A stretch of 64,000 nt of DNA from Plantactinospora mayteni (GTDB lineage: Bacteria; Actinomycetota; Actinomycetes; Mycobacteriales; Micromonosporaceae), in the NCBI RefSeq assembly GCF_016862935.1, contig NZ_BONX01000020.1, positions 1-64,000 on the forward strand, in the 5' to 3' direction. Shown here one piece after another: positions 1 to 64,000 of the stretch (its first letter is position 1; every line of letters begins with the position of its first letter). Under the pieces are notes generated by a model. That model saw nothing but the letters and a program-made list of their open reading frames with translations, was not told the DNA's origin and did not search any database. The position numbers and the translations under genes are program-made.

Positions 1-159
1 CCCCGGCCCTCGGTGGGCGCTCGCCGTCGGGTGGCGCGGGTGGGTGGGTGACTGGGCCGGGTGGTGGCGTGATCCGCGATGGCTGTGCGGCGGTGGCAGG
101 TCGGCTGGTGGCGTGATCCGCCTTGGGTGTGCGTGAGTATGAGGAAGAGGGAATCAGCG

Positions 160-1440
160 GTGAGTGCGTTCGCGGCGGTCGACGTGATCCGGGTGAAGCG
201 GGACGGTGGGGTGCTGTCCGACGAGCAGATCGACTGGGTGGTCGACGCGTACACCCGGGGGCGGGTGGCCGACGAGCAGATGTCGGCGCTGGCCATGGCG
301 ATCCTGCTCCGGGGCATGACGCCGGGCGAGATCGCCCGTTGGACGGCCGCGATGATCGCCAGCGGGGAACGGCTGGACCTTTCCGGGGTACGCCGGCCGA
401 CCGTGGACAAGCACTCCACGGGTGGGGTCGGCGACAAGATCACGTTGCCGCTCACTCCGCTGGTGGCGGCGTGTGGTGCCGCCGTACCGCAGCTCTCCGG
501 CCGAGGGCTGGGGCACACGGGCGGGACGCTGGACAAGCTGGAGTCGATTCCGGGGTGGCGGGCCGGGCTCGGCAACGACGAGTTCATCGCCCAGTTGGGT
601 GAGGTCGGCGCGGTGATCTGCGCGGCGGGTGAGCGGCTGGCGCCGGCCGACCGCAAGCTGTACGCGCTGCGCGACGTGACCGGCACGGTGGAGGCCATCC
701 CGCTGATCGCCAGCTCGATCATGAGCAAGAAGATCGCCGAGGGTACCGGGGCGCTGGTGCTGGATGTGAAGGTCGGCTCGGGCGCGTTCATGAAGTCGGA
801 GGCGGACGCCCGGGAACTCGCCGAGACCATGGTGGAGTTGGGTGGCGCGCACGGGGTGCGGACCGTCGCCCTGTTGACCGACATGTCGACGCCGCTGGGG
901 CTGGCCGTCGGGAACGCGGTCGAGGTGGCTGAGTCGGTCGAGGTACTGGCCGGGGGCGGGCCGGCCGACGTGGTGGAGCTGACCGTCCGGTTGGCCCGGG
1001 AGATGCTGGTGGCGGCCGGGCTGCCGGACGCCGACCCGGAGCGGGCGCTGCGGGACGGCCGGGCCATGGACGTCTGGCGGGCGATGATCCGGGCCCAGGG
1101 TGGGGACCCGGACGGCCCGTTGCCGGTCGCCCCGGAGGTGGAGGTCGTCCGGGCCGACCGGGACGGTTACGTCGCCGCCGTCGACGCGTACGGGATCGGG
1201 ATCGCGGCGTGGCGGCTCGGCGCGGGACGGGCCCGCAAGGAGGACCCGGTCAGCGCCGGGGCCGGAGTGCTGCTGCACCGGAAGCCGGGAGATCCGGTAC
1301 GGGCCGGTGAACCGCTCTACGAACTGCGGGCCGACGACGCGGGCCGGATTCCGGCGGCTCGGGCCGTCGCGGCCGGGGCGGTGTCGGTCTCGGCCGGGCC
1401 GCCGACCCTGCCGGCCCTGGTCATCGACCGGATCGGTTAG
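160..1440 (+). CDS. deoA: Thymidine (pyrimidine-nucleoside) phosphorylase
   Basis: Phosphorolyses thymidine or deoxyuridine to the free base and 2-deoxyribose-1-phosphate, a cytosolic step of pyrimidine salvage. The 426-residue product has the usual length of the NP-II family. The glycosyltransferase signature KHSTGGVGDK near residue 86 and the lysine-rich SSIMSKKIAEG segment are visible, followed by the alpha/beta domain and the C-terminal PYNP domain with HRKPGDPV. I chose the GTG at 160 because a GAGGAAGAGGG ribosome site lies just upstream and the protein then begins SAFAAVDVIRVKRDGG, as family members do; an in-frame ATG at 139 is the alternative. It lies near add, deoC and upp, which together form a nucleoside catabolism neighbourhood. 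Confidence 0.95.
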   Translation: MSAFAAVDVIRVKRDGGVLSDEQIDWVVDAYTRGRVADEQMSALAMAILLRGMTPGEIARWTAAMIASGERLDLSGVRRPTVDKHSTGGVGDKITLPLTPLVAACGAAVPQLSGRGLGHTGGTLDKLESIPGWRAGLGNDEFIAQLGEVGAVICAAGERLAPADRKLYALRDVTGTVEAIPLIASSIMSKKIAEGTGALVLDVKVGSGAFMKSEADARELAETMVELGGAHGVRTVALLTDMSTPLGLAVGNAVEVAESVEVLAGGGPADVVELTVRLAREMLVAAGLPDADPERALRDGRAMDVWRAMIRAQGGDPDGPLPVAPEVEVVRADRDGYVAAVDAYGIGIAAWRLGAGRARKEDPVSAGAGVLLHRKPGDPVRAGEPLYELRADDAGRIPAARAVAAGAVSVSAGPPTLPALVIDRIG

Positions 1441-1773
1441 CCGTCCGGGAGGGCGTTCGACGGCACCGGCGATCTCGGCTCGCCGCGTGGGTGGAACGGA
1501 TATCCGCCGCGTATCGGCGGGGTGCGGGGTGGCGGGTCGGCCCCACCGGGCCAGGTGCGGTTTCCGGGCGGGTGGCGAGGTCCTCTTCGACGGCCGGCCG
1601 GTGCGGCTGCCACGCCGGGCGCCCATGGTGTCGGCGCTGCTGACCGGCTATTCTGCGTCGCCTGGGGGTAGCACGGGGTGCTGAGTCGGCTCGACGACCG
1701 GGTCCGCGCCGCATCCGGTGCCGTGGGTGCCGTGCGCGCCCGAGGCGACTCCGACGTGACGGGAAACAAGGCT
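1441..1773. other. Intergenic region between deoA and the DUF4272 gene
   Basis: I see no convincing gene here. A TATTCT hexamer at 1649-1654 could be the -10 box for the DUF4272 gene and would place the transcript start near 1661. In-frame GTG codons at 1678 and 1756 make it possible that translation begins earlier than 1774. Confidence 0.4.
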
Positions 1774-2454
1774 GTGACCGTATCCGCTCCCGACCCGCAG
1801 GCGGTTCGGGCCGCCAACGTGACCGAGTTGCAGCGGTTGGGACTGCCCGTGCCGCCGGCGCAGTTTCCGCTGGTGTGGGAGCCGGGTGACGCGGTCGAGC
1901 TGCGGCCCACCGCCGAGATCGAGGCCCGGACGGCCGTACTGCACCTGGTACTGGCGCGGTGCTTCGGCATGCCGCCGCAGGCCGGGATGAGCTGGCTGCT
2001 CGGCTCGCACCTGGTGGAACAGGTGACCCCGCCGGAGTGGCAGTTCGTGATGGGCAGCCGGGGCGACCACCGTTCGTTCGTACTGCACCACGACGCGATC
2101 TTCGCGCTGGCCTGGGTACTCGGGCTGAGCCGGCACCTCGACCCGACGGAACCCAGCGACGAGCGGCTGATGGAGCAGTTGCCCCACCTGGCGGCGGGGG
2201 AGACCTTCGGCCAGTGGCGCTCCCGCACCCTGGCGGCGCCCCGGGACGCGGCGGAGGTGGCCGCGGTACTCGACTTCTACTACTGCCTCGACTGGGGCTA
2301 CCTGGAGGCCGAGCAGGAGGGGCTGCAACTGCCCGGGATGATCGACAGCAACGCGATCGGCCAGCGGCGGTGGGCGCTGGAGTGGGCGGTGGTGTTCCGG
2401 GGACCGTTCCACGACCCGCCCGCCGGGTGGGAGGAGGTCGACCTCTCCACCTGA
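1774..2454 (+). CDS. DUF4272 domain-containing protein
   Basis: A 226-residue cytosolic protein of the DUF4272 family, whose function is not established. Recognisable family features are the opening LQRLGLPVPP, the central region ARTAVLHLVLARCFGMP with a following Trp-rich stretch, and the terminal DWGYLEAEQEGLQLPGM segment. There is no signal peptide or membrane segment. The GTG at 1774 gives the start VSAPDPQAVRAAN that I expect for the family; GTG 1678 would add 32 residues that look like low-complexity filler. It converges on the rRNA methyltransferase gene and shares a terminator hairpin with it. Confidence 0.75.
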   Translation: MTVSAPDPQAVRAANVTELQRLGLPVPPAQFPLVWEPGDAVELRPTAEIEARTAVLHLVLARCFGMPPQAGMSWLLGSHLVEQVTPPEWQFVMGSRGDHRSFVLHHDAIFALAWVLGLSRHLDPTEPSDERLMEQLPHLAAGETFGQWRSRTLAAPRDAAEVAAVLDFYYCLDWGYLEAEQEGLQLPGMIDSNAIGQRRWALEWAVVFRGPFHDPPAGWEEVDLST

Positions 2455-2469
2455 CCGGCCGGCGGTCAG
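2451..2469. terminator. Bidirectional terminator overlapping two stop codons
   Basis: CTGACCG (2451-2457) and CGGTCAG (2463-2469) form a perfect 7-bp stem with a 5-nt loop. The hairpin contains the stop codons of both convergent genes, so it probably ends both transcripts. There is no T-run, as is common in GC-rich actinobacteria. Confidence 0.55.
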
Positions 2470-3326
2470 CGGGGGTGGTGCGCGGTCACCTGGACCGCGA
2501 CGGTCACCGTGGCCGGTTCCGGGAGTTCGTCGATCCGCCGGTCGAGCCGGTCGGGGTCGGCGTGCCAGGCGCTCGGGCCCATCCCGACCAGGGTGCGGAT
2601 CGCGGTCCGGTCGAGCCGGAGGGTGGCCCGGTGTACCGCCGTCGCGCCCGGGGTGAAGTGCTCGGCCAGGCTGCCGGCGACCCGGGTCTCCTTGGCCGGG
2701 TCGACCCGGAGCAGGCCGAGCCGGTCGACCAGTTCGCCGAGATGTTCGGCGGTAGGCGTGACCACCAGCAGCGCGCCGTCGCTCCGCAGCACCCGGCGGA
2801 ACTCCGGTCCGTTGCGCGGGGCGAAGACGTTCAACAGCAGCCCGACTTCGCCGTCGGCCAGCGGCAGCCCGCGCCAGGTGTCGCAGAGCGCGGCACCGGC
2901 CCGGGGGTGGGCCCGGGCGGCCCGGCGCAGCGCCGGCTTGGAGACGTCGAGGGCCAGCCCGACGGCGGCGGGCAGGGCGTCGAGTACCGCGCCGAGGTGC
3001 CGGCCGGTGCCGGCGCCGGCGTCCACCACCAGTTCCGGGTACGTCCCCGGTGCCGACCCGGCGACCGCCCAGGCGAGATCGGCGAGCGCGGTCGAGATCA
3101 GGTCGTAGTGGCCGGCACCGAGGAACTCGTCCCGGGCGGCCACCATCGCCGGGCTGTCCCCGGAGTGCGTGACCCGACCGGCGGTCAGGTTGACGTACCC
3201 CTGGCGGGCCAGGTCGAAGCTGTGTCCCGCCGGGCAGCGCAGCGCGACCACGGCGGCCGGCGGTACGGCGGCCAGTGGCCGGCCGCAGACCGGGCAGCGC
3301 AGCCGCCGCAGGACCTCGGGTGGCAC
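2466..3326 (-). CDS. RlmA-like 23S rRNA (guanine-N1) methyltransferase
   Basis: A SAM-dependent methyltransferase of the RlmA/TlrB group, which methylates a guanine in domain II of 23S rRNA (G745 or G748) and in some members gives macrolide or mycinamicin resistance. The N-terminus carries the zinc-binding pattern CPVCG...RCPAGHSFD, followed by the family linker RQGYVNL and GDSPAMVAARDEFL. The SAM-binding motif is VDAGAGTGRHL. Length 286 residues matches the family. I chose GTG 3326 because it begins directly before the zinc finger; longer versions would run into the divergent add promoter. Which of the two guanines is targeted cannot be told by eye. Confidence 0.85.
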   Translation of the reverse strand: MPPEVLRRLRCPVCGRPLAAVPPAAVVALRCPAGHSFDLARQGYVNLTAGRVTHSGDSPAMVAARDEFLGAGHYDLISTALADLAWAVAGSAPGTYPELVVDAGAGTGRHLGAVLDALPAAVGLALDVSKPALRRAARAHPRAGAALCDTWRGLPLADGEVGLLLNVFAPRNGPEFRRVLRSDGALLVVTPTAEHLGELVDRLGLLRVDPAKETRVAGSLAEHFTPGATAVHRATLRLDRTAIRTLVGMGPSAWHADPDRLDRRIDELPEPATVTVAVQVTAHHPR

Positions 3327-3404
3327 CTCGTCACGATAGTGCGCGCCCGGGCCGGGGCCGGCGGTGCCCCGTGGTGCCGTCGCCGCGCGACCCGCCCGGG
3401 CCAC

Positions 3405-3410
3405 TAGGGT
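3405..3410 (+). promoter_or_regulatory. -10 box for add, leaderless transcript
   Basis: TAGGGT lies 6 nt before the ATG of add, so transcription probably starts at or next to the start codon. No ribosome site can be seen, which agrees with a leaderless mRNA. Confidence 0.55.
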
Positions 3411-3416
3411 CGGTGC

Positions 3417-4496
3417 ATGGCGGCAATCGGCTACGACGACATCGTCCGGGTTCCCAAGGCGCTGCTGCACGACCACCTGGACGGCGGGCTCCGCCCGGCG
3501 ACGGTGGTCGACCTCGCCGAGGCGGTGGGGCATCCGTTACCCAGCACCGACCCGGAGGAACTCGGCCGGTGGTTCGTCGAGGCGGCCGACTCGGGGTCGC
3601 TGGAGCGCTACCTGGAGACCTTCGCGCACACCGTGGCGGTGATGCAGACGGTCGAGGGGCTGCGCCGGGTGGCGGCCGAGTGCGCCCTGGACCTGGCCGC
3701 GGACGGCGTGGTCTACGCGGAGGTCCGGTTCGCCCCGGAGCAGCACCTGGAGCGGGGCCTCGACCTCGACGGCGTGGTGGAGGCGGTGCTGGCCGGCTTC
3801 GCCGAGGGCGCCGCCGAGGCGGCGGCGAACGGGCACCCGATCCGGATCGGCACGCTGCTGACCGCGATGCGGCACGCCGCCCGGTCGCAGGAGATCGCCG
3901 AGTTGGCCGTCCGGCACCGGGACACCGGAGTGGTGGGCTTCGACATCGCCGGTGCGGAGGCGGGCTTCCCGCCCACCCGGCACCTGGACGCCTTCGAATA
4001 CCTGCAACGGGAGAACTTCCACTTCACCATCCACGCCGGTGAGGCGTTCGGGCTGCCCTCGATCTGGCAGGCGATCCAGTGGTGCGGCGCCGACCGGCTG
4101 GGGCACGGGGTACGGATCGTCGACGACATCACCCCGGGGGACGCCCGGCCGGTGCTCGGCCGGCTGGCCGCGTACGTCCGGGACAAGCGGATCCCGCTCG
4201 AACTGTGCCCGTCGTCCAACGTGCAGACCGGTGCCGCGCCGTCCATCGCGGAGCACCCGATCGGGCTGCTGCGGGACCTGCGGTTCCGGGTCACCGTCAA
4301 CACCGACAACCGGCTGATGAGCGGCACCTCGATGTCCCGGGAGATGGCGCTGCTGGTCGAGGCGTTCGACTACGGCTACCCCGAGTTGCAGTGGTTCACC
4401 ATCAACGCGATGAAGAGCGCCTTCATCCCGTTCGACGAGCGGCTCGCCATCATCAACGAGGTGATCAAGCCGGCGTACGCCAAGCTGCTGCCCTGA
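3417..4496 (+). CDS. add: Adenosine deaminase
   Basis: Deaminates adenosine or deoxyadenosine to inosine or deoxyinosine in purine salvage. The 359-residue protein has the metal-binding motif HDHLDG near residue 20, the IHAGEAFG motif near 208 with the third zinc histidine and the catalytic glutamate, the catalytic RLGHG histidine near 230, and the [13 protein letters not shown] segment with the last metal ligand near 300. All catalytic residues appear intact. The opening [14 protein letters not shown] is typical of the actinobacterial subgroup. It is probably transcribed alone as a leaderless message. Confidence 0.95.
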
Positions 4497-5081
4497 CGGG
4501 TCGGTCGCACCGAAGCGGCGGGGGATCGGCCGCCGAGTGGGGACGTTGTCGCACGATTTCCGGTCTGCTATCTCTTTTGGTCGGGAAAACTGCCGGGCCG
4601 GTCAGTCCGGCTGTCCGGGCGGCCATTCGGTGGTCCGCACGGACCGCGTAATCCGGCACTTCGACCTTGCCGGAGCGGACCGGTCGGGCAATGGTTCACC
4701 GCGCCGTGCGAGTGCCAGGCTCGCGGTGCGCCGGAGCCGAACGCGGGCACCGTGGGCGAGGGCGTAGGGTTTCCCCGTGCCGGCAACGTTCGATACGTTG
4801 CGGGTGCGGGTCCCGAGTTTCGGGCCGAGCGGTGGCCAGCCAGTTTCTGGACGGTCGAGGGCAGTGGAGCGTGGACAGGATGCGTGACTACCCTGGGTGA
4901 CACCAGAAAGACAGACTGCTGTCAAATCGCGGGGACATCCCGATGCGCTTCCAGTCGGTGACAACCTGGGCTTTCTTCTTGAGTTGCGGCGTGATGGAAT
5001 CTCGGAGGTCCGACCCGCCCGGGTCGGTCGATCAGCGGTGCCCTGGGCCATTGGCCGGGTACTGGATGGGAAGGCGGTGAC
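4497..5081. other. 585-bp intergenic region before the conservon
   Basis: No gene is convincing here; short reading frames have no recognisable content. Visible structures are a 6-bp hairpin at 4516-4535 that may end add transcription, a perfect inverted repeat GCAACGT-N5-ACGTTGC at 4783-4801 that could bind a regulator, a TACCCT hexamer at 4889-4894 that could be a -10 box, and a CCGACCC-N4-GGGTCGG hairpin at 5010-5027 in the probable 5' untranslated region of the sensor kinase. A long leader is likely. Confidence 0.4.
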
Positions 5082-8000
5082 GTGAGCAAGCGGCCGAAGA
5101 CATCAAGCCCGTTCCTGTCGCGTCTCCGCTGGCCGGTCGCCGGCCGGCTGCGCGACATGCCGATCTGGTCGAAGCTGGGTCTGATCATGATCGCGCCGAC
5201 CATCGCGGTCGTCGTGGTCGGCACGACCAGCATCGTCGACCACATGCAGACGTTGGACGACGCGAACCGGGCGCACAACCTGGCCACGCTCGCCCAGACC
5301 TCCGGTGAACTGGTGCACGACCTACAGGACGAGCGGGCGGGCGCCGTACTCTTGCTCGGCTCGCGCAACGAGGCCGCTCGGAAGGCGGCCCGCGACGCGT
5401 ACGGCAAGGTGCACCCCGAGGTCGACAAGGCCAAGGGCCCCTACTCGGAGCGCCGGGCGCAGCTCGACGAGCTGCCGGGCAACTTCGACGCGCTGCTGGC
5501 CCAGATCGACCAGGGCCTGGCCGACCTACCGGGGATCCGCAGCCAGGTCATCAACTCCAAGCTCAAGCTGACCGACGCGGCGCAGTCGTACGAGGGTCTG
5601 ATCAACGACCTGCTGAACATCCGGGACCTGGCCTCGCAGCTCGCCGGCGACTCCTCGCTGAGCGACCGGATGCGGGCCGCCGCCGCCAACGCGCGCGGCA
5701 AGGAGTTCCTGTCGATGCGGCGGGTCGTGGTGCACCGCGCCCTGATCGACGGCCGGTTGACCGCCGCGTTGCAGACCGACTACATCGCCACCGAGACCGG
5801 TCAGCAGCAGGCGCTACAGACCTTCAAGGCGATCGCCACCGGCCCCGAGTCCGCGTTCTACGACGAGACGGTCACCGGCGCCGACGTGCGTGAGGTCGAC
5901 AGCTACGGCGGCTGGATCCGGGGCCGGACGAACGAGAGCATGTCCGACGCTCCGTTCGACGCCGACGACTGGGACTCCGCGATGGTCGGCAACGCCCGGC
6001 TGATCCGCGCGGTCGAGGGCCGGCTCGACTCCGACGTACTCACCGAGGCGAGCGCGCTCCGCAACGACGTGCAGCGGCAGGTGTTCCTGGAGACCGGTCT
6101 GCTGCTCAGCATGCTGCTGCTGGCGGTGCTCTTCGCCTACCTGGTCGCCCGCTCGATGGCCCGCTCGCTGCGCGAACTGCGGCACGGCGCGCTCTCCATC
6201 GCCCAGTACGGGCTGCCGCACGCGGTGTCCCGACTGCGTGACCCGCAGGTGACGGCGCAGATGTCACCGGTACAGGTGGCCAACCAGATCGCCGAACCAC
6301 TACCGGTACGCAGCAAGGACGAGTTCGGCCAGGTCACCGAGGCGTTCAACGCCGTCCACCTGGAGGCTGTCCGTACCGCCGCCGAGCAGGCCGCCCTGCG
6401 GGCCTCGGTCGCGACGATGTTCGTCAACCTCGCCCGCCGTTCGCAGATCCTGGTCGACCGGCTCATCGGTCACCTGGACCGGCTGGAGCGGGGCGAGGAG
6501 GATCCGGACCGGCTGGCCGAGCTCTTCCAGCTCGACCACCTGGCCACCCGGATGCGCCGCAACGACGAGAACCTGTTGGTGCTCGCGGGCGCCGACTCGA
6601 CCCGGGTGCAGCGCGAGCCGGCGGCCCTGATCGACGTGCTCCGGGCCGCGCAGTCCGAGGTCGAGCACTACACCCGGATCGAGTTCGGCATGGTCGACCG
6701 GGACATCGAGGTCCAGGCCGGCGCCGTCAACGACCTGGTGCACCTGGTCGCCGAGCTGTTCGACAACGCCACGGCCTTCTCCCCGCCGGACTCACAGGTG
6801 ATGGTGGAGGCCCGCCGGGTGGGTGACCGGGCGACGCTCTTCGTCGAGGACCGGGGCATCGGCATCAGCGCCGAGCAGCTACAGGACCTCAACGAACGGC
6901 TCGCCACGCCGCCCGCCGTCGACGTGACCGTCTCCCGGATGATGGGTCTGGTCGTGGTCGCCCGGCTGGCGTCCCGGCACGGTGTGAAGGTCGATCTGCG
7001 GCCCGGCCCCGACCGGGGCACCGTCGCCGACGTCACGCTGCCCACCTCGATGCTGATCCCCCGGGCACTCTCCGGCCGGCAGCAGCCGGGCGGCTTCCCG
7101 CTCGCGCCGGAACCGACCGCCCGTCCGGCGATGGGCGCCCCGCTCGCCCTGGAGAGCGGTCCGGCCACGGCGCCGGCACCGGGCTTCGGCGGCGGCGACC
7201 GCGCCCCGGCCTTCGGTGGCGACCGCAGCCCGAGTTTCGGTGGCGATCGTTCCCCGAGTTTCGGCGGCGGCAGTCCGGGTTTCGGCGGCGACCGCAACCG
7301 CGACGGCGCGCCGCTCGGCCGGCCGTACGAGCCGGCGGCGAACGGCGGCGGGCAGAGCAGCGCCCCGAGCCAGCCCAGGGACATGCCGGCCTGGTCCGAC
7401 CTGACCGGTGCCCGGGCGGGACGCAACGGAAACGACCCGTTCACGCCGCGGATCCCGAACGGGCACGACATCGAGCCGCTGCCGCAGCGGCGGGCCACCG
7501 AGCAGGATCCGGGCGGCCTCTCGCCGACCGAGACGATGTCCGGGTTCATCCCCCGGCAGCGTCCGGCCACCCCTGATCCGCAGCCGAACGGGCTGACCGC
7601 GCTGCCGCCGGTCTCCGCGCCGCCGGTACCGCCGGTCTCGGCTCCGCCGGCCGGGCAACCGCCGGTATCCGCGCCGCCGTTCGGCCTGACCCCGTCGCCG
7701 GCCACGCAGCCGCCGGCTCCGGCGGTCAACGCGCCGCCGGCCTGGCCGCCGGTGAACGCGCCGGACCGGGAGGCCGCCGCGCCGCCCGTTCCAGAGCGCC
7801 TGGCGGCGGCCCTGGACATGACCGCCGAGCTGCCCCGGATGGCTCGGCCCCCGGCGACGGACGCCGCGGCCAGCACGGAGGCCCGGCCGAAGTTCGCCGA
7901 CGAGACCATGGAACTGCCGATCTTCCGCGAGTTGGAGTCGGCCTGGTTCCGCACCCGCCGGAAGCCCGAGGAGACCGGTGGGCAGCCGCAGGGAGCCGGT

Positions 8001-8513
8001 ACGGCTTCCCCGGCGCCCGGCCAGGCCGTCGCGGTGGACACCGCCGTTCCCGACGTGGCCCAGGCCGGATCCGTACCGACAGGCAACGCGGCAACGATGC
8101 ACAGCCCGAGGCCCGGTGGTCAGCAGCCGGGGAGCGGGCCGATCACCAACGGCACCGGTCGACCGGGCGAGGGCGGCTGGCGTACGGCTGCCGACGACGG
8201 TTGGCGGGCAGCCATGGCGGCTACGGCAACCGCCACCACGGGTAGCCAGACCACCCAGACCGGACTGCCCAAGCGGGTGCCGATGGCCCAGTTGGTGCCC
8301 GGAGCCGTGGAGAAGCCGACCACCTCGGTGCAGCGTCGTACGCCGGAGGCGGTACGCGGGCTGTTGTCCGCGTACCACCGTGGGGTGCAGCGTGGCCGCA
8401 CGCACCCGACGGACGACCAGTCGACGAACCCGGAGGCGACTCCGGCAGGGCAATCCCCGCAGCCCGAGGTGGGCCCCGCGACCGCGAGCGGCCAGAAGGA
8501 GCATGAAGGATGA
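5082..8513 (+). CDS. cvnA: Conservon sensor kinase with nitrate-sensing (NIT) domain
   Basis: A 1143-residue membrane protein, first gene of a conservon. Residues about 28-48 form a membrane segment, residues 60-300 a periplasmic NIT-type sensor region, and residues 333-356 a second membrane segment leading into a HAMP-like linker. The ATPase domain follows near 551 with N-box [13 protein letters not shown] and G-box VEDRGIGIS. The last 470 residues are disordered, rich in Pro, Gly and Ala, with FGGDRSPS repeats around 705-738. Two short motifs stand out in the tail: [11 protein letters not shown] near 952 and [14 protein letters not shown] near 1060. GTG 5082 follows a GGGAAGGCGG ribosome site. 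It overlaps the roadblock gene by 4 nt. In Streptomyces, conservons form membrane complexes that resemble eukaryotic GPCR-G-protein systems. Confidence 0.9.
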
Positions 8514-8914
8514 CATCTACGCAGGATCTCGGTTGGCTGTTGGCCAACTTCGCCGATCGTGTGCCCGGCGTCGCCCACGCGATCGCCGTCTCCGCGGACG
8601 GCCTGCTCCTCGCGTCGTCACGGGACCTCCCGCGCGACCGGGCGGATCAGCTCGCCGCGATCGCGTCCGGCCTGGTCAGCCTCACCCAGGGGGCGGCGCG
8701 CTGCTTCGAGGGTGGGGCAGTTCTACAGACTGTGGTCGAGATGGACAATGGTTTCCTGTTCCTGATGTCCATCTCGGACGGCTCGTCGTTCGCCGTGCTC
8801 GCCGCCCGGAGTTCCGACGTCGGGCAGGTGGGTTATGAGATGGCACTGCTCGTCGACCGGGTGGGTGACGCGTTGACGCCGCCACCCCGGGCCGCCGCGG
8901 GGATGCTGAGCTAG
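8510..8914 (+). CDS. cvnB: Roadblock/LC7 domain protein of the conservon
   Basis: A 134-residue cytosolic protein of the roadblock/LC7 family, which in conservons is thought to regulate the partner GTPase as in bacterial MglB-like systems. The sequence starts [20 protein letters not shown] and continues into [20 protein letters not shown], which is typical of this subgroup. The start ATG overlaps the kinase stop codon (ATGA), so the two are translationally coupled. There is no membrane segment. Confidence 0.92.
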
Positions 8915-9018
8915 GTGGTACCCGGCCGGTGTGCTTCGCTGGCCGGTGCGACGACAATGGAACAATGACGAGCTCCAGGCTTTGAGTCTCGGGTACGACG
9001 AGAAGGGGGTGAACGGCG

Positions 9019-9399
9019 ATGATGGCCGAACGCGACGAGCCGACGGGCGCGCTGGTGAGGCCATATGCCGTTACCCGTGGTCGTACCAGGCCGAGGCTCG
9101 ACATCGCCCTGGAGGCGCTCGTCGAGACGACGGTGCGCGGTCGGTCCGCTGGTAACGGCAATGGCGGCCAGGGCCGGGAGCATCAATACATCGCCGCGCT
9201 GTGTGATGGTCGGCTGCAATCGCTCGCGGAGATCGCGGCGCGGTTGCAGTTACCGCTCGGAGTGGCTCGGGTCCTCATCGCCGACATGGCCGCCGATGGC
9301 CTGGTGGCGGTGCACGAACCGACAATTCTGGACGACTCAAACGACGCGGTGGGCACTGAACTGCTGGAGAGGGTGCTGAGTGGACTTCGCAGGCTCTGA
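9019..9399 (+). CDS. cvnC: DUF742 protein of the conservon
   Basis: A 126-residue DUF742 protein, the third conservon component. It contains the characteristic opening VRPYAVTRGRTRP and a winged-helix-like segment with LPLGVARVLIADMAADGLV. Its role in conservons is probably DNA binding or protein contact, but this is not settled. A strong AAGGGGGTGA ribosome site precedes the ATG. The gene overlaps the GTPase gene by 20 nt. Confidence 0.92.
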   Translation: MMAERDEPTGALVRPYAVTRGRTRPRLDIALEALVETTVRGRSAGNGNGGQGREHQYIAALCDGRLQSLAEIAARLQLPLGVARVLIADMAADGLVAVHEPTILDDSNDAVGTELLERVLSGLRRL

Positions 9400-9988
9400 C
9401 ATGTCGCACCGCCCAACGGCCGGGCGCGTGACATCGGCGAAGATCGTCATCGCCGGTGGCTTTGGCGTCGGCAAGACAACACTGGTCGGCTCGGTCTCGG
9501 AGATCACTCCGCTGACCACCGAGGCGATCATGACGTCGGCTGGTGTGGGTGTCGATGACACCCGCCAGGTGCCGGGCAAGACGACCACCACGGTCGCCAT
9601 GGACTTCGGTCGGATCTCGATCGACCGGGATCTGATCCTCTACCTGTTCGGCACCCCGGGCCAGACGCGGTTCTGGTTCATGTGGGACGAACTGGTGCGA
9701 GGGGCGATCGGTGCGGTGGTCCTGGTGGACACCCGCCGACTGGCCGACTGCTTCGCGGCCATCGACTTCTTCGAGCACCGGCGACTGCCGTACCTCGTAG
9801 CGATCAACTGCTTCGACGGTATGCAGTACCACGACCCGCAGGACGTGCGGGACGCGCTGGCGATCTCGAGTGACGTGCCGGTCGTCGCGTGTGACGCCCG
9901 GAACCGGGAGTCGACCAAGCACGTGCTGATCTCGCTGGTCGAGTACGTGCTCACCATGCGGCGCTCGCGCGCCGTCACCCCGGCCTGA
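9380..9988 (+). CDS. cvnD: Small GTPase of the conservon
   Basis: A 202-residue Ras-like GTPase, the fourth conservon component. The P-loop GGFGVGKTTLVGS lies near residue 30, a switch region with TTTVAMDFG near 72, and the DxxG-equivalent LFGTPGQTRFWFMW near 90. The NKxD-equivalent is the divergent AINCFDG, which this family normally shows. The GTG at 9380 has a GGAGAGGG ribosome site inside the preceding gene; the overlap implies translational coupling. It presumably cycles between membrane-bound and free states under control of the roadblock partner. Confidence 0.92.
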   Translation: MDFAGSDMSHRPTAGRVTSAKIVIAGGFGVGKTTLVGSVSEITPLTTEAIMTSAGVGVDDTRQVPGKTTTTVAMDFGRISIDRDLILYLFGTPGQTRFWFMWDELVRGAIGAVVLVDTRRLADCFAAIDFFEHRRLPYLVAINCFDGMQYHDPQDVRDALAISSDVPVVACDARNRESTKHVLISLVEYVLTMRRSRAVTPA

Positions 9989-10376
9989 CCGGCGAGCACG
10001 TCGCCCGTCGGGAGTGGACCGGCCGTAGGCCGGTGTCGGCACGCCCGACGAGGCCGCCCGGCCCACACCGGGTAACCGGCTGCCCGCGTCCCGGCGGCGA
10101 CGGCGCGGAACGCGCTCTTCGCCGTCCGCTGGGCCGACGCCCCGCCGCGGCATCGTCCAATGTCGCGGCATCCGTCCACTGTCGCGCTGGCGTCGCGGCG
10201 CCGGATGGTCGACGACGGCGGTGTACGCCGCCCGCCGCGCCCGCCGTGAGCCGATCCCGTCGAGGCTCCCCGTCCCGGTTCTGACTGCCACGGCCTCAGC
10301 CGGGACAGACTGCCCGCCTCAGCCGGGACAGGACGGTTGGCCCGCCCGGCGGAGCGGTCGGCGCGGGAAGTGAAGG
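9989..10376. other. 388-bp intergenic region after the conservon
   Basis: No gene or clear terminator is visible. A 16-bp direct repeat beginning GCCTCAGCC occurs at 10293-10308 and 10316-10331, just before the end of the converging binding-protein gene. Confidence 0.35.
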
Positions 10377-11594
10377 TCAGGAGACCCGGATCCAGGCGCC
10401 GGAAACCACGGTGAAGACGCCGAGCGAGTCCGGCTCCATCCCGCCGTGCCGGATCGGCGCGAACGAGTACGCCCCGGCGATCCCCTCGGTGATCTGGTTG
10501 CCCAGATAGGCGCGTAGCCGACCCCGGTCGACGCTCTTGCCGAGCCGGGCCGCGTTGACGACCAGGCGCACCGCGTCCGAGGCGTACGGTGCGAAGCCGC
10601 TGAACGAGCCGTGCAGGTGGATGTAGCGGTAGACGAAGTCCCGCCGGTCCAGCCCGGCCGTGCTGGTGTTGGTCAGGGACGAGCTGTTCAGCGAGCCGGG
10701 GTGCACGACGTACGCGCCCTCGACCGCCGGTGCGTTCTCCTCCGAGAGGGTGTCCTCGGCGACCGCGCCGGCGTCGAAGAAGATCCGGCCCTGGTAGCCG
10801 GTCTGCCGCAGCGCCCGAGCCGCCGTACCGGAGAACGGGGCGGTGCCCCAGACGACCACCGCGTCCGGATCGGACTGGGTCACCTTGCGGACCGTCGAGC
10901 GGTAGTCGGCGTTCTCGGCCCGGGGCAGCCGGATCGCCTTGACGAGGTCGATGTCCGACGCCTTCAGGGCGGCTGTGATGGCCCGTACGCCGGAATCTCC
11001 GTGCGCCCCCGGTGTCGCTAGCAGACCGACCTGTTTGAGGCCCTGCGAGCTAATCAGCCGGGCCAGCGCGCGTGCCACGTCCCGGGCGTCCGGCGTGAGC
11101 TTGAAGATGTACGTCCGCTGCGCCAGCGGCACGGTGAGGTTGTCGGCGGCGGCGAACGAGATGAACGGCACCTGTTGCTGCTGCGCGATCGGGATGATCG
11201 CCAGTGAGGTCTCGGCGAGGCAGCCGCCGATCAGCGCGTGCACGTTCTCCCGGGTGGCCAGTTCGGTCGCGTGCTGGGCGGCGAGCCGCGGTTCGCTGGC
11301 GTTGTCCCGGACCACCAGTCGGATGGTGCGGCGCAGGTTGCCGACCGGTACGCCCTGCTCGTTGAGCTTGTCGGTGGTGATCTGGAGCGCCCGTTCCTGG
11401 AGTACGCCCAGTACCTGGCCGGGGCCGGTGAGTTCGAGGCTGGCGCCGATGACGAGTTCGCGCGAACCGGGCCCGGGCGGACCGACCGGGCCCCCGTCGT
11501 CGCGTCCACACGCGGCGAGCAGGGTGGTGGCGGCTGCCCCCAGGAGACCTCGCCGACTCAGCGTCCACGCCTCGACTGCTGCCGGTCCGGCCAT
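10377..11594 (-). CDS. Lipoprotein substrate-binding protein, branched-chain amino acid (LivJ) type
   Basis: A 405-residue extracytoplasmic ligand-binding protein of the Peripla_BP_6 type. The N-terminus has an RRGLLGAAAT stretch compatible with Tat export and a lipobox LLAAC, so it is probably a lipoprotein on the outer face of the membrane. The mature part starts ELVIGASLELTGPG and contains the fold's usual ALIGGCLAETSLAIIP loop. No permease or ATPase genes lie beside it, so it may act as a solitary sensor or with a distant transporter. ATG 11594 has an AGGAAGG site 9 nt upstream; GTG 11603 is an alternative. An inverted repeat CGTAGG-N5-CCTACG (11619-11635) sits in the leader. Confidence 0.85.
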   Translation of the reverse strand: MAGPAAVEAWTLSRRGLLGAAATTLLAACGRDDGGPVGPPGPGSRELVIGASLELTGPGQVLGVLQERALQITTDKLNEQGVPVGNLRRTIRLVVRDNASEPRLAAQHATELATRENVHALIGGCLAETSLAIIPIAQQQQVPFISFAAADNLTVPLAQRTYIFKLTPDARDVARALARLISSQGLKQVGLLATPGAHGDSGVRAITAALKASDIDLVKAIRLPRAENADYRSTVRKVTQSDPDAVVVWGTAPFSGTAARALRQTGYQGRIFFDAGAVAEDTLSEENAPAVEGAYVVHPGSLNSSSLTNTSTAGLDRRDFVYRYIHLHGSFSGFAPYASDAVRLVVNAARLGKSVDRGRLRAYLGNQITEGIAGAYSFAPIRHGGMEPDSLGVFTVVSGAWIRVS

Positions 11595-11723
11595 CGTCGT
11601 CACCCTTCCTGCACTGGTCGTAGGTGTCGCCTACGGTCCCGGGGTATGTTGGCGGGCACTTCTGGGCGCCGTCAACTCTGCACAGAGTGGCAAGAAACAC
11701 CAGGTCGACGTAGGTCTGAGGCT

Positions 11724-11761
11724 GACTGTCCGGTCAGCCGACGGGTCCTGACCGGACAGTC
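11724..11761. repeat. Perfect 14-bp inverted repeat, possible operator or terminator
   Basis: GACTGTCCGGTCAG at 11724-11737 is exactly complementary to 11748-11761 with a 10-nt spacer. It lies about 130 bp upstream of the binding-protein start and after the separate hairpin that probably ends the previous transcript. It could be a regulator site or a second terminator. Confidence 0.5.
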
Positions 11762-11838
11762 CGAGCGGTGGCGTCGACCGGCTGACCGAGCGAGCGGAGC
11801 GTGTCCGGCCAAGTACGCGCAGCCCCGTTGACGCGGAA

Positions 11839-11879
11839 AACCCACACCGGCCGTCCGATGACGGGTGCCGGTGTGGGTT
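11839..11879 (-). terminator. Terminator of the IS110-like conservon-tail gene
   Basis: AACCCACACCGGC (11839-11851) and its exact complement (11867-11879) form a 13-bp stem with a 15-nt loop, 27 bp beyond the stop codon of the minus-strand gene ending at 11906. The A/T pairs at the stem base give a short U-rich edge on either strand. Confidence 0.7.
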
Positions 11880-11905
11880 CTCGGTGGAGTGGTGTATCCG
11901 CTCCG

Positions 11906-14224
11906 TCAGGAGCGATAGCTGGCGGAGCGGTATTCGTAGTCGAGGTTGCCGGCCCGCTCGTCCGGATCACGGCTGAAGTCCCAGCCTCCGGCGGCCTCCC
12001 GGCCCGGGCGGCCACCCACGGCGTAGCCACCGATCTCCTGGCCACGCCGCCAGCCCCGGAAGTAGCCGGTGGTGTGCTCGGCGATCCGGGCCGCGTCACG
12101 GACGATCCGCAGCGGCCGGTCGTCCCGCAGCGGCGAGCCGGGTACCAGGTTGGCCTGCGGCACCCGCTTGGGCAGGCCGGCGTTGGTCGAGGCGCCGACC
12201 GAGGGGCGGGACGCCTGCTGGGCGGCCTGCCAGCCACTGTCGGCCGTCGACGCCCACTCCACCTCGTCCTCCTCGGAGTGACCGGTGAACCAGGCGGACC
12301 TGGCCGCGGCGAAGATCAGCAGGTCGCCGTCACCCTCGTCGGAGACCGGCGGCGCGCTCGGCTCGACAATGCGGCGCGGCAGAGCCGACCCGGCCTGGGC
12401 GGCCGGCTCTCCCCGGTCCACCAGGCGCAGCGGAGGGTTGTCGGCGGGAAGCCCGTTGTGCAGGGGCCGGTCGGCCAGCGGCGGCGGCTCGACGAGGCGC
12501 AGCGTGGGCGGCTCCGGGGGCAGGTCGTCCGCCTGCCACGGCGGGGTGACCCGGCCGTCGGAGGGCGCCGGGCTGACCGGCGCGTCCCGCTCGCCGGACG
12601 GCCCGCCCGGGTATCCCGGGTATCCCGACCCGGTCGCCCGGTCGTCCTGCTCCTCGCCGGGGTTGACCAGCGGCCAGTTGGCCCGGGAACCGGGCGGTGG
12701 CGGCGGCTCGGGCCGTGTCGCCGGCACCGACACGGTCAGGCCGGCGGCGGAGATGGTGCTGCCGGGACGTGCCGTGCTGTCCCCGTTGGTCTTCGGCCGG
12801 GGCGTGATCGGCGTCGGCCGCCGCTCGTTGCGGGCGCTGTTGATGGCGGCGGTGGTCAGGGTGGCCCGGAAGGGTTCGCCGGCCTCGGCGGGCGGGATCG
12901 GCCCACGCTGCGGCGGTGGCATCGGGGTCATCCCGGGTGGCGGGGGTGGCGGTGCGGAGACCGGCCGGTTCGCCATCGTGTCGCCCTGGTATGCCGGCGG
13001 CGCGGAGGAGGGCGCGGCCGAGCGGGCTTCGCGGGGCGGCCCGGAGACCGGCACGACCGGCATCGAGAGCGTGGCGGCCGGCGACAGCGGCGGCGCGGAG
13101 GAGGGGGTGACCGGTGGCGGCGCCATCGGCGGCGGCGCGACCGGTGCCGGCGCGACCGGCGGTGGCCCCATCGGCTGAGGGCTGGCGGGCGCGGTGCTGG
13201 CCGCCGCCGGCTGGTGCCGGGTGCGCCGCCCCGAGCTGGGTACCGGCTCGCGGGCCGGACCGGGCAGTCCGGTGCCGGCCGGTGTCGGTGCCTCGCCAGC
13301 GCTGCGCCGCCCGGTCCGCCGGCTCGGGGCCGGCGCCGTGCCGACCCGGGCGGTCAGGGTGGCGACCAGCGCGTCGCAGCCGGCGTCGCAGGCGCGTACG
13401 GCTGCCACGGCCTGTCGTACGGTCTCCGCCGCGGCGGAGGTGAGGGCCTTGTTGGCGGCGCCCCGACGAGGGGTCTCCGCGATGGCGACCCGGAGCGCGG
13501 TGACCGCGTCGGTGATGACGTCGGCCTCGGCGACGCCGTCCGCGGCGAGGTGCGCGGCGATGGCGTCGGTGGCGACCGAGGTGTCCCGGCCGCGCGCACT
13601 GGTGCCGCCGATCATGCCCGGCTCGGGCAGTGCCTCCAGTACGGCCAGGGAGACCGGCTCGGCCGGATCCGGGTACGCCCGCAGCGCGGCCGGGTAGAGC
13701 TCGCGCAGCACCTCGCGCAGGGCCACGGCGGCGGCGTGCCGGCCGTTGGCGAGCGCGGCGTGCGCGGCGAGTACCGGCTTGAAGCTGACGAGTTCACGCG
13801 GCGGCGGCAGGGTGGCCGCGGAGAGGGCGCCGGCCTGCAACGCCCGGGCGAGCCCGACGGCACGCCGCTCGGCCGGGGCGGACTCCCGCTCATCCGCCGA
13901 CTCGTCGTCGGCGAACCGTTCGGCGAAGTCGTCGACGGAGTCGTCGTCGGCGATGACCAGTGGACGCCCGGCCGCGCTCAGCAGCGAGGTGACCATGTGG
14001 TCGTCGCTGTCCGCCGCGACGGCCACGCCGCTCGGCCCGCTGCTCCGCTCGACGAGCACCGCGCCGAGCTGGGCGTAGCCAGCCGGGTCATCGGTGATCT
14101 CGCAGACGTGGAGCAGCCTGCCTGCGTCGTCGACGACTGCGGAGGTCAGCGTCGCGCCGGCCGAAGCCGACCGGCCCGTGGCATCCGCAGAGGCCAGACC
14201 GCAGTACACCCGCACGAGCGCCAC
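11906..14224 (-). CDS. Domesticated IS110-transposase-like protein with a conservon-kinase tail
   Basis: A 772-residue protein of unknown function. Residues 1-230 follow the layout of an IS110-family transposase: an RNase H-like core (VYCGLASADA, AVVDDAGRLLHVCEI, GVAVAADSDDHMVTSLL, RPLVIADDDSVDDF) and then the helical stretch ALREVLRELYPAALRAY. The acidic residues expected at the active site look replaced (the E position reads VAVAAD, the DxxDA position reads PAERRA), and the C-terminal serine domain of IS110 is absent. The remainder is Pro/Ala-rich and ends with LIFAAARSAWF near 633 and GLPKRVPQANLVPG near 685, the same two motifs in the same order as the conservon kinase tail at 5-8.5 kb. 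GTG 14224 was chosen for its GGGAGGAGG ribosome site. I infer a domesticated, non-transposing protein working with conservon signalling. Confidence 0.65.
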   Translation of the reverse strand: MALVRVYCGLASADATGRSASAGATLTSAVVDDAGRLLHVCEITDDPAGYAQLGAVLVERSSGPSGVAVAADSDDHMVTSLLSAAGRPLVIADDDSVDDFAERFADDESADERESAPAERRAVGLARALQAGALSAATLPPPRELVSFKPVLAAHAALANGRHAAAVALREVLRELYPAALRAYPDPAEPVSLAVLEALPEPGMIGGTSARGRDTSVATDAIAAHLAADGVAEADVITDAVTALRVAIAETPRRGAANKALTSAAAETVRQAVAAVRACDAGCDALVATLTARVGTAPAPSRRTGRRSAGEAPTPAGTGLPGPAREPVPSSGRRTRHQPAAASTAPASPQPMGPPPVAPAPVAPPPMAPPPVTPSSAPPLSPAATLSMPVVPVSGPPREARSAAPSSAPPAYQGDTMANRPVSAPPPPPPGMTPMPPPQRGPIPPAEAGEPFRATLTTAAINSARNERRPTPITPRPKTNGDSTARPGSTISAAGLTVSVPATRPEPPPPPGSRANWPLVNPGEEQDDRATGSGYPGYPGGPSGERDAPVSPAPSDGRVTPPWQADDLPPEPPTLRLVEPPPLADRPLHNGLPADNPPLRLVDRGEPAAQAGSALPRRIVEPSAPPVSDEGDGDLLIFAAARSAWFTGHSEEDEVEWASTADSGWQAAQQASRPSVGASTNAGLPKRVPQANLVPGSPLRDDRPLRIVRDAARIAEHTTGYFRGWRRGQEIGGYAVGGRPGREAAGGWDFSRDPDERAGNLDYEYRSASYRS

Positions 14225-14286
14225 GGCGTCGTCCTCCTCCCGAGACACAAGTGGTGTGCCAAAGACTGATGCTCCCTGGTAAGGGG

Positions 14287-15276
14287 TCAGTCGCGCCAGT
14301 CCACGGCGGCAGAGATCTTGCCGATAATCGTGCGCCACCCGAGACTTGCGGTTTGTGCCCCGATTTTCTTGAGTCGCCGCCGACCCCGGAATCCGCCGAG
14401 ACCGCCGGCTACGGTCGCCCGGAGGGCCTCGTCGAGGTCGTCCAGGCTGGAGCCGGCAGAAAGCATATCGAGTACGGCCGGGAGCCGAAGCGCGTAGGCC
14501 AGGTCGCGGGAAACCTCACCGGCCTCGATGAGCAGCGTCGAGTCCCAGACGTCGTGCCCGCCACGGAGGTTCTCCACCACGAGGTCGAGCTCGTAGGAGT
14601 CCTCGTCGAGCGGGGCGACGTCGGCCGGCGTGATCCGCTCGACGAGCTGGTCCCAGGTGTCCAGGTCGGCGAGATCGTGCGGTGCGCCGGACTTGACGAA
14701 TGTGACAAGTGCCTCAGGATTCTTGAACAGCAGCAGCTTGCCCCGGTGGGTGAGGAAGGCCGGTACCTCCTCGCCCTCGTCCTCCTCCTCGACCTCTTCT
14801 TCCTCGTCCTTCTCGGCGTCGGAGTCGGCGGCCTTGGTCTTGCCGTCCCGCTCCGCCTCCTCCTTGTCGGCCTCGGCGAACTGGTCGGCGACCTCCTCGT
14901 CGAGGATCACGACGGTTTCGTCGTCGTCGTCCTCCTCGTCGTCCTCGGCCTGCCGCGACCGGCTGGCGAAGAGGTCGTCCTGCTCCCGGTCCTCGATGTC
15001 GGTCGGGGTCAGCTCACCCGCCGGGCGGTAGGTCCGCAGGGTGAAACCGGCGCCCGAGGGGAGGGCGATCTCGACCGGGTCGATCCGGACCTCTTCCCAG
15101 AGCGACCGGTCCGGAGTGCTGCCGGACGTCGCCGGGGCATCGTCGGTGCCGGCGTCGTCGTCGCTGGCTTCCGAGGAGCCGGCGTCGATCTGCCCGGGGT
15201 CGACAGCCCCGTCGCTTCCGGCGGGCTCGTTGCCGGGCTCGTCGGTGTCGGGCCGGTGGGACGACTGGCGGGCCAC
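14287..15276 (-). CDS. Acidic hypothetical protein
   Basis: A 329-residue cytosolic protein that I cannot assign to a function. The first 190 residues are very rich in Asp and Glu, with runs such as EDDEEDDDDE and EEEEVEEEDEGEE, and include a short ordered segment WEEVRIDPVEIALPSGAGFT. The C-terminal 140 residues look folded: FLTHRGKLLLF, DTWDQLVERITPADV, ENLRGGHDVWD and a basic end RGRRRLKKIGAQ. I believe similar proteins exist in other actinobacteria; I see no primase, helicase or nuclease motif. GTG 15276 has a GGAGG site 5 nt upstream. It lies 62 bp upstream of the IS110-like gene on the same strand and may be co-transcribed with it. Confidence 0.7.
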   Translation of the reverse strand: MARQSSHRPDTDEPGNEPAGSDGAVDPGQIDAGSSEASDDDAGTDDAPATSGSTPDRSLWEEVRIDPVEIALPSGAGFTLRTYRPAGELTPTDIEDREQDDLFASRSRQAEDDEEDDDDETVVILDEEVADQFAEADKEEAERDGKTKAADSDAEKDEEEEVEEEDEGEEVPAFLTHRGKLLLFKNPEALVTFVKSGAPHDLADLDTWDQLVERITPADVAPLDEDSYELDLVVENLRGGHDVWDSTLLIEAGEVSRDLAYALRLPAVLDMLSAGSSLDDLDEALRATVAGGLGGFRGRRRLKKIGAQTASLGWRTIIGKISAAVDWRD

Positions 15277-15392
15277 GCTGACCTCCGTGTGCGCTCGATA
15301 TGGGCACCCGACCCGGCGAGGGTGCCGGCGGATCGGTGACTCTGCGCACACACCCTAGTAGGCCGGCGGCGGGCGTGGATGCCGGCACCCCG

Positions 15393-15421
15393 TTGGAGTT
15401 CGCCGCATATATTAGTAGGCT
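15393..15421 (+). promoter_or_regulatory. Promoter of the first PadR gene
   Basis: TTGGAG (15393-15398) and TAGGCT (15416-15421) are separated by 17 bp. The ATG follows 8 nt after the -10 box, so the message is probably leaderless. A short GTAG-N5-CTAC repeat overlaps the -10 region and could be part of an autoregulatory site. Confidence 0.55.
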
Positions 15422-15429
15422 TGCTACCT

Positions 15430-15771
15430 ATGAACGCCCAGGCGCTGCACGGCCATCTCGATGCGCTGCTGCTCGCGGTGCTGGAGCGGGGCGCGCTGCA
15501 CGGTTACGCCATCATCGAGGCGCTCCGGGCCCGCAGCGGCGGCGTGCTCGATCTGCCCACCGGGACCATCTACCCGGCGCTGCGCCGGCTGGAGCGGGCC
15601 GGCTACGTCAGCAGTGCCTGGAGCACCGTCAACGGCCGCGAGCGCCGGACCTACGAGCTGACCGGTGCCGGGCTGCGTGCCCTGGCGGGCGAGCGGACCA
15701 GTTGGCAGGAGTTCAGCTCGACGGTGGGGCAGTTCCTCGGCGGAGCGCCCACCCCCGGCGCGCCCGCCTGA
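15430..15771 (+). CDS. PadR family transcriptional regulator
   Basis: A 113-residue winged-helix regulator of the short PadR class. It contains LHGYAIIEALRARSGGVLDL, the family core GTIYPALRRLERAGYVSS and the wing ERRTYELTGAGLRAL. There is only a short C-terminal dimerisation helix. PadR proteins usually repress their own gene and a neighbouring transporter. Here no membrane gene follows on the same strand; the convergent cydDC genes are the nearest candidates. ATG 15430 was chosen because a promoter lies directly before it; upstream in-frame codons precede that promoter. Confidence 0.88.
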   Translation: MNAQALHGHLDALLLAVLERGALHGYAIIEALRARSGGVLDLPTGTIYPALRRLERAGYVSSAWSTVNGRERRTYELTGAGLRALAGERTSWQEFSSTVGQFLGGAPTPGAPA

Positions 15772-15792
15772 CCGGCCAGTCGTGCTGGCCGG
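15772..15792. terminator. Bidirectional terminator between padR and cydC
   Basis: CCGGCCAG (15772-15779) and CTGGCCGG (15785-15792) form a perfect 8-bp stem with a 5-nt loop immediately after the padR stop codon. The convergent cydC gene ends at 15839. A 13-bp tandem repeat CAGGTGCCGGGTT (15814-15826 and 15827-15839) lies between them. Confidence 0.6.
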
Positions 15793-15838
15793 CGGGACTT
15801 CGGCGTTGGGGCTCAGGTGCCGGGTTCAGGTGCCGGGT

Positions 15839-17668
15839 TCAGGTGCTGATCGCCAGATAGTCGCGTTCGGCGTCGGTCTGGCGTAGCCACTGGTCCCGAT
15901 ACCAGCCGGGTCGGCCGGCCAGTTCGGCGTGGCTGCCCCGGTCGGCGATCCGCCCCTCGTCGAGGACGACGATCTCGTCGTACCGGTCTAAACCGGATAG
16001 TCGGTGCGTGACGAGTAGCACCGTGCGGTTCGGGCCGGCGTGTGCGGTCGCGGAGGCGAGCACCGCGTCGGCGGCGCCGGGGTCGAGACCCTCGGTCGGC
16101 TCGTCCAGCACCAGGATCCCGGCCGGGGCGGCGAGCAGGGCTCGGGCCAGCAGCAGCCGTTGGCGTTGCCCACCGGAGAGTTGACCGCCGTCCTCGCCGA
16201 CGATTGTGTCCCAGCCGGCGGGCTGCTGTCGTACCCAGTCGAGCAGGCCGGCCGCCGAGACCGCGCCGGCCAGGTCGTCGTCGGTTGCCCCGGCCCGGCC
16301 GAGCAGGAGGTTCTCCCGGACCGTGGCGTGGAAGACGTGTGCCTCGGCGAGCAGTCCGCCGACGATCCCGGGCAACCGGTCGACGGGCAGGTCGGGCAGG
16401 TCGACGCCGTTCAGTACGACCCGGCCGTGGTCTGGCCGGACCATCCCGGTCAGTACGCCGAGCAGGCTGCTCTTGCCGGCGCCGCTCGGACCGACCACGG
16501 CGACCCGGCTCCCCGCCGGCAGGTCGAGGCTCACCCCGTCGAGCGCGGGTGGGCCCGGCCGGCGGTATCGGAGGCTCACCTCCTCGACCCGGCAGTGCCA
16601 CCGCCGGGCCACCTCCTCCGCCCCGGAGCCGTCCCCGGGCTCCCCGCTCGGCGCCGGCTCGCCGGTCGACGTCTCTGGCGTGCCGGGCGACCTTGCGAAA
16701 GTGCCGGTCGGCGTCTCCGGGGTGCCCTCGGGGGCGGCCAGCAGGTCGGCGACCCGGGTCAGGCCGGTGCGCAGCCGGGCCCAGTGCCGGGCCGCGCCGA
16801 CCAGCGCCAGGGCCGCTTCGACGGCGGCGAGCGTGCCGACCGCGAGAACCCCGACGAGTACGCCGTCGACGCCCGCCCGCAGTGCCACGGTCAGCACGGC
16901 GGCGCTGGTCGCACCGGACAGCAGTACGCCGAGACCGTCCACGGCCCAGCCCACCGCCGCCGTCCGGCGTTCCAGCCCGGCGAGTTCGCGGGCCCGGGCG
17001 TCGGCCCGGTCCAGTGCCGCCCGGGTGGCACCGAAGGCGGCCAGGTCGGCGGCGCCGGCCGTCAGGTCCACCGCGTCCCCGGCGAGCGCGCCGCGCAACG
17101 GCGCCACCCGGGCGGCGGTACGCCGGGTGAGCACCGCCGCCAGCGCCGGAAGCACGACTCCGGCCAGCAGCAGTCCGCCGGCCAGGGCCAGCCCGGCGAC
17201 CGGGGCGACGGCGGACGCGCCGAGCACGGCGAGCAGGCCGACGAGCACGGCGGCGGCGCCGGGGACCAGTACCCGGAGCAGCAGGTCCTGCACCGCCTCG
17301 ACGTCCGAGACGAGCCGGCTGAGCAGGTCGCCGGAGCGCTGCGGCGCGGCGGTGCGCCGGGCCGCCAGCGCGGCGAAGACCCGGGTCCGGACCTCGGTGA
17401 CGACCCGCAGCGCGGCGTCGTGCCCGGCCAGCCGCTCGGTGTACCGCAGCACGCCCCGGCCGATCGCCAGGGCCCGCACCGCGACGATCGCCACGGTGAG
17501 GGTGTCCAGCGGCGGCCGGTCGGCGGCGCTGACCAGCAGCCAGGTCGCGGTCGCCAGCAGGGCGAGCCCGGCGAGTTCGGTGCCGGCGGCGAGCAGGCCG
17601 GCGCCGAGCAGCCGACCGAGGTACGGGCGGGCCAGCCGCCAGACGGTACGTTCGGGTCGCAGCCTCAC
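15839..17668 (-). CDS. cydC: Thiol reductant ABC exporter subunit CydC
   Basis: A 609-residue ABC half-transporter with an N-terminal six-helix membrane domain and a C-terminal ATPase. CydDC exports cysteine and glutathione-type thiols and is needed to assemble cytochrome bd oxidase. The ATPase shows Walker A VGPSGAGKSSLLG, signature QLSGGQRQRLLLARALL and Walker B LVLDEPTEGLD. The start GTG overlaps the cydD stop codon (GTGA), so the pair is translationally coupled. A variable linker rich in ETPTGTF and SPGTPE separates membrane and ATPase domains. cydAB are not in the window. Confidence 0.9.
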   Translation of the reverse strand: MRLRPERTVWRLARPYLGRLLGAGLLAAGTELAGLALLATATWLLVSAADRPPLDTLTVAIVAVRALAIGRGVLRYTERLAGHDAALRVVTEVRTRVFAALAARRTAAPQRSGDLLSRLVSDVEAVQDLLLRVLVPGAAAVLVGLLAVLGASAVAPVAGLALAGGLLLAGVVLPALAAVLTRRTAARVAPLRGALAGDAVDLTAGAADLAAFGATRAALDRADARARELAGLERRTAAVGWAVDGLGVLLSGATSAAVLTVALRAGVDGVLVGVLAVGTLAAVEAALALVGAARHWARLRTGLTRVADLLAAPEGTPETPTGTFARSPGTPETSTGEPAPSGEPGDGSGAEEVARRWHCRVEEVSLRYRRPGPPALDGVSLDLPAGSRVAVVGPSGAGKSSLLGVLTGMVRPDHGRVVLNGVDLPDLPVDRLPGIVGGLLAEAHVFHATVRENLLLGRAGATDDDLAGAVSAAGLLDWVRQQPAGWDTIVGEDGGQLSGGQRQRLLLARALLAAPAGILVLDEPTEGLDPGAADAVLASATAHAGPNRTVLLVTHRLSGLDRYDEIVVLDEGRIADRGSHAELAGRPGWYRDQWLRQTDAERDYLAIST

Positions 17669-19641
17669 GCCACCACCTCCCGGGGCAGTGCCGCGACGGG
17701 CTCCTGCTCGGTCACCCGTCCGTCCTCGACCCGGAGTACCCGGTCCGCCCCGGCCAGCAGGGTCGGGCGGTGTGCCACCAGCAGGGCCGTACGCCCGGCG
17801 ACCAGCCGTCGGGTGGCGGCGAGTACGGCCGCCTCCGAACCGGCGTCGAGTCGGGCGGTGGGCTCGTCGAGCAGCACGATCGGGGCGTCCCGGAGGAAGG
17901 CCCGGGCCAGCGCGACCCGCTGCCGCTGCCCGCTGGACAGCCCGTGGCCGCGCTCGCCGAGCGGGGTGTCGAGACCGTCCGGGAGCCCGGCGACCACCTC
18001 GGCCAGGTCGGCGGCGCGTACCGCGTCCCGAACCGCCGCGACGGGCGCGTCCGGTACGCCGAGCCGGATGTTGTCGGCGAGGGAGGTACCGAACAGGTGG
18101 GCCCGCTGCGGTACCCAGGCCAGGTGCCGGCGCCACCACGCCAGGTCCAGCGCCGCGAGGTCCGTACCGTCGACAATGATCCGCCCGCTGCTGGGGCCGA
18201 CGAATCCGAGCAGCAGGTGCAGCAGGGTGCTCTTGCCGGCGCCGCTCGGCCCGACCACGGCGATCCGCTCACCGGGCCGGATGGTGAGGGTGACGTCCCG
18301 CAGCGCGGTGGTGCGCTGGTATTCGACCGTCACCGACTCGAACCCGATCTCGCCGTGCCGACCCGGCTCGGGCCGGTGTCCGCGGTCCCGGTCGTCCGGG
18401 TCCCCGGTCACGGGGGCGGCGGCCGGCCGGTCGGTGGCCCGGGCGCGCGGCGGGTCGGCGGTGCCGGTGGGGGCCTGGCCAGCGGTGCGGGCGGTCCGCT
18501 GTTCGGCGGTGGGAGCGGTTGTCCGGTCGGCGGTGGGGGTGGTCGGCCCGCCGGAGGGACTGGGGGTGGCCGGCACCGTGATCGTCGACCTCTTCCTGTG
18601 GGCGTGCGGCGATCCGGCGGTGGGGGCGGGCGGCTCGGGGCCGAGCAGGGTCAGCGCGTCGTCCAGTGCGGTCAGTCCCTCCTGGCTGGCGTGGAACTGG
18701 CTGCCGGCGGCGCGCAGCGGCAGGAACGCCTCGGGGGCGAGCAGCAGTACCAGCAGCGCCGTCTGCAGGGCGAGGCCGCCGCCGAGCAGCCGGAGGCCGA
18801 TCGGCACCGCGACCAGGGCGACCGAGAGGGTGGCGACCAGTTCGAGTACCAGCGCGGAGAGGAACGCGATCCGCAGCGTCTTCATGGTGGCCGAGCGGTG
18901 CCGGTCGGCCATCCGGCGTACCACGGTCACCTGGGCGGGGGCCCGGCCGAACAGGTGCAGGGTGGGCAGCCCGCGCAGCATGTCCAGGAAGTGGCCGCCG
19001 AGCAGCGCCAGCCGGCGCCACTGGCGTTCGGTGGCGGCCTGGGCCTGCCAGCCGAGCAGTGCTCCGAAGATCGGGACCAGCGGCAGGGTCACCGCGATGA
19101 CCAGGGCGGAACTCCAGTCGGCGAAGACCAGCCGGGCCAGTACGGCCAGCGGCACCGTGACGCTGAGCACGAGCTGCGGCAGATAGCCGGTGAAGTACGC
19201 GTCGAGCGCGTCGAGCCCGCGCCCGGCCAGGGTGGCGAGCTGGCCCGTACGCTGCCCGGACAGCCAGCCCGGTCCGCGCCGGCCGACGGCGTCGAGCAGG
19301 TCGGCGCGGAGCGTGGCCTTGACCGTGGCGGCGGCCCGGGCCGCCACCGTGCCCTGCGCCCAGAGCAGGGCCGCCCGGCCGGCCACACTGGCCAGGAAGC
19401 CGGCCAGCGCGGCCCGGTCGAGGCGCCCGCCGGCCGCCTCGGCCAGCACCATGGCGAGCGTGGTGGCCTGGGCGATCACCAGTCCGGCGGCGGCGACGCC
19501 GAGCGCGCCGAGCACTCCGAGTTGACGCCGCGCGCCGGGCACTCGGCGCAGCAGCCGGGGGTCGAACGGGCGGCGGCGGCTCACCGGTGCCCCGGATTGC
19601 CGGTGTCCGGCCGGTGTGGCCGGCGACGATCCAAGACCCAT
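17665..19641 (-). CDS. cydD: Thiol reductant ABC exporter subunit CydD
   Basis: A 658-residue ABC half-transporter, partner of CydC. The membrane domain starts with DPRLLRRVPGARRQLGVL and includes the family segment YFTGYLPQLVLS. The ATPase domain has Walker A VGPSGAGKSTLLHLLLG, signature LSSGQRQRVALARAFL and Walker B IVLLDEPTARLD. A disordered Thr/Pro-rich linker near residues 345-420 separates the two domains. ATG 19641 is used; GTG 19584 gives a start closer to other CydD proteins and is a good alternative. A BlaI-type palindrome sits 44 bp upstream, so expression is probably controlled by the adjacent BlaI/M56 pair. Confidence 0.88.
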   Translation of the reverse strand: MGLGSSPATPAGHRQSGAPVSRRRPFDPRLLRRVPGARRQLGVLGALGVAAAGLVIAQATTLAMVLAEAAGGRLDRAALAGFLASVAGRAALLWAQGTVAARAAATVKATLRADLLDAVGRRGPGWLSGQRTGQLATLAGRGLDALDAYFTGYLPQLVLSVTVPLAVLARLVFADWSSALVIAVTLPLVPIFGALLGWQAQAATERQWRRLALLGGHFLDMLRGLPTLHLFGRAPAQVTVVRRMADRHRSATMKTLRIAFLSALVLELVATLSVALVAVPIGLRLLGGGLALQTALLVLLLAPEAFLPLRAAGSQFHASQEGLTALDDALTLLGPEPPAPTAGSPHAHRKRSTITVPATPSPSGGPTTPTADRTTAPTAEQRTARTAGQAPTGTADPPRARATDRPAAAPVTGDPDDRDRGHRPEPGRHGEIGFESVTVEYQRTTALRDVTLTIRPGERIAVVGPSGAGKSTLLHLLLGFVGPSSGRIIVDGTDLAALDLAWWRRHLAWVPQRAHLFGTSLADNIRLGVPDAPVAAVRDAVRAADLAEVVAGLPDGLDTPLGERGHGLSSGQRQRVALARAFLRDAPIVLLDEPTARLDAGSEAAVLAATRRLVAGRTALLVAHRPTLLAGADRVLRVEDGRVTEQEPVAALPREVVA

Positions 19642-19684
19642 GTCCCACGCATCTCTTCGGGCAGCTTCCGTGACAGGACCAGCT

Positions 19685-19701
19685 TACTACGTGACGTAGT
19701 A
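19685..19701. promoter_or_regulatory. Perfect BlaI-type operator before cydDC
   Basis: TACTACGTGACGTAGTA is a perfect 17-bp palindrome with a single central base. It resembles the TACTAC...GTAGTA sites recognised by BlaI/MecI repressors. It lies 44 bp upstream of the cydD start and 13 bp beyond the M56 peptidase stop codon, and its right arm could overlap a -10 box for cydD. Confidence 0.7.
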
Positions 19702-19714
19702 GTTGCCCGGTGGG

Positions 19715-20638
19715 TCAGTGCAGGAACAGCGACACCGGCAGCGTGACCAGGACCGTCGCCAGCGCCAGCGCGGTCGCGCCGGGCAGCCGGCCCGGTCGGC
19801 GCGCGGTCAGCAGACGTTGTACCCGGGCGTCGAGTTCGCCGTCCGCGACGCCGAGCGCACCGGCCGGGGTGACCCGGGCACCGACGCTGGCGAACCGTAG
19901 CAGCGCGGCGGCGAGCGGGCCGTCGGCGTGCAGGCGTCGGGCCTTGTCGTCGGCCCGCATCTCCACCAGCAGGGCCACCGCGTCGTGTGCCGCGCGTACC
20001 CAGCGGACGCCGGGGAGGGCCCGGCAGAGCGCGGTGAAGGGGAGCAGTACCAGGTCGTGCCGCTCGTCGGCGTGCGCCCGCTCGTGGCTGAGTACGGCCG
20101 CGAGCTGTGCCCGATCGAGCAGGCTCAGGGTGCCGGCGCTGACCACCACCTGCGGGCGTACCCCTGGCAGGCAGTAGGCGGCTGCGCTGGGGTGGTCGAG
20201 TACCAGCGCGCCGGGCGCGGCCGGGTCGTCCCGGGCCACCAGGGTCAGCAGGTCCCGGTGCCGGCGCTGGGCACGCAGCGCGCCGAGCAGGCTTCGCGCC
20301 GTCGAGCCGAGCAGCACCACCGCCACGCCCAGGCCGATGCCGACCAGGCCGAGGTGGGTCAGCCCCAGGCCGGGCGGCAGGTCTCCGCCGCCGAAGAGGT
20401 CACCGGCGAGCGACCGCAGCGCGGAGCCGGTGCCCTGGCCGTACGGGGCGAGCCCGAGCGAGATCGGCAGACCGATCGCGGAGAGCCCGAGAGCCAGCCC
20501 GACGAACTGCCAGCAGACGATCGCGACCCGGGGACTGTGCCACGCCCACCCCGCGCCCAGCTTGCCGGAACGGCTCAGCACCTGGGCGGCGAGATAACAG
20601 GCCAGCACGGCGAGCGCGAAGTGCGCGGCGTAGAGCAT
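19715..20638 (-). CDS. M56 family (BlaR1-like) membrane metallopeptidase
   Basis: A 307-residue integral membrane zinc protease. The catalytic HExxH motif is LSHERAHADERHD, with several hydrophobic segments before it (MLYAAHFALAVLACYLAAQV at the N-terminus) and one at the C-terminus. Relatives such as BlaR1 and MecR1 cleave the BlaI-type repressor after a signal; this shorter form lacks a penicillin-binding sensor domain, so beta-lactam sensing is not implied. It begins 4 bp after the blaI stop codon, so the two form an operon. Confidence 0.9.
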   Translation of the reverse strand: MLYAAHFALAVLACYLAAQVLSRSGKLGAGWAWHSPRVAIVCWQFVGLALGLSAIGLPISLGLAPYGQGTGSALRSLAGDLFGGGDLPPGLGLTHLGLVGIGLGVAVVLLGSTARSLLGALRAQRRHRDLLTLVARDDPAAPGALVLDHPSAAAYCLPGVRPQVVVSAGTLSLLDRAQLAAVLSHERAHADERHDLVLLPFTALCRALPGVRWVRAAHDAVALLVEMRADDKARRLHADGPLAAALLRFASVGARVTPAGALGVADGELDARVQRLLTARRPGRLPGATALALATVLVTLPVSLFLH

Positions 20639-20642
20639 CGGC

Positions 20643-21050
20643 TCAGACCTGCCGTTTCGCGGCGGGCGGCCGGTCGGTCGCCGCCAGGGTGTCGTCGGCC
20701 TCCTCGGCGAGCGCCGCGCGCAGCACGTCGGCCTCGGTCCCGGTCACCGACCGGGCGAACCGGACCAGCGCGGCGTCCCGGCTGCCGGCCAGGTCCAGGG
20801 CGTCGAGCATCAGCCGGGCGATGTGCGCCTCGCGGCTGGCGGCCGGCCGGTAGCGCCAGGCCCGTCCCTCCCGCTCGCGTTCGACCATGCCCTTGCCGGC
20901 CAGCCGGTCGAGCACGGTCATCACCGTGGTGTACGCCAGCTCACGGTCCCGCAGCGCCTCGGCCACCTCGCGGACGGTCGCCCCGGCACCGGTACTCCGG
21001 TCCCAGAGCACGTCCATCACCGCACGTTCGAGATCACCGAGTCGCGTCAC
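20643..21050 (-). CDS. BlaI/MecI/CopY family transcriptional repressor
   Basis: A 135-residue winged-helix repressor with the family pattern LGDLERAVMDVLW, TVREVAEALRDRELAYTTVMTV and LDRLAGKGMVERER. Family members are inactivated by cleavage by the partner M56 peptidase. The GTG at 21050 is preceded within 10 bp by a degenerate TACTAC palindrome, which suggests autoregulation. The perfect operator before cydDC is a likely second target. In Mycobacterium tuberculosis, the BlaI regulon includes ATP synthase genes as well as beta-lactamase, so a respiratory role is plausible. Confidence 0.92.
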   Translation of the reverse strand: MTRLGDLERAVMDVLWDRSTGAGATVREVAEALRDRELAYTTVMTVLDRLAGKGMVEREREGRAWRYRPAASREAHIARLMLDALDLAGSRDAALVRFARSVTGTEADVLRAALAEEADDTLAATDRPPAAKRQV

Positions 21051-21060
21051 GCGGCAATTC

Positions 21061-21078
21061 TACTACCCACTGTCGTAT
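21061..21078. promoter_or_regulatory. Degenerate BlaI-type site before blaI
   Basis: TACTAC at 21061-21066 and the half-site GTCGTATAG at 21073-21081 make an imperfect inverted repeat similar to the perfect cydD site. It lies about 10 bp before the blaI start codon and overlaps the expected promoter. Confidence 0.4.
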
Positions 21079-21131
21079 AGTTGCCGACCGCCCGATCCGG
21101 GCGGAGCAACGATCGCGGCCCCGGCCGGACG

Positions 21132-21965
21132 TCAGACGCCCTTCGGGTGCCAGACCGTCTTGGTCTCCAGGAACGCGGTCATCCGGCCGACGCCGGGATC
21201 GGCGCTCCAGTCGACCGGTCCGGCGGCCGGCCGGAGTACCCGCTTCAGGTTGCCGGCGGCGGCCCGCTCCCACTCGGCGGCGAGTTCCGGGTCGGCGACC
21301 CCGGTCAGGTCGAGCGCGTTCACGTCCATGTGCCCGGCCAGCCAGGACGCGGTCTCGGCGGGCCGGCCGGTGAGCAGGTTGACCACCCCGCCGGGCAGGT
21401 CGGAGGTGGCCAGCACCTCGGAGAGGGTGATCGCGGGCAGCGGGCTCGCCTCGGCCACCAGCACCACCACCGTGTTTCCGGTGACGATCGCCGGAGCCAG
21501 CACGCTGACCAGCCCGAGCAGCGCCGGCTCGGCCGGGGCGAGCACCCCGACCACCCCGGTCGGCTCGGGTGCGGAGAGGTTGAAGTACGGCCCGGCGACC
21601 GGGTTGGCGTTGCCGTACACCTGGGTCAGCTTGTCGGCCCAGCCGGCGTACCAGACCCAGCGGTCGATCGCCTCGTCCACCTCGTCGTCCGGCACACCGA
21701 GACCGACGAACTGGTCCCGCCGACCCTCCAACATCTCGGCGACCCGGTAGAGGATCTGCCCCCGGTTGTACGCGGTCGCGCCGGACCAGCCCTTGACCGC
21801 CGCCCGCGCCGCGAGTACGGCGTCCCGGACGTCCTTGCGGGAGGCGAGTGCCACGTTGGAGTTCTGCACCGGATACGACCGCCCCGACTCGCTGCGCGGG
21901 AACTTCCCGCCGATGAAGAGCTTGTACGTCTTGCGTACGGCAACCCGGCCGGTGGAATCAGACAT
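21132..21965 (-). CDS. Aldehyde dehydrogenase-like protein lacking the catalytic half
   Basis: A 277-residue protein that matches only the coenzyme-binding part of aldehyde dehydrogenases: YKLFIGGKFPRSESGRSYPV, WSGATAYNRGQILYRVAEML, PTGVVGVLAP and GGVVNLLTGRP. The catalytic cysteine domain is missing and the usual PWNFP motif is replaced by PAEPALLG, so activity as a dehydrogenase is unlikely. There is no stop or frameshift, so it reads as an intact gene rather than a decaying one. Its ATG at 21965 overlaps the stop of the full-length dehydrogenase by 8 nt. It may form a mixed complex with that enzyme. Confidence 0.8.
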   Translation of the reverse strand: MSDSTGRVAVRKTYKLFIGGKFPRSESGRSYPVQNSNVALASRKDVRDAVLAARAAVKGWSGATAYNRGQILYRVAEMLEGRRDQFVGLGVPDDEVDEAIDRWVWYAGWADKLTQVYGNANPVAGPYFNLSAPEPTGVVGVLAPAEPALLGLVSVLAPAIVTGNTVVVLVAEASPLPAITLSEVLATSDLPGGVVNLLTGRPAETASWLAGHMDVNALDLTGVADPELAAEWERAAAGNLKRVLRPAAGPVDWSADPGVGRMTAFLETKTVWHPKGV

Positions 21966-23388
21966 CGAGGTACGCCTCCAGCCCCTGCCGGCCGCCCTCC
22001 CGGCCGTAGCCCGACTCCTTGAACCCGCCGAACGGCGAGGTGGGGTCGAACTTGTTGAACGTGTTGGCCCAGACCACTCCGGCGCGCAGCCGATCGGCCA
22101 TCCAGAGGATCCGGGAACCCTTGTCGGTCCAGATCCCGGCCGAGAGTCCGTACGGAGTGTTGTTCGCCTTCTCCACCGCCTCGGCCGGGGTCCGGAAGGT
22201 GAGCACCGAGAGCACCGGCCCGAAGATCTCCTCCCGGGCGATCCGGTGCGCCTGGCTGACCCCGGTGAAGACGGTCGGGGCGAACCAGAAACCCCGGTCC
22301 GGCAACTCGCACGGCGGGGACCAGCGCTCGGCCCCCTCCGAGGACCCGATCTCGGCCAGCGTCCGGATCCGGTCGAGCTGTGCCGCCGAGTTGATCGCGC
22401 CGATGTCGGTGTTCTTGTCCAGCGGGTCACCGACCCGCAGCCGGGCCATCCGACGTTTGAGCGAGGCGAGCACCTCGTCGTACACCGATTCCTGGACCAG
22501 CAGCCGGGAGCCGGCGCAGCAGACGTGGCCCTGGTTGAAGAAGATGCCGTTGACGATGCCCTCGACGGCCTGGTCGACCGGTGCGTCGTCGAAGACGATG
22601 TTCGCCGCCTTGCCGCCGAGTTCCAGGGTGAGCTTCTTGCGGGTGCCGGCCACCGAGCGGGCGATCTGCCGGCCGACCTCGGTGGAGCCGGTGAAGGCCA
22701 CCTTGTCGATCCCGTCGTGCTCGACCAGCGCCCGGCCGGTCTCGCCGGCCCCGGTGAGGATGTTGACGACGCCGGGCGGCAGGTCGGCCTGCTGACAGAT
22801 CTCCGCGAAGAGCAGCGCGCTCAGCGGGGTGGTCTCGGCCGGCTTGAGTACGACGGTGTTGCCGGCGGCCAGCGCCGGGGCGATCTTCCAGGCCAGCATC
22901 AGCAGCGGGAAGTTCCACGGGATGACCTGACCGGCCACCCCGAGCGGGCGCGGGTCCGGGCCGAAGCCCGCGTGGCCGAGCTTGTCGGCCCAGCCGGCGT
23001 AGTAGAAGAAGTGCGCGGCGACCAGCGGGACGTCGACGTCCCGGGACTCCCGGATCGGCTTGCCGTTGTCCAGCGACTCCAGTACGGCCAGCTCGCGGGC
23101 CCGCTCCTGGATGATCCGGGCGATCCGGAACAGGTACTTGGCCCGGTCCCGGCCCGGCATCGGCCCCCAGACCTCGTCGTACGCCCGGCGGGCCGCCCGT
23201 ACCGCCCGGTCCACGTCGGCCGGGCCGGCCTCGGCGACCTCGGCCAGTACCTCCTCGGAGGCGGGGTTGATCGACTTGATCGTGCCGCCGTCGGCGGGCT
23301 CGACGAACTCGCCGTCGACGAACAGCCCGTACGACGGCTTCAGGTCCACCACGGCGCGCGACTCCGGCGCGGGGGCGTATTCGAACAT
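21958..23388 (-). CDS. Aldehyde dehydrogenase
   Basis: A 476-residue NAD(P)-dependent aldehyde dehydrogenase. The oxyanion/coenzyme motif VIPWNFPLLML, the glycine motif FTGSTEVGRQIA, the general-base region LELGGKAANIVFDD and the catalytic cysteine in NQGHVCCAGSR are all present. It lies 4 bp after deoC on the same strand, so it probably oxidises the acetaldehyde released when deoxyribose-5-phosphate is cleaved. The exact substrate and whether CoA is used cannot be read from the sequence. Confidence 0.9.
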   Translation of the reverse strand: MFEYAPAPESRAVVDLKPSYGLFVDGEFVEPADGGTIKSINPASEEVLAEVAEAGPADVDRAVRAARRAYDEVWGPMPGRDRAKYLFRIARIIQERARELAVLESLDNGKPIRESRDVDVPLVAAHFFYYAGWADKLGHAGFGPDPRPLGVAGQVIPWNFPLLMLAWKIAPALAAGNTVVLKPAETTPLSALLFAEICQQADLPPGVVNILTGAGETGRALVEHDGIDKVAFTGSTEVGRQIARSVAGTRKKLTLELGGKAANIVFDDAPVDQAVEGIVNGIFFNQGHVCCAGSRLLVQESVYDEVLASLKRRMARLRVGDPLDKNTDIGAINSAAQLDRIRTLAEIGSSEGAERWSPPCELPDRGFWFAPTVFTGVSQAHRIAREEIFGPVLSVLTFRTPAEAVEKANNTPYGLSAGIWTDKGSRILWMADRLRAGVVWANTFNKFDPTSPFGGFKESGYGREGGRQGLEAYLDV

Positions 23389-23392
23389 CAGA

Positions 23393-24379
23393 TCAGTCCA
23401 GGGTGAAGTAGTCGGGGCCGGAGTAGACGCCGGTGCTCAGCTTGGTGCGCTGCATCAGCAGGTCGTTGAGCAGGCTGGAGGCGCCGAACCGGAACCAGTC
23501 CGGGTGCAGCCAGTCCGGGCCCGCGGTCTCGTTCACCAGTACCAGGTATTTGATCGCGTCCTTGGTGGTCCGGATCCCGCCCGCCGGCTTGACCCCGACC
23601 TGCCGGCCGGTGGCATCCCGGAAGTCCCGGACCGCCTCCAGCATCACCAACGTGACCGGCAGGGTCGCGGCCACCGGCACCTTGCCGGTCGAGGTCTTGA
23701 TGAAGTCGGCGCCGGCCAGCATCGCCAGCCAGGAGGCCCGCCGGACGTTGTCGTAGGTGACCAACTCGCCGGTCTCCAGGATGACCTTGAGGTGGGCGTC
23801 CCCGCTGGCCGCCTTCACCGCCACGATCTCGTCGTAGACCTCCCGGTAGCGGCCGGAGAGGAAGGCGCCCCGGTTGATCACCATGTCGATCTCGTCCGCC
23901 CCGCCGGCCACCGCCGAGCGGGTGTCCGCGAGCCGGATCTCCAGCGGCGCCTGCCCGGACGGGAACGCCGTGGCCACGCTGGCCAGGTGTACCCGACCCG
24001 CGTCCCCGGCCGATCGAGTGGTCGTGCCCCAGAGCGCGGCGGCGGCCACCGGGACCATCGTCGGATAGACGCAGACGGCGGCGACCGGCGGGCACGACGG
24101 GTCGGCCGGGTCCGGGCGGAGCGCCTTGGCGGCCAGCGCGCGTACCTTGCCGGGCGTGTCGGCGCCCTCCAGCGTGGTCAGGTCGACCATCCGGATCGCC
24201 AGGTCGATCGCCCACGCCTTGGCGGTGGTCTTGATCGAGCGGGTGCCGAGCATCGCCGTCCGCTGCTCCGCGCCCACCTGGTCGACGCCGGGCAGGCCGT
24301 GCAGGAAGGTCCGTAGGGTCGCCTCGGAGCGCCCCACCTCGGAGAGGTCGGACCGCGCCGACGCCGTTGTCGCCGTCAT
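23393..24379 (-). CDS. deoC: Deoxyribose-phosphate aldolase
   Basis: Cleaves 2-deoxyribose-5-phosphate to glyceraldehyde-3-phosphate and acetaldehyde. The 328-residue protein has the Schiff-base lysine in ADFIKTSTGK and the second active-site lysine in GVKPAGGIR. It is longer than the short E. coli enzyme and carries an N-terminal extension and VCVYPTMV, typical of actinobacteria. ATG 24379 follows a -10 box by 7 nt. The operon deoC-aldehyde dehydrogenase-pseudo-dehydrogenase forms a deoxyribose degradation path fed by deoA through the phosphosugar mutase step. Confidence 0.94.
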   Translation of the reverse strand: MTATTASARSDLSEVGRSEATLRTFLHGLPGVDQVGAEQRTAMLGTRSIKTTAKAWAIDLAIRMVDLTTLEGADTPGKVRALAAKALRPDPADPSCPPVAAVCVYPTMVPVAAAALWGTTTRSAGDAGRVHLASVATAFPSGQAPLEIRLADTRSAVAGGADEIDMVINRGAFLSGRYREVYDEIVAVKAASGDAHLKVILETGELVTYDNVRRASWLAMLAGADFIKTSTGKVPVAATLPVTLVMLEAVRDFRDATGRQVGVKPAGGIRTTKDAIKYLVLVNETAGPDWLHPDWFRFGASSLLNDLLMQRTKLSTGVYSGPDYFTLD

Positions 24380-24386
24380 GGCGGGA

Positions 24387-24392
24387 AGTCTA
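24387..24392 (-). promoter_or_regulatory. -10 box for deoC, leaderless transcript
   Basis: On the minus strand TAGACT lies 7 nt before the deoC ATG. No ribosome site is visible. Confidence 0.5.
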
Positions 24393-24488
24393 CGCACCGG
24401 CCCCAGCCTGTGATCTTGGCCATAGCCGCTCCGCGCCCGGTGCGGCGGGGACCGGTGACCAGGAGAAGGGTGCACCCGAGGTTACCGG

Positions 24489-24494
24489 TAGGTT
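24489..24494 (+). promoter_or_regulatory. -10 box for upp, leaderless transcript
   Basis: TAGGTT lies 8 nt before the GTG start of upp. The deoC and upp promoters are divergent and about 95 bp apart, so a shared regulator could act on both. Confidence 0.5.
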
Positions 24495-24502
24495 GAGCGA
24501 CC

Positions 24503-25135
24503 GTGGACGTACTCGTGGTTGACCATCCCGTGGCCCAGACGCGGCTGACCGTGATGCGCGACGGCCGGACCGACTCGGCGTCGTTCCGCGCCGCGCTGCA
24601 CGAACTCACCACCATGCTGGTGTACGAGGCCGCGCGCTCGCTGCCGGTCGAACAGTTCCCGATCGAGACGCCGGTGGCACCCACCCAGGGCATCCGGCTG
24701 GCCAACCCACCCCTACTGGTACCGGTGCTCCGCGCCGGGCTGGGCATGGCCGACTCGGCGCTCGGCCTGCTGCCCGAGTCGTCCATGGGTTTCGTCGGGC
24801 TGGCCCGGGACGAGCACACCTACGAGCCGCGCGCCTACATGGAGTCGCTGCCGACCGACCTGACCGGCCGCCCGGTACTGGTACTCGACCCGATGCTCGC
24901 CACCGGTGGCTCGCTGGAGCACTGCTGCCGGCTGCTCGCCGACCGGGGCTGCACCGACATCACCGTGCTCTGCGTACTCGCCGCGCCGGCCGGCATCGAG
25001 CGGCTGGACCGCTCCGGGCTGCCGCTGCGGCTGGTCACCGCCGCGATCGACGAGCGGCTCAACGACCGGATGTTCATCGTGCCGGGGCTCGGTGACGCCG
25101 GCGACCGGCAGTTCGGCGGCATGCCCCGGTTCTGA
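24503..25135 (+). CDS. upp: Uracil phosphoribosyltransferase
   Basis: Converts uracil and PRPP to UMP. The 210-residue protein has the family opening [15 protein letters not shown], the uracil loop region [13 protein letters not shown], and the PRPP-binding loop [11 protein letters not shown]. The uracil-recognition segment [15 protein letters not shown] near the C-terminus is intact. It recycles the base released by pyrimidine phosphorolysis upstream in the window. Confidence 0.95.
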
Positions 25136-25149
25136 TTCCACCGAACCGG
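25126..25149 (+). terminator. First hairpin after upp
   Basis: CCGGTTC (25126-25132) pairs perfectly with GAACCGG (25143-25149), enclosing the upp stop codon in a 10-nt loop. Confidence 0.45.
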
Positions 25150-25170
25150 TCCTGACTGCCTGGCACCGTT

Positions 25171-25209
25171 GCCGGTTCCACGGCAGCGGCGCCGATTCCC
25201 GGAACCGGC
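25171..25209 (+). terminator. Second hairpin after upp
   Basis: GCCGGTTCC (25171-25179) pairs perfectly with GGAACCGGC (25201-25209) over a 21-nt loop. Both this and the preceding hairpin use related arms (CCGGTTC), so alternative pairings between them are possible. Confidence 0.45.
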
Positions 25210-25253
25210 CGGCGGGTCCGGCCGGGACGCATGCGCGGCTGGCGCGGAGCGGC

Positions 25254-25259
25254 TACCGT
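25254..25259 (+). promoter_or_regulatory. -10 box for the GOLPH3-family gene
   Basis: TACCGT lies 8 nt before the ATG at 25268, consistent with a leaderless message. Confidence 0.45.
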
Positions 25260-25267
25260 TCCGGGCC

Positions 25268-25945
25268 ATGACTGGTGTTGGGCTGGCCGAGGAGTTGCTG
25301 CTACTCGGCTACGACGATATATCCGGCAAGGCGACCGGCTCCCGGATCGGACTCGACCTGGGCATGGCCGCCGCCGTGCTGGTCGACCTCGCGCTCGCCG
25401 GCCGGGTCGCCTTCTCCGACGGTTCGATCGTGGCCACCGACGCCACGCCGATCGGCGACCCGATCGCCGACGACGTGCTCGCCCGGATCGCGGCGGACAC
25501 CCCGCACACGCCGGCCTCCTGGGTGCAGCGGCTCCGGCACGGGCTGCGCGACCGGATCCTGACCGGCCTCTGCACTCGGGGCGTGATCAGCGACGTCGAC
25601 GAGACCGAACTCGGCTACATCCACATCCACCGGTATCCGGTGCTCGACCCGTCGGTCGAGGCGGAGATCCGGCGCCGGCTGGTGGACGCGCTGACCGGGG
25701 AGGCCGTACCGGACGAGCGGACCGCGGCGCTCGCCGCGGTGATGGCGGCGATCCGGGTACAGCCCAGTCTCGGGCTGACCGGGCCGGCCGCCGAGGACGC
25801 CCGGAAGCGGCTGACCGAGATCGCCCGGGGTGCGGGGTTCACCGACGACGTGAGCCTGGAGGAGTCCACCATCCGCCCCTCGGTGGCGCTGGTGATCGCC
25901 GCGCTCTCCCGGGCCATCGACGCCGCGCTGGGCAGCCGGACCTGA
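25268..25945 (+). CDS. GOLPH3/VPS74 (GPP34) family protein
   Basis: A 225-residue protein of the GPP34 family, related to eukaryotic phosphatidylinositol-4-phosphate-binding Golgi proteins. In actinobacteria the function is unknown. The family pattern is visible in LAEELLLLGYDDISGK, IGLDLGMAAAVLVDLALAGRV and the repeated helical hairpins ending SVALVIAALSRAIDAAL. A predicted beta-hairpin (IHIHRYPVLDPS) would correspond to the dimer contact. It stands as a single gene between terminators. Confidence 0.85.
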   Translation: MTGVGLAEELLLLGYDDISGKATGSRIGLDLGMAAAVLVDLALAGRVAFSDGSIVATDATPIGDPIADDVLARIAADTPHTPASWVQRLRHGLRDRILTGLCTRGVISDVDETELGYIHIHRYPVLDPSVEAEIRRRLVDALTGEAVPDERTAALAAVMAAIRVQPSLGLTGPAAEDARKRLTEIARGAGFTDDVSLEESTIRPSVALVIAALSRAIDAALGSRT

Positions 25946-25948
25946 CCT

Positions 25949-25977
25949 GACCGCCGGCCCGTCCCGGGCCGGCGGTC
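25949..25977. terminator. Strong bidirectional terminator
   Basis: A perfect 13-bp stem, GACCGCCGGCCCG (25949-25961) with its complement (25965-25977) and a 3-nt loop, separates the convergent GOLPH3 and phosphosugar mutase genes. Confidence 0.75.
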
Positions 25978-25983
25978 GGTGGC

Positions 25984-27690
25984 CTACCAGATGCCGAGGG
26001 CCGCGGCGGTCTCGGTGCGCAGCGCGCGTACCGAGGCGGCGGCCCGCTCCCGGGCCGCCGGTACGTCGCCGTCGACCACCGGTTCCACCACCTCCAGGTA
26101 CGCCTTCAGCTTCGGCTCGGTCCCGGACGGCCGGACCACCACCCGGGCACACTCGGTACGCAGGACCAGTACGTCCGCCGCCGGGCTCAGGTCCCGTACC
26201 GAGGTCACCGGCTCGTCGAGCAGCGTCTTCGGGGTCTTGGTCCGGATGTAGGTCATCGCGTTCTCGATCTCGCGCAGGTCGTCGACCCGGACCGAGAGCT
26301 GGTCGGTCAGGTACACACCGAACTCGGCGGCCAACTCGTCCAGCCGGTCGGCGACGGTCCGCCCCCGCGCCTTCAGCGTCGCCGCCAACTCGGCGAAGGT
26401 GAGCGCGGCGCTGATCCCGTCCTTGTCGCGTACCTGGTCGGGGGCGACGCAGTAGCCGAGGGCCTCCTCGTAGCCGTAGGTCAGTTCGGCGTCGCCGGAT
26501 TCGGCCCGGACGATCCACTTGAACCCGGTCAGCGTCTCGCCGTACGGCAGGCCACGCGCCTCGCACAACACCCTGAGCAGGGACGACGAGACGATGGTGC
26601 TGGCGTACAGGCCGGTCCGGCCCTGCCGGATCAGGTGGTCGGCGAGGAGTACGCCCACCTCGTCGCCGTGCAGCATCCGCCAGCCGCGTACCGCGTCGGG
26701 GATCGCCACGGCACACCGGTCGGCGTCCGGGTCGTTCGCGAGCGCGATGTCCGCGCCGATCTCCCGGGCCAGCGCGACCAACCGGTCGGTCGCGCCCGGC
26801 TCCTCCGGGTTCGGGAACGGGACGGTGGGAAAGTTCGGATCCGGTTCGGCCTGCTCGGCCACGATCCCCGGTACGGCGAACCCGGCCCGGGCGAAGACCG
26901 AGGTGAGTACGGCGGCACCCACCCCGTGCAGCGGGGTGTACGCCACGGTCAGCCCGCGCGGCCCGTCCGGGGCGATCACTCCGGCGGTGGCCCGGACGTA
27001 GCCGGCCACCACGTCGTCGCCGAGTACCCTGCCGGGCTCGCCCAGCGGGACCGCCGCCAGCGGCCCGACCGCCCGGATCGCCGCCTCGATCTCGGTGTCG
27101 ACCGGGGGCACGATCTGCGCACCCGCGCCCCGGGGACCGCCGGTCGAGGCACCCAGGTAGACCTTGTAGCCGTTGTCCTGCGGCGGGTTGTGGCTGGCGG
27201 TGACCATCACCCCGGCGACCGCGCCGAGGGCCCGGACCGCGTACGCCAGTACCGGGGTGGGCAGCGGTCGGGGCAGCAGCAGGGCCGGCCGGCCCGCGCC
27301 GGTGGCCACCTGGGCGGTCCGCTCGGCGAACTCCTTCGAGCCGTGCCGGGCGTCGTACCCGATCACCAGCGGGCCGGACGTGTCGCGGGCGGCGAGCCAG
27401 CCGACCAGCCCGGCCGCCGCCGCGGTGACCACGGCCAGGTTCATCCCGTTCGGGCCGGCCCGCAGCGGTCCCCGCAGCCCGGCGGTGCCGAAGGTGAGCG
27501 GCCCGGCGAACCGGTCGGCCAGCTCGGCCCGGCTCGCCGGCAGCCGGTCGAGTACGCCGCGCAACTCGTCCCGGGTCGTCGGGTCGGGATCGTCGTCGAG
27601 CCACGCCTGGGCCCGGGCGCGTAGCCCGGCCAGCGCGTCGGGGGACTCGTCGGGGTTCACGTCGTCCCGCTGGTTCGGTTTCGCCACCAT
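25984..27690 (-). CDS. Phospho-sugar mutase (phosphoglucomutase/phosphomannomutase family)
   Basis: A 568-residue alpha-D-phosphohexomutase. The opening GTAGLRGPLRAGPNGMN, the phosphoserine loop VMVTASHNPPQDNGYK, the metal loop ANDPDADRCA, the sugar loop GYEEALGYC and the phosphate-binding loop VRPSGTEPKLK are all present. This long form resembles actinobacterial PmmB and may act on phosphopentoses, which would link deoxyribose-1-phosphate from nucleoside phosphorylases to DeoC; that is inference from its neighbours. ATG 27690 follows a -10 box by 6 nt. Confidence 0.9.
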   Translation of the reverse strand: MVAKPNQRDDVNPDESPDALAGLRARAQAWLDDDPDPTTRDELRGVLDRLPASRAELADRFAGPLTFGTAGLRGPLRAGPNGMNLAVVTAAAAGLVGWLAARDTSGPLVIGYDARHGSKEFAERTAQVATGAGRPALLLPRPLPTPVLAYAVRALGAVAGVMVTASHNPPQDNGYKVYLGASTGGPRGAGAQIVPPVDTEIEAAIRAVGPLAAVPLGEPGRVLGDDVVAGYVRATAGVIAPDGPRGLTVAYTPLHGVGAAVLTSVFARAGFAVPGIVAEQAEPDPNFPTVPFPNPEEPGATDRLVALAREIGADIALANDPDADRCAVAIPDAVRGWRMLHGDEVGVLLADHLIRQGRTGLYASTIVSSSLLRVLCEARGLPYGETLTGFKWIVRAESGDAELTYGYEEALGYCVAPDQVRDKDGISAALTFAELAATLKARGRTVADRLDELAAEFGVYLTDQLSVRVDDLREIENAMTYIRTKTPKTLLDEPVTSVRDLSPAADVLVLRTECARVVVRPSGTEPKLKAYLEVVEPVVDGDVPAARERAAASVRALRTETAAALGIW

Positions 27691-27696
27691 CGGACT

Positions 27697-27702
27697 GTGA
27701 TA
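27697..27702 (-). promoter_or_regulatory. -10 box for the phospho-sugar mutase
   Basis: On the minus strand TATCAC lies 6 nt before the ATG, consistent with a leaderless message. Confidence 0.45.
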
Positions 27703-27727
27703 GCACGCCGGCCACCCCCGGACGCAG

Positions 27728-27769
27728 CCCGGCCCCGCCCGGCGTGGTGTACGCCGGGGCGGGGCCGGG
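27728..27769 (-). terminator. Terminator of the Ser/Thr kinase gene
   Basis: A 12-bp perfect outer stem (27728-27739 with 27758-27769) plus a 6-bp inner stem with one bulged G forms a very stable hairpin 10 bp after the stop codon of the minus-strand kinase gene. Confidence 0.75.
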
Positions 27770-27779
27770 TGGAAACGCG

Positions 27780-29705
<1,926 letters not shown>

Positions 29706-29967
29706 AGAAAAGCCACCGAAGAGATCGAGGGGGCACAGGACAGAACCCCCCTATATTGCGGGTTCCGACCGCAGAAGGGAAAGACAACCGCCGGAAGTCC
29801 CGATAACTAGACCGTACGTGTTGACTCCCTCACCCAGTGTTCGCATTTGTCGACGGCGCGTGCCGGTCCGCTCACCTGGGTCGGAGGGTGCGCCGAGCCG
29901 CCCCGCACGCTCCCGGCCACCTGCCGGTTCGGTCCGGGAGAGCCCGCCTCAAGGGGTCGGATCTACC

Positions 29968-31560
<1,593 letters not shown>

Positions 31561-32097
31561 CCCGCCGATCCAGGGACGCCCGCCGCTGCAACCTCCGCCC
31601 GCTGCCGAACGTCTTTGATAGAGAACTCCTCCGCCGGCTCGGCGGGGCCCGCTGTCGGATGATCGGCGGTCCGTGGAGTGCCGGCGCGGTTTTTCGGGTA
31701 TCGGGAGGTGACCAGGCCCGGTCGGTGCGATGACGGACAGCCTGTGCGCGGCCCGTTTGACCCCGACTGTCACTCTGGGGACCCCCGCCACCCCACCCGG
31801 TGGTGCTGCACCGTCGCCTACCCGAGGGCTGTCGGATAACTCGACAAACCGGACAGGTGGCGTTGCTGCCGAGCTAGATCGTGACCGGTGAAACCGTCAC
31901 GCGTTGTAGGAGGTGTGGCACAGATGGCGGGGTCTGATGGCGGGATAGGCAGCGTTCCGTACGTTGCCGAGCGCTCCTACCAGGGCTTTCGTGACGCTGT
32001 GCTGTCTGATCACTACCAGAACGAGGTTGCGCAGCGTCACCGTCGGCGGTCTAGGCTGTCCGAGTCCCATCCCATCCACAGTGATCGAGAATTCGAC
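31561..32097. other. 537-bp intergenic region before the M20 gene
   Basis: There are two candidate starts for the downstream gene. An ATG at 31924 has an excellent AGGAGG ribosome site and is in frame with the M20 gene. The 58 codons it would add have lower third-position GC than the rest and include rare codons such as ATA and AGG. TTGCGC (32027-32032) and TAGGCT (32052-32057), 19 bp apart, could form a promoter inside this stretch. A bulged hairpin with arms GTGACCGG and CCGTCAC lies near 31880, just before the ribosome site. Confidence 0.4.
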
Positions 32098-33351
32098 GTG
32101 ACGAGTGCGTTGCAACTGCCGACCGGCAGCCAGCCGGCGTCGTCGGAATCCGAGACGCCGCCCGGGGCCGAGCCCCTGCCCTTCGGACTAGACCGGCTGC
32201 TCGACGCCCGGTTGCCCGATCTGATCGCCACCCGCCGGTTCCTGCACGCCCACCCGGAACTGTCCGGCCAGGAGTTCGACACCGCCGCGCTGATCGCCCG
32301 GGAACTGGCGCTGGCCGGTCTGGAGCCGCGTCTGCTGCCGAAGGGCAACGGGGTGATCTGTGACATCGACGGGCGGCCGTCCGGGCCGGTGGTTGCGCTC
32401 CGGGCCGATCTCGACGCACTGCCGCTGACCGACGTCAAGGACGTTCCCTACCGGTCCACCGTGGACGGCGCCTGCCACGCCTGCGGGCACGACGTGCACA
32501 CCACCGTCGTGCTCGGGGTCGGCCTGCTGCTGGCCCAGCTCGCCCGGCGGGGCGAGCTGGACGGGCGGGTCCGGTTGATCTTCCAGCCGGCCGAGGAGAT
32601 CCTGCCCTGCGGTTCGCTGGAGGTCATCGAGGCCGATGGGCTGACCGACGTGACCCAGATCTTCGCGCTGCACTGCGACCCGAACCTGCCGGTCGGCCAG
32701 GTCGGCCTGCGGGTCGGCCCGATCACCGCGGCGGCGGACAACATCACAGTCCGGCTGACCGGGCCGGGCGGGCACACCGCCCGGCCGCACCTGACCGTGG
32801 ACCTGGTCGACGCGCTGGGCCGGCTGGTCACCGAGGTACCGGCGCTGGTCAACCGCCGGGTGCCGGCGAACAGCGGACTGCTGCTGGTCTTCGGCCAGGC
32901 ATCGGCCGGTACGCAGTACAACGTCATCCCGAACGAGGCGATGGCGGCCGGTACGCTCCGGGTGCTGGACCGGGACACCTGGGAGCAGGCGCCGAAGATC
33001 GTCGCCCAGGTGGTGCGGGACGTGATCGCCCCGACCGGCGCCACCGTGGACGTCGAATACCTGCGTGGGCGTCCGCCGGTGGTCAACGATGCCGGGGCGA
33101 TCCGGGTGCTGACCGCCGCGACGGTGGCCTCGGCCGGCCCGGCCGGGATCGCCGAGACCCCGCAGAGCATGGGTGGCGAGGACTTCTCCTGGTATCTGGA
33201 GCACGTACCGGGTGCGCTGGCCCGGCTCGGCGTCGGGCGGGCGGCGGCCAACGTCGACCTGCACCGGGCGACCTTCGACGTGGACGAGCGGGCGATCAGG
33301 GTCGGCGTACGGCTACTGGTGCAGACCGCACTCAAGGCGCTGGCCGGCTGA
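32098..33351 (+). CDS. M20 family amidohydrolase / peptidase
   Basis: A 417-residue zinc amidohydrolase of the M20D type (aminoacylase, hippurate hydrolase and auxin-conjugate hydrolase relatives). It shows TRRFLHAHPELSGQEFDT, the metal ligands in ACHACGHDVHTTVVLG, the catalytic glutamate in FQPAEEILPCGS and the C-terminal ligand in SMGGEDFSWYL. There is no signal peptide, so it acts in the cytosol. The natural substrate cannot be inferred. The GTG at 32098 gives the usual length; the ATG at 31924 with a better ribosome site would add 58 residues. Confidence 0.88.
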   Translation: MTSALQLPTGSQPASSESETPPGAEPLPFGLDRLLDARLPDLIATRRFLHAHPELSGQEFDTAALIARELALAGLEPRLLPKGNGVICDIDGRPSGPVVALRADLDALPLTDVKDVPYRSTVDGACHACGHDVHTTVVLGVGLLLAQLARRGELDGRVRLIFQPAEEILPCGSLEVIEADGLTDVTQIFALHCDPNLPVGQVGLRVGPITAAADNITVRLTGPGGHTARPHLTVDLVDALGRLVTEVPALVNRRVPANSGLLLVFGQASAGTQYNVIPNEAMAAGTLRVLDRDTWEQAPKIVAQVVRDVIAPTGATVDVEYLRGRPPVVNDAGAIRVLTAATVASAGPAGIAETPQSMGGEDFSWYLEHVPGALARLGVGRAAANVDLHRATFDVDERAIRVGVRLLVQTALKALAG

Positions 33352-33414
33352 GCACCTCCGTCCCCGTGGCGCTTGGCGTCCGCTTGGACAGCAGGGCGGC
33401 CCAGTCGATGACCG

Positions 33415-33455
33415 GGGTACGCCGGGTGCCCGGAGTCGCGGCACCCGGCGTACCC
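33415..33455. terminator. Strong bidirectional terminator with a 16-bp stem
   Basis: GGGTACGCCGGGTGCC (33415-33430) is exactly complementary to 33440-33455 with a 9-nt loop. It separates the convergent M20 and DUF4349 genes. Confidence 0.8.
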
Positions 33456-33466
33456 GGGAGGTCGGC

Positions 33467-34492
33467 TCAGCCGGGCGGGGCCGGCGCCTGGGCGGGGACC
33501 GTGGGCGGGGTCCGGGGCGGAGCCGGCGGGGTCGGCGGAGTCGGCCGGGAGCGTCGGCCGCGGAGCCGGCGGACCAGCCAGACCACCGCGAACGCCGGCA
33601 GGCCCAGCCCGACGGCCCAGGGCAGCAGTGCGCCCAGTACGGTCAGCAGGATCCGCAGCGACGCGACGAACGCCTTCCAGCCGCCCTCCAGCCCGGCCAG
33701 GAACCCGGTCGACGGCTCGTCGTCCTCCGGCACCTGGGCGTTCGGCCCGAGCAGTACGGCGGTGACCGTGGAGAGTGCGGTCAGGTCGGCCAGCCGGCGC
33801 TTCTTCGCCTCCAGCGAGGCGAGATCCGCCTCCCGCTTGGCCAGCTCGCTCTCCAGCATCACCAGATCCGACAGGGACTTGGCCTGGGCCAGCAGCCGCC
33901 GGCCGCTCTCCACCCTCGCCTTCTGGGTGGCGATCCGGGCGTCCAGGTCGAGGGTCTCCTCGGTGACGTCGTCGGTCTTCACGTCCCGGCGCAACTGCTT
34001 ACCGAGCCGGGCGACCTCGTCCACCACGGCGGCGAACCGGTCGGCCGGGACCCGCAGTTGCAGGGTCGCCTCGGAACGGGACTCGTCGCTGCTCCGGTTG
34101 TCGCCGCCGACGAAGCCACCGGCCCCGGCCACGATGCCCACCGCCCGGGCCGCCGCCGCCTCGACGTCGTCCACCCGTACCGTGACGGAGCCGGTGTAGA
34201 TGATCGCCCGCTGGCCGACTGCCAGGTCGGTCGCCGGTTCCTTCGCCGGCTGGCCGGCCTGTGGTGCCCCGCCTCCGGCCTGCGGCGCCTCGGCCGCGCC
34301 GGGCTGTGCCTGCTCGGCCGGAGCGTCCGCCGCCGAGGTGCCGGAGGCGTTGTCCCCGCCGTCGGAAGCGCAGCCGGCCAGCGCCAGCGCGGCGGCCAGT
34401 GCCACCGCACCCAGCAGCCCGGCCAGGCGGTGCCGCCCCGGCCCGACCATGATTCCGCTTCGTCCGCGCACGGTCCTGTTTCGTCCGCTCAT
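33467..34492 (-). CDS. DUF4349 lipoprotein with coiled coil
   Basis: A 341-residue DUF4349 protein of unknown function. The signal peptide ends in a lipobox ALAGC, then a low-complexity Ala/Gln/Pro spacer. The DUF4349 region starts RAIIYTGSVTVRVDDVEAAA and contains a long heptad-rich helix (LDARIATQKARVESGRRLLA and onward). One C-terminal membrane helix (LGALLPWAVGLGLPAFAVVW) is followed by a basic and proline-rich cytosolic tail. The protein is thus held at both ends in the membrane. ATG 34492 has a GGAGGGG ribosome site. Confidence 0.88.
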   Translation of the reverse strand: MSGRNRTVRGRSGIMVGPGRHRLAGLLGAVALAAALALAGCASDGGDNASGTSAADAPAEQAQPGAAEAPQAGGGAPQAGQPAKEPATDLAVGQRAIIYTGSVTVRVDDVEAAAARAVGIVAGAGGFVGGDNRSSDESRSEATLQLRVPADRFAAVVDEVARLGKQLRRDVKTDDVTEETLDLDARIATQKARVESGRRLLAQAKSLSDLVMLESELAKREADLASLEAKKRRLADLTALSTVTAVLLGPNAQVPEDDEPSTGFLAGLEGGWKAFVASLRILLTVLGALLPWAVGLGLPAFAVVWLVRRLRGRRSRPTPPTPPAPPRTPPTVPAQAPAPPG

Positions 34493-34610
34493 CGTCCCCT
34501 CCGTTTTGTCCGACCCCCCGTAGAGGCGTTCCGTCAGACGCGCCGCGAAGTAACACCGGTTCCGGCAGACTGCGCTGAAGACATCACGATTCGGTGACCG
34601 AGGAGTCTCG

Positions 34611-34700
34611 ATGCGACTGACCAGGTACGGCCACGCGTCCGTACGGGTGTGCCGGCGTGCTGCGTACGGTCGAGTTCGGAGCGTCGTCCGAGCCGACTGA
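34611..34700 (+). pseudogene. N-terminal remnant of an MBL-fold metallohydrolase gene
   Basis: An ATG with a CGAGGAGTCTCG ribosome site begins MRLTRYGHASVRV, which is the typical first strand of small metallo-beta-lactamase-fold hydrolases. The similarity stops after about 13 residues and the frame ends at codon 30. The HxHxDH zinc motif and everything else is absent. I interpret it as the 5' stump of a deleted gene lying before the coiled-coil gene at 34755. Confidence 0.5.
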
Positions 34701-34754
34701 CCACGCCCGACCTGGTGACCCGGACCGCCCCGACCGAACCGGAGAATCGAGAGC

Positions 34755-35801
34755 ATGCCCGGTCTGCCCCGTGACCTCGTGGAGCGGCTCTACGCCGCCC
34801 CGCCGGACGGCTTCGTCGCGGCCCGCGCCGAGGCGGTCGCCGCAGCCCGGGCCGCCGGTGACCCGACCGCCGCGCGGGAGATCGCCAAGCTGCGCAAGCC
34901 GACCGTGGCGGCCTGGCTGGTGAACCTGCTGGCCCTGCGCCGCCCGGAGCTGATGGCCGAGCTGGTCGAACTCTCCGCCGCGCTTCGTGGCGCACAGCGG
35001 GAGCTGCGCGGCGACCGCCTCCGGGAACTCTCCGCCCAGCGGCGGGGCGTGGTGGGCGCGCTGGTCGGCCAGGCCCGGGCGCTCGCTGAGGAGGAGGATC
35101 CCCGACTGGCCGCCGGGAAGCTGCCGCTGGCCGAGGTGGAGGCGACGTTGAACGCCGCGCTGGCCGACGTCGAGGTCGCCGAGCAGGCCCGGTCCGGCCG
35201 GCTGGTCCGGGCGACGAGCTACGCCGGCTTCGGCGAGGTACCCCGGCCGCAGCTCCGACTGATCGTCGGCGGCCCGGAGACCGACGAACTGGCCGAGGAC
35301 GCCGTCGACGAGCTGGTGGAGGAGGCCGTCGAGGAGTCCACGGCGGCGGGCCGGGAGGCCCGGACCGGCGCGGCGGGTCGGGCGCGGGATCGGCGTACCG
35401 GAGGCGGGGCGGCCCGAGCGGGTGCCACGGCGGGGCAGCAGGGCACCTCGACCGCCGCCCGGGCGGCAGCCCGGGCCGCCCGGGCCGAGGAGTCCGCCCG
35501 GGCCGCCCGTCGTCGTACCCTGGACCGGGCGCTGGCCGAGGCGCGTAGCCGGCAGGAGCGGGCCGAGGCGGAGTTGGCGGCGGCGGTGGCGGCCGAGCGG
35601 GACGCCGCCACGGCGCTGACCGCGATCGAGTCCGAACTTGCCGAACTGGAGCGGCGGCGGACCGCCGCCGAACAGGAGTCCGGGCGGCGCAAACTGGCCC
35701 GCAGAGCCGCCGAGCGGGGCGCGGTCGCCGCCCGGCGCCGGGCCGGCGAGGTGCAGGCGGCCGTCGAGGCGACGGCGGAGGACGGCGACGACACGCCCTG
35801 A
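34755..35801 (+). CDS. Hypothetical Ala/Arg-rich coiled-coil protein
   Basis: A 348-residue cytosolic protein I cannot assign to a function. The N-terminal 150 residues look folded and helical, opening LPRDLVERLYAAPPDGFVAA with EIAKLRKPTVAAWLVNLLAL. A central acidic stretch DELVEEAVEEST is followed by an Ala/Arg-rich linker and a long heptad-repeat coiled coil (LDRALAEARSRQERAEAELA onward). I believe this type occurs widely in actinobacteria. The short MBL-fold stump upstream may be a lost partner. Confidence 0.75.
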   Translation: MPGLPRDLVERLYAAPPDGFVAARAEAVAAARAAGDPTAAREIAKLRKPTVAAWLVNLLALRRPELMAELVELSAALRGAQRELRGDRLRELSAQRRGVVGALVGQARALAEEEDPRLAAGKLPLAEVEATLNAALADVEVAEQARSGRLVRATSYAGFGEVPRPQLRLIVGGPETDELAEDAVDELVEEAVEESTAAGREARTGAAGRARDRRTGGGAARAGATAGQQGTSTAARAAARAARAEESARAARRRTLDRALAEARSRQERAEAELAAAVAAERDAATALTAIESELAELERRRTAAEQESGRRKLARRAAERGAVAARRRAGEVQAAVEATAEDGDDTP

Positions 35802-35994
35802 CCCGGTGCCGGCCCCGCCACGGGCGTACGGCCGGCCGGTCCACGCCAGCGGCAGCCCTCCGTGCCCAGCGGGTCGTTCCGCGCCCGGCGGGTCGTTCCG
35901 GCGCGGCTGGCCGTCGGGACTGCCGAAATGCCGGTCCGCGAGGCAGACTCAACCGGGTGACGCGGGCGGAACCCGGAACGCAGACCGGAAGGCA

Positions 35995-36759
35995 GTGTCG
36001 TTGACCCCCGAGCAGGCCGCCGGCGCGGCCAGGCCGGCCGTGCAGAAGTTGGGCAGCGGCTTCATCGAGTGTCCCCGCACGTTGCGCCGGGCGCGTCAGA
36101 TGGGCATCTCGGGCTGGGCGTTCCTGGTGACCGGTCGCGGTGCGGTTCTCGGCGACGTACGGACCGAGACCGTGGCCGCCGCGATCGGCATCCTCTCGCC
36201 GGACGCGGTCGCCGACGGCTGGGAGGCCGCCGCCCGGGTGGCCACCCCGAGTGCGGTGGCCGAGGTCAGCCGGGCCGAGTGCTGCCGCTGGGGAATCGAC
36301 TACCTGGCCGGCTTCCCGCCACTCGCCCGGCTGGTCGAGTTGGTCGAGCCGGTCGTGGCGGCGGCCGACGCCACCGGGATGCCGCTCTTCGCGGCCTGGC
36401 GGGGCATGCCGGTACCGGCGGACGCCGCCCCGGCCGCCCGGGCGGCCGTACTGCTGCACCTGCTCTACGAGTACTACTCCGGCGCCAGCCTGATGGCGGT
36501 ACGCGCGGCCGGCATGACGGCGATGGAGATCATCCTCGCCGGTCCCGAGGGCGAGTCCGGTGCGGTGACGTACGGCTGGTCGCCGCCGTACCCGCCGGTG
36601 GGGCCGCTGGTCCGGCGGCGGCTCTGGGTCGAGTCGGTGACCGACCGGATCGTGGCCCAGGCGTACGGGGTACTCGAAGCGGCGGAGCGGGTGGAACTGG
36701 TCAACCTGCTCGGCGCCGCGGCGACCAGCGTCCGGATGTCACCGCCCAACCTGGACTGA
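35995..36759 (+). CDS. SCO6745-like hypothetical protein
   Basis: A 254-residue all-helical cytosolic protein resembling the SCO6745 family of unknown function. Supporting segments are AGAARPAVQKLGSGFIECP, MGISGWAFLVTGRGAVLGDV, the Gly-rich centre and the repeated half beginning AAVLLHLLYEYYSGASLMAV. GTG 35995 and TTG 36001 are both possible; GGAAGG lies 2 nt before the GTG and 8 nt before the TTG, so the TTG has the better spacing. A 20-bp tandem repeat with GCGGGTCGTTCCG units lies upstream near 35866-35905. Confidence 0.6.
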   Translation: MSLTPEQAAGAARPAVQKLGSGFIECPRTLRRARQMGISGWAFLVTGRGAVLGDVRTETVAAAIGILSPDAVADGWEAAARVATPSAVAEVSRAECCRWGIDYLAGFPPLARLVELVEPVVAAADATGMPLFAAWRGMPVPADAAPAARAAVLLHLLYEYYSGASLMAVRAAGMTAMEIILAGPEGESGAVTYGWSPPYPPVGPLVRRRLWVESVTDRIVAQAYGVLEAAERVELVNLLGAAATSVRMSPPNLD

Positions 36760-36792
36760 CCAGCCCGCCCTGTCCGGGCGGTCGCGCACTGC

Positions 36793-36829
36793 CGCCGTGG
36801 TTCCGGCCAACTGTGGCGGAACCACGGCG
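36793..36829. terminator. Bidirectional terminator
   Basis: CGCCGTGGTTCCG (36793-36805) is exactly complementary to 36817-36829 over an 11-nt loop. It sits between the convergent SCO6745-like and ABC permease genes. Confidence 0.75.
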
Positions 36830-36922
36830 CGCACCGGGTCGATCCCGTCGGCCCGGGCCAGCACCTCCAGGGCGAGGGCCGCGGCTGTGGCTTCGGTGCT
36901 GAACCGCAGCCCGTCCCGGGGA

Positions 36923-37738
36923 TCAGGACCAGCGGAACAGCTTCGCGGCCAGGGCTCCGAAGAGCGCGGTGCAGCCCACCAGCACCGCCAGGTGCAGCGG
37001 CTGCGGCCAGTCGCCGGTCCAGGTGTCCTGGAGCGCCTGGGATGCGGCGCCGAGCGGGGTGAAGTCGGCGACCCGGCGTACCGCCTCCGGCATCATCGGG
37101 CCGGGGGTCCAGACTCCGGCCGCGAAGAGCATCGGGTAGTAGACCAGGCTGCCGATGCCCATCGCGGCCCGGCTCGTCGGGGTGAAGGCGGCGAGCAGCA
37201 GGGCCAGCGCCACCATCGAGGCCGAGCCGAGTACGAAGGCGGCCAGCAGTCCGGGTACGTTCGGCCGGGCCTCGATCCCGAAGACCAGCCAACCGCCGAG
37301 CAGTGCCAGTGCGGAGCCGACGAGCAGCGCGGCCACGTTGACCGCCAACTGCGCCACCAGCAGCCGGACCGGCGAGACCGGGGTGGTGGAGAGCCGGCGC
37401 AGTACACCCTTCTCGCGGTCGGCGGCGAGCACGTTCAGCAGGCTGACCAGGGCGACGGTGCCGATCGCCATGGCCAGGATGATCGGCAGGTAGAACTCGA
37501 CCGGCTTCCGGCCGCCGATGTCGGCGCTCGGCTCGTCGAAGCCCGGCATGGCGCTGCCGAGGACCAGGAGTAGTGCGGCGGGAAAGATCACCGCGAAGAA
37601 GGAGCCCAGCGGGTCCCGGACGAAGAGCTTCGCCTCGGTGACGACCAGCCTGGCGGTGCTCCGGCCGGCGGTACGGCCTCGGCGCCTCCGGCCGGCCGCG
37701 CCGGACTCGACGGTTTCGGGCAGGGTAGCGGCGTTCAT
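36923..37738 (-). CDS. ABC-2 type transporter permease
   Basis: A 271-residue membrane protein of the ABC-2 type with six predicted helices. The start region KLFVRDPLGSFFAVIFPAAL and the conserved LVSLLNVLAADREKGVLRRL are typical of DrrB-like drug or lipid exporters. It is the second gene of an operon with the ATPase at 37869, but the gap of about 130 bp between them is filled by a tandem repeat. The substrate is unknown. Confidence 0.88.
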   Translation of the reverse strand: MNAATLPETVESGAAGRRRRGRTAGRSTARLVVTEAKLFVRDPLGSFFAVIFPAALLLVLGSAMPGFDEPSADIGGRKPVEFYLPIILAMAIGTVALVSLLNVLAADREKGVLRRLSTTPVSPVRLLVAQLAVNVAALLVGSALALLGGWLVFGIEARPNVPGLLAAFVLGSASMVALALLLAAFTPTSRAAMGIGSLVYYPMLFAAGVWTPGPMMPEAVRRVADFTPLGAASQALQDTWTGDWPQPLHLAVLVGCTALFGALAAKLFRWS

Positions 37739-37764
37739 CAGGGTTCCTCGATCCTTCGATTCGG

Positions 37765-37874
37765 GCGGTACGCCGGAGATCAGTAGCGGGCACGCCGGGG
37801 TCGGCAGCGGCTATGCCGGGGGGCAGTGGCGGCTACGCCGGAGGTCAGTGGCGGCAACGCCGGGGGGGTCAGTT
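37765..37874. repeat. Five imperfect tandem repeats of about 22 bp
   Basis: Units begin at 37765, 37786, 37807, 37829 and 37851 and are 21-24 bp long. Their shared core is GCGGCTACGCCGG followed by a GGTCAGTG-like end. The array fills the space between the ATPase and permease genes and its last unit contains the ATPase stop codon. Such arrays can change copy number by slippage. Confidence 0.75.
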
Positions 37875-38609
37875 CGGGGTGCTGGCGGTCGGGCCGGTCA
37901 GGGCGAGGACGGCGTCCTCCAGGGTGGGCCGCGCGACGCCGGGCACGTCGGCCCGGGCCACCAGTTCGGCCGGGGTGTCGATCGCGACCACCTCACCGGC
38001 CCGGACCACGGCCAGCCGGTCGCAGAGCCGCTCGGCCTCGTCCATGAAGTGGGTGACCAGGACGACCGTCACGCCCCGGTCCCGGACCTCCCGGACGAGC
38101 TGCCAGGTGTCCCGGCGGGCCTGCGGGTCGAGCCCGGTGGTCAACTCGTCGAGTACCGCGATCCGGGGGTTGCCGACCAGGGCGAGCGCGACGGAGAGCC
38201 GCTGCTTCTGCCCGCCGGAGAGTTTGGCGAACACCGTGTTCCGCTTCGCGGTCAGTCCCAGCTCGGCCATCAGTGCCCGCCAGTCCGCCGGCTCCGGATA
38301 GAACGAGCTGTAGAGGTCCAGCGCCTCCCAGACCTTCAGCCGGTCCGGCAGGTGACTCTCCTGGAGCTGGATGCCGACCTGGCGGCGCAGCTCGGCGCGG
38401 TCCCGGGCCGGGTCCAGCCCGAGTACCCGGATCATCCCGCCGTCGGCCCGGCGCAGCCCGGTCAGGCACTCGACCGTGGTGGTCTTGCCGGAGCCGTTGG
38501 GTCCGACGATCCCGAAGATCTCTCCGGCCCGTACCTCGAAGGAGACGTCCCGGACCGCGACCTGGTCGCCGTACCGCTTCTGTAGGTTGCTGACCTCGAT
38601 GACTGTCAT
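37869..38609 (-). CDS. ABC transporter ATP-binding protein
   Basis: A 246-residue ATPase. Walker A is GPNGSGKTTTVECL, signature KLSGGQKQRLSVALAL, Walker B AVLDELTTGLDP and the H-loop VLVTHFMDEAERL. The D-loop region reads LDELTTG where most relatives have LDEPTTG; the catalytic Glu is retained. It is the first gene of the ATPase-permease operon. The divergent gene is a sensor kinase, and a 13-bp inverted repeat lies between them, so the kinase may regulate this transporter. Confidence 0.92.
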   Translation of the reverse strand: MTVIEVSNLQKRYGDQVAVRDVSFEVRAGEIFGIVGPNGSGKTTTVECLTGLRRADGGMIRVLGLDPARDRAELRRQVGIQLQESHLPDRLKVWEALDLYSSFYPEPADWRALMAELGLTAKRNTVFAKLSGGQKQRLSVALALVGNPRIAVLDELTTGLDPQARRDTWQLVREVRDRGVTVVLVTHFMDEAERLCDRLAVVRAGEVVAIDTPAELVARADVPGVARPTLEDAVLALTGPTASTPN

Positions 38610-38657
38610 GGGAAGAACGCTAGGAACTCCGGCGGGCGGCCGGAATGCGTCCACCTG

Positions 38658-38693
38658 CCCGGCCGGGGTGCAGGTAACTACACCCCGGCCGGG
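38658..38693. promoter_or_regulatory. 13-bp inverted repeat between ABC operon and sensor kinase
   Basis: CCCGGCCGGGGTG (38658-38670) is exactly complementary to 38681-38693 with a 10-nt spacer. It occupies the middle of the divergent promoter region, a position expected for an operator acting on both genes. Confidence 0.6.
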
Positions 38694-38741
38694 CGTCTGG
38701 CAACAGTCCGCCGGAGGGCGCCGGGCGGCCAGACTGGACGC

Positions 38742-40697
38742 ATGTCGCGCCGGTACGGTCTCGCGTTCGTCCGTAACCTCGCCCAGACCGGGCTGGGCCT
38801 GCTCGGCCTGCTGATGTCCGTACTGCTGGTGATGGCGGCGACCCTGGTGGTGCCGTACCTGCCGGCGGCCCGGGCCGCCAAGCGGCTGGCCGATCTGGGT
38901 CGGCGGCTGGCCGGGCGTTGGGGCGGGATCCCGATACCGGTCGAGCACCGCCCGGGACCGCCGGTGCCGCAGCGCCGGGCCGACGGCTGGTACGTCCACG
39001 AGAACGAGCTCTACCGCTCGCCCCGGCTGCCGGCGTACCTGATGGAGCTGTCCTGGCGCGGCGACGACCCGGCGCTGCTCCGCGAGTGGGCCTGGCTGCA
39101 CCTGACGCCGTTCGCCGGCGGTCTCGGCACCCTGGTCCCGCCGGTGCTGGCCGGTGCCGGGATCGGGCTCGGCGGGCTCGGGCTGGCCGACGGGACGGCC
39201 CCGGTCGTCGGCTCGCCGCCGCTGGCGCTGGCGCTGCCGGTCGGGCTGGCGCTGGTCGTGCTCGGTTTCGCGGTCGCACCGCTGACGCTGCGGCTGCACG
39301 CCCGGTGGACCCGGTTGCTGCTCCAGTCGCCCGAGCGGTCCTGGTGGCACCGGTCCGGGCTGGCCGGCTGGACGAACCGGCGGTCGGGCACCGCCTGGAA
39401 CGGTGCCGGGCTGGTCGGCCTCGGCTTCGCGGCGTTCGGCGGTTTCCTGCTCAACCTGGTGACCCTGCTGGTGGGCTGGGGCGGGCTGTCGCCGCAGGTG
39501 TCGAGGCTGACCCGGCCGCTGGTGAGCCGCTACCGCCGGTACGCCCGCACCTGGGCCGGGGTGGCGATCCCGGAGCCGTACCGGCCGTTTCCCGAGCCGC
39601 CCCGGCCGGAGGAGGACGGCCGCTACCGGGTCGGGCGCACGCTGTACGCCGACCGGGCCACCGCGGTCCGGGTGCAGGAGTACGGGTGGCTCTTCAGCGA
39701 TCCGGCGTTCTGGCGGGACCAGCTCTGGATGGCCACCAACCCGCTGGTCGGGGTGCTCGGGCTGATCCCCGCCGCGCTCGTCTCGATCGGCCTGTTCGGG
39801 CTGGTCGGGCAGCCACTGTGGTGGGCGCCCTGGGCGGTGCCGCTGGGCCTGTTCACCGGGGAGTGGGTCACCCCCTGGTACATCTGGTACGGCGTCACGC
39901 ACGTCGCGCCCGATCTCGCCGGGATACCCGGCTGGACCAGCGCACTGCTCGGCCTGGCACTGGCCGGCCTCGGCGTGCTGCTCGCCCCGGCCCTGCTCCG
40001 GCTCCGCCTCCGGTACGACCGGCTGCTGCTCACCCCCACCCGGTCGGCCGGACTGGCGCTGCGGGTACGGCAGCTCACCGAGACCCGGGCCGACGCCGTC
40101 GACACCCAGGCGGCCGAGCTGCGCCGGATCGAACGGGACCTGCACGACGGGGCACAGGCCCGGCTGATCGCGGTCGGGCTCAGCCTGGCCGGGGTGGAGC
40201 GGCTGATCGAGGAGGATCCGCCGGCCGCGCAGGCGATGGTGGCCCAGGCCCGGGCGGCCTCGGCGACCGCGCTGACCGAACTGCGGGACCTGGTCCGGGG
40301 CATCCATCCACCGGTACTCGCCGAGCGGGGCCTGCCGGACGCGCTCCGGGCGGTGGCGCTGGACAGCCCGGTCCCGGTACGGGTGACCGGGGAACTGCCC
40401 GGCCGGCTCGACCCGCCGGTGGAGTCGGCGGCGTACTTCTGCGCGCTGGAGGCGCTGGCCAACGCCAGCCGGCACGGCGGGGCGAGCACGGTCGAGATCG
40501 CCATCACGCACACCGGTACGGCGCTGCGGGTCACGGTCGCCGACGACGGTCGGGGCGGCGCCGACCCGGACCGGGGCAGCGGGCTGCGCGGCGTACGGCG
40601 CCGGCTGGGCGCGTTCGACGGGACGCTCACCGTGCACAGCCCGGTCGGCGGCCCGACACTGGTGACCGTGGAGATCCCCTGCCCGGTCCCGGAGTAG
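38742..40697 (+). CDS. Sensor histidine kinase (NarL/DesK-type), no adjacent response regulator
   Basis: A 651-residue membrane histidine kinase. The first 450 residues contain several hydrophobic segments, including LGLLGLLMSVLLVMAATLVV near the N-terminus, in a repeated sensor-permease-like arrangement. The HisKA_3 phosphoacceptor is ERDLHDGAQARLIAVG near residue 465, and the ATPase has ALEALANASRHGGAS and VADDGRGGADPDRGSGLRGV. Kinases of this type are normally followed by a LuxR-type response regulator; here the next gene is on the other strand and no regulator is seen. CAGACT lies 6 nt before the ATG and may be a weak -10 box. Confidence 0.9.
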   Translation: MSRRYGLAFVRNLAQTGLGLLGLLMSVLLVMAATLVVPYLPAARAAKRLADLGRRLAGRWGGIPIPVEHRPGPPVPQRRADGWYVHENELYRSPRLPAYLMELSWRGDDPALLREWAWLHLTPFAGGLGTLVPPVLAGAGIGLGGLGLADGTAPVVGSPPLALALPVGLALVVLGFAVAPLTLRLHARWTRLLLQSPERSWWHRSGLAGWTNRRSGTAWNGAGLVGLGFAAFGGFLLNLVTLLVGWGGLSPQVSRLTRPLVSRYRRYARTWAGVAIPEPYRPFPEPPRPEEDGRYRVGRTLYADRATAVRVQEYGWLFSDPAFWRDQLWMATNPLVGVLGLIPAALVSIGLFGLVGQPLWWAPWAVPLGLFTGEWVTPWYIWYGVTHVAPDLAGIPGWTSALLGLALAGLGVLLAPALLRLRLRYDRLLLTPTRSAGLALRVRQLTETRADAVDTQAAELRRIERDLHDGAQARLIAVGLSLAGVERLIEEDPPAAQAMVAQARAASATALTELRDLVRGIHPPVLAERGLPDALRAVALDSPVPVRVTGELPGRLDPPVESAAYFCALEALANASRHGGASTVEIAITHTGTALRVTVADDGRGGADPDRGSGLRGVRRRLGAFDGTLTVHSPVGGPTLVTVEIPCPVPE

Positions 40698-40781
40698 CCG
40701 ATCCGATCCGATCCGACCCGACCGGAAGCGACCCGACCCGGGACGGGCCGAGCGGTGCCGGGGTGGCCGACCCGGGACGGG

Positions 40782-41237
40782 TCAGGCCGAGGCGGTGCCG
40801 GTGGGGCGGGAGCGCAGTTCGGCGACGTAGTCGTCGGGGGCGCCGGCCTTCTCCGCCGCGTTGGCGATCTCCGACAGGTACCAGGCGGTCGGCAGGCCGC
40901 CCTCGTAGCCGGCGAAGACGTACACCCAGGCGGTGATCTCGCCGTCCAGGGTGACCACCCGGACGTGCAGCTTCCGGTACGTGCCGGAGGCCACCCCCTC
41001 GACCTCGTCGAGTTGGGCGGCGTCCCAGGAGTGCACGTCGTAGAGTGCGACGAAGACCCGATCGCCGGGCGACTCCACGATGGTGGTGACCGCGCCCTCC
41101 CAGCCGATCACCCCCTCACCGGCGAAGGTGAGCCGCCAGCCTTCCAGCCAGCCGGTACCCACCATGGGTGAGTGCGGGCAGTAGGCACGCATCCGGGCGG
41201 GATCGAGGTTTGAGCCGTACGCGGCGTAATGACGCAC
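40782..41237 (-). CDS. Gamma-glutamylcyclotransferase family protein
   Basis: A 151-residue protein of the GGCT/AIG2-like fold. The substrate-binding opening YAAYGSNLDPARM and the putative catalytic acid in AQLDEVEGVASGTYRK are visible. Related enzymes release 5-oxoproline from gamma-glutamyl compounds, but the substrate here is not known. The start follows a -10 box by 7 nt. Short GATCC and GACCCGGGACGGG direct repeats lie between it and the sensor kinase stop codon. Confidence 0.85.
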   Translation of the reverse strand: MRHYAAYGSNLDPARMRAYCPHSPMVGTGWLEGWRLTFAGEGVIGWEGAVTTIVESPGDRVFVALYDVHSWDAAQLDEVEGVASGTYRKLHVRVVTLDGEITAWVYVFAGYEGGLPTAWYLSEIANAAEKAGAPDDYVAELRSRPTGTASA

Positions 41238-41244
41238 GGCGATG

Positions 41245-41250
41245 ACGATA
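41245..41250 (-). promoter_or_regulatory. -10 box for the gamma-glutamylcyclotransferase gene
   Basis: On the minus strand TATCGT lies 7 nt before the GTG start, consistent with a leaderless message. Confidence 0.45.
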
Positions 41251-41343
41251 GCCCGGTGGAGGGGTGGGGGAGAATACGACCGTGCGTGTCGGACGGGTTC
41301 TGAACAAGATTGTCACGGGAAGCAGCGACGGAGGGCGAGCACT

Positions 41344-42747
41344 GTGAGCCGGATTGTGATCATCGGCGGGGGGCCGGCCGGCTACGAGGCGGCGCTGGTC
41401 GCCGCCCAGTTGGACGCCGACGTGACGGTGGTCGAGACCGACGGGGCGGGCGGGGCGTGCGTACTGCACGACTGCGTACCGTCGAAGACTTTCATCGCCA
41501 GTTCCGAGGTGGTGACCGGATATCGGGACACCGAGGAGTTCGGGGTGCACTCGGACGGGCTGGAGGCGATCACCGTCGACGCCCCGACCGTCTACGGCCG
41601 GGTCAAGCGGCTCGCGCTCGCCCAGTCCGCCGACATCCAGGCAAAACTGATCAAGGCCGGCGTGACCTATGTCTCCGGCCGGGCCCGGCTCGGCGAGGAC
41701 ACGCTCGGTCACACCCACCGGGTACTCGTGACCCCGTCCGACGGTGACTCCACGTACTCGATGGACGCCTCGACCGTGCTGATCGCCACCGGAGCCACCC
41801 CGAGGGTACTGCCCAGCGCGGTCCCGGACGGTGAGCGGATCCTGGACTGGCGCCAGGTGTACGACCTGCCCGTACTGCCGGAACGGCTGATCGTGGTCGG
41901 CTCCGGCGTCACCGGCGCGGAGTTCGCCAGCGCGTACCTGGCGATGGGGGTCGAGGTGACCCTGGTCTCCAGCCGCGACCGGGTGATGCCGCACGAGGAC
42001 CCCGACGCCGCGATGGCGATCGAGCAGGTCTTCCGGTCCCGGGGGATGGAGATCCTCAACAACAGCCGGGCGAACGCGGTCCGCCGCTCCGGCGACGGGG
42101 TCGAGGTGGAACTCGCCGACGGCCGGGTGGTGAACGGCTCGCACGCGCTGATGGCGGTCGGCTCGGTCCCCAACACCGCCGACCTCGGCCTGGCCGAGTA
42201 CGGCGTGACGGTGGCACCGGGCGGCTACGTCAACACCGACCGGGTCTCCCGGACCAACGTGCCCGGCATCTACGCCGCCGGTGACTGCACCGGGGTACTG
42301 CCGCTGGCCAGTGTGGCCGCCATGCAGGGCCGGATCGCCATGTGGCACGCGCTCGGCGAGGCGGTCTCGCCGCTGCGGCTGCGTACCGTCGCCGCCAACG
42401 TCTTCACCGATCCCGAGTTGGCCACGGTCGGGGTGTCGCAGAACGAGGTGGACTCCGGCAAGGTCCCGGCCCGCCAGGTGATGCTGCCGCTGGCCGGCAA
42501 CGCCCGGGCCAAGATGGCGGACGTGCGGGACGGTTTCGTGAAGCTGTTCTGCCGGCCGGCCAGCGGGCAGGTGGTCGGCGGGGTGGTGGTGGCGCCGAAC
42601 GCCAGCGAGCTGATCCTGCCGATCACGATGGCGGTGGAGAACAATCTCACCGTCGACCAGTTGGCGATGACCTTCACCATCTACCCGTCGCTGTCCGGGT
42701 CGATCACCGAGGCGGCCAGGCAGTTGATGCTGCACGGGTTGGAGTAG
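41344..42747 (+). CDS. lpdA: NAD(P)H-quinone dehydrogenase, LpdA-like flavoprotein disulfide reductase
   Basis: A 467-residue FAD protein. The FAD motif is VIIGGGPAGYEAALVAAQ, the NAD(P) motif VVGSGVTGAEFASAY and the second FAD motif GIYAAGDCTG. The CVLHDC pair near residue 37 would be a redox disulfide. The C-terminal His-Glu dyad of true dihydrolipoamide dehydrogenases is absent: the place of HPTxSE is taken by YPSLSGS. This matches LpdA (Rv3303c) of M. tuberculosis, which acts as a quinone reductase. GTG 41344 has a GGAGGG site 9 nt upstream. Confidence 0.85.
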   Translation: MSRIVIIGGGPAGYEAALVAAQLDADVTVVETDGAGGACVLHDCVPSKTFIASSEVVTGYRDTEEFGVHSDGLEAITVDAPTVYGRVKRLALAQSADIQAKLIKAGVTYVSGRARLGEDTLGHTHRVLVTPSDGDSTYSMDASTVLIATGATPRVLPSAVPDGERILDWRQVYDLPVLPERLIVVGSGVTGAEFASAYLAMGVEVTLVSSRDRVMPHEDPDAAMAIEQVFRSRGMEILNNSRANAVRRSGDGVEVELADGRVVNGSHALMAVGSVPNTADLGLAEYGVTVAPGGYVNTDRVSRTNVPGIYAAGDCTGVLPLASVAAMQGRIAMWHALGEAVSPLRLRTVAANVFTDPELATVGVSQNEVDSGKVPARQVMLPLAGNARAKMADVRDGFVKLFCRPASGQVVGGVVVAPNASELILPITMAVENNLTVDQLAMTFTIYPSLSGSITEAARQLMLHGLE

Positions 42748-42896
42748 TACTCCCTGCGTGCTTCGGGGCGGCTTCGCGCGGTGGTACGGATAGCTACGCG
42801 GGGCGGTGGTACGCGGACTGTCGGCGTACCGTTGTCGGCGCGCGAACCGTATCCCGTCGGGTCCCCCGTTCCCGGTGGTCGAAGCGGTTCGCCACC

Positions 42897-42927
42897 GGGC
42901 CGCCGGCGGGTCCCGCGCCGGCGGCCC
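42897..42927 (+). terminator. Terminator region after lpdA
   Basis: GGGCCGCCGGCG (42897-42908) is exactly complementary to 42916-42927 over a 7-nt loop, followed by TCTTAAT. A second hairpin (CCCGGTGG 42871-42878 with 42892-42899) shares bases with it, so the two are alternatives. Confidence 0.65.
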
Positions 42928-42995
42928 TCTTAATGAGGCGAGCCCTTCCGCATCGGTGAACCACGGCATTGAACCTGTCGGACGCTCGGGGCAGT

Positions 42996-43018
42996 CATAT
43001 ACCTGTAATCGGTATATG
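42996..43018. promoter_or_regulatory. PadR operator, CATATACC inverted repeat
   Basis: CATATACC (42996-43003) and GGTATATG (43011-43018) form a perfect 8-bp inverted repeat with a 7-bp spacer. It ends 8 bp before the padR ATG and its right arm could serve as a TATATG -10 box, so the regulator would block its own promoter. Confidence 0.75.
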
Positions 43019-43026
43019 CTCTCGTC

Positions 43027-43374
43027 ATGACAGAGGCGCTCCGGGAACCGACGTTCCTCATCCTCACCGCGCTCGCCGAGCAGCCGCAGCACGGCTACGG
43101 CGTGCTCGAAGACGTACGCGGGATCTCCGAAGGCCGGGTGAACCTGCGCGCCGGCACCCTCTACGCGGTGCTCGACCGGCTCCGCGCCGAGGGGTTGGTC
43201 GAGGTGGACCGGGAGGAGATCGTGCAGTCGCGGCTGCGGCGCTACTACCGGATCACCGGTCTCGGTGCCCAGCGACTCGCCGACGAGGTGGTCCGACTGC
43301 GCCGGAACGCGACGGCCGCCTCGGCGCGGCTGCGCAACAGTGGCGTCGTCCTCCCCGAGGGAGGCGCGGCATGA
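43027..43374 (+). CDS. PadR family transcriptional regulator
   Basis: A 115-residue winged-helix regulator. It contains PTFLILTALAEQPQHGYGVL, AGTLYAVLDRLRAEGLVEVD and RRYYRITGLGAQRLADEVV. The message is probably leaderless. Its stop codon overlaps the start of the next gene (ATGA), so it is translationally coupled to the membrane protein, a common arrangement for PadR regulators and their target. Confidence 0.9.
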   Translation: MTEALREPTFLILTALAEQPQHGYGVLEDVRGISEGRVNLRAGTLYAVLDRLRAEGLVEVDREEIVQSRLRRYYRITGLGAQRLADEVVRLRRNATAASARLRNSGVVLPEGGAA

Positions 43375-44436
43375 CCGGCGAGGAGTCGCGACACCACGCC
43401 GACCTGGAGCGCCGCTACCGGCGACTGCTGGCCTGGTATCCGTGGGAACACCGCCGGACGTACGAGGAGGAACTGCTCGGGGTGCTGCTCGCCGACTCCC
43501 GTCCCGGTCAGCGCTGGCCGGCGCCGGCGGACGCGGCGAACCTCGCCCTGGCCGCCGTCCGGACCCGGTTCGGGTACGCCGCCCGGGCCGTGGTCGACCG
43601 GAGTTGGTCCGAAGCGGCGGCCACCGCCGGCCTGCTGATGGCGATCCTGCTCTGCTGCCTGCACGTGCTCCCGCTGCTCCGGCAGGTGGCCTGGGCGTCG
43701 GTCTGGCCGGCACCGGAGCTTCCGCTCTGGTATCCCGACCGGGCACTGTGGATCCGGGCCGGGCTCTGGACGCTGACCGTACTGGCGGCGGCGATCGGCC
43801 CGCGCCGGCTGGCCCCATTCCTCGCCTGGCCGGCCGTACTGCTGGAAGTCGTCGCACTTCCGGCCCGCTACCAGACAGAGCCGGTGACGGTACTCCAGGG
43901 GGCGGCCCAGACACTGCTCGGCGTGCTCTGCGCTGACCGTGCCGGCGCCGCGCCGGGCGGCCCTGGCGGTGCTCGGCCGGATCCGGCTGCTGACGATCGG
44001 TGGCACCGCCGCGCTGATGCTGGCCACCACCGCACTGCTCGACCGTCTGGGCTATCCCGGGCCGATCGATCCCGTTGCCCAGTGGGCGGTTTCGCTCCTG
44101 CTGCCGGTCGGCGTGCTGGTGGTCGCCGTCGCGGTCTGGGGTGTTCCGGCGACGGTCCGGCGGCGCCTGCTGGTGCTGCTGGCGCCGGTCGCCGCCGTAC
44201 TGCTCACCGTCCGGCTGGGGCTGGCCGGCTGGGAGTACTCCAACCAGCACATGGGACATCCGGTCTATCTGGCGCCGGTCCAGTGGGTGCTGCTGGCCCT
44301 CGTACCGCTGGTGGCGCTCGCCCTCGGCTTCGTCGGGTTGCGCCGGCGGGAGCAGACGCTCCGACTGGTCGCCCTCGGCCGGAACGCCGACCGGCAGCAC
44401 CCCGACCCGGGCGGGCCGACGCCCACCGACCGGTGA
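43371..44436 (+). pseudogene. Frameshifted PadR-linked membrane protein gene
   Basis: The gene starts at the ATG overlapping padR and encodes MTGEESRHHADLERRYRRLL, then WYPWEHRRTYEEELLGVLL and membrane segments such as AATAGLLMAILLCCLHVLPL. Near 43930 the plausible coding moves to a different frame (+1), which continues from about VPAPRRAALAVLGRIRLL with four more membrane helices to the stop at 44436. No good ribosome site precedes the second part. I read it as one gene of about 355 codons broken by a single frameshift, either a true mutation or a sequence error. Its role is unknown. Confidence 0.65.
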
Positions 44437-44563
44437 TGGCATCGACAGATCTGAGATCAACCTTATCCGTACCGCGTCCGGGTGGCCCCGTTGGCCTGGA
44501 GTCCGGTCGGGATCTGGTGATCATGTCGTGTCGCCGTGTTACGCGGGCGCAACGAGATCGGCG

Positions 44564-44569
44564 TAACGT
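44564..44569 (+). promoter_or_regulatory. -10 box for the ATP-grasp operon
   Basis: TAACGT lies 6 nt before the ATG at 44576, so the three-gene operon probably has a leaderless first message. Confidence 0.5.
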
Positions 44570-44575
44570 CAGGTC

Positions 44576-46216
44576 ATGGCGGACTTGTTCGAGGACTACC
44601 GCCTCGGCCCCGGCTGGGACGAGATGTTCGGCGCGCCCGGGATGCCACGGGACGTGTACGAGGCGCTGCACGCCACCCTGCAACCGCTGTCCAGCGTCGA
44701 ACTCCGGGTCCGGGCCGACGTGCTCGCCCGGGCCTTCCTCGACCAGGGGATCACCTTCGCCCTCAAAGGCGTCGAGCGGCCGTTCCCGCTGGACATCGTG
44801 CCCCGGATCATCGCGGCCGGCGAGTGGCGGGTGGTCGAGGCCGGAGTCGCCCAGCGGGTACGGGCACTGGAGGCGTTCCTCGCCGACATCTACGGCGCCG
44901 GCCAGGTGCTGGCCGATGGGGTGGTACCGCGTCGGGTCGTGGTGACCAGCGCGCACTTCCACCGCGAGGCCGCCGGGATCGTCCCGCACAACGGGGTACG
45001 CATCCACGTCGCCGGAGTCGACCTGGTCCGCGACGAGCGGGGCGACTTCCGGGTGCTGGAGGACAACGTCCGGGTCCCGTCCGGGGTCAGCTACGTGATG
45101 GAGAACCGCCGGGCGATGGCGCACGTACTGCCGGAGGTCTTCGCCGCGACCCGGATCCAGCCGGTGGAGTCGTACCCGGGGCAGTTGTTGCGGGCCCTGC
45201 GCGCGGCGGCGCCGGTCGGGATCACCGACCCCACGGTGGTGGTGTTGACCCCCGGCGTGCACAACTCGGCCTACTTCGAGCACGCCCTGCTGGCCCGCGA
45301 GATGGGGGTCGAGCTGGTCGAGGGTCGGGATCTCGTCTGCGTGGGTAACGAGGTCGCCATGCGGACCACCGCCGGTGAGCAGCGGGTCGACGTCATCTAC
45401 CGGCGGATCGACGACGAGTTCCTCGACCCGGTGCACTTCCGGGCCGACTCGGTGCTCGGGGTGGCCGGGCTGCTGAACGCGGCCCGGGCCGGCCGGGTCA
45501 CCATCGCCAACGCGGTCGGCAACGGGGTCGCGGACGACAAGCTGCTCTACTCGTACGTCCCCGAGCTGATCCGCTACTACCTGGCCGAGCAGCCGATCCT
45601 GTCCAATGTGGAGACGTACCGGCTGGAGGACCCGGACGTGCGCGACCACGTCCTCGACCGGCTCGACGAACTCGTGCTGAAGCCGGTCGACGGCTCCGGC
45701 GGGGCGGGCATCGTGATCGGCTCACAGGCGACCGACGAGGAGTTGGCCGAGCTGCGGCGCCGGATCAGCGTCGACCCACGGGGCTGGATCGCCCAGCGCG
45801 AGGTGGCGCTCTCCATGGTGCCGACCCTGGTCGGCAACCGGCTGCGGGCCCGGCACGTCGACCTGCGGCCGTTCGCGGTCAACGACGGGCAGCGGGTCAC
45901 GGTGCTGCCGGGCGGGCTGACCCGGGTGGCGCTGCCGGAGGGCGCCCTGGTGGTCAACTCCAGCCAGGGCGGCGGGTCGAAGGACACCTGGATACTCGCC
46001 GAGCCACCGTCCGGGCTCAGCCCGGTGGACCTCACCTCCGGCATCGATACCCCGGGAGTCGACCCGGCCGACCCGGCCGCGTCGGTGTCGTCGACCGTGC
46101 CGGTGCCGCGTAGTCCGGACCCGGGACCGGACGCCGGACTGGTCAGCGTGCAGCAGCAGCAACAGCAGCAGTCCGCCCGGGAGGCCGCGGCCGGAGCGGG
46201 GCGGTCGCGGTGCTGA
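44576..46216 (+). CDS. Circularly permuted type 2 ATP-grasp protein
   Basis: A 546-residue protein of the circularly permuted ATP-grasp family, predicted to form amide bonds between a carboxylate and an amine using ATP. Visible family segments are GITFALKGVERPFPLDIVPR, LEDNVRVPSGVSYVMENRR, the nucleotide region VLKPVDGSGGAGIVIGS and RPFAVNDGQRVTVLPGGLTR. The last 60 residues are a disordered tail ending with seven consecutive Gln encoded by CAG/CAA repeats. It overlaps the alpha-E gene by 7 nt. This trio (ATP-grasp, alpha-E, transglutaminase) was proposed from comparative genomics to synthesise or process a peptide; the product is not known. Confidence 0.9.
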   Translation: MADLFEDYRLGPGWDEMFGAPGMPRDVYEALHATLQPLSSVELRVRADVLARAFLDQGITFALKGVERPFPLDIVPRIIAAGEWRVVEAGVAQRVRALEAFLADIYGAGQVLADGVVPRRVVVTSAHFHREAAGIVPHNGVRIHVAGVDLVRDERGDFRVLEDNVRVPSGVSYVMENRRAMAHVLPEVFAATRIQPVESYPGQLLRALRAAAPVGITDPTVVVLTPGVHNSAYFEHALLAREMGVELVEGRDLVCVGNEVAMRTTAGEQRVDVIYRRIDDEFLDPVHFRADSVLGVAGLLNAARAGRVTIANAVGNGVADDKLLYSYVPELIRYYLAEQPILSNVETYRLEDPDVRDHVLDRLDELVLKPVDGSGGAGIVIGSQATDEELAELRRRISVDPRGWIAQREVALSMVPTLVGNRLRARHVDLRPFAVNDGQRVTVLPGGLTRVALPEGALVVNSSQGGGSKDTWILAEPPSGLSPVDLTSGIDTPGVDPADPAASVSSTVPVPRSPDPGPDAGLVSVQQQQQQQSAREAAAGAGRSRC

Positions 46217-47163
46217 GCCGGATCGCCGAGTCGCTCTACTGGATCGGCCGGTACGTCGAGCGGGCCGAGGACACCGCCCGGATCCTCGACGTACACCTGC
46301 ACCGGATGGTCGCCGACCCGTGGGTGGACGAGGCGACCGCCTGCCGCTCCCTGCTCACCGTGATGGGGGTCGGGCCGCTGGAGCAGCCGGTCACCGCCAA
46401 CCGGGTGGTCGGGGTGCTCGGCCTCGACGAGGAGAACCCGAGTTCCGTGGTCGGTGCCCTGGCCGCCGCCCGGGAGAACGCCCGAGGCGCCCGGGAGACC
46501 ATCTCGGCGGACATGTGGGAGTGCCTCAACTCGACCTGGCATGGCCTGCCGGCGGTCCGGCGCCGGGCCGAGCAGCAGGGCGTACACGCGTTCTTCCGGT
46601 GGGTCCGGGAGCGCTGTGCGGTGATGGCCGGGCTGACCGACGCCACCATGAGCCGGGACGAGGGCTGGCTCTTCCTGGTACTCGGCCGCAGCGTCGAACG
46701 GGTCGACATGACCGCCCGACTGCTCTCCACGCACGTACGGGCCGGTGGCAGCATCCCGTCCTGGCTGACCCTGCTGCGCTCCTGCGGCGCCTGGGAGACG
46801 TTCCTGCGCACCTATCGTGGCTCGCTCGACGACCGGTACGCGGCCGAGTTCCTGCTGCTCGACCGGCTCTTTCCCCGCTCCGTCTTCGCCGCGCTCTCCC
46901 GGGCCGAGGCGTGCCTGCGCGAGCTGGAACCCTCCGGCGGTCCCGGGCAGCCCGGCCGGACCGGGGTCTCCACCGACGCGCAGCGGATCATCGGCCGGGC
47001 CCGGACCGGCCTGGAGTTCCGGGCCGCCGACGAGCTGATCGGCGACCTCGCCGTGGTGCTGGCCGGACTGGAACGCACCTGCTCGCAGGTGAACGACGCG
47101 GTCTCCCGGCGCTACTTCCGGCAGACCTCGGCGGTGGCCTGGCTGCCGGAGGCGGTGGCGTGA
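46210..47163 (+). CDS. Alpha-E domain-containing protein
   Basis: A 317-residue all-helical protein of the alpha-E family. It begins MLSRIAESLYWIGRYVERAED, the typical signature, and contains INxDM-like AETISADMWECLNSTWHGL. Its function is unknown, but it is nearly always encoded with a circularly permuted ATP-grasp protein and a transglutaminase-like protease. It overlaps the upstream gene and lies 88 bp before the transglutaminase gene; that gap holds GGGCTC simple repeats (about 47165-47210). Confidence 0.92.
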   Translation: MLSRIAESLYWIGRYVERAEDTARILDVHLHRMVADPWVDEATACRSLLTVMGVGPLEQPVTANRVVGVLGLDEENPSSVVGALAAARENARGARETISADMWECLNSTWHGLPAVRRRAEQQGVHAFFRWVRERCAVMAGLTDATMSRDEGWLFLVLGRSVERVDMTARLLSTHVRAGGSIPSWLTLLRSCGAWETFLRTYRGSLDDRYAAEFLLLDRLFPRSVFAALSRAEACLRELEPSGGPGQPGRTGVSTDAQRIIGRARTGLEFRAADELIGDLAVVLAGLERTCSQVNDAVSRRYFRQTSAVAWLPEAVA

Positions 47164-47251
47164 TCGGGGTCGGGCTCGGTGGCGTGATCGGGCTCGGGCT
47201 CGGGCTTGGGCGGACCGACGGAACAGTGCGGCGGGCCGGGGAGGGAACGCG

Positions 47252-48115
47252 ATGACGGTCGGCAGTTGGCGGTTGAAGATCCGGCACCAGACCGGCTTCA
47301 GCTATGCCGGCGCGGTCGCCTCGTCGTACAACGAGGCGCGGATGTCGCCGCGCAACGAGGCCCGCCAGGCGGTGCTGGAGGCGCGGGTGGAGGTGTGGCC
47401 GTCGGCCCGGACCTACCGGTACGAGGACTACTGGGGGACCGTGGTGACCGCCTTCGACGTGCACAGCGCACACGACACGCTGCGGGTCACCGCCATCTCC
47501 ACGGTGGAGACGCTGGGCCCGGGTGACCAGTTGACGGCGACCGACGGGGTGGGCTGGGCCGACCTGCGCGGGCCGGAGTGCGCGGACCGCTGGTACGAAC
47601 TGTTGCTGCCCACCCCGCGTACCGCGCTGGACGAGGAACTGACCGGGCTGGCCGAGTCCGTCCGGGCCGCCCGGCCGACCCCGCACGCCGCCGCCTTGGC
47701 GCTCTGCGAGCAGGTCAGGGACGAGGTCGCGTACGCCTCCGGCACCACCGGCGTGCAGACCGACGCCGTACATGCCTGGCGGCAGCGCAAGGGGGTCTGC
47801 CAGGACATCAGCCACCTGGTGGTGGGGCTGCTGCGCACCATCGGCATCCCGGCCCGGTACGTCTCCGGCTACCTGCACCCGGCACCCGACGCCACGATCG
47901 GGGACAGCGTGGTCGGGCAGAGCCACGCCTGGGTGGAGTGGTGGGTCGGCCGGTGGACGGCCTTCGACCCCACCAACGGGATACCGGTCGGCGAGCGGCA
48001 CGTGGTGGTCGGCCGGGGCCGGGAGTACGGCGACGTACCGCCGCTCAAGGGCGTCTACGCGGGCCCGGCCAACACCGGGCAGGGCGTCGAGGTGACCATC
48101 ACCCGACTGCGCTGA
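47252..48115 (+). CDS. Transglutaminase-like cysteine protease family protein
   Basis: A 287-residue protein with the bacterial transglutaminase N-terminal domain (IRHQTGFSYAGAVASSYNEA) and papain-like core. The catalytic Cys is in QRKGVCQDISHL, the His in GQSHAWVEWWV and the Asp in TAFDPTNG. It probably cleaves or crosslinks peptides related to the product of the ATP-grasp partner. No signal peptide is seen, so all three proteins of this operon should act in the cytosol. Confidence 0.92.
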   Translation: MTVGSWRLKIRHQTGFSYAGAVASSYNEARMSPRNEARQAVLEARVEVWPSARTYRYEDYWGTVVTAFDVHSAHDTLRVTAISTVETLGPGDQLTATDGVGWADLRGPECADRWYELLLPTPRTALDEELTGLAESVRAARPTPHAAALALCEQVRDEVAYASGTTGVQTDAVHAWRQRKGVCQDISHLVVGLLRTIGIPARYVSGYLHPAPDATIGDSVVGQSHAWVEWWVGRWTAFDPTNGIPVGERHVVVGRGREYGDVPPLKGVYAGPANTGQGVEVTITRLR

Positions 48116-48180
48116 GGCCGAGCCGGGCGAGCAGATCGTGGCCGGGTGGAAACCGCGTGCGCTCGGGTGGCCGGCGGCAG

Positions 48181-48186
48181 TACGGT
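48181..48186 (+). promoter_or_regulatory. -10 box of the threonine attenuator
   Basis: TACGGT lies 7 nt before the ATG of the leader peptide, so the leader transcript is probably leaderless. No strong -35 box is apparent. Confidence 0.5.
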
Positions 48187-48193
48187 GGCCGGC

Positions 48194-48250
48194 ATGTGCA
48201 GCGCGATGAGGAAGACGACGACGCCGGGACACCCCGGCGTGCCGCGCTGA
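48194..48250 (+). CDS. Threonine-rich leader peptide of an attenuator
   Basis: An 18-residue reading frame, MCSAMRKTTTPGHPGVPR, with three consecutive ACG threonine codons at 48215-48223. It begins 7 nt after a -10 box. It lies upstream of a threonyl-tRNA synthetase gene, exactly where a ribosome-stalling leader peptide would be expected to sense charged tRNA-Thr. The third Thr codon is the first part of the pause hairpin at 48221-48240. The peptide itself is probably only a sensor. Confidence 0.7.
   Translation: MCSAMRKTTTPGHPGVPR
48221..48240 (+). promoter_or_regulatory. Attenuator pause hairpin (stem 1:2)
   Basis: ACGCCGGG (48221-48228) is exactly complementary to CCCGGCGT (48233-48240) with the loop ACAC. 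A ribosome stalled on the Thr codons would cover the left arm and prevent this hairpin. CCCCGG at 48232-48237 could then pair with CCGGGG at 48275-48280 as an antiterminator. Confidence 0.65.
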
Positions 48251-48271
48251 CGCAGACCAACTCGTCGACTG

Positions 48272-48296
48272 GCCCCGGGGCGATCCGCTCCGGGGC
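48272..48296 (+). terminator. Attenuator terminator hairpin (stem 3:4)
   Basis: GCCCCGG (48272-48278) pairs with CCGGGGC (48290-48296); G-U and two further pairs extend the stem to about 10 bp with a 5-nt loop. TTCGTCGT follows. It lies 76 bp before the synthetase start codon, well separated from the preceding gene, so it would act as an intrinsic attenuator. Confidence 0.65.
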
Positions 48297-48371
48297 TTCG
48301 TCGTGCGTACCAGATCGGCGCGGTCCCCGGGGCGGAGCCGCCGCAGGGCCGTACCGGATCTGGGAGCTGAC

Positions 48372-49583
48372 ATGCACGACCACCGCAGGCTCGGGCGCGA
48401 ACTCGAGCTGTTCCACGCCGACCCGCTCTCCGGGGCCGGCCTGCCGGTCTGGCTGCCGGCCGGCGCCGCCGCCCGGCACGCCGTCGAGGAGTACGTCCGC
48501 GAGCTGGAGCGCCGGGCCGGCTACCAGCACGTCTACTCGCCCCCGCTGGGCAAGCGCGAACTGTTCGAACTCTCCGGGCACCTCGGCTACTTCGCCGACG
48601 ACATGTTCCCGGTGCTGCGGCTCTCCGCCGACGACGAGTTCGTACTCCGGCCGGCGCTCTGCCCGCACCACGCCCTGGTCTACCGGGCCCGGGGCCGGTC
48701 CTACCGGGAACTGCCGCTGCGCATCGCCGAGCTGGGCGGGATGTACCGGCCGGAGCGGTCCGGGGTGCTCGGCGGGCTCAGCCGGGTACGGGCGATCTCG
48801 CTCAACGACGCGCACAACTTCTGCGCACCCGAGCAGGTCGGCGCCGAGGTCGCCGAGGTGCTGGAGTTGACCCGGGCGGCGCATGCCGCGCTCGGGGTAC
48901 GCCCGGCGGGGTTCCGGCTGTCGCTGCGCGGACCGGGCGAGAAGTACGTCGGCGACGACGAGGAGTGGCAGCGCGCCGAGGAGCTGCTCCGGGCGGCACT
49001 GGGCGGCCTGCCGTACGTCGAGGCACCCGGGGAGGCGGCGTTCTACGGGCCGAAGATCGACATCCAGGTCCGGGACGCGGCCGGTCGGGAGTCGACCCTC
49101 GCCACCATCCAGCTCGACTTCGACAAACCGGCCCGGTTCGACCTCTCCTACACCGACGGCCGGGGACGGCGGGCGCGGCCGGTGATGGTGCACCGGAGCC
49201 TGGTCGGCAGCATGGAGCGGCTCTTCGCGTACCTGATCGAGGTGCACGCCGGAGCCTTCCCGGCCTGGTACGCCCCGGTCCAGGTACGGGTACTCCCGGT
49301 CGGGCCGGCGCAGGTGGCGGCGGCGGAGGCGTTCCGCCGGGACTGCGTACTCGCCGGGCTGCGGGCGGAGTTGGTCGTCGACGGATCACTCGGTGCCCGG
49401 ATCCGGGACGCTGCCCAGCGCCGGGTCCCGTACGCGGCGGTGCTGGGCGCCCGGGAGGTGGCGGCCGGGCAGGTGGCGCTGCGGCTGCGGGACGGCCGGG
49501 GGGTCGACCCGATGGCGGCGGGGGACGCGTTGGGCCTGATCGCCGGGGTGGTGGCCGACCGTTCGGCGGAACTCCTGCCCTGA
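48372..49583 (+). CDS. Threonyl-tRNA synthetase, short form without TGS and editing domains
   Basis: Charges tRNA-Thr. The 403-residue protein has only the class II catalytic core and the anticodon-binding domain; ordinary bacterial ThrRS has about 640-690 residues with N-terminal TGS and editing domains. Zinc ligands are present in RPALCPHHALVY, LNDAHNFCAPEQ and PVMVHRSLVGSMERL. The motif 2 arginine lies in MYRPERSGVLGGL and motif 3 is the GSMER segment. The anticodon-binding domain starts near PVQVRVLPVGPAQ. ATG 48372 has a GGGAG site. The upstream leader peptide suggests threonine-dependent control. It is probably a second ThrRS besides a full-length housekeeping one, which is not in the window. 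Confidence 0.85.
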   Translation: MHDHRRLGRELELFHADPLSGAGLPVWLPAGAAARHAVEEYVRELERRAGYQHVYSPPLGKRELFELSGHLGYFADDMFPVLRLSADDEFVLRPALCPHHALVYRARGRSYRELPLRIAELGGMYRPERSGVLGGLSRVRAISLNDAHNFCAPEQVGAEVAEVLELTRAAHAALGVRPAGFRLSLRGPGEKYVGDDEEWQRAEELLRAALGGLPYVEAPGEAAFYGPKIDIQVRDAAGRESTLATIQLDFDKPARFDLSYTDGRGRRARPVMVHRSLVGSMERLFAYLIEVHAGAFPAWYAPVQVRVLPVGPAQVAAAEAFRRDCVLAGLRAELVVDGSLGARIRDAAQRRVPYAAVLGAREVAAGQVALRLRDGRGVDPMAAGDALGLIAGVVADRSAELLP

Positions 49584-49646
49584 GCCGGTCAGGTCGGTCA
49601 TGTCGGTCGGGTTGGTGAGGTCGGTCAGGTCCGTCAGGCAGGCAGG

Positions 49647-49667
49647 TATCTTGTCGATGGCAAGATA
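49647..49667. promoter_or_regulatory. TetR operator
   Basis: TATCTTG (49647-49653) and CAAGATA (49661-49667) form a perfect 7-bp inverted repeat with a 7-bp spacer, ending 11 bp before the regulator's ATG. The left arm could be a -10 box, so binding would block transcription. GGTCAGGTC-type direct repeats fill 49587-49640. Confidence 0.7.
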
Positions 49668-49678
49668 TGCTGATCGCC

Positions 49679-50275
49679 ATGAGCGAGGAGAGTGCCGCCG
49701 GTCGGCCGTACCATCACGGAGACCTGCGGCGGGCGTTGCTGTCCGCCGCCGCGACGGCGATCGAGGAGTCCGGCCCGGCCGGGCTCAGCCTGCGCGACCT
49801 GGCCCGTCGGGCCGGCGTCTCGCACGCCGCCCCGGCACACCACTTCGGCGACAAGGCCGGGCTGCTCACCGCGTTCGCCACCGAGGGCTTCGAGACGCTC
49901 GCCGACACGCTGGCCCGGGTCCGCCAGGAGTCCGGCGGCAGCCTGCTCGAACTCGGCGTCGGCTACGTCACGTTCGCGGTACGGCACCGGGCGCACTTCG
50001 AGGTGATGTTCCGGCCGGAACTCTTCCACCGCGACGACGCCGGGCTCGCCGCCGCCCAGCAGCGGGCCCGGGCGGCACTCCGGGCCGGAGTGGCCGGACT
50101 GCCGGCCGCACCGGTCGGCCCGGAGGCGGCCCGGACCGAGCTGGCCGCCTGGTCGATCGTGCACGGCTTCGCCACCCTGTGGCTCGGCGGGGCGCTCCGG
50201 CCCGACCAGGTCGGCGACGACCCGGAGGCCGCCGCCAGGCTGGTGATCGGTCGACTCTTCGCGTCACCCGGTTGA
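49679..50275 (+). CDS. TetR family transcriptional regulator
   Basis: A 198-residue repressor with the N-terminal helix-turn-helix GLSLRDLARRAGVSHAAPAHHFGDKAGLL and a ligand-binding C-terminal region of the WHG type (IVHGFATLWLGGAL). ATG 49679 follows the operator; ATG 49667 would start inside it. No clear target gene other than itself is adjacent: the ThrRS gene lies upstream and guaB1 is convergent. Confidence 0.9.
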   Translation: MSEESAAGRPYHHGDLRRALLSAAATAIEESGPAGLSLRDLARRAGVSHAAPAHHFGDKAGLLTAFATEGFETLADTLARVRQESGGSLLELGVGYVTFAVRHRAHFEVMFRPELFHRDDAGLAAAQQRARAALRAGVAGLPAAPVGPEAARTELAAWSIVHGFATLWLGGALRPDQVGDDPEAAARLVIGRLFASPG

Positions 50276-50292
50276 GCCGCCGCCGGGGGTTC

Positions 50293-50317
50293 CGCCACCT
50301 CACATGACGTGGTGGCG
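50293..50317. terminator. Terminator between tetR and guaB1
   Basis: CGCCACC (50293-50299) pairs with GGTGGCG (50311-50317) over an 11-nt loop, followed by TTTG. It separates convergent genes. Confidence 0.6.
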
Positions 50318-50329
50318 TTTGCCGTCACC

Positions 50330-51847
<1,518 letters not shown>

Positions 51848-51870
51848 TCACGTGATGAGGCAGACGTCGG

Positions 51871-53646
51871 TCAGTTGATGACGCAGATGACGGCGCCGGC
51901 GGTGAGGACTCCGCCGACCTCGGCGGCCAGTTGGCCCACCACACCGGCCTTGTGCGCGTGCAGCGGCTGCTCCATCTTCATCGCCTCGATGACGACGATC
52001 AGGTCGCCCTCGGCAACCGTGTCGCCGTCGGCAACCGCGATCTTGACGATGGTGCCCTGCATCGGGGCGGTCAGCGCGTCTCCACCTACGGCGGCCCCGC
52101 CCGCCGTACCGGATCCGCTGGTGCGACGGGCCGGACGCCGGGCGGCGGCACCGGAGGTACCCGGGCCGGCGGCCGGGGCCGTACCCGCGCCGAAGCCGGC
52201 GGGGAGGCTCACCTCCAGCCGCTTGCCGGCCACCTCGACCACGACGGTCTCCCGGGCGCCGACCGGCTCGTCGGCCGCTGCGGCGCCGGTGAACGCCGGT
52301 ACGGTGTTGTCGAACTCGGTCTCGATCCACCTGGTGTGCACGGCGAACGGCGCCGAGGTGAACGCCGGGTCCCGGACGACGAGCCGGTGGAACGGCAGCG
52401 CGGTGGCCATCCCGTCCACCACCATCTCGTCGAGGGCCCGACGGGCGCGTTCCAGCGCCTCGGTACGGGTCTCCCCGGTCACGATCACCTTTGCGAGCAG
52501 CGAGTCGAAGTTGCCGCCGACCACGTCCCCGGCGGCGATGCCGGCGTCCACCCGTACGCCGGGTCCGGTGGGGAGTCGCAGCGCGGTCACCGTGCCCGGT
52601 GCCGGCAGGAAGTTCCGGCCCGGGTCCTCCCCGTTGATCCGGAACTCGATCGAGTGCCCGCGTGGGACGGGATCGGTGTCGAACCGGAGCTTCTCGCCGG
52701 ACGCGATCCGGAACTGCTCCCGGACCAGGTCGATGCCGGCGGTCTCCTCGGTCACCGGGTGCTCCACCTGGAGCCGTGTGTTCACCTCCAGGAAGGAGAC
52801 GGTGCCGTCCGCGCCGACCAGGTATTCCACCGTGCCGGCACCGTGGTAGTCGGCCTCCCGGCAGATCGCCTTCGCGCTGGCGTGGATCGCCGACCGCTGC
52901 TCGTCGGTCAGGAACGGGGCCGGCGCCTCCTCGACGAGCTTCTGGTGCCGGCGTTGCAGCGAGCAGTCCCGGGTGCCGACCACCACGACGTTGCCGTGCT
53001 GGTCGGCGAGGACCTGCGCCTCGACGTGCCGGGGCCGGTCCAGGTAGCGCTCGACGAAGCACTCGCCCCGGCCGAACGCGGCCAGCGCCTCCCGGGTGGC
53101 CGACTCGAAGAGCGCCGGGATCTCCGCCATCGTCCGGGCCACCTTGAGCCCCCGGCCCCCGCCGCCGAACGCCGCCTTGATCGCCACCGGCAGGCCGTGT
53201 TCGGCCGCGAAGGCAAGCACCTCGTCCGGCCCGCTCACCGGCTCGGAGGTGCCGGGCACCAGGGGAGCGCCGGCCCGCTGCGCGAGATGCCGGGCGGTGA
53301 CCTTGTCACCGAGGTCGCGGATCGCCTGCGGCGTCGGCCCGATCCAGGTCAGGCCGGCGTCGATCACCGCCGCCGCGAAGTCCGCGTTCTCGGAGAGAAA
53401 CCCGTAACCCGGGTGTACGGCGTCAGCGCCCGACCGGGCGGCCACGTCGAGCAGCTTGTCGATCCGCAGGTACGTCTCGGTGGCGGTCTCGCCACCCAGC
53501 GCGTACGCCTCGTCGGCGAGGGTGGCGTGCGGCGCGTCCCGGTCGGAGTCGGCGTAGACGGCGACGCTGGCCAGTCCGGCGTCCCGGCAGGCGCGGACGA
53601 CCCGGACCGCGATCTCGCCCCGGTTGGCGATCAGTACCTTTCGCAC
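51871..53646 (-). CDS. accA: Acetyl/propionyl-CoA carboxylase alpha subunit (biotin carboxylase + BCCP)
   Basis: Carboxylates its own biotin with ATP and bicarbonate and passes CO2 to a carboxyltransferase subunit to make malonyl- or methylmalonyl-CoA. The 591-residue protein has the biotin carboxylase domain ([23 protein letters not shown] loop [24 protein letters not shown]) and a C-terminal biotin carrier domain with the biotinylation site [12 protein letters not shown] 53646 has a GAGGAGGAG ribosome site. The epsilon subunit (61.2 kb) and maf (57.3 kb) are on the same strand; the carboxyltransferase is not in the window. Confidence 0.93.
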
Positions 53647-53726
53647 GCGGCTGCTCCTCCTCGATTCGCTCCCCACCGTCGCCGGTCGCCAAGGTGGCTG
53701 CCAGGGACGTTGCCAGGGGACATTGT

Positions 53727-53736
53727 CAAACGTTTG
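53727..53736. promoter_or_regulatory. CAAACGTTTG palindrome before the carboxylase gene
   Basis: A perfect 10-bp palindrome with central CG, overlapping a TTGACA -35-like hexamer on the minus strand, about 80 bp upstream of the carboxylase start. It has the look of a LacI-type operator, but the binding protein is unknown. Confidence 0.4.
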
Positions 53737-53861
53737 CCTGCGGCTCGGCTCGGGGCCCGCCTCCGGGTCGCTGCCGTCGGCGGTGTCGCTCCCGGTCACA
53801 GGTCCGGCTGCGGACCGGTCACCCCGACTGCTCGGCCCTGCCACCGGAGGGCGTTGGTCAC

Positions 53862-53877
53862 TAGTCAATTTTGGCTA
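53862..53877. promoter_or_regulatory. PadR operator at the regulator's own promoter
   Basis: TAGTCAA-TT-TTGGCTA is an inverted repeat with one mismatch. It lies between a TTGGTC -35 box (53854-53859) and a TATTAC -10 box (53876-53881). A second copy of the same 7-2-7 pattern lies before the ABC operon at 54663. Confidence 0.6.
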
Positions 53878-53891
53878 TTACTCTTCTGGGT

Positions 53892-54662
53892 GTGTCGGCT
53901 ACCCGAATGATGATTCTCGGCCTGGTCCGGTGGATGCAACCGGTGCACGGCTATGACGTACGTCGCGAGCTGCTGAGCTGGAGTGCGGACAAGTGGGCGA
54001 ACGTCCAGCCCGGTTCGATCTACCACGCGCTGCGCAAGCTGACCGAGGAGGGGTTGTTACGGGAGGTGGCCACCGAGCAGGTCGGATCCCGTCCGGCCCG
54101 GGTCACGTACGGGATCACGCCGAAGGGTGAGGACGAGTTCCAGGGCCTGCTCAGGGGCAACTGGTGGAGCCTCGGCGAGGTCGTCGACCCGTTCTTCGCG
54201 GCCTTCTCCTTCCTGCCCGCGCTGCCCCGGGACGAGGCGTCGGCGGCGCTGCGTAATCGGGCCCGACTGCTGCGGGCGGTCAACGACAGCCTGCGGGCGG
54301 CGGTGGAGTCCGGCTGGATGAAGGAGGGCAAGCCGGTACATGTCGCCTGGATGTGGCAGTTGTCGATCGCCCGGGCGGAGGGGGAGATCGGCTGGTGCGA
54401 GCGGATCGCCGACCTGATCGACGCCGGGGTGTCGTACCTGCCGGAGGAGTACGCCGAGAACGTCGAATGGGCCCGGTTCGGGGAGTTGGCCGCCGAGGCC
54501 ACCTGGTACGGCGGACATTCGTCGGCGAGATCCGCCCCAGCCAGGTCACCGTCGCCACCCGTCGACACCACCCCGTCCGTCGACGCCGACCCGTTGGCCG
54601 GCTCCGAGCCTGCCGCCGGGCAGCCACCGGTGCACGGCGGATGGCCGTCGAGCAACGCGTAA
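53892..54662 (+). CDS. PadR family transcriptional regulator with C-terminal dimerisation domain
   Basis: A 256-residue PadR regulator with the longer C-terminal domain of the virulence-activator (Vir_act_alpha_C) type. The DNA-binding domain reads MMILGLVRWMQPVHGYDVRR, NVQPGSIYHALRKLTEEGLL and ARVTYGITPKGEDEF. The C-terminal region (VAWMWQLSIARAEGEIGWCE) is helical, then a Pro-rich tail. GTG 53892 gives the start VSATRMMILG expected for the family and would be leaderless; TTG 53871 lies inside the operator. It probably represses itself and the ABC exporter downstream. Confidence 0.9.
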   Translation: MSATRMMILGLVRWMQPVHGYDVRRELLSWSADKWANVQPGSIYHALRKLTEEGLLREVATEQVGSRPARVTYGITPKGEDEFQGLLRGNWWSLGEVVDPFFAAFSFLPALPRDEASAALRNRARLLRAVNDSLRAAVESGWMKEGKPVHVAWMWQLSIARAEGEIGWCERIADLIDAGVSYLPEEYAENVEWARFGELAAEATWYGGHSSARSAPARSPSPPVDTTPSVDADPLAGSEPAAGQPPVHGGWPSSNA

Positions 54663-54678
54663 TAATCAACGTTGACTA
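54663..54678. promoter_or_regulatory. PadR operator at the ABC exporter promoter
   Basis: TAATCAA-CG-TTGACTA is an inverted repeat with one mismatch and the same 7-2-7 layout and half-site (TTGACTA) as the site at 53862. TTGACT (54672-54677) also serves as a good -35 box, with TAGCCT (54696-54701) as -10 box 18 bp on. The site begins right after the padR stop codon. Confidence 0.65.
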
Positions 54679-54787
54679 GATGCGCTATATCGCGTTAGCC
54701 TTCCGGAAGCGTTGCGGTGGGCGCCTTCTGGCGTGCCCCGGGGGATGGGACCGGCGGGGATGCCGGTCCGGCTGACCAGGAGCAGGC

Positions 54788-55744
54788 ATGATCGAGACGA
54801 AGGGGTTGCGGAAGTCGTTCCGCTCCCGACAGGGCAGAGAGAAGAAGTCGGTCGACGCGGTCCGCGGGGTCGACCTCGTGGTGGCCGAGGGGGAGATCTT
54901 CGGCTTCCTCGGCCCGAACGGCGCGGGCAAGACCACCACGCTGCGGATGCTCGCCACACTCATCGAACCGGACGGTGGCGAGGCCAACATCGCCGGCGTC
55001 GACCTGCGGACCAATCCGGCTGAGGTGCGGCGGCGGATCGGTTACGTGGCCCAGGGCGGCAGCACCTGGGACGAGTCCACCGCCCGCGAGGAGCTGGTAC
55101 TGCACGCCCGGATGTACGGCCTCGGCAAGGCCGAGGCGCAGCGGCGGGCAGTACGCGCCCTGGACGCGTTCCAGCTCACCGAGTACGCCGACCGCAAGTG
55201 CAAGACGTACTCCGGCGGTCAGCGGCGCCGGGTCGACATCGCGCTCGGCATCATCCACGAGCCGAAGATCGTCTTCCTGGACGAGCCGACCACCGGCCTC
55301 GACCCGCAGAGCCGGGCGCACATGTGGGACGAGATCCGCCGGCTGCGCGCCGAGGGCATGACCGTCTTCATCACCACGCACTACCTCGACGAGGCGGACG
55401 CGCTCTGCGACCGGATCGCCATCATGGACCACGGCGAGGTGGTCGCCGAGGGGACTCCGGCGGAGTTGAAGCGGGAGATCTCCGGCGACGTGGTGCTGGT
55501 CGCCATCGAGGGGTCGGCCGAGGACGCCGGCAAGGTGCTGGAGACCGAGTCGTACGTCACCAAACTGGAGACCTCCGACGAGGGTGCGCTCCGGCTCTAT
55601 GTCAACGACGGGGCCCGGGACATGCCCCAGATCCTCCGCGCGCTCGACGGCGCCGGCATCGCGCTCAGCTCGATCGAGCTGCACCGGCCCAGCCTCGACG
55701 ACGTGTTCCTCACCAAGACCGGCCGCTCGCTGCGCGAGTCCTGA
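54788..55744 (+). CDS. ABC transporter ATP-binding protein (DrrA type)
   Basis: A 318-residue ATPase of the drug-resistance type, with Walker A LGPNGAGKTTTLRMLATL, signature TYSGGQRRRVDIALGI, Walker B IVFLDEPTTGLDPQ and an 80-residue C-terminal regulatory domain. It follows the PadR regulator by about 125 bp and precedes the permease by 54 bp. The pair probably exports a hydrophobic compound, with transcription induced when the regulator binds a ligand. Confidence 0.93.
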   Translation: MIETKGLRKSFRSRQGREKKSVDAVRGVDLVVAEGEIFGFLGPNGAGKTTTLRMLATLIEPDGGEANIAGVDLRTNPAEVRRRIGYVAQGGSTWDESTAREELVLHARMYGLGKAEAQRRAVRALDAFQLTEYADRKCKTYSGGQRRRVDIALGIIHEPKIVFLDEPTTGLDPQSRAHMWDEIRRLRAEGMTVFITTHYLDEADALCDRIAIMDHGEVVAEGTPAELKREISGDVVLVAIEGSAEDAGKVLETESYVTKLETSDEGALRLYVNDGARDMPQILRALDGAGIALSSIELHRPSLDDVFLTKTGRSLRES

Positions 55745-55798
55745 CCGCTCGCCGCGCGAGTCTTACGCGCTCGCCGCACCCCCAACAGGAGACGTGGA

Positions 55799-56554
55799 AT
55801 GAAATTCGCCCGCGACACATGGTTGATCTTCCAGCGGCAGTTCCTGCTGCTGGTCCGCCAGCCCGTCTGGCTCTTCGTCGGCATCTTCCAGCCGGTGATG
55901 TACCTGCTGCTCTTCGCCCCGCTGCTCAAGCCCGCGCTACAGGCGTCGAGCAACGCCGAGGCGTACCGGATCTTCGTACCCGGCCTGCTGGTGCTGCTCG
56001 CCATCTTCGGCGGGCTCTTCCAGGGCTTCGGTCTGATCGCCGAGCTGCGGGCCGGGGTGATCGAACGGTCCCGGGTCACCCCGGTCAGCCGACTCGCCCT
56101 GCTGCTCGGCCGCTCGCTGCGGGACGTGGTGTCCCTGATCGCCCAGGCGATCATCATCACCGTGCTGGCGCTGGCCTTCGGGCTCTCGGTCTTCATCGGA
56201 GACCTGCTGCTCGCATACCTGATGCTGGCCCTGATCGCGCTGATGACCTCGGCACTGTCCTACGGGATCGCGCTGGTGGTGAAGAGCGAGGACGCGCTGG
56301 CGCCGCTGATGAACACGATCGCCCAACCGGTCCTGCTGCTCTCCGGCATCCTGCTGCCGCTGAACTTCGCGCCCGGCTGGTTGCAGGGGATCGCCGACTG
56401 GAACCCGTTCTCCTGGGCGGTCGACGGTGCGCGGGCACTCTTCGCCGGCGACCTCGGCAACGACGCCGTCTGGCAGGGACTGTCGGTGATGGCGGTGATC
56501 ACGGCGCTCGCCGTGGTCTGGGCCGCGCGCGAGTTCGCCCGCAGCGTCCGCTAG
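55799..56554 (+). CDS. ABC-2 type transporter permease (DrrB type)
   Basis: A 251-residue membrane protein with six helices. It contains RQPVWLFVGIFQPVMYLLLF, the conserved LRAGVIERSRVTPVSRLALL and the terminal NPFSWAVDGARALF. It forms the channel of the exporter with the upstream ATPase. Confidence 0.93.
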   Translation: MKFARDTWLIFQRQFLLLVRQPVWLFVGIFQPVMYLLLFAPLLKPALQASSNAEAYRIFVPGLLVLLAIFGGLFQGFGLIAELRAGVIERSRVTPVSRLALLLGRSLRDVVSLIAQAIIITVLALAFGLSVFIGDLLLAYLMLALIALMTSALSYGIALVVKSEDALAPLMNTIAQPVLLLSGILLPLNFAPGWLQGIADWNPFSWAVDGARALFAGDLGNDAVWQGLSVMAVITALAVVWAAREFARSVR

Positions 56555-56568
56555 CTCCCCATCGGGTA

Positions 56569-56602
56569 CGGGTGGAGCCGGCTTGCGGGCCGGCTCCACC
56601 CG
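56569..56602. terminator. Bidirectional terminator with a 14-bp stem
   Basis: The arms 56569-56582 and 56589-56602 are exactly complementary (core GGGTGGAGCCGGC) with a 6-nt loop. It separates the ABC permease and the convergent O-methyltransferase gene. Confidence 0.8.
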
Positions 56603-56639
56603 GCTGCCCGGACGGTACTGGTGACGGTGCTGGTGACGA

Positions 56640-57293
56640 TCAGCGGCGGCGGGCCAGGGTGAGACCGTCGGCGATCGGCAACATCACCAGTTCGACCCGC
56701 TCGTCATCGAGTACCGCCTCGTTGAACTCGGCGATCGCCCGGTCGGCCACGGTCTGCGGGGCCAGGATCCGGCCGCCCCGCAGCACGTTGTCCACCACGA
56801 TCAACCCACCGGTACGCATCCTCGGCACCAACTCGGCCCAGTAGCTCGGATAGCCCGGCTTGTCGGCGTCGACGAAGGCGAAGTCGAGGTGTGGCTCCAC
56901 CGGCAGGCTCCGCAGGGTTTCGGCGGCCGGGCCGATCCGCAGCTCGATCCGGTCCTCGACCCCGGCCCGCGCCCAGTAACGGCGGGCGACCGCCGTGTAC
57001 TCCTCCGAGATGTCGAAGCAGGTCAACCGGCCGTCGGCGGGTAGGCCACGGGCGATCGCCAACGAGGAGAGCCCGGTGAACGTGCCGACCTCGACCGCCT
57101 GCCGGGCGTTCACCAGCCGGGTCAGGAAGGTGAGTAGCCCGGCCTGCTCCGGGGCGATCTGCATCTCGGCGTCGGCCGGCAGCAGGGCGACCGTCTCGTC
57201 GATCAGCTCCCGGGCCAGGGCGTCCGGCGGGGAGCCGTGCGCCAGGACGTACGCGTGCAGGTCTTCGGTGAGCGGGATCGACTTCGTCGGCAC
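56640..57293 (-). CDS. O-methyltransferase (class I, catechol-type)
   Basis: A 217-residue SAM-dependent O-methyltransferase of the Methyltransf_3 family. The SAM-binding motif is EVGTFTGLSSLAIARGLP, followed by CFDISEEYTAVAR and the metal-binding FVDADKPGYPSYW, then VVDNVLRGGRI. Substrates of relatives are catechols, caffeoyl-CoA or secondary metabolites; none can be named here. It lies 45 bp downstream of maf on the same strand and may be co-transcribed with it. Confidence 0.9.
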   Translation of the reverse strand: MPTKSIPLTEDLHAYVLAHGSPPDALARELIDETVALLPADAEMQIAPEQAGLLTFLTRLVNARQAVEVGTFTGLSSLAIARGLPADGRLTCFDISEEYTAVARRYWARAGVEDRIELRIGPAAETLRSLPVEPHLDFAFVDADKPGYPSYWAELVPRMRTGGLIVVDNVLRGGRILAPQTVADRAIAEFNEAVLDDERVELVMLPIADGLTLARRR

Positions 57294-57338
57294 TGCTCGA
57301 CGCTATGCCAGGTTGGCGGCGGGCGGTAGCGGTTCTCG

Positions 57339-58064
57339 TCAGTGTGGGTCGGCCGCCGCTGTCGCCGCGGTCTCGGGAGTGATGCCGGACGGCGTCGTCG
57401 GGTCGGCCCAGAGGTCGGTGATCCGCAGGTCGAGTTCGCCGAGCAGGGTGCGGAACAGCGGCAGGGAGAGCCCGATCACCGTACCGGGATCGCCGTCCAG
57501 CCGGTCGACGAACGGGCCACCCAGCCCGTCGATGGTGAACGCGCCCGCCACCTGCAACGGCTCACCCGTCGCGACGTACGCGGCGATCTCGTCGTCGGTG
57601 ATCTCCGCGAAGTAGACGGCGGTGGCGGCGACCCGGGCCACCTCGCGCCCGCTCGACAGGTCGATCAGGCAGTGCCCGGTGTGCAGCACGCCACTCTTGC
57701 CCCGCATCGCCTGCCAGCGGCGGGTCGCCTCGTCCGGGTCGGCCGGCTTGCCGAGGATCTCCCCGTCGAAGGCGAGCACCGAGTCGCAGCCGAGTACGAG
57801 CGTACGGAGCGGGGATCCGATCCCGCTGCCGGCGCCGTTGCCGGCGCTGCTGCTGTTCAGGTCCGCGCCGAAACGCTCGGCTACCGTCCGTGCCTTCAGT
57901 TGGGCCAGTGTGAGGCTCAGCGCTTCCGGGGTCGAGGGGTCCACCTGCGACTCGTCGACCCCGCTGACCAGTACGTCCGGCTCGATGCCAGCGGCTTGCA
58001 GGAGCTTGCGTCGAGCCGGACTCGCCGAGGCGAGCACCAGGCGTAGCCGATGTGTCGTCTGCAC
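57339..58064 (-). CDS. maf: Maf family nucleoside triphosphate pyrophosphatase
   Basis: A 241-residue Maf protein, which hydrolyses non-canonical or modified nucleoside triphosphates. The start LVLASASPARRKLLQAAG, the catalytic KARTVAERFG region, CDSVLAFDGEILGKP and the terminal VDRLDGDPGTVIGLSLP are present. A Gly/Ser-rich insertion lies around residues 78-90. GTG 58064 follows a TAGCGT -10 box by 8 nt. In actinobacteria maf usually neighbours the acyl-CoA carboxylase epsilon and alpha genes, as here but with interruptions. Confidence 0.92.
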   Translation of the reverse strand: MQTTHRLRLVLASASPARRKLLQAAGIEPDVLVSGVDESQVDPSTPEALSLTLAQLKARTVAERFGADLNSSSAGNGAGSGIGSPLRTLVLGCDSVLAFDGEILGKPADPDEATRRWQAMRGKSGVLHTGHCLIDLSSGREVARVAATAVYFAEITDDEIAAYVATGEPLQVAGAFTIDGLGGPFVDRLDGDPGTVIGLSLPLFRTLLGELDLRITDLWADPTTPSGITPETAATAAADPH

Positions 58065-58072
58065 GACGGCCA

Positions 58073-58078
58073 ACGCTA
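58073..58078 (-). promoter_or_regulatory. -10 box for maf, leaderless transcript
   Basis: On the minus strand TAGCGT lies 8 nt before the GTG start of maf. Confidence 0.45.
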
Positions 58079-58132
58079 CCCGCCCCGCGGACCGCTACCT
58101 GCGATCGGGCCGGGTGTTCGCGCGGGTTCTAT

Positions 58133-59278
58133 TCAGAGGCGGCGGGGCCGCTGTCGCCGCCGGACCAGGAGTACCACCAGAAGGGTCACCAACAGGCCGA
58201 GTACGACGAGAGCCACTAGGACACCGATCAGGATCGTCGAGCCGACGTTCGACTTGTTCTCCGGCTCCGGAGCTGCGTTGTCGGCGGGCTGGGTCTGAGT
58301 GGGGCTGGGCGCGGCGCTTGCGCTCGGGTTGGCGCCCCCCTCCAGTGGAGGTACGTCCGCCGTCAGCGCCTTGACCAGGTTTACTACCCCGTACCCGTAC
58401 TCCTCGTCCCGACCGGGCGTCCCCTTGTCGTCAGCGGTAGCCGTGAGCCGATGTACGACTTCCTCCGCCGACAGATCCGGAAACTTACTCCGTACGAGCG
58501 CAGCCGCCCCAGCAACGATCGCAGTTGAGGGGGAGGTGCCGGTGCCGGTTCGGTAGCGCCCGTTGACGGACGTGCTCGAGATGTCGACGCCAGGTGCGCT
58601 GAGGGAAAGTCTCGTGCCTGTCACAGAAATGGCGGCATGCGCTCCCTTTTGGTCGGTCGCGCCAACTGCTACGACTCCCGCTGCTGCGGCGGGAAATTGT
58701 ATTAAAAAGTCCTCCGGTCGGTTTCCTGCTGCTGCGACAATGACGATATCTGCCTCGAGTGCTGCTCTTAATGCTGCGTTCAGGCGAGATGTAGATCCTC
58801 CTCCTGAAGACAGGCTAATTACATCAACTCGTTTCGATACTGCCCATTCGATCGCCTTGGCTGTATCGTCAGTGTCGTGACTTCTATTCCCGTTCCGAAT
58901 TGGAATGATTTTGGCTTTGGGGGCGATTCCCAGGGCGCCGTTGCTCCCGCGACCGTGGGCGGCTATCAGGCCAGCCATCCCGGTTCCATGTCCTCCGGGA
59001 TCGGTATCCTGGCGACCGTCACCCGAACCGTCGCCTTCGGTGACAGTGCCCGTTAGGAGATTGTTGCGAAGGTCAGGATGCGGGTCGACGCCGGTGTCGA
59101 TGACGGCAACAGTGACCCCTTCGCCCTGGCTGATCTTGTGTGCTTCGGTGACTTTCAAGTACCTAAGATGCCATTGGTTGTTCCGCGCCTGATCGGCCTG
59201 GGCTGCCGTGGCAGGTAAAACGGCGACGGCCGTGGCACAAAGGAGTGCCACGGCCGCGCGGGTCGTGCGAAGAATCAC
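58133..59278 (-). CDS. Type VII secretion-associated serine protease (mycosin)
   Basis: A 381-residue subtilisin-type protease of the MycP family. It has a signal peptide (AVALLCATAVAVLPATAAQA), the catalytic Asp in VAVIDTGVDPHPD, His in DPGGHGTGMAGLIA, Ser in TGTSPSTAIVAGAAAL, and a C-terminal membrane anchor (TILIGVLVALVVLGLLVTLL) with a basic tail. It should sit on the outer face of the membrane. Its codons have visibly lower GC between about 58650 and 58900 than the rest of the window. No EccB/C/D/E secretion genes are nearby. The start overlaps the preceding gene by 4 nt. Confidence 0.92.
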   Translation of the reverse strand: MILRTTRAAVALLCATAVAVLPATAAQADQARNNQWHLRYLKVTEAHKISQGEGVTVAVIDTGVDPHPDLRNNLLTGTVTEGDGSGDGRQDTDPGGHGTGMAGLIAAHGRGSNGALGIAPKAKIIPIRNGNRSHDTDDTAKAIEWAVSKRVDVISLSSGGGSTSRLNAALRAALEADIVIVAAAGNRPEDFLIQFPAAAAGVVAVGATDQKGAHAAISVTGTRLSLSAPGVDISSTSVNGRYRTGTGTSPSTAIVAGAAALVRSKFPDLSAEEVVHRLTATADDKGTPGRDEEYGYGVVNLVKALTADVPPLEGGANPSASAAPSPTQTQPADNAAPEPENKSNVGSTILIGVLVALVVLGLLVTLLVVLLVRRRQRPRRL

Positions 59279-60678
59279 CGCTTATAGCCGATCGCTGGGC
59301 CGGGGTCGATCCTGCCGTTATCGCGGCTGGGCAACATGACCGGCGCAACTCCCTCGTCGGTCTCCCACGGGTTATCGGGATCCCATTGCCTAGCCGCCTC
59401 CTCGTCCCTGCTTTGGGTACTAGGACGTGCGCCCGAGCCGACTCCGAACTGACCGCTGCCAATGGAGGTGCGAGTCAGTCCTGAGGCGCCTCGTTGTCCA
59501 GCGCCGCCGAGGCCCGTCGCGCCCCCGCCATTACCACCGATGACGCCGCCAACTGGATTGATGCGTCGAGCTGCCCCAGTCCCGGAAGCAGGCTGCGACA
59601 GACCTGCTCCCGGAGTTCCGCCGATCATTCCGCCTGGAGGCATTGCCCGTGGACCCAAGCCAGAATTCGGGCCGGGTGCTGACTTGTTCATTCCTGGCGG
59701 CAATGTCGACGTCGTTGGATAGCCAGAAGGTAGCCCTGGTGGCTTTGCCCCAGGTGGCAGCCCTGGCGGCTTGGCCCCGGGCGGCAGTGTCGGGGGAATT
59801 GGATGCGGCGGCAGGCCCGGTCCGATGTTTGGCGGCGGAGGTGGAATGACGCTTGGAGGCGTCGGTGGTACGGCCGGGGGCGCAATCGGCCCAGTGCCGC
59901 CGAGGATGGGACCGATGTTTGGCGGCGGAGTCGTGGGGACGACGGTCTGGATGGGAGGAGTCGGAGGTGGAGTGTAGCTCGTGCCTCCGCCCGAAGGCAT
60001 CGGCACAACGGGCGGGAGGACCGGTGCACTTGAACCGCCCATCACCCCACTACTGCCCGACCCGTTTTCGCTACCAGTCTCATCTCTCGAACCGCCCGGA
60101 GTCTTGTACACCGGAGGCTTCCTGAGTTGTACCTGCCCGGTGGCGAGTTCGCTGCTGAGCCCGTACATGATGCTGCGGGCGCGCCAGTTCAGGTCTTCCA
60201 GGTCGGATTGGGTCGTCGGCTGCTGGCCGGCAGGCGGCCGGCCGTTGTTTGCCGTGACCGCCGCGTCGTACTGCTGCTTGGCCTGCTCTTTGGCAAGGTA
60301 CTGCCGGTGGATCTCCTCAAGGTCCCTACGCGACTCCCAGATCGCCTGCGTCACGCCCGTGAGGGTCTGCTGGTTCGCAGCGGCCGTGTCGTAGACGCCC
60401 TGCACCGTTTCGACGAGGTAGTCGAGCCGTGCGACGTACGCCTTCGAGGCTTCGCTCCTCTCCGGCGGCCACGCCTCGATCAGGTTCTCGCGGTACTGCT
60501 TCAACCGCCACAGATGCAGCGAGCTGAGCTCGGAAGTCTTCCGCCAACCGCTGACGTGCTGCCAGTGCGTGTCCGTCTGTTGGTTGGCCAACAACTCCCA
60601 CATCTGCCGGACGTTCTGGGCCGTCCAGTTGGTCGTGCCGGAGATCTGGCCGCTCGACCCGCCTCCATCATCAAGCAT
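59275..60678 (-). CDS. Pro-rich protein of a type VII secretion-like module
   Basis: A 467-residue protein of unknown function. Residues 1-175 are helical (TNWTAQNVRQMWELLANQQT, WRLKQYRENLIEAWPPERSE) with a YLAKE stretch that fits the YxxxD/E type VII secretion signal. Residues 190-400 are Pro/Gly-rich with repeats such as PPNIGP and PPGAKPPGLP. The C-terminus carries RQWDPDNPWETDEGVAPV, which I recall as conserved in similar actinobacterial proteins next to mycosins. The overall plan resembles a PPE-type secreted protein; the mycosin downstream may cleave it. ATG 60678 overlaps the upstream gene by 8 nt. Confidence 0.7.
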   Translation of the reverse strand: MLDDGGGSSGQISGTTNWTAQNVRQMWELLANQQTDTHWQHVSGWRKTSELSSLHLWRLKQYRENLIEAWPPERSEASKAYVARLDYLVETVQGVYDTAAANQQTLTGVTQAIWESRRDLEEIHRQYLAKEQAKQQYDAAVTANNGRPPAGQQPTTQSDLEDLNWRARSIMYGLSSELATGQVQLRKPPVYKTPGGSRDETGSENGSGSSGVMGGSSAPVLPPVVPMPSGGGTSYTPPPTPPIQTVVPTTPPPNIGPILGGTGPIAPPAVPPTPPSVIPPPPPNIGPGLPPHPIPPTLPPGAKPPGLPPGAKPPGLPSGYPTTSTLPPGMNKSAPGPNSGLGPRAMPPGGMIGGTPGAGLSQPASGTGAARRINPVGGVIGGNGGGATGLGGAGQRGASGLTRTSIGSGQFGVGSGARPSTQSRDEEAARQWDPDNPWETDEGVAPVMLPSRDNGRIDPGPAIGYKR

Positions 60679-61135
60679 TGGGGCTCCCCGTGTTCTCTGT
60701 GCCGCCCTGCGGCGCTGTCGCGTTCTGCGACCCGGGTGGCGGCGCCGCCGCTGCACCAGTTTCGTCGAGCGCGGTCTCGACGTCGCTGACCCGGGCGCGC
60801 GAGAACGCGTCGGCCTGGCCGTAGTTCCTGCTGACCGTCTCGGCGGCGGTGGCGAGGCCACCCGTGCCATCGCCGACATCCCAGACACGTGTGGAGGTGT
60901 CCTGCTGGACGTTCCGGTGCGCCTCGAAGAAGGACACCAACTCGGCGAAGCCATCGTGCGGCGACGGCAGGTTGGGAAGCATGTCCGACTGGACTTCTTC
61001 CATGTGTGGTACGTAGTTCTTCTGGACCTCGGCGAGGAGCTGCTGGGCGAACTCTTCCATCCGCTGGATGTCAGCTTCTATGGCACCGCCGTAGTCGCGC
61101 AGCCACGCCGGGCCGCGGTCTTCCTCAGGTATCAC
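60671..61135 (-). CDS. Small helical protein with YxxxD motif, type VII substrate-like
   Basis: A 154-residue helical protein of unknown function, first gene of the mycosin operon. The middle has YVPHMEEVQSDMLPNLP and VSFFEAHRNVQQDTSTRVWD. The helix ending SRNYGQADAF contains YGQAD, which fits the YxxxD secretion signal of type VII substrates. The C-terminal 35 residues are Ala/Pro-rich and disordered. There is no signal peptide, as expected for such substrates. GTG 61135 has a GGGGAGAAG ribosome site. Confidence 0.65.
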   Translation of the reverse strand: MIPEEDRGPAWLRDYGGAIEADIQRMEEFAQQLLAEVQKNYVPHMEEVQSDMLPNLPSPHDGFAELVSFFEAHRNVQQDTSTRVWDVGDGTGGLATAAETVSRNYGQADAFSRARVSDVETALDETGAAAAPPPGSQNATAPQGGTENTGSPNA

Positions 61136-61240
61136 GTCTTCTCCCCAGGTGCTACGTACTGCCCCATACCAAGGTTAGTGGGTACAGGCCGGTGTGGGCA
61201 GCCCCGTCGGGTGGCCCGGAGCAGGTCAGTCCGGAGCAGG

Positions 61241-61477
61241 TCAGTGGGGAAGCCCGGAGACCCGCCAGGCGTCACGGCCAACGTGGGCCGGCATGCCGGA
61301 CGGGGACACCGTACCGGGACGACTCCTCCGTGCCCAGGTTGACACGGCGGCGGCTCGGGCCGATGTGGCCGGTCGGTGACGAAGAAAGATCGCCCCGACC
61401 AGGGCGGCCAGTTCCTCCGGTGTGGGGGTACCTCGGACCACCCGGACCACCCGGAGCAGCGGTTCTTCGTCAGCCAT
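61241..61477 (-). CDS. accE: Acyl-CoA carboxylase epsilon subunit
   Basis: A 78-residue epsilon subunit, a small protein that in actinobacteria stabilises the complex of carboxyltransferase and biotin subunits. The family pattern PLLRVVRVVRGTPTPEELAALVG and the end STWARRSRPG...WRVSGLPH are clear. In other actinobacteria this gene directly follows the carboxyltransferase (accD/pccB); here the upstream neighbour is a divergent Ser/Thr kinase. Its stop codon lies inside a 15-bp tandem duplication (61216-61230 and 61231-61245). Confidence 0.85.
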   Translation of the reverse strand: MADEEPLLRVVRVVRGTPTPEELAALVGAIFLRHRPATSARAAAVSTWARRSRPGTVSPSGMPAHVGRDAWRVSGLPH

Positions 61478-61484
61478 GGCATTG

Positions 61485-61490
61485 AGGGTA
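61485..61490 (-). promoter_or_regulatory. -10 box for accE
   Basis: On the minus strand TACCCT lies 7 nt before the accE ATG, so the gene appears to have its own leaderless promoter. Confidence 0.5.
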
Positions 61491-61556
61491 CGTCCTCGTC
61501 AATTGGCGGGCGTCTCAGATAGGCGTGCCGAGGGTGTGACTCTTGTTGCCGTTGGG

Positions 61557-61562
61557 TACCGT
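61557..61562 (+). promoter_or_regulatory. -10 box for the second Ser/Thr kinase
   Basis: TACCGT lies 6 nt before the GTG at 61569, consistent with a leaderless message. TGTGAC 16 bp upstream may be the -35 box. Confidence 0.45.
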
Positions 61563-61568
61563 CCACGG

Positions 61569-63689
61569 GTGTCTAGTGCGCCTCCACAACTCATCGCTGA
61601 CCGGTACCGACTTGTCGAGCCACTCGGCCAGGGCGGGATGGGTCGGGTCTGGAAGGCGCGGGACGAGGTGCTGCACCGGGACGTCGCGATCAAGGAATTG
61701 GTCCCGCCACCCGGGCTGACCGAGGACGAGCGCCGGGAGATGCGCGAGCGCTCGCTCCGCGAGGCACGGGCGATCGCCCGGCTCAACAACGCCAACGTGG
61801 TACGGGTCTTCGACGTGCTGCGTACCGACGGTGACCCGTGGATCGTCATGGAGTACGTCCCGTCGCGGTCGTTGCAGGACGTCCTGGCCAGCGACGGGCC
61901 GGTGTCGCCGACCCGGGCCGCCGAGATCGGGCTGGGGGTGCTCGGCGCGTTGAAGTCCGCGCACCGGGCCGGGGTGATGCACCGGGACGTGAAGCCCGGC
62001 AACGTGCTGCTCGGCGACGACGGCCGGGTGGTGCTGACCGACTTCGGGCTCGCCACCGTGCCGGGGGACCCGAACGTGACCCGTACCGGGCTGGTGCTGG
62101 GGTCGCCCGCGTACATCGCGCCGGAGCGGGCCCGGGACGGCACGGCCGGGCCGGAGGGCGACCTCTGGTCGCTGGGCGCGACGCTCTACGCCGCCGTCGA
62201 GGGGCAGTCACCGTTCGCCCGGCCGTCCGCGATCGCGACGTTGGCGGCGCTGGCCACCGAACCACCACCGGTGTCGCGCCGGGCCGGCCCGCTCAAGGCC
62301 GTGCTCACCGGACTGTTGCGCAAGGACCCGACGAGTCGGGTCAACGCCGAGGTGGCGGAGCGGTTGCTCCGTCGCGCGGCAGGCCGGCGCAGGAATCCCG
62401 GGATGTCACTACTGGATGGGGTACGCCGACCAGGGCCGAACGGCCCGCGCGAACCGGGCGAGCCGCGTACCCGGATCGTGCCGTTGCCGGCGCCCCGACC
62501 GGCCCCCGCCGCCCCGCCAACCGCACCGGCCGCCGGCCCGGCGGTCCCGCCGGCCGCCGAGACGACCAAGTTGCCGCCCGCCCCGCCGGCCGCCGAGACC
62601 ACGAAGTTGCCGGCCGCCCCACCCGCCGCCGAGACCACGAAGTTGCCGAGCGCTCCACCGGCTGCCGAGACGACCAAGCTGCCCGCACCGCCGGTCGAGA
62701 AGGAGCCGGCGGCGGAGTCACCCGCACCGGCGACGCCGGAGGAACCGGCCAGCTCGGACAGCGTCCGGCCGCCTGCCGAGCCGACGGTCGTCGTCGTGCC
62801 GGGCGGGTCGGCCGACGGGGCCGAGGCGAAGTCGGATCCGGCGCCCACCGCGGTCCAGCCGAAGGCGGAGGCCACCCCGACGCAGTCGCCGGCAGCACAG
62901 CCGGCGGGTCGGGCAGCGATCCCGGCCGGCGGCGACGACGGGTACGACGCTGGAGAGGGCGACCGGCGTGGGCCGCTGGCCTCCGTGGCGGCCGGCAACC
63001 GCCGGATGTGGCTGCTCGGCGGGCTGGTCATACTGCTCCTGCTCGCCCTCGCCGTGGTCGTGCCACTGGCCCGTAACAGTGGGTCGGGCGACCAGGACAA
63101 GGACCCGACCTCCGGTTCCGCGCCGACGAGCCAACCCGCCGGTACGCCGCCCGGCCCCACCGCCAGCGCGCCGCCGACGCCCACCCCGGCCCCGACTTCG
63201 GCCCAGCCGACCCAGCCAGCGGTGACGCCGACGGGGCAGGCTGCTCCGCAGCTACCGGCGGGCTGGCGGCTGCACCGGGACTCGACCGGGTTCTCCGTGC
63301 CGGTGCCGAACGGTTGGACGGTTCGCCGGGACGGCCCGCGGGTGAGGTTCAACGATCCCAACAGCCGGCGGTTCCTGATGATCGACCAGACGAACCAGCC
63401 TCGCCCCGATCCCGTCGCGGACTGGCGGGAGCAGGAGCGCGACCGTCGGGGCAACTACCGGAACTACCAACTGGTGACGATCCAGGCCGTCGACTACTGG
63501 CTGAAGGCCGCCGACTGGGAGTGGCTGCACGATGAGGGCGGGGTGCGGATGCACGTCCGCAACCGGGGCTTCGTCACCAGCAGCAAGAAGGCGTACGCGA
63601 TCCGTTGGGACACCGAGGCCGCCGACTGGGACCGGGAACTCGCCACCTTCAAGATCATCGCGGATGGTTTCCAACCCGCGAAGAGTTGA
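61569..63689 (+). CDS. Ser/Thr protein kinase with repeat-containing linker
   Basis: A 706-residue Hanks-type kinase. The catalytic domain (about residues 12-270) has GQGGMGRVW, VAIKEL, HRDVKPGNVL, DFGLATV and IAPERA. The linker has four tandem 12-residue units of the type PPAAETTKLPxA (62547-62690). A single membrane helix (WLLGGLVILLLLALAVVV, about 479-501) leads to a Thr/Pro-rich stalk and a C-terminal domain of about 140 residues starting GWRLHRDSTGFSVPVPNGW. It has no PASTA repeats and is the same type as the kinase at 27.8 kb. GTG 61569 follows a -10 box; upstream codons lack support. Confidence 0.9.
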   Translation: MSSAPPQLIADRYRLVEPLGQGGMGRVWKARDEVLHRDVAIKELVPPPGLTEDERREMRERSLREARAIARLNNANVVRVFDVLRTDGDPWIVMEYVPSRSLQDVLASDGPVSPTRAAEIGLGVLGALKSAHRAGVMHRDVKPGNVLLGDDGRVVLTDFGLATVPGDPNVTRTGLVLGSPAYIAPERARDGTAGPEGDLWSLGATLYAAVEGQSPFARPSAIATLAALATEPPPVSRRAGPLKAVLTGLLRKDPTSRVNAEVAERLLRRAAGRRRNPGMSLLDGVRRPGPNGPREPGEPRTRIVPLPAPRPAPAAPPTAPAAGPAVPPAAETTKLPPAPPAAETTKLPAAPPAAETTKLPSAPPAAETTKLPAPPVEKEPAAESPAPATPEEPASSDSVRPPAEPTVVVVPGGSADGAEAKSDPAPTAVQPKAEATPTQSPAAQPAGRAAIPAGGDDGYDAGEGDRRGPLASVAAGNRRMWLLGGLVILLLLALAVVVPLARNSGSGDQDKDPTSGSAPTSQPAGTPPGPTASAPPTPTPAPTSAQPTQPAVTPTGQAAPQLPAGWRLHRDSTGFSVPVPNGWTVRRDGPRVRFNDPNSRRFLMIDQTNQPRPDPVADWREQERDRRGNYRNYQLVTIQAVDYWLKAADWEWLHDEGGVRMHVRNRGFVTSSKKAYAIRWDTEAADWDRELATFKIIADGFQPAKS
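62547..62690 (+). repeat. Four tandem 36-bp repeats in the kinase linker
   Basis: Units start at 62547, 62583, 62619 and 62655. Each encodes the 12-residue unit PPAAETTKLPxA with few base changes. Two adjacent Thr residues per unit could be phosphorylation sites. Confidence 0.8.
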
Positions 63690-64000
63690 CAGGCGTGACC
63701 TCAGTCCTCACAAATGCATGATCAACAAGGCGGCTGCGTTCACGTCATACACCCTCCTCGGCCACGTGCCGCAAAGGCGCCGCCGCATTTCGTGAGGTCA
63801 GACCGCAAATGGCGGCTGCCGTACCGGCGTCGATAGTGTTCATGACACCGGGGGCATGGCCAGCCAAGCTCTGCCTCGATGGCGGCGGCGTTGCGCAAAC
63901 CCGTATCGCAAGTTTTCCTCAAGATCGCTGCGCAACTCTCGGACTGTAGGGGAAACGGTGGCACAGTCTCCGGAATGAAGCGCAGGATTATCGCCAGCAT
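63690..64000. other. Region after the second kinase, lower GC
   Basis: No gene is convincing. GC is visibly lower than elsewhere. An ATG at 63975 begins MKRRIIAS and could be the start of a plus-strand gene that continues beyond the window. A minus-strand frame with CPRCHEH across this region shows no recognisable family. Confidence 0.3.

Follow-up and report, generated by a model that had tools for sequence, protein, structure and literature searches.

The short threonyl-tRNA synthetase (ThrRS) gene of Plantactinospora mayteni described here is probably preceded by a two-lock threonine attenuator of the ribosome-sensing kind, controlling a second ThrRS that is devoid of an editing domain. 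The gene was found in the window, that is, the whole stretch of 64,000 nucleotides analyzed (contig NZ_BONX01000020.1, positions 1 to 64,000). We are highly confident of the first lock, a threonine attenuator built around a leader peptide; for the relay that would pass the signal on to a second lock, at the Shine-Dalgarno (SD) sequence of the synthetase gene, the balance of the evidence is favorable but more modestly so.

The gene (48372-49583, plus strand) specifies a 403-aa product for which Pfam yields only two domains, the class II core and the anticodon-binding domain. The product scores above the NCBIfam thrS cut-off, covering only profile positions 171-552 of 565, and aligns with its best solved relative, 1nyq, from residue 241 onward. 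Because of this restricted profile coverage and of the late start of the 1nyq match, the protein is predicted to be a short ThrRS without the TGS and editing domains, which make up the N-terminal part of long ThrRSs. The CPHH, NDAH and MVHR stretches are present in the alignment with 1nyq; we take their residues to be the zinc ligands, and their presence suggests that these ligands are retained. The same genome also encodes a long ThrRS (locus L001, 680-aa frame), beside which the window gene appears to be a second, spare enzyme. The RNA model described below finds no match at the long-ThrRS locus at E ≤ 1.

Upstream of the short gene, and likewise on the plus strand, a -10-like box, TACGGT (48181-48186), ends 7 nt before the ATG (48194-48196) of a leader ORF of 18 codons plus stop (48194-48250; TGA at 48248-48250) that encodes MCSAMRKTTTPGHPGVPR, a spacing that would suit a leaderless start. 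Three consecutive Thr codons, all ACG, occupy 48215-48223. An earlier note on this DNA had described this leader with its Thr codons, a perfect 8-bp hairpin starting at the third of them, and the ability of CCCCGG (48232-48237) to pair with CCGGGG (48275-48280); all three readings were reproduced when coordinates and complementarity were recomputed. The hairpin, P1, spans 48221-48240 and joins strand 1 (48221-48228) to strand 2 (48233-48240). The terminator hairpin of the note was also found, with a slightly wider span (48271-48297 in place of 48272-48296): 12 GC-rich base pairs connect strand 3 (48271-48282), which includes CCGGGG, to strand 4 (48286-48297), and the sequence that follows on the 3' side, TTCGTCGT, has no clean U-run. 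In a further helix, P0, CAGCGCG (48199-48205) pairs with CGCGCTG (48243-48249) at the leader stop. Beyond the terminator-like hairpin lies a segment, s5 (48310-48319), with two potential partners. Its first part, CCAGATC (48310-48316), pairs with GATCTGG (48357-48363) in the SD region (48357-48366), which contains the SD sequence GGGAG (48362-48366); its GATCGGC (48313-48319) can pair with X (48279-48286), formed by the end of strand 3 and the loop. This SD-hiding helix is a second layer, absent from the earlier note. When folded computationally, the 186-nt region surpasses 200 of 200 dinucleotide shuffles (z -3.5). An Rfam scan of the whole window gave no family at gathering score, be it T-box, riboswitch or any other; nor was there a match to the enterobacterial Thr operon leader, which we take to be an Rfam family of that name. 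The window also has GGAAAC (48148-48153) some 45 nt ahead of the leader's start codon, and GGAAA(T/A/C)-like stretches occur at about the same place in many loci; they are perhaps an upstream promoter element. Elsewhere in the window, the ORF at 44576-46216 has seven consecutive Gln codons (46151-46171) near its C-terminal end, SVQQQQQQQSAREA, possibly a product of repeat slippage.

We envision the following sequence of events. Transcription would begin at the start codon of the leader, to be followed by a ribosome that translates the leader as the RNA emerges. When Thr-tRNA is plentiful, the ribosome would reach the stop codon and cover strand 2, allowing strands 3 and 4 to pair and RNA polymerase to terminate; in transcripts that read through with the hairpin closed, the loop would be hidden, s5 would pair with the SD region and translation would be off. 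When Thr-tRNA is scarce, a ribosome stalled on the Thr codons would cover strand 1, strand 2 would pair with strand 3 and the terminator would stay open. Loop X, being free, could then capture s5 before the SD sequence is made, leaving the latter open. The OFF state would thus comprise helices 1:2, 3:4 and s5:SD, and the ON state 2:3 and loop:s5. In this scheme we infer the leaderless start, the stalling, the pairing of strand 2 with strand 3, termination and the order in which the steps occur; the leader, its Thr codons, P1, the terminator-like hairpin, the SD-hiding helix and the loop:s5 helix are supported by comparison among loci, as detailed below.

A survey of 250 Micromonosporaceae genomes yielded at least about 150 short-ThrRS matches, and upstream regions were taken for 110. 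In 109 of these 110 loci, the short ThrRS is preceded by a leader ORF with consecutive Thr codons, itself preceded by a TAnnnT box whose first base lies 12-14 nt ahead of the ORF. The exception, L103 (G183, Micromonosporaceae), has a leader, MHISVSSTAPASPGVGSS, that has lost its Thr run, yet both hairpins are kept. A class-wide sample of 296 genomes contained a similarly close gene in 50, from the same family and four others, and the element was present in 28 of the 28 loci taken from the four other families, where leader forms include M(K/Q)RA..TTTP(E/D).VPAR. It was also present in 19 of 20 further loci found through the protein, the twentieth being cut by a contig end, and in nine named records (three from Micromonospora, two from Nocardia and one each from Nocardiopsis, Allokutzneria, Nonomuraea and Streptomyces). 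The pooled set of 170 loci includes at least three second copies from one genome, as well as 13 more loci that do not count as independent evidence, since it was the RNA model that found them. Runs of at least three Thr codons occur in 166 of the 170 (three in 165 and five in 1), the others having two (3 loci) or one (1 locus). The TAnnnT box lies 12-14 nt before the leader start in all 170, against a background of 0.0056, a count that is partly selected since the ORF picker favors ORFs with a -10 box. Among 80 loci from a protein search, leaders were sought in 15: they were present in 9 of the 9 at 57-80% ThrRS identity, and in none of the six examined from the 71 at 39-48% identity was there an ORF that combined paired Thr codons with a -10 box. 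Since the same arrangement precedes orthologous genes in many genera, a chance origin is untenable.

A covariance model for which 64 leaders from Micromonosporaceae served as input, 46 near-identical ones of the 110 having been excluded from alignments A1 and A2, matched the 28 other-family loci without exception (E ≤ 6.6e-10). The model was then searched, blind to protein, over 396 genomes of the phylum. Fifteen matches, among them that of the window, reached E ≤ 2.4e-7. Every one of the 15 precedes a short-ThrRS-like gene (about 50-100% identity), and five of them (L228, L231, L236, L238 and L240) come from four families labelled outside the class. Fifteen of the 23 weaker matches were inspected (L241-L255), and none has a ThrRS gene nearby. 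The window's own genome contains one strong match, the next best having an E value of 0.04. In these searches, the regulatory RNA serves one gene, and it matches no Rfam family. Divergent versions are seen in genomes labelled outside the class, at L240 (G718), L236 (G683), L238 (G792) and L231 (G780); the first of these has five consecutive Thr codons in its leader, MAGLRSTTTTTGLPPAVCRVR.

Whether the base-pairing itself is maintained was addressed by comparing duplex energies within loci with those between loci, with partners permuted 2000 times, in 47 representatives of less than 0.80 similarity (44 in an earlier version of the test). This comparison dropped 12 of the 170 loci, whose hairpins were missed by the stricter hairpin finder, and the finders misplace a few others: the hairpins of L097, L110 and L231 seem to be wrongly placed, and two of these loci, L097 and L231, are among the representatives. 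The z scores were -11.6 for P1 and -17.9 for the terminator-like hairpin, against 0.3 to 2.6, in the wrong direction, for five unrelated pairs of strands used as controls. The pattern recurs when permutation is confined within clades and on 35 other-family loci. P0, which links the bases just after the leader ATG to those at the stop codon, covaries as well (z -4.5); it may shield strand 2 or limit re-initiation on the leaderless start. Two other candidate pairings were set aside: the Thr codons with the stretch preceding the terminator, as in the minimum-energy fold of the window, were weak across loci (z -1.6 in the earlier version of the test), and strand 4 with the post-terminator segment was unsupported (z +1.6).

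The TTTPG core of the leader peptide is widely conserved, as one would expect if the leader acted as an arrest or bioactive peptide and its amino acid sequence, rather than the RNA, were under selection. However, this core coincides with P1, and outside it the peptide is variable, with a C-terminal part that changes from clade to clade. Moreover, at L046 a U-A pair replaces a C-G pair in P1 and the peptide is thereby changed (TTTSGDPD); that the pair is kept at the expense of the peptide argues for selection on the RNA at P1. We regard selection on the peptide as very improbable.

The antiterminator, 2:3, presents a different picture. Its z score was 0.4 in the 47 representatives and -0.6 in the first version of the test; as both strands hardly vary, covariation has no power on this helix. 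Complementarity between the two strands amounts to a median of 5 pairs and -10.2 kcal/mol (45 loci), with a nearly invariant helix. Folding of nascent chains produced the 2:3 pairing in 43 of 47 cases, yet in 86% of shuffles, too, strand 2 pairs with something downstream. The spacing of the parts fits attenuation. In 138 loci, strand 1 starts at the last Thr codon, the median distance from that codon to the beginning of strand 2 is 12 nt, and the median distance from strand 2 to the leader stop is 8 nt; given the footprint that we assume for a ribosome, one stalled on Thr would cover strand 1 and one at the stop would cover strand 2. The trp/his-type attenuation by threonine proposed in the earlier note, and the comparison of orthologous upstream regions that it suggested, are thus borne out for the Thr codons, P1 and the 3:4 hairpin, all of which are conserved, for the compensatory changes in the two hairpins and for the geometry; they are not for 2:3, the near invariance of which leaves it without covariation support.

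The termination signal leaves more room for discussion. On average 2.7 of the 8 nt at the 3' end of the hairpin are T, against a background of 1.4, and clean T runs occur at some loci (L116 and L078, for example). Nonetheless, the U-tract is weak or absent, with two T or fewer in these 8 nt, at 56 of 138 loci. One could imagine that the element is a purely translational attenuator, in which the GC-rich hairpin is a relay element and control is exerted only at the SD sequence of thrS. The weak U-tracts would be in keeping with this, as would the covariation of the SD-hiding helix, and termination at a corresponding leader of Streptomyces lividans is called unclear by its discoverers in the part of their account available to us (PMC8079986). 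The enrichment in T and the clean runs speak against such a scheme, which we consider distinctly improbable.

Evidence for a second lock comes from s5. In the within- versus between-locus comparison (47 representatives), its pairing with the SD region had a z score of -8.1 and its pairing with X one of -6.6. The loop core alone with s5 gave -6.2 and the terminator arm alone -0.2, which rules out the arm as the source of the match between loop and s5. Loop and s5 come in diverse versions, such as GGGCGAGTG/CACTCGCCC, GGGCGGATG/CATCTGCCC, GGGCGAACG/CGTTCGCCC, GGGGCGACC/GGTCGCCCC and CGGGGCACACG/CGTGTGCCCCG, among 43 loop types. An alignment of other-family loci (42 loci, 39 distinct rows) was also used. 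Over the 39 distinct rows, loop:s5 was 94.0% paired against 44-59% for slid controls and s5:SD 81.3% against 37-58%, figures in which the tested structures, having been taken from one row of the alignment, are favored over their slid versions. Doubly changed cells numbered 22 for loop:s5, against 7.9 in shuffles, and 22 for s5:SD, against 10.7. For s5:SD there were in addition seven doubly changed pairs, a value reached by 36 of 500 shuffles, and 17 further pair types, reached by 18 of 500. For loop:s5, the pairs changed on both sides (3 vs 2.6) and the further pair types (11 vs 11.6), which are the measures least prone to kinship, were not above shuffles. Two of five covariation measures of this helix are thus at the level of shuffles, and we marked down the likelihood of the relay for that reason. 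Both helices occupy alignment columns 56-62 and, therefore, exclude each other. That s5 should have two mutually exclusive, covarying pairings suggests a relay from termination to translation. Some such relay would be needed, for the Thr codons end at 48223 and s5 begins at 48310, 87 nt away; this is beyond what we take to be the footprint of a ribosome, so that a stalled ribosome could not itself block the SD helix.

In folding models, SD accessibility was 0.19, against 0.34 with the s5 segment shuffled (p 2.6e-6; 47 loci), and X paired with the post-terminator segment before the SD sequence is made with a value of 0.72, against 0.53 for shuffled X (38 of 45 loci). At equilibrium, a first test of the ON state did not open the SD sequence (p 0.19); in a second, for which the ON segment was taken from the end of the 2:3 helix onward, accessibility rose from 0.193 to 0.243 (p 0.024). 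Since the ON state barely opens the SD sequence at equilibrium, the relay would have to act through the order of transcription. In the window itself X:s5 is weak, at -9.1 kcal/mol with a mismatch, compared with -21.4 and -20.3 in the congeners L011 and L012, and the model leaves the SD sequence open whichever state is assumed (0.67 and 0.59). The slight opening at equilibrium, the weakness of loop:s5 in the window and its two measures not above shuffles would all be compatible with a plain attenuator of transcription, of the trp type and with a single lock, the SD and loop:s5 helices being incidental or serving RNA stability. This would leave unexplained why both helices score so strongly when unrelated pairs are near zero or of opposite sign, and why they use the same s5 columns in exclusive fashion. 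On these grounds we judge the plain attenuator unlikely, and lean toward the relay.

The earlier note knew of no leader-peptide attenuator for ThrRS in this group; one is, however, already on record. An RNA-seq study of S. lividans TK24, published in 2021, describes a leaderless thrL ahead of thrS, with two Thr codons and one hairpin in the text available (PMC8079986). Like the presumably leaderless element of the window, it is a leaderless Thr leader peptide, MKRVRPFLETTPGFVPAR, placed before thrS (PMC8079986). Among the leaders compared, that of L269, MKRAQPFLTTTPDSVPAR, is closest to it, and S. lividans thrL is very probably the same element. The account, as far as available, includes no antiterminator, SD helix or cross-species comparison (PMC8079986). 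The metL leader of S. lividans, MSTTSDRTPATEATTTPGARCMCRRMCAF, also has a TTTPG core; it is called Met-dependent in the portion at hand (PMC8079986, Table 4) and may be a Thr element. A 2005 survey, in the part available, lists attenuators for trp, trpS2 and leuS and no conserved structure for threonine (PMC1262725). These attenuators of Corynebacterium and Streptomyces combine a leader peptide with regulatory codons, an antiterminator and a GC-rich terminator, and some of them precede synthetase genes, for other amino acids (PMC1262725); the same set of parts is proposed for the window. In our search of the literature, which covered only a minority of subscription journals, we found no thrS attenuator in Micromonosporaceae and no SD lock on thrS. 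Leader-peptide control of thrS is thus already known; the breadth, anatomy and relay described here were not found in the literature searched.

The two-lock arrangement inspires analogies with Bacillus subtilis tlrB (yxjB), where, according to the part of the report available, a single leader peptide combines transcription and translation attenuation (PMC6851288). As in such dual attenuators, the window element has an SD-sequestering helix downstream of the terminator (s5:SD z -8.1; 81.3% paired). In tlrB, arrest depends on tylosin, both structures are direct targets of the stalled ribosome, and the same text identifies no overlapping antiterminator (PMC6851288). The window element differs in the chain of exclusive helices proposed here and in that, by coordinates, the stalled ribosome does not itself block the SD helix. 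The actinobacterial ileS translational T-box, as far as its description was available, also places an SD-sequestering hairpin and an anti-sequestor before a synthetase gene; however, it senses tRNA directly, without a leader peptide (PMC1262725), and the window has no T-box match in Rfam. As for the enzyme, the T2 protein of Anabaena is, in the available part of its description, likewise a second, stress-induced ThrRS with impaired editing beside the housekeeping one (PMC4787780). Low zinc is what induces T2, which still has an editing domain, if an impaired one (PMC4787780), whereas the window enzyme is without the domain and its leader reads Thr codons.

With these findings, what was briefly noted in a single Streptomyces becomes a conserved regulatory RNA. 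On the reading we favor, if by no wide distance from even, a multi-strand RNA relay would take one stalling signal past a terminator to an SD sequence about 140 nt downstream, double-locking, in several actinobacterial families, a ThrRS that lacks editing and is potentially error-prone; four of these families are labelled outside the class. If so, one stalled ribosome would govern termination as well as translation by way of a chain of mutually exclusive helices. A ThrRS that has no editing domain could load Ser on tRNA-Thr. The mechanism proposed here, if true, would explain how such an enzyme stays silent until Thr-tRNA runs short, as it might in the presence of ThrRS-inhibiting antibiotics.
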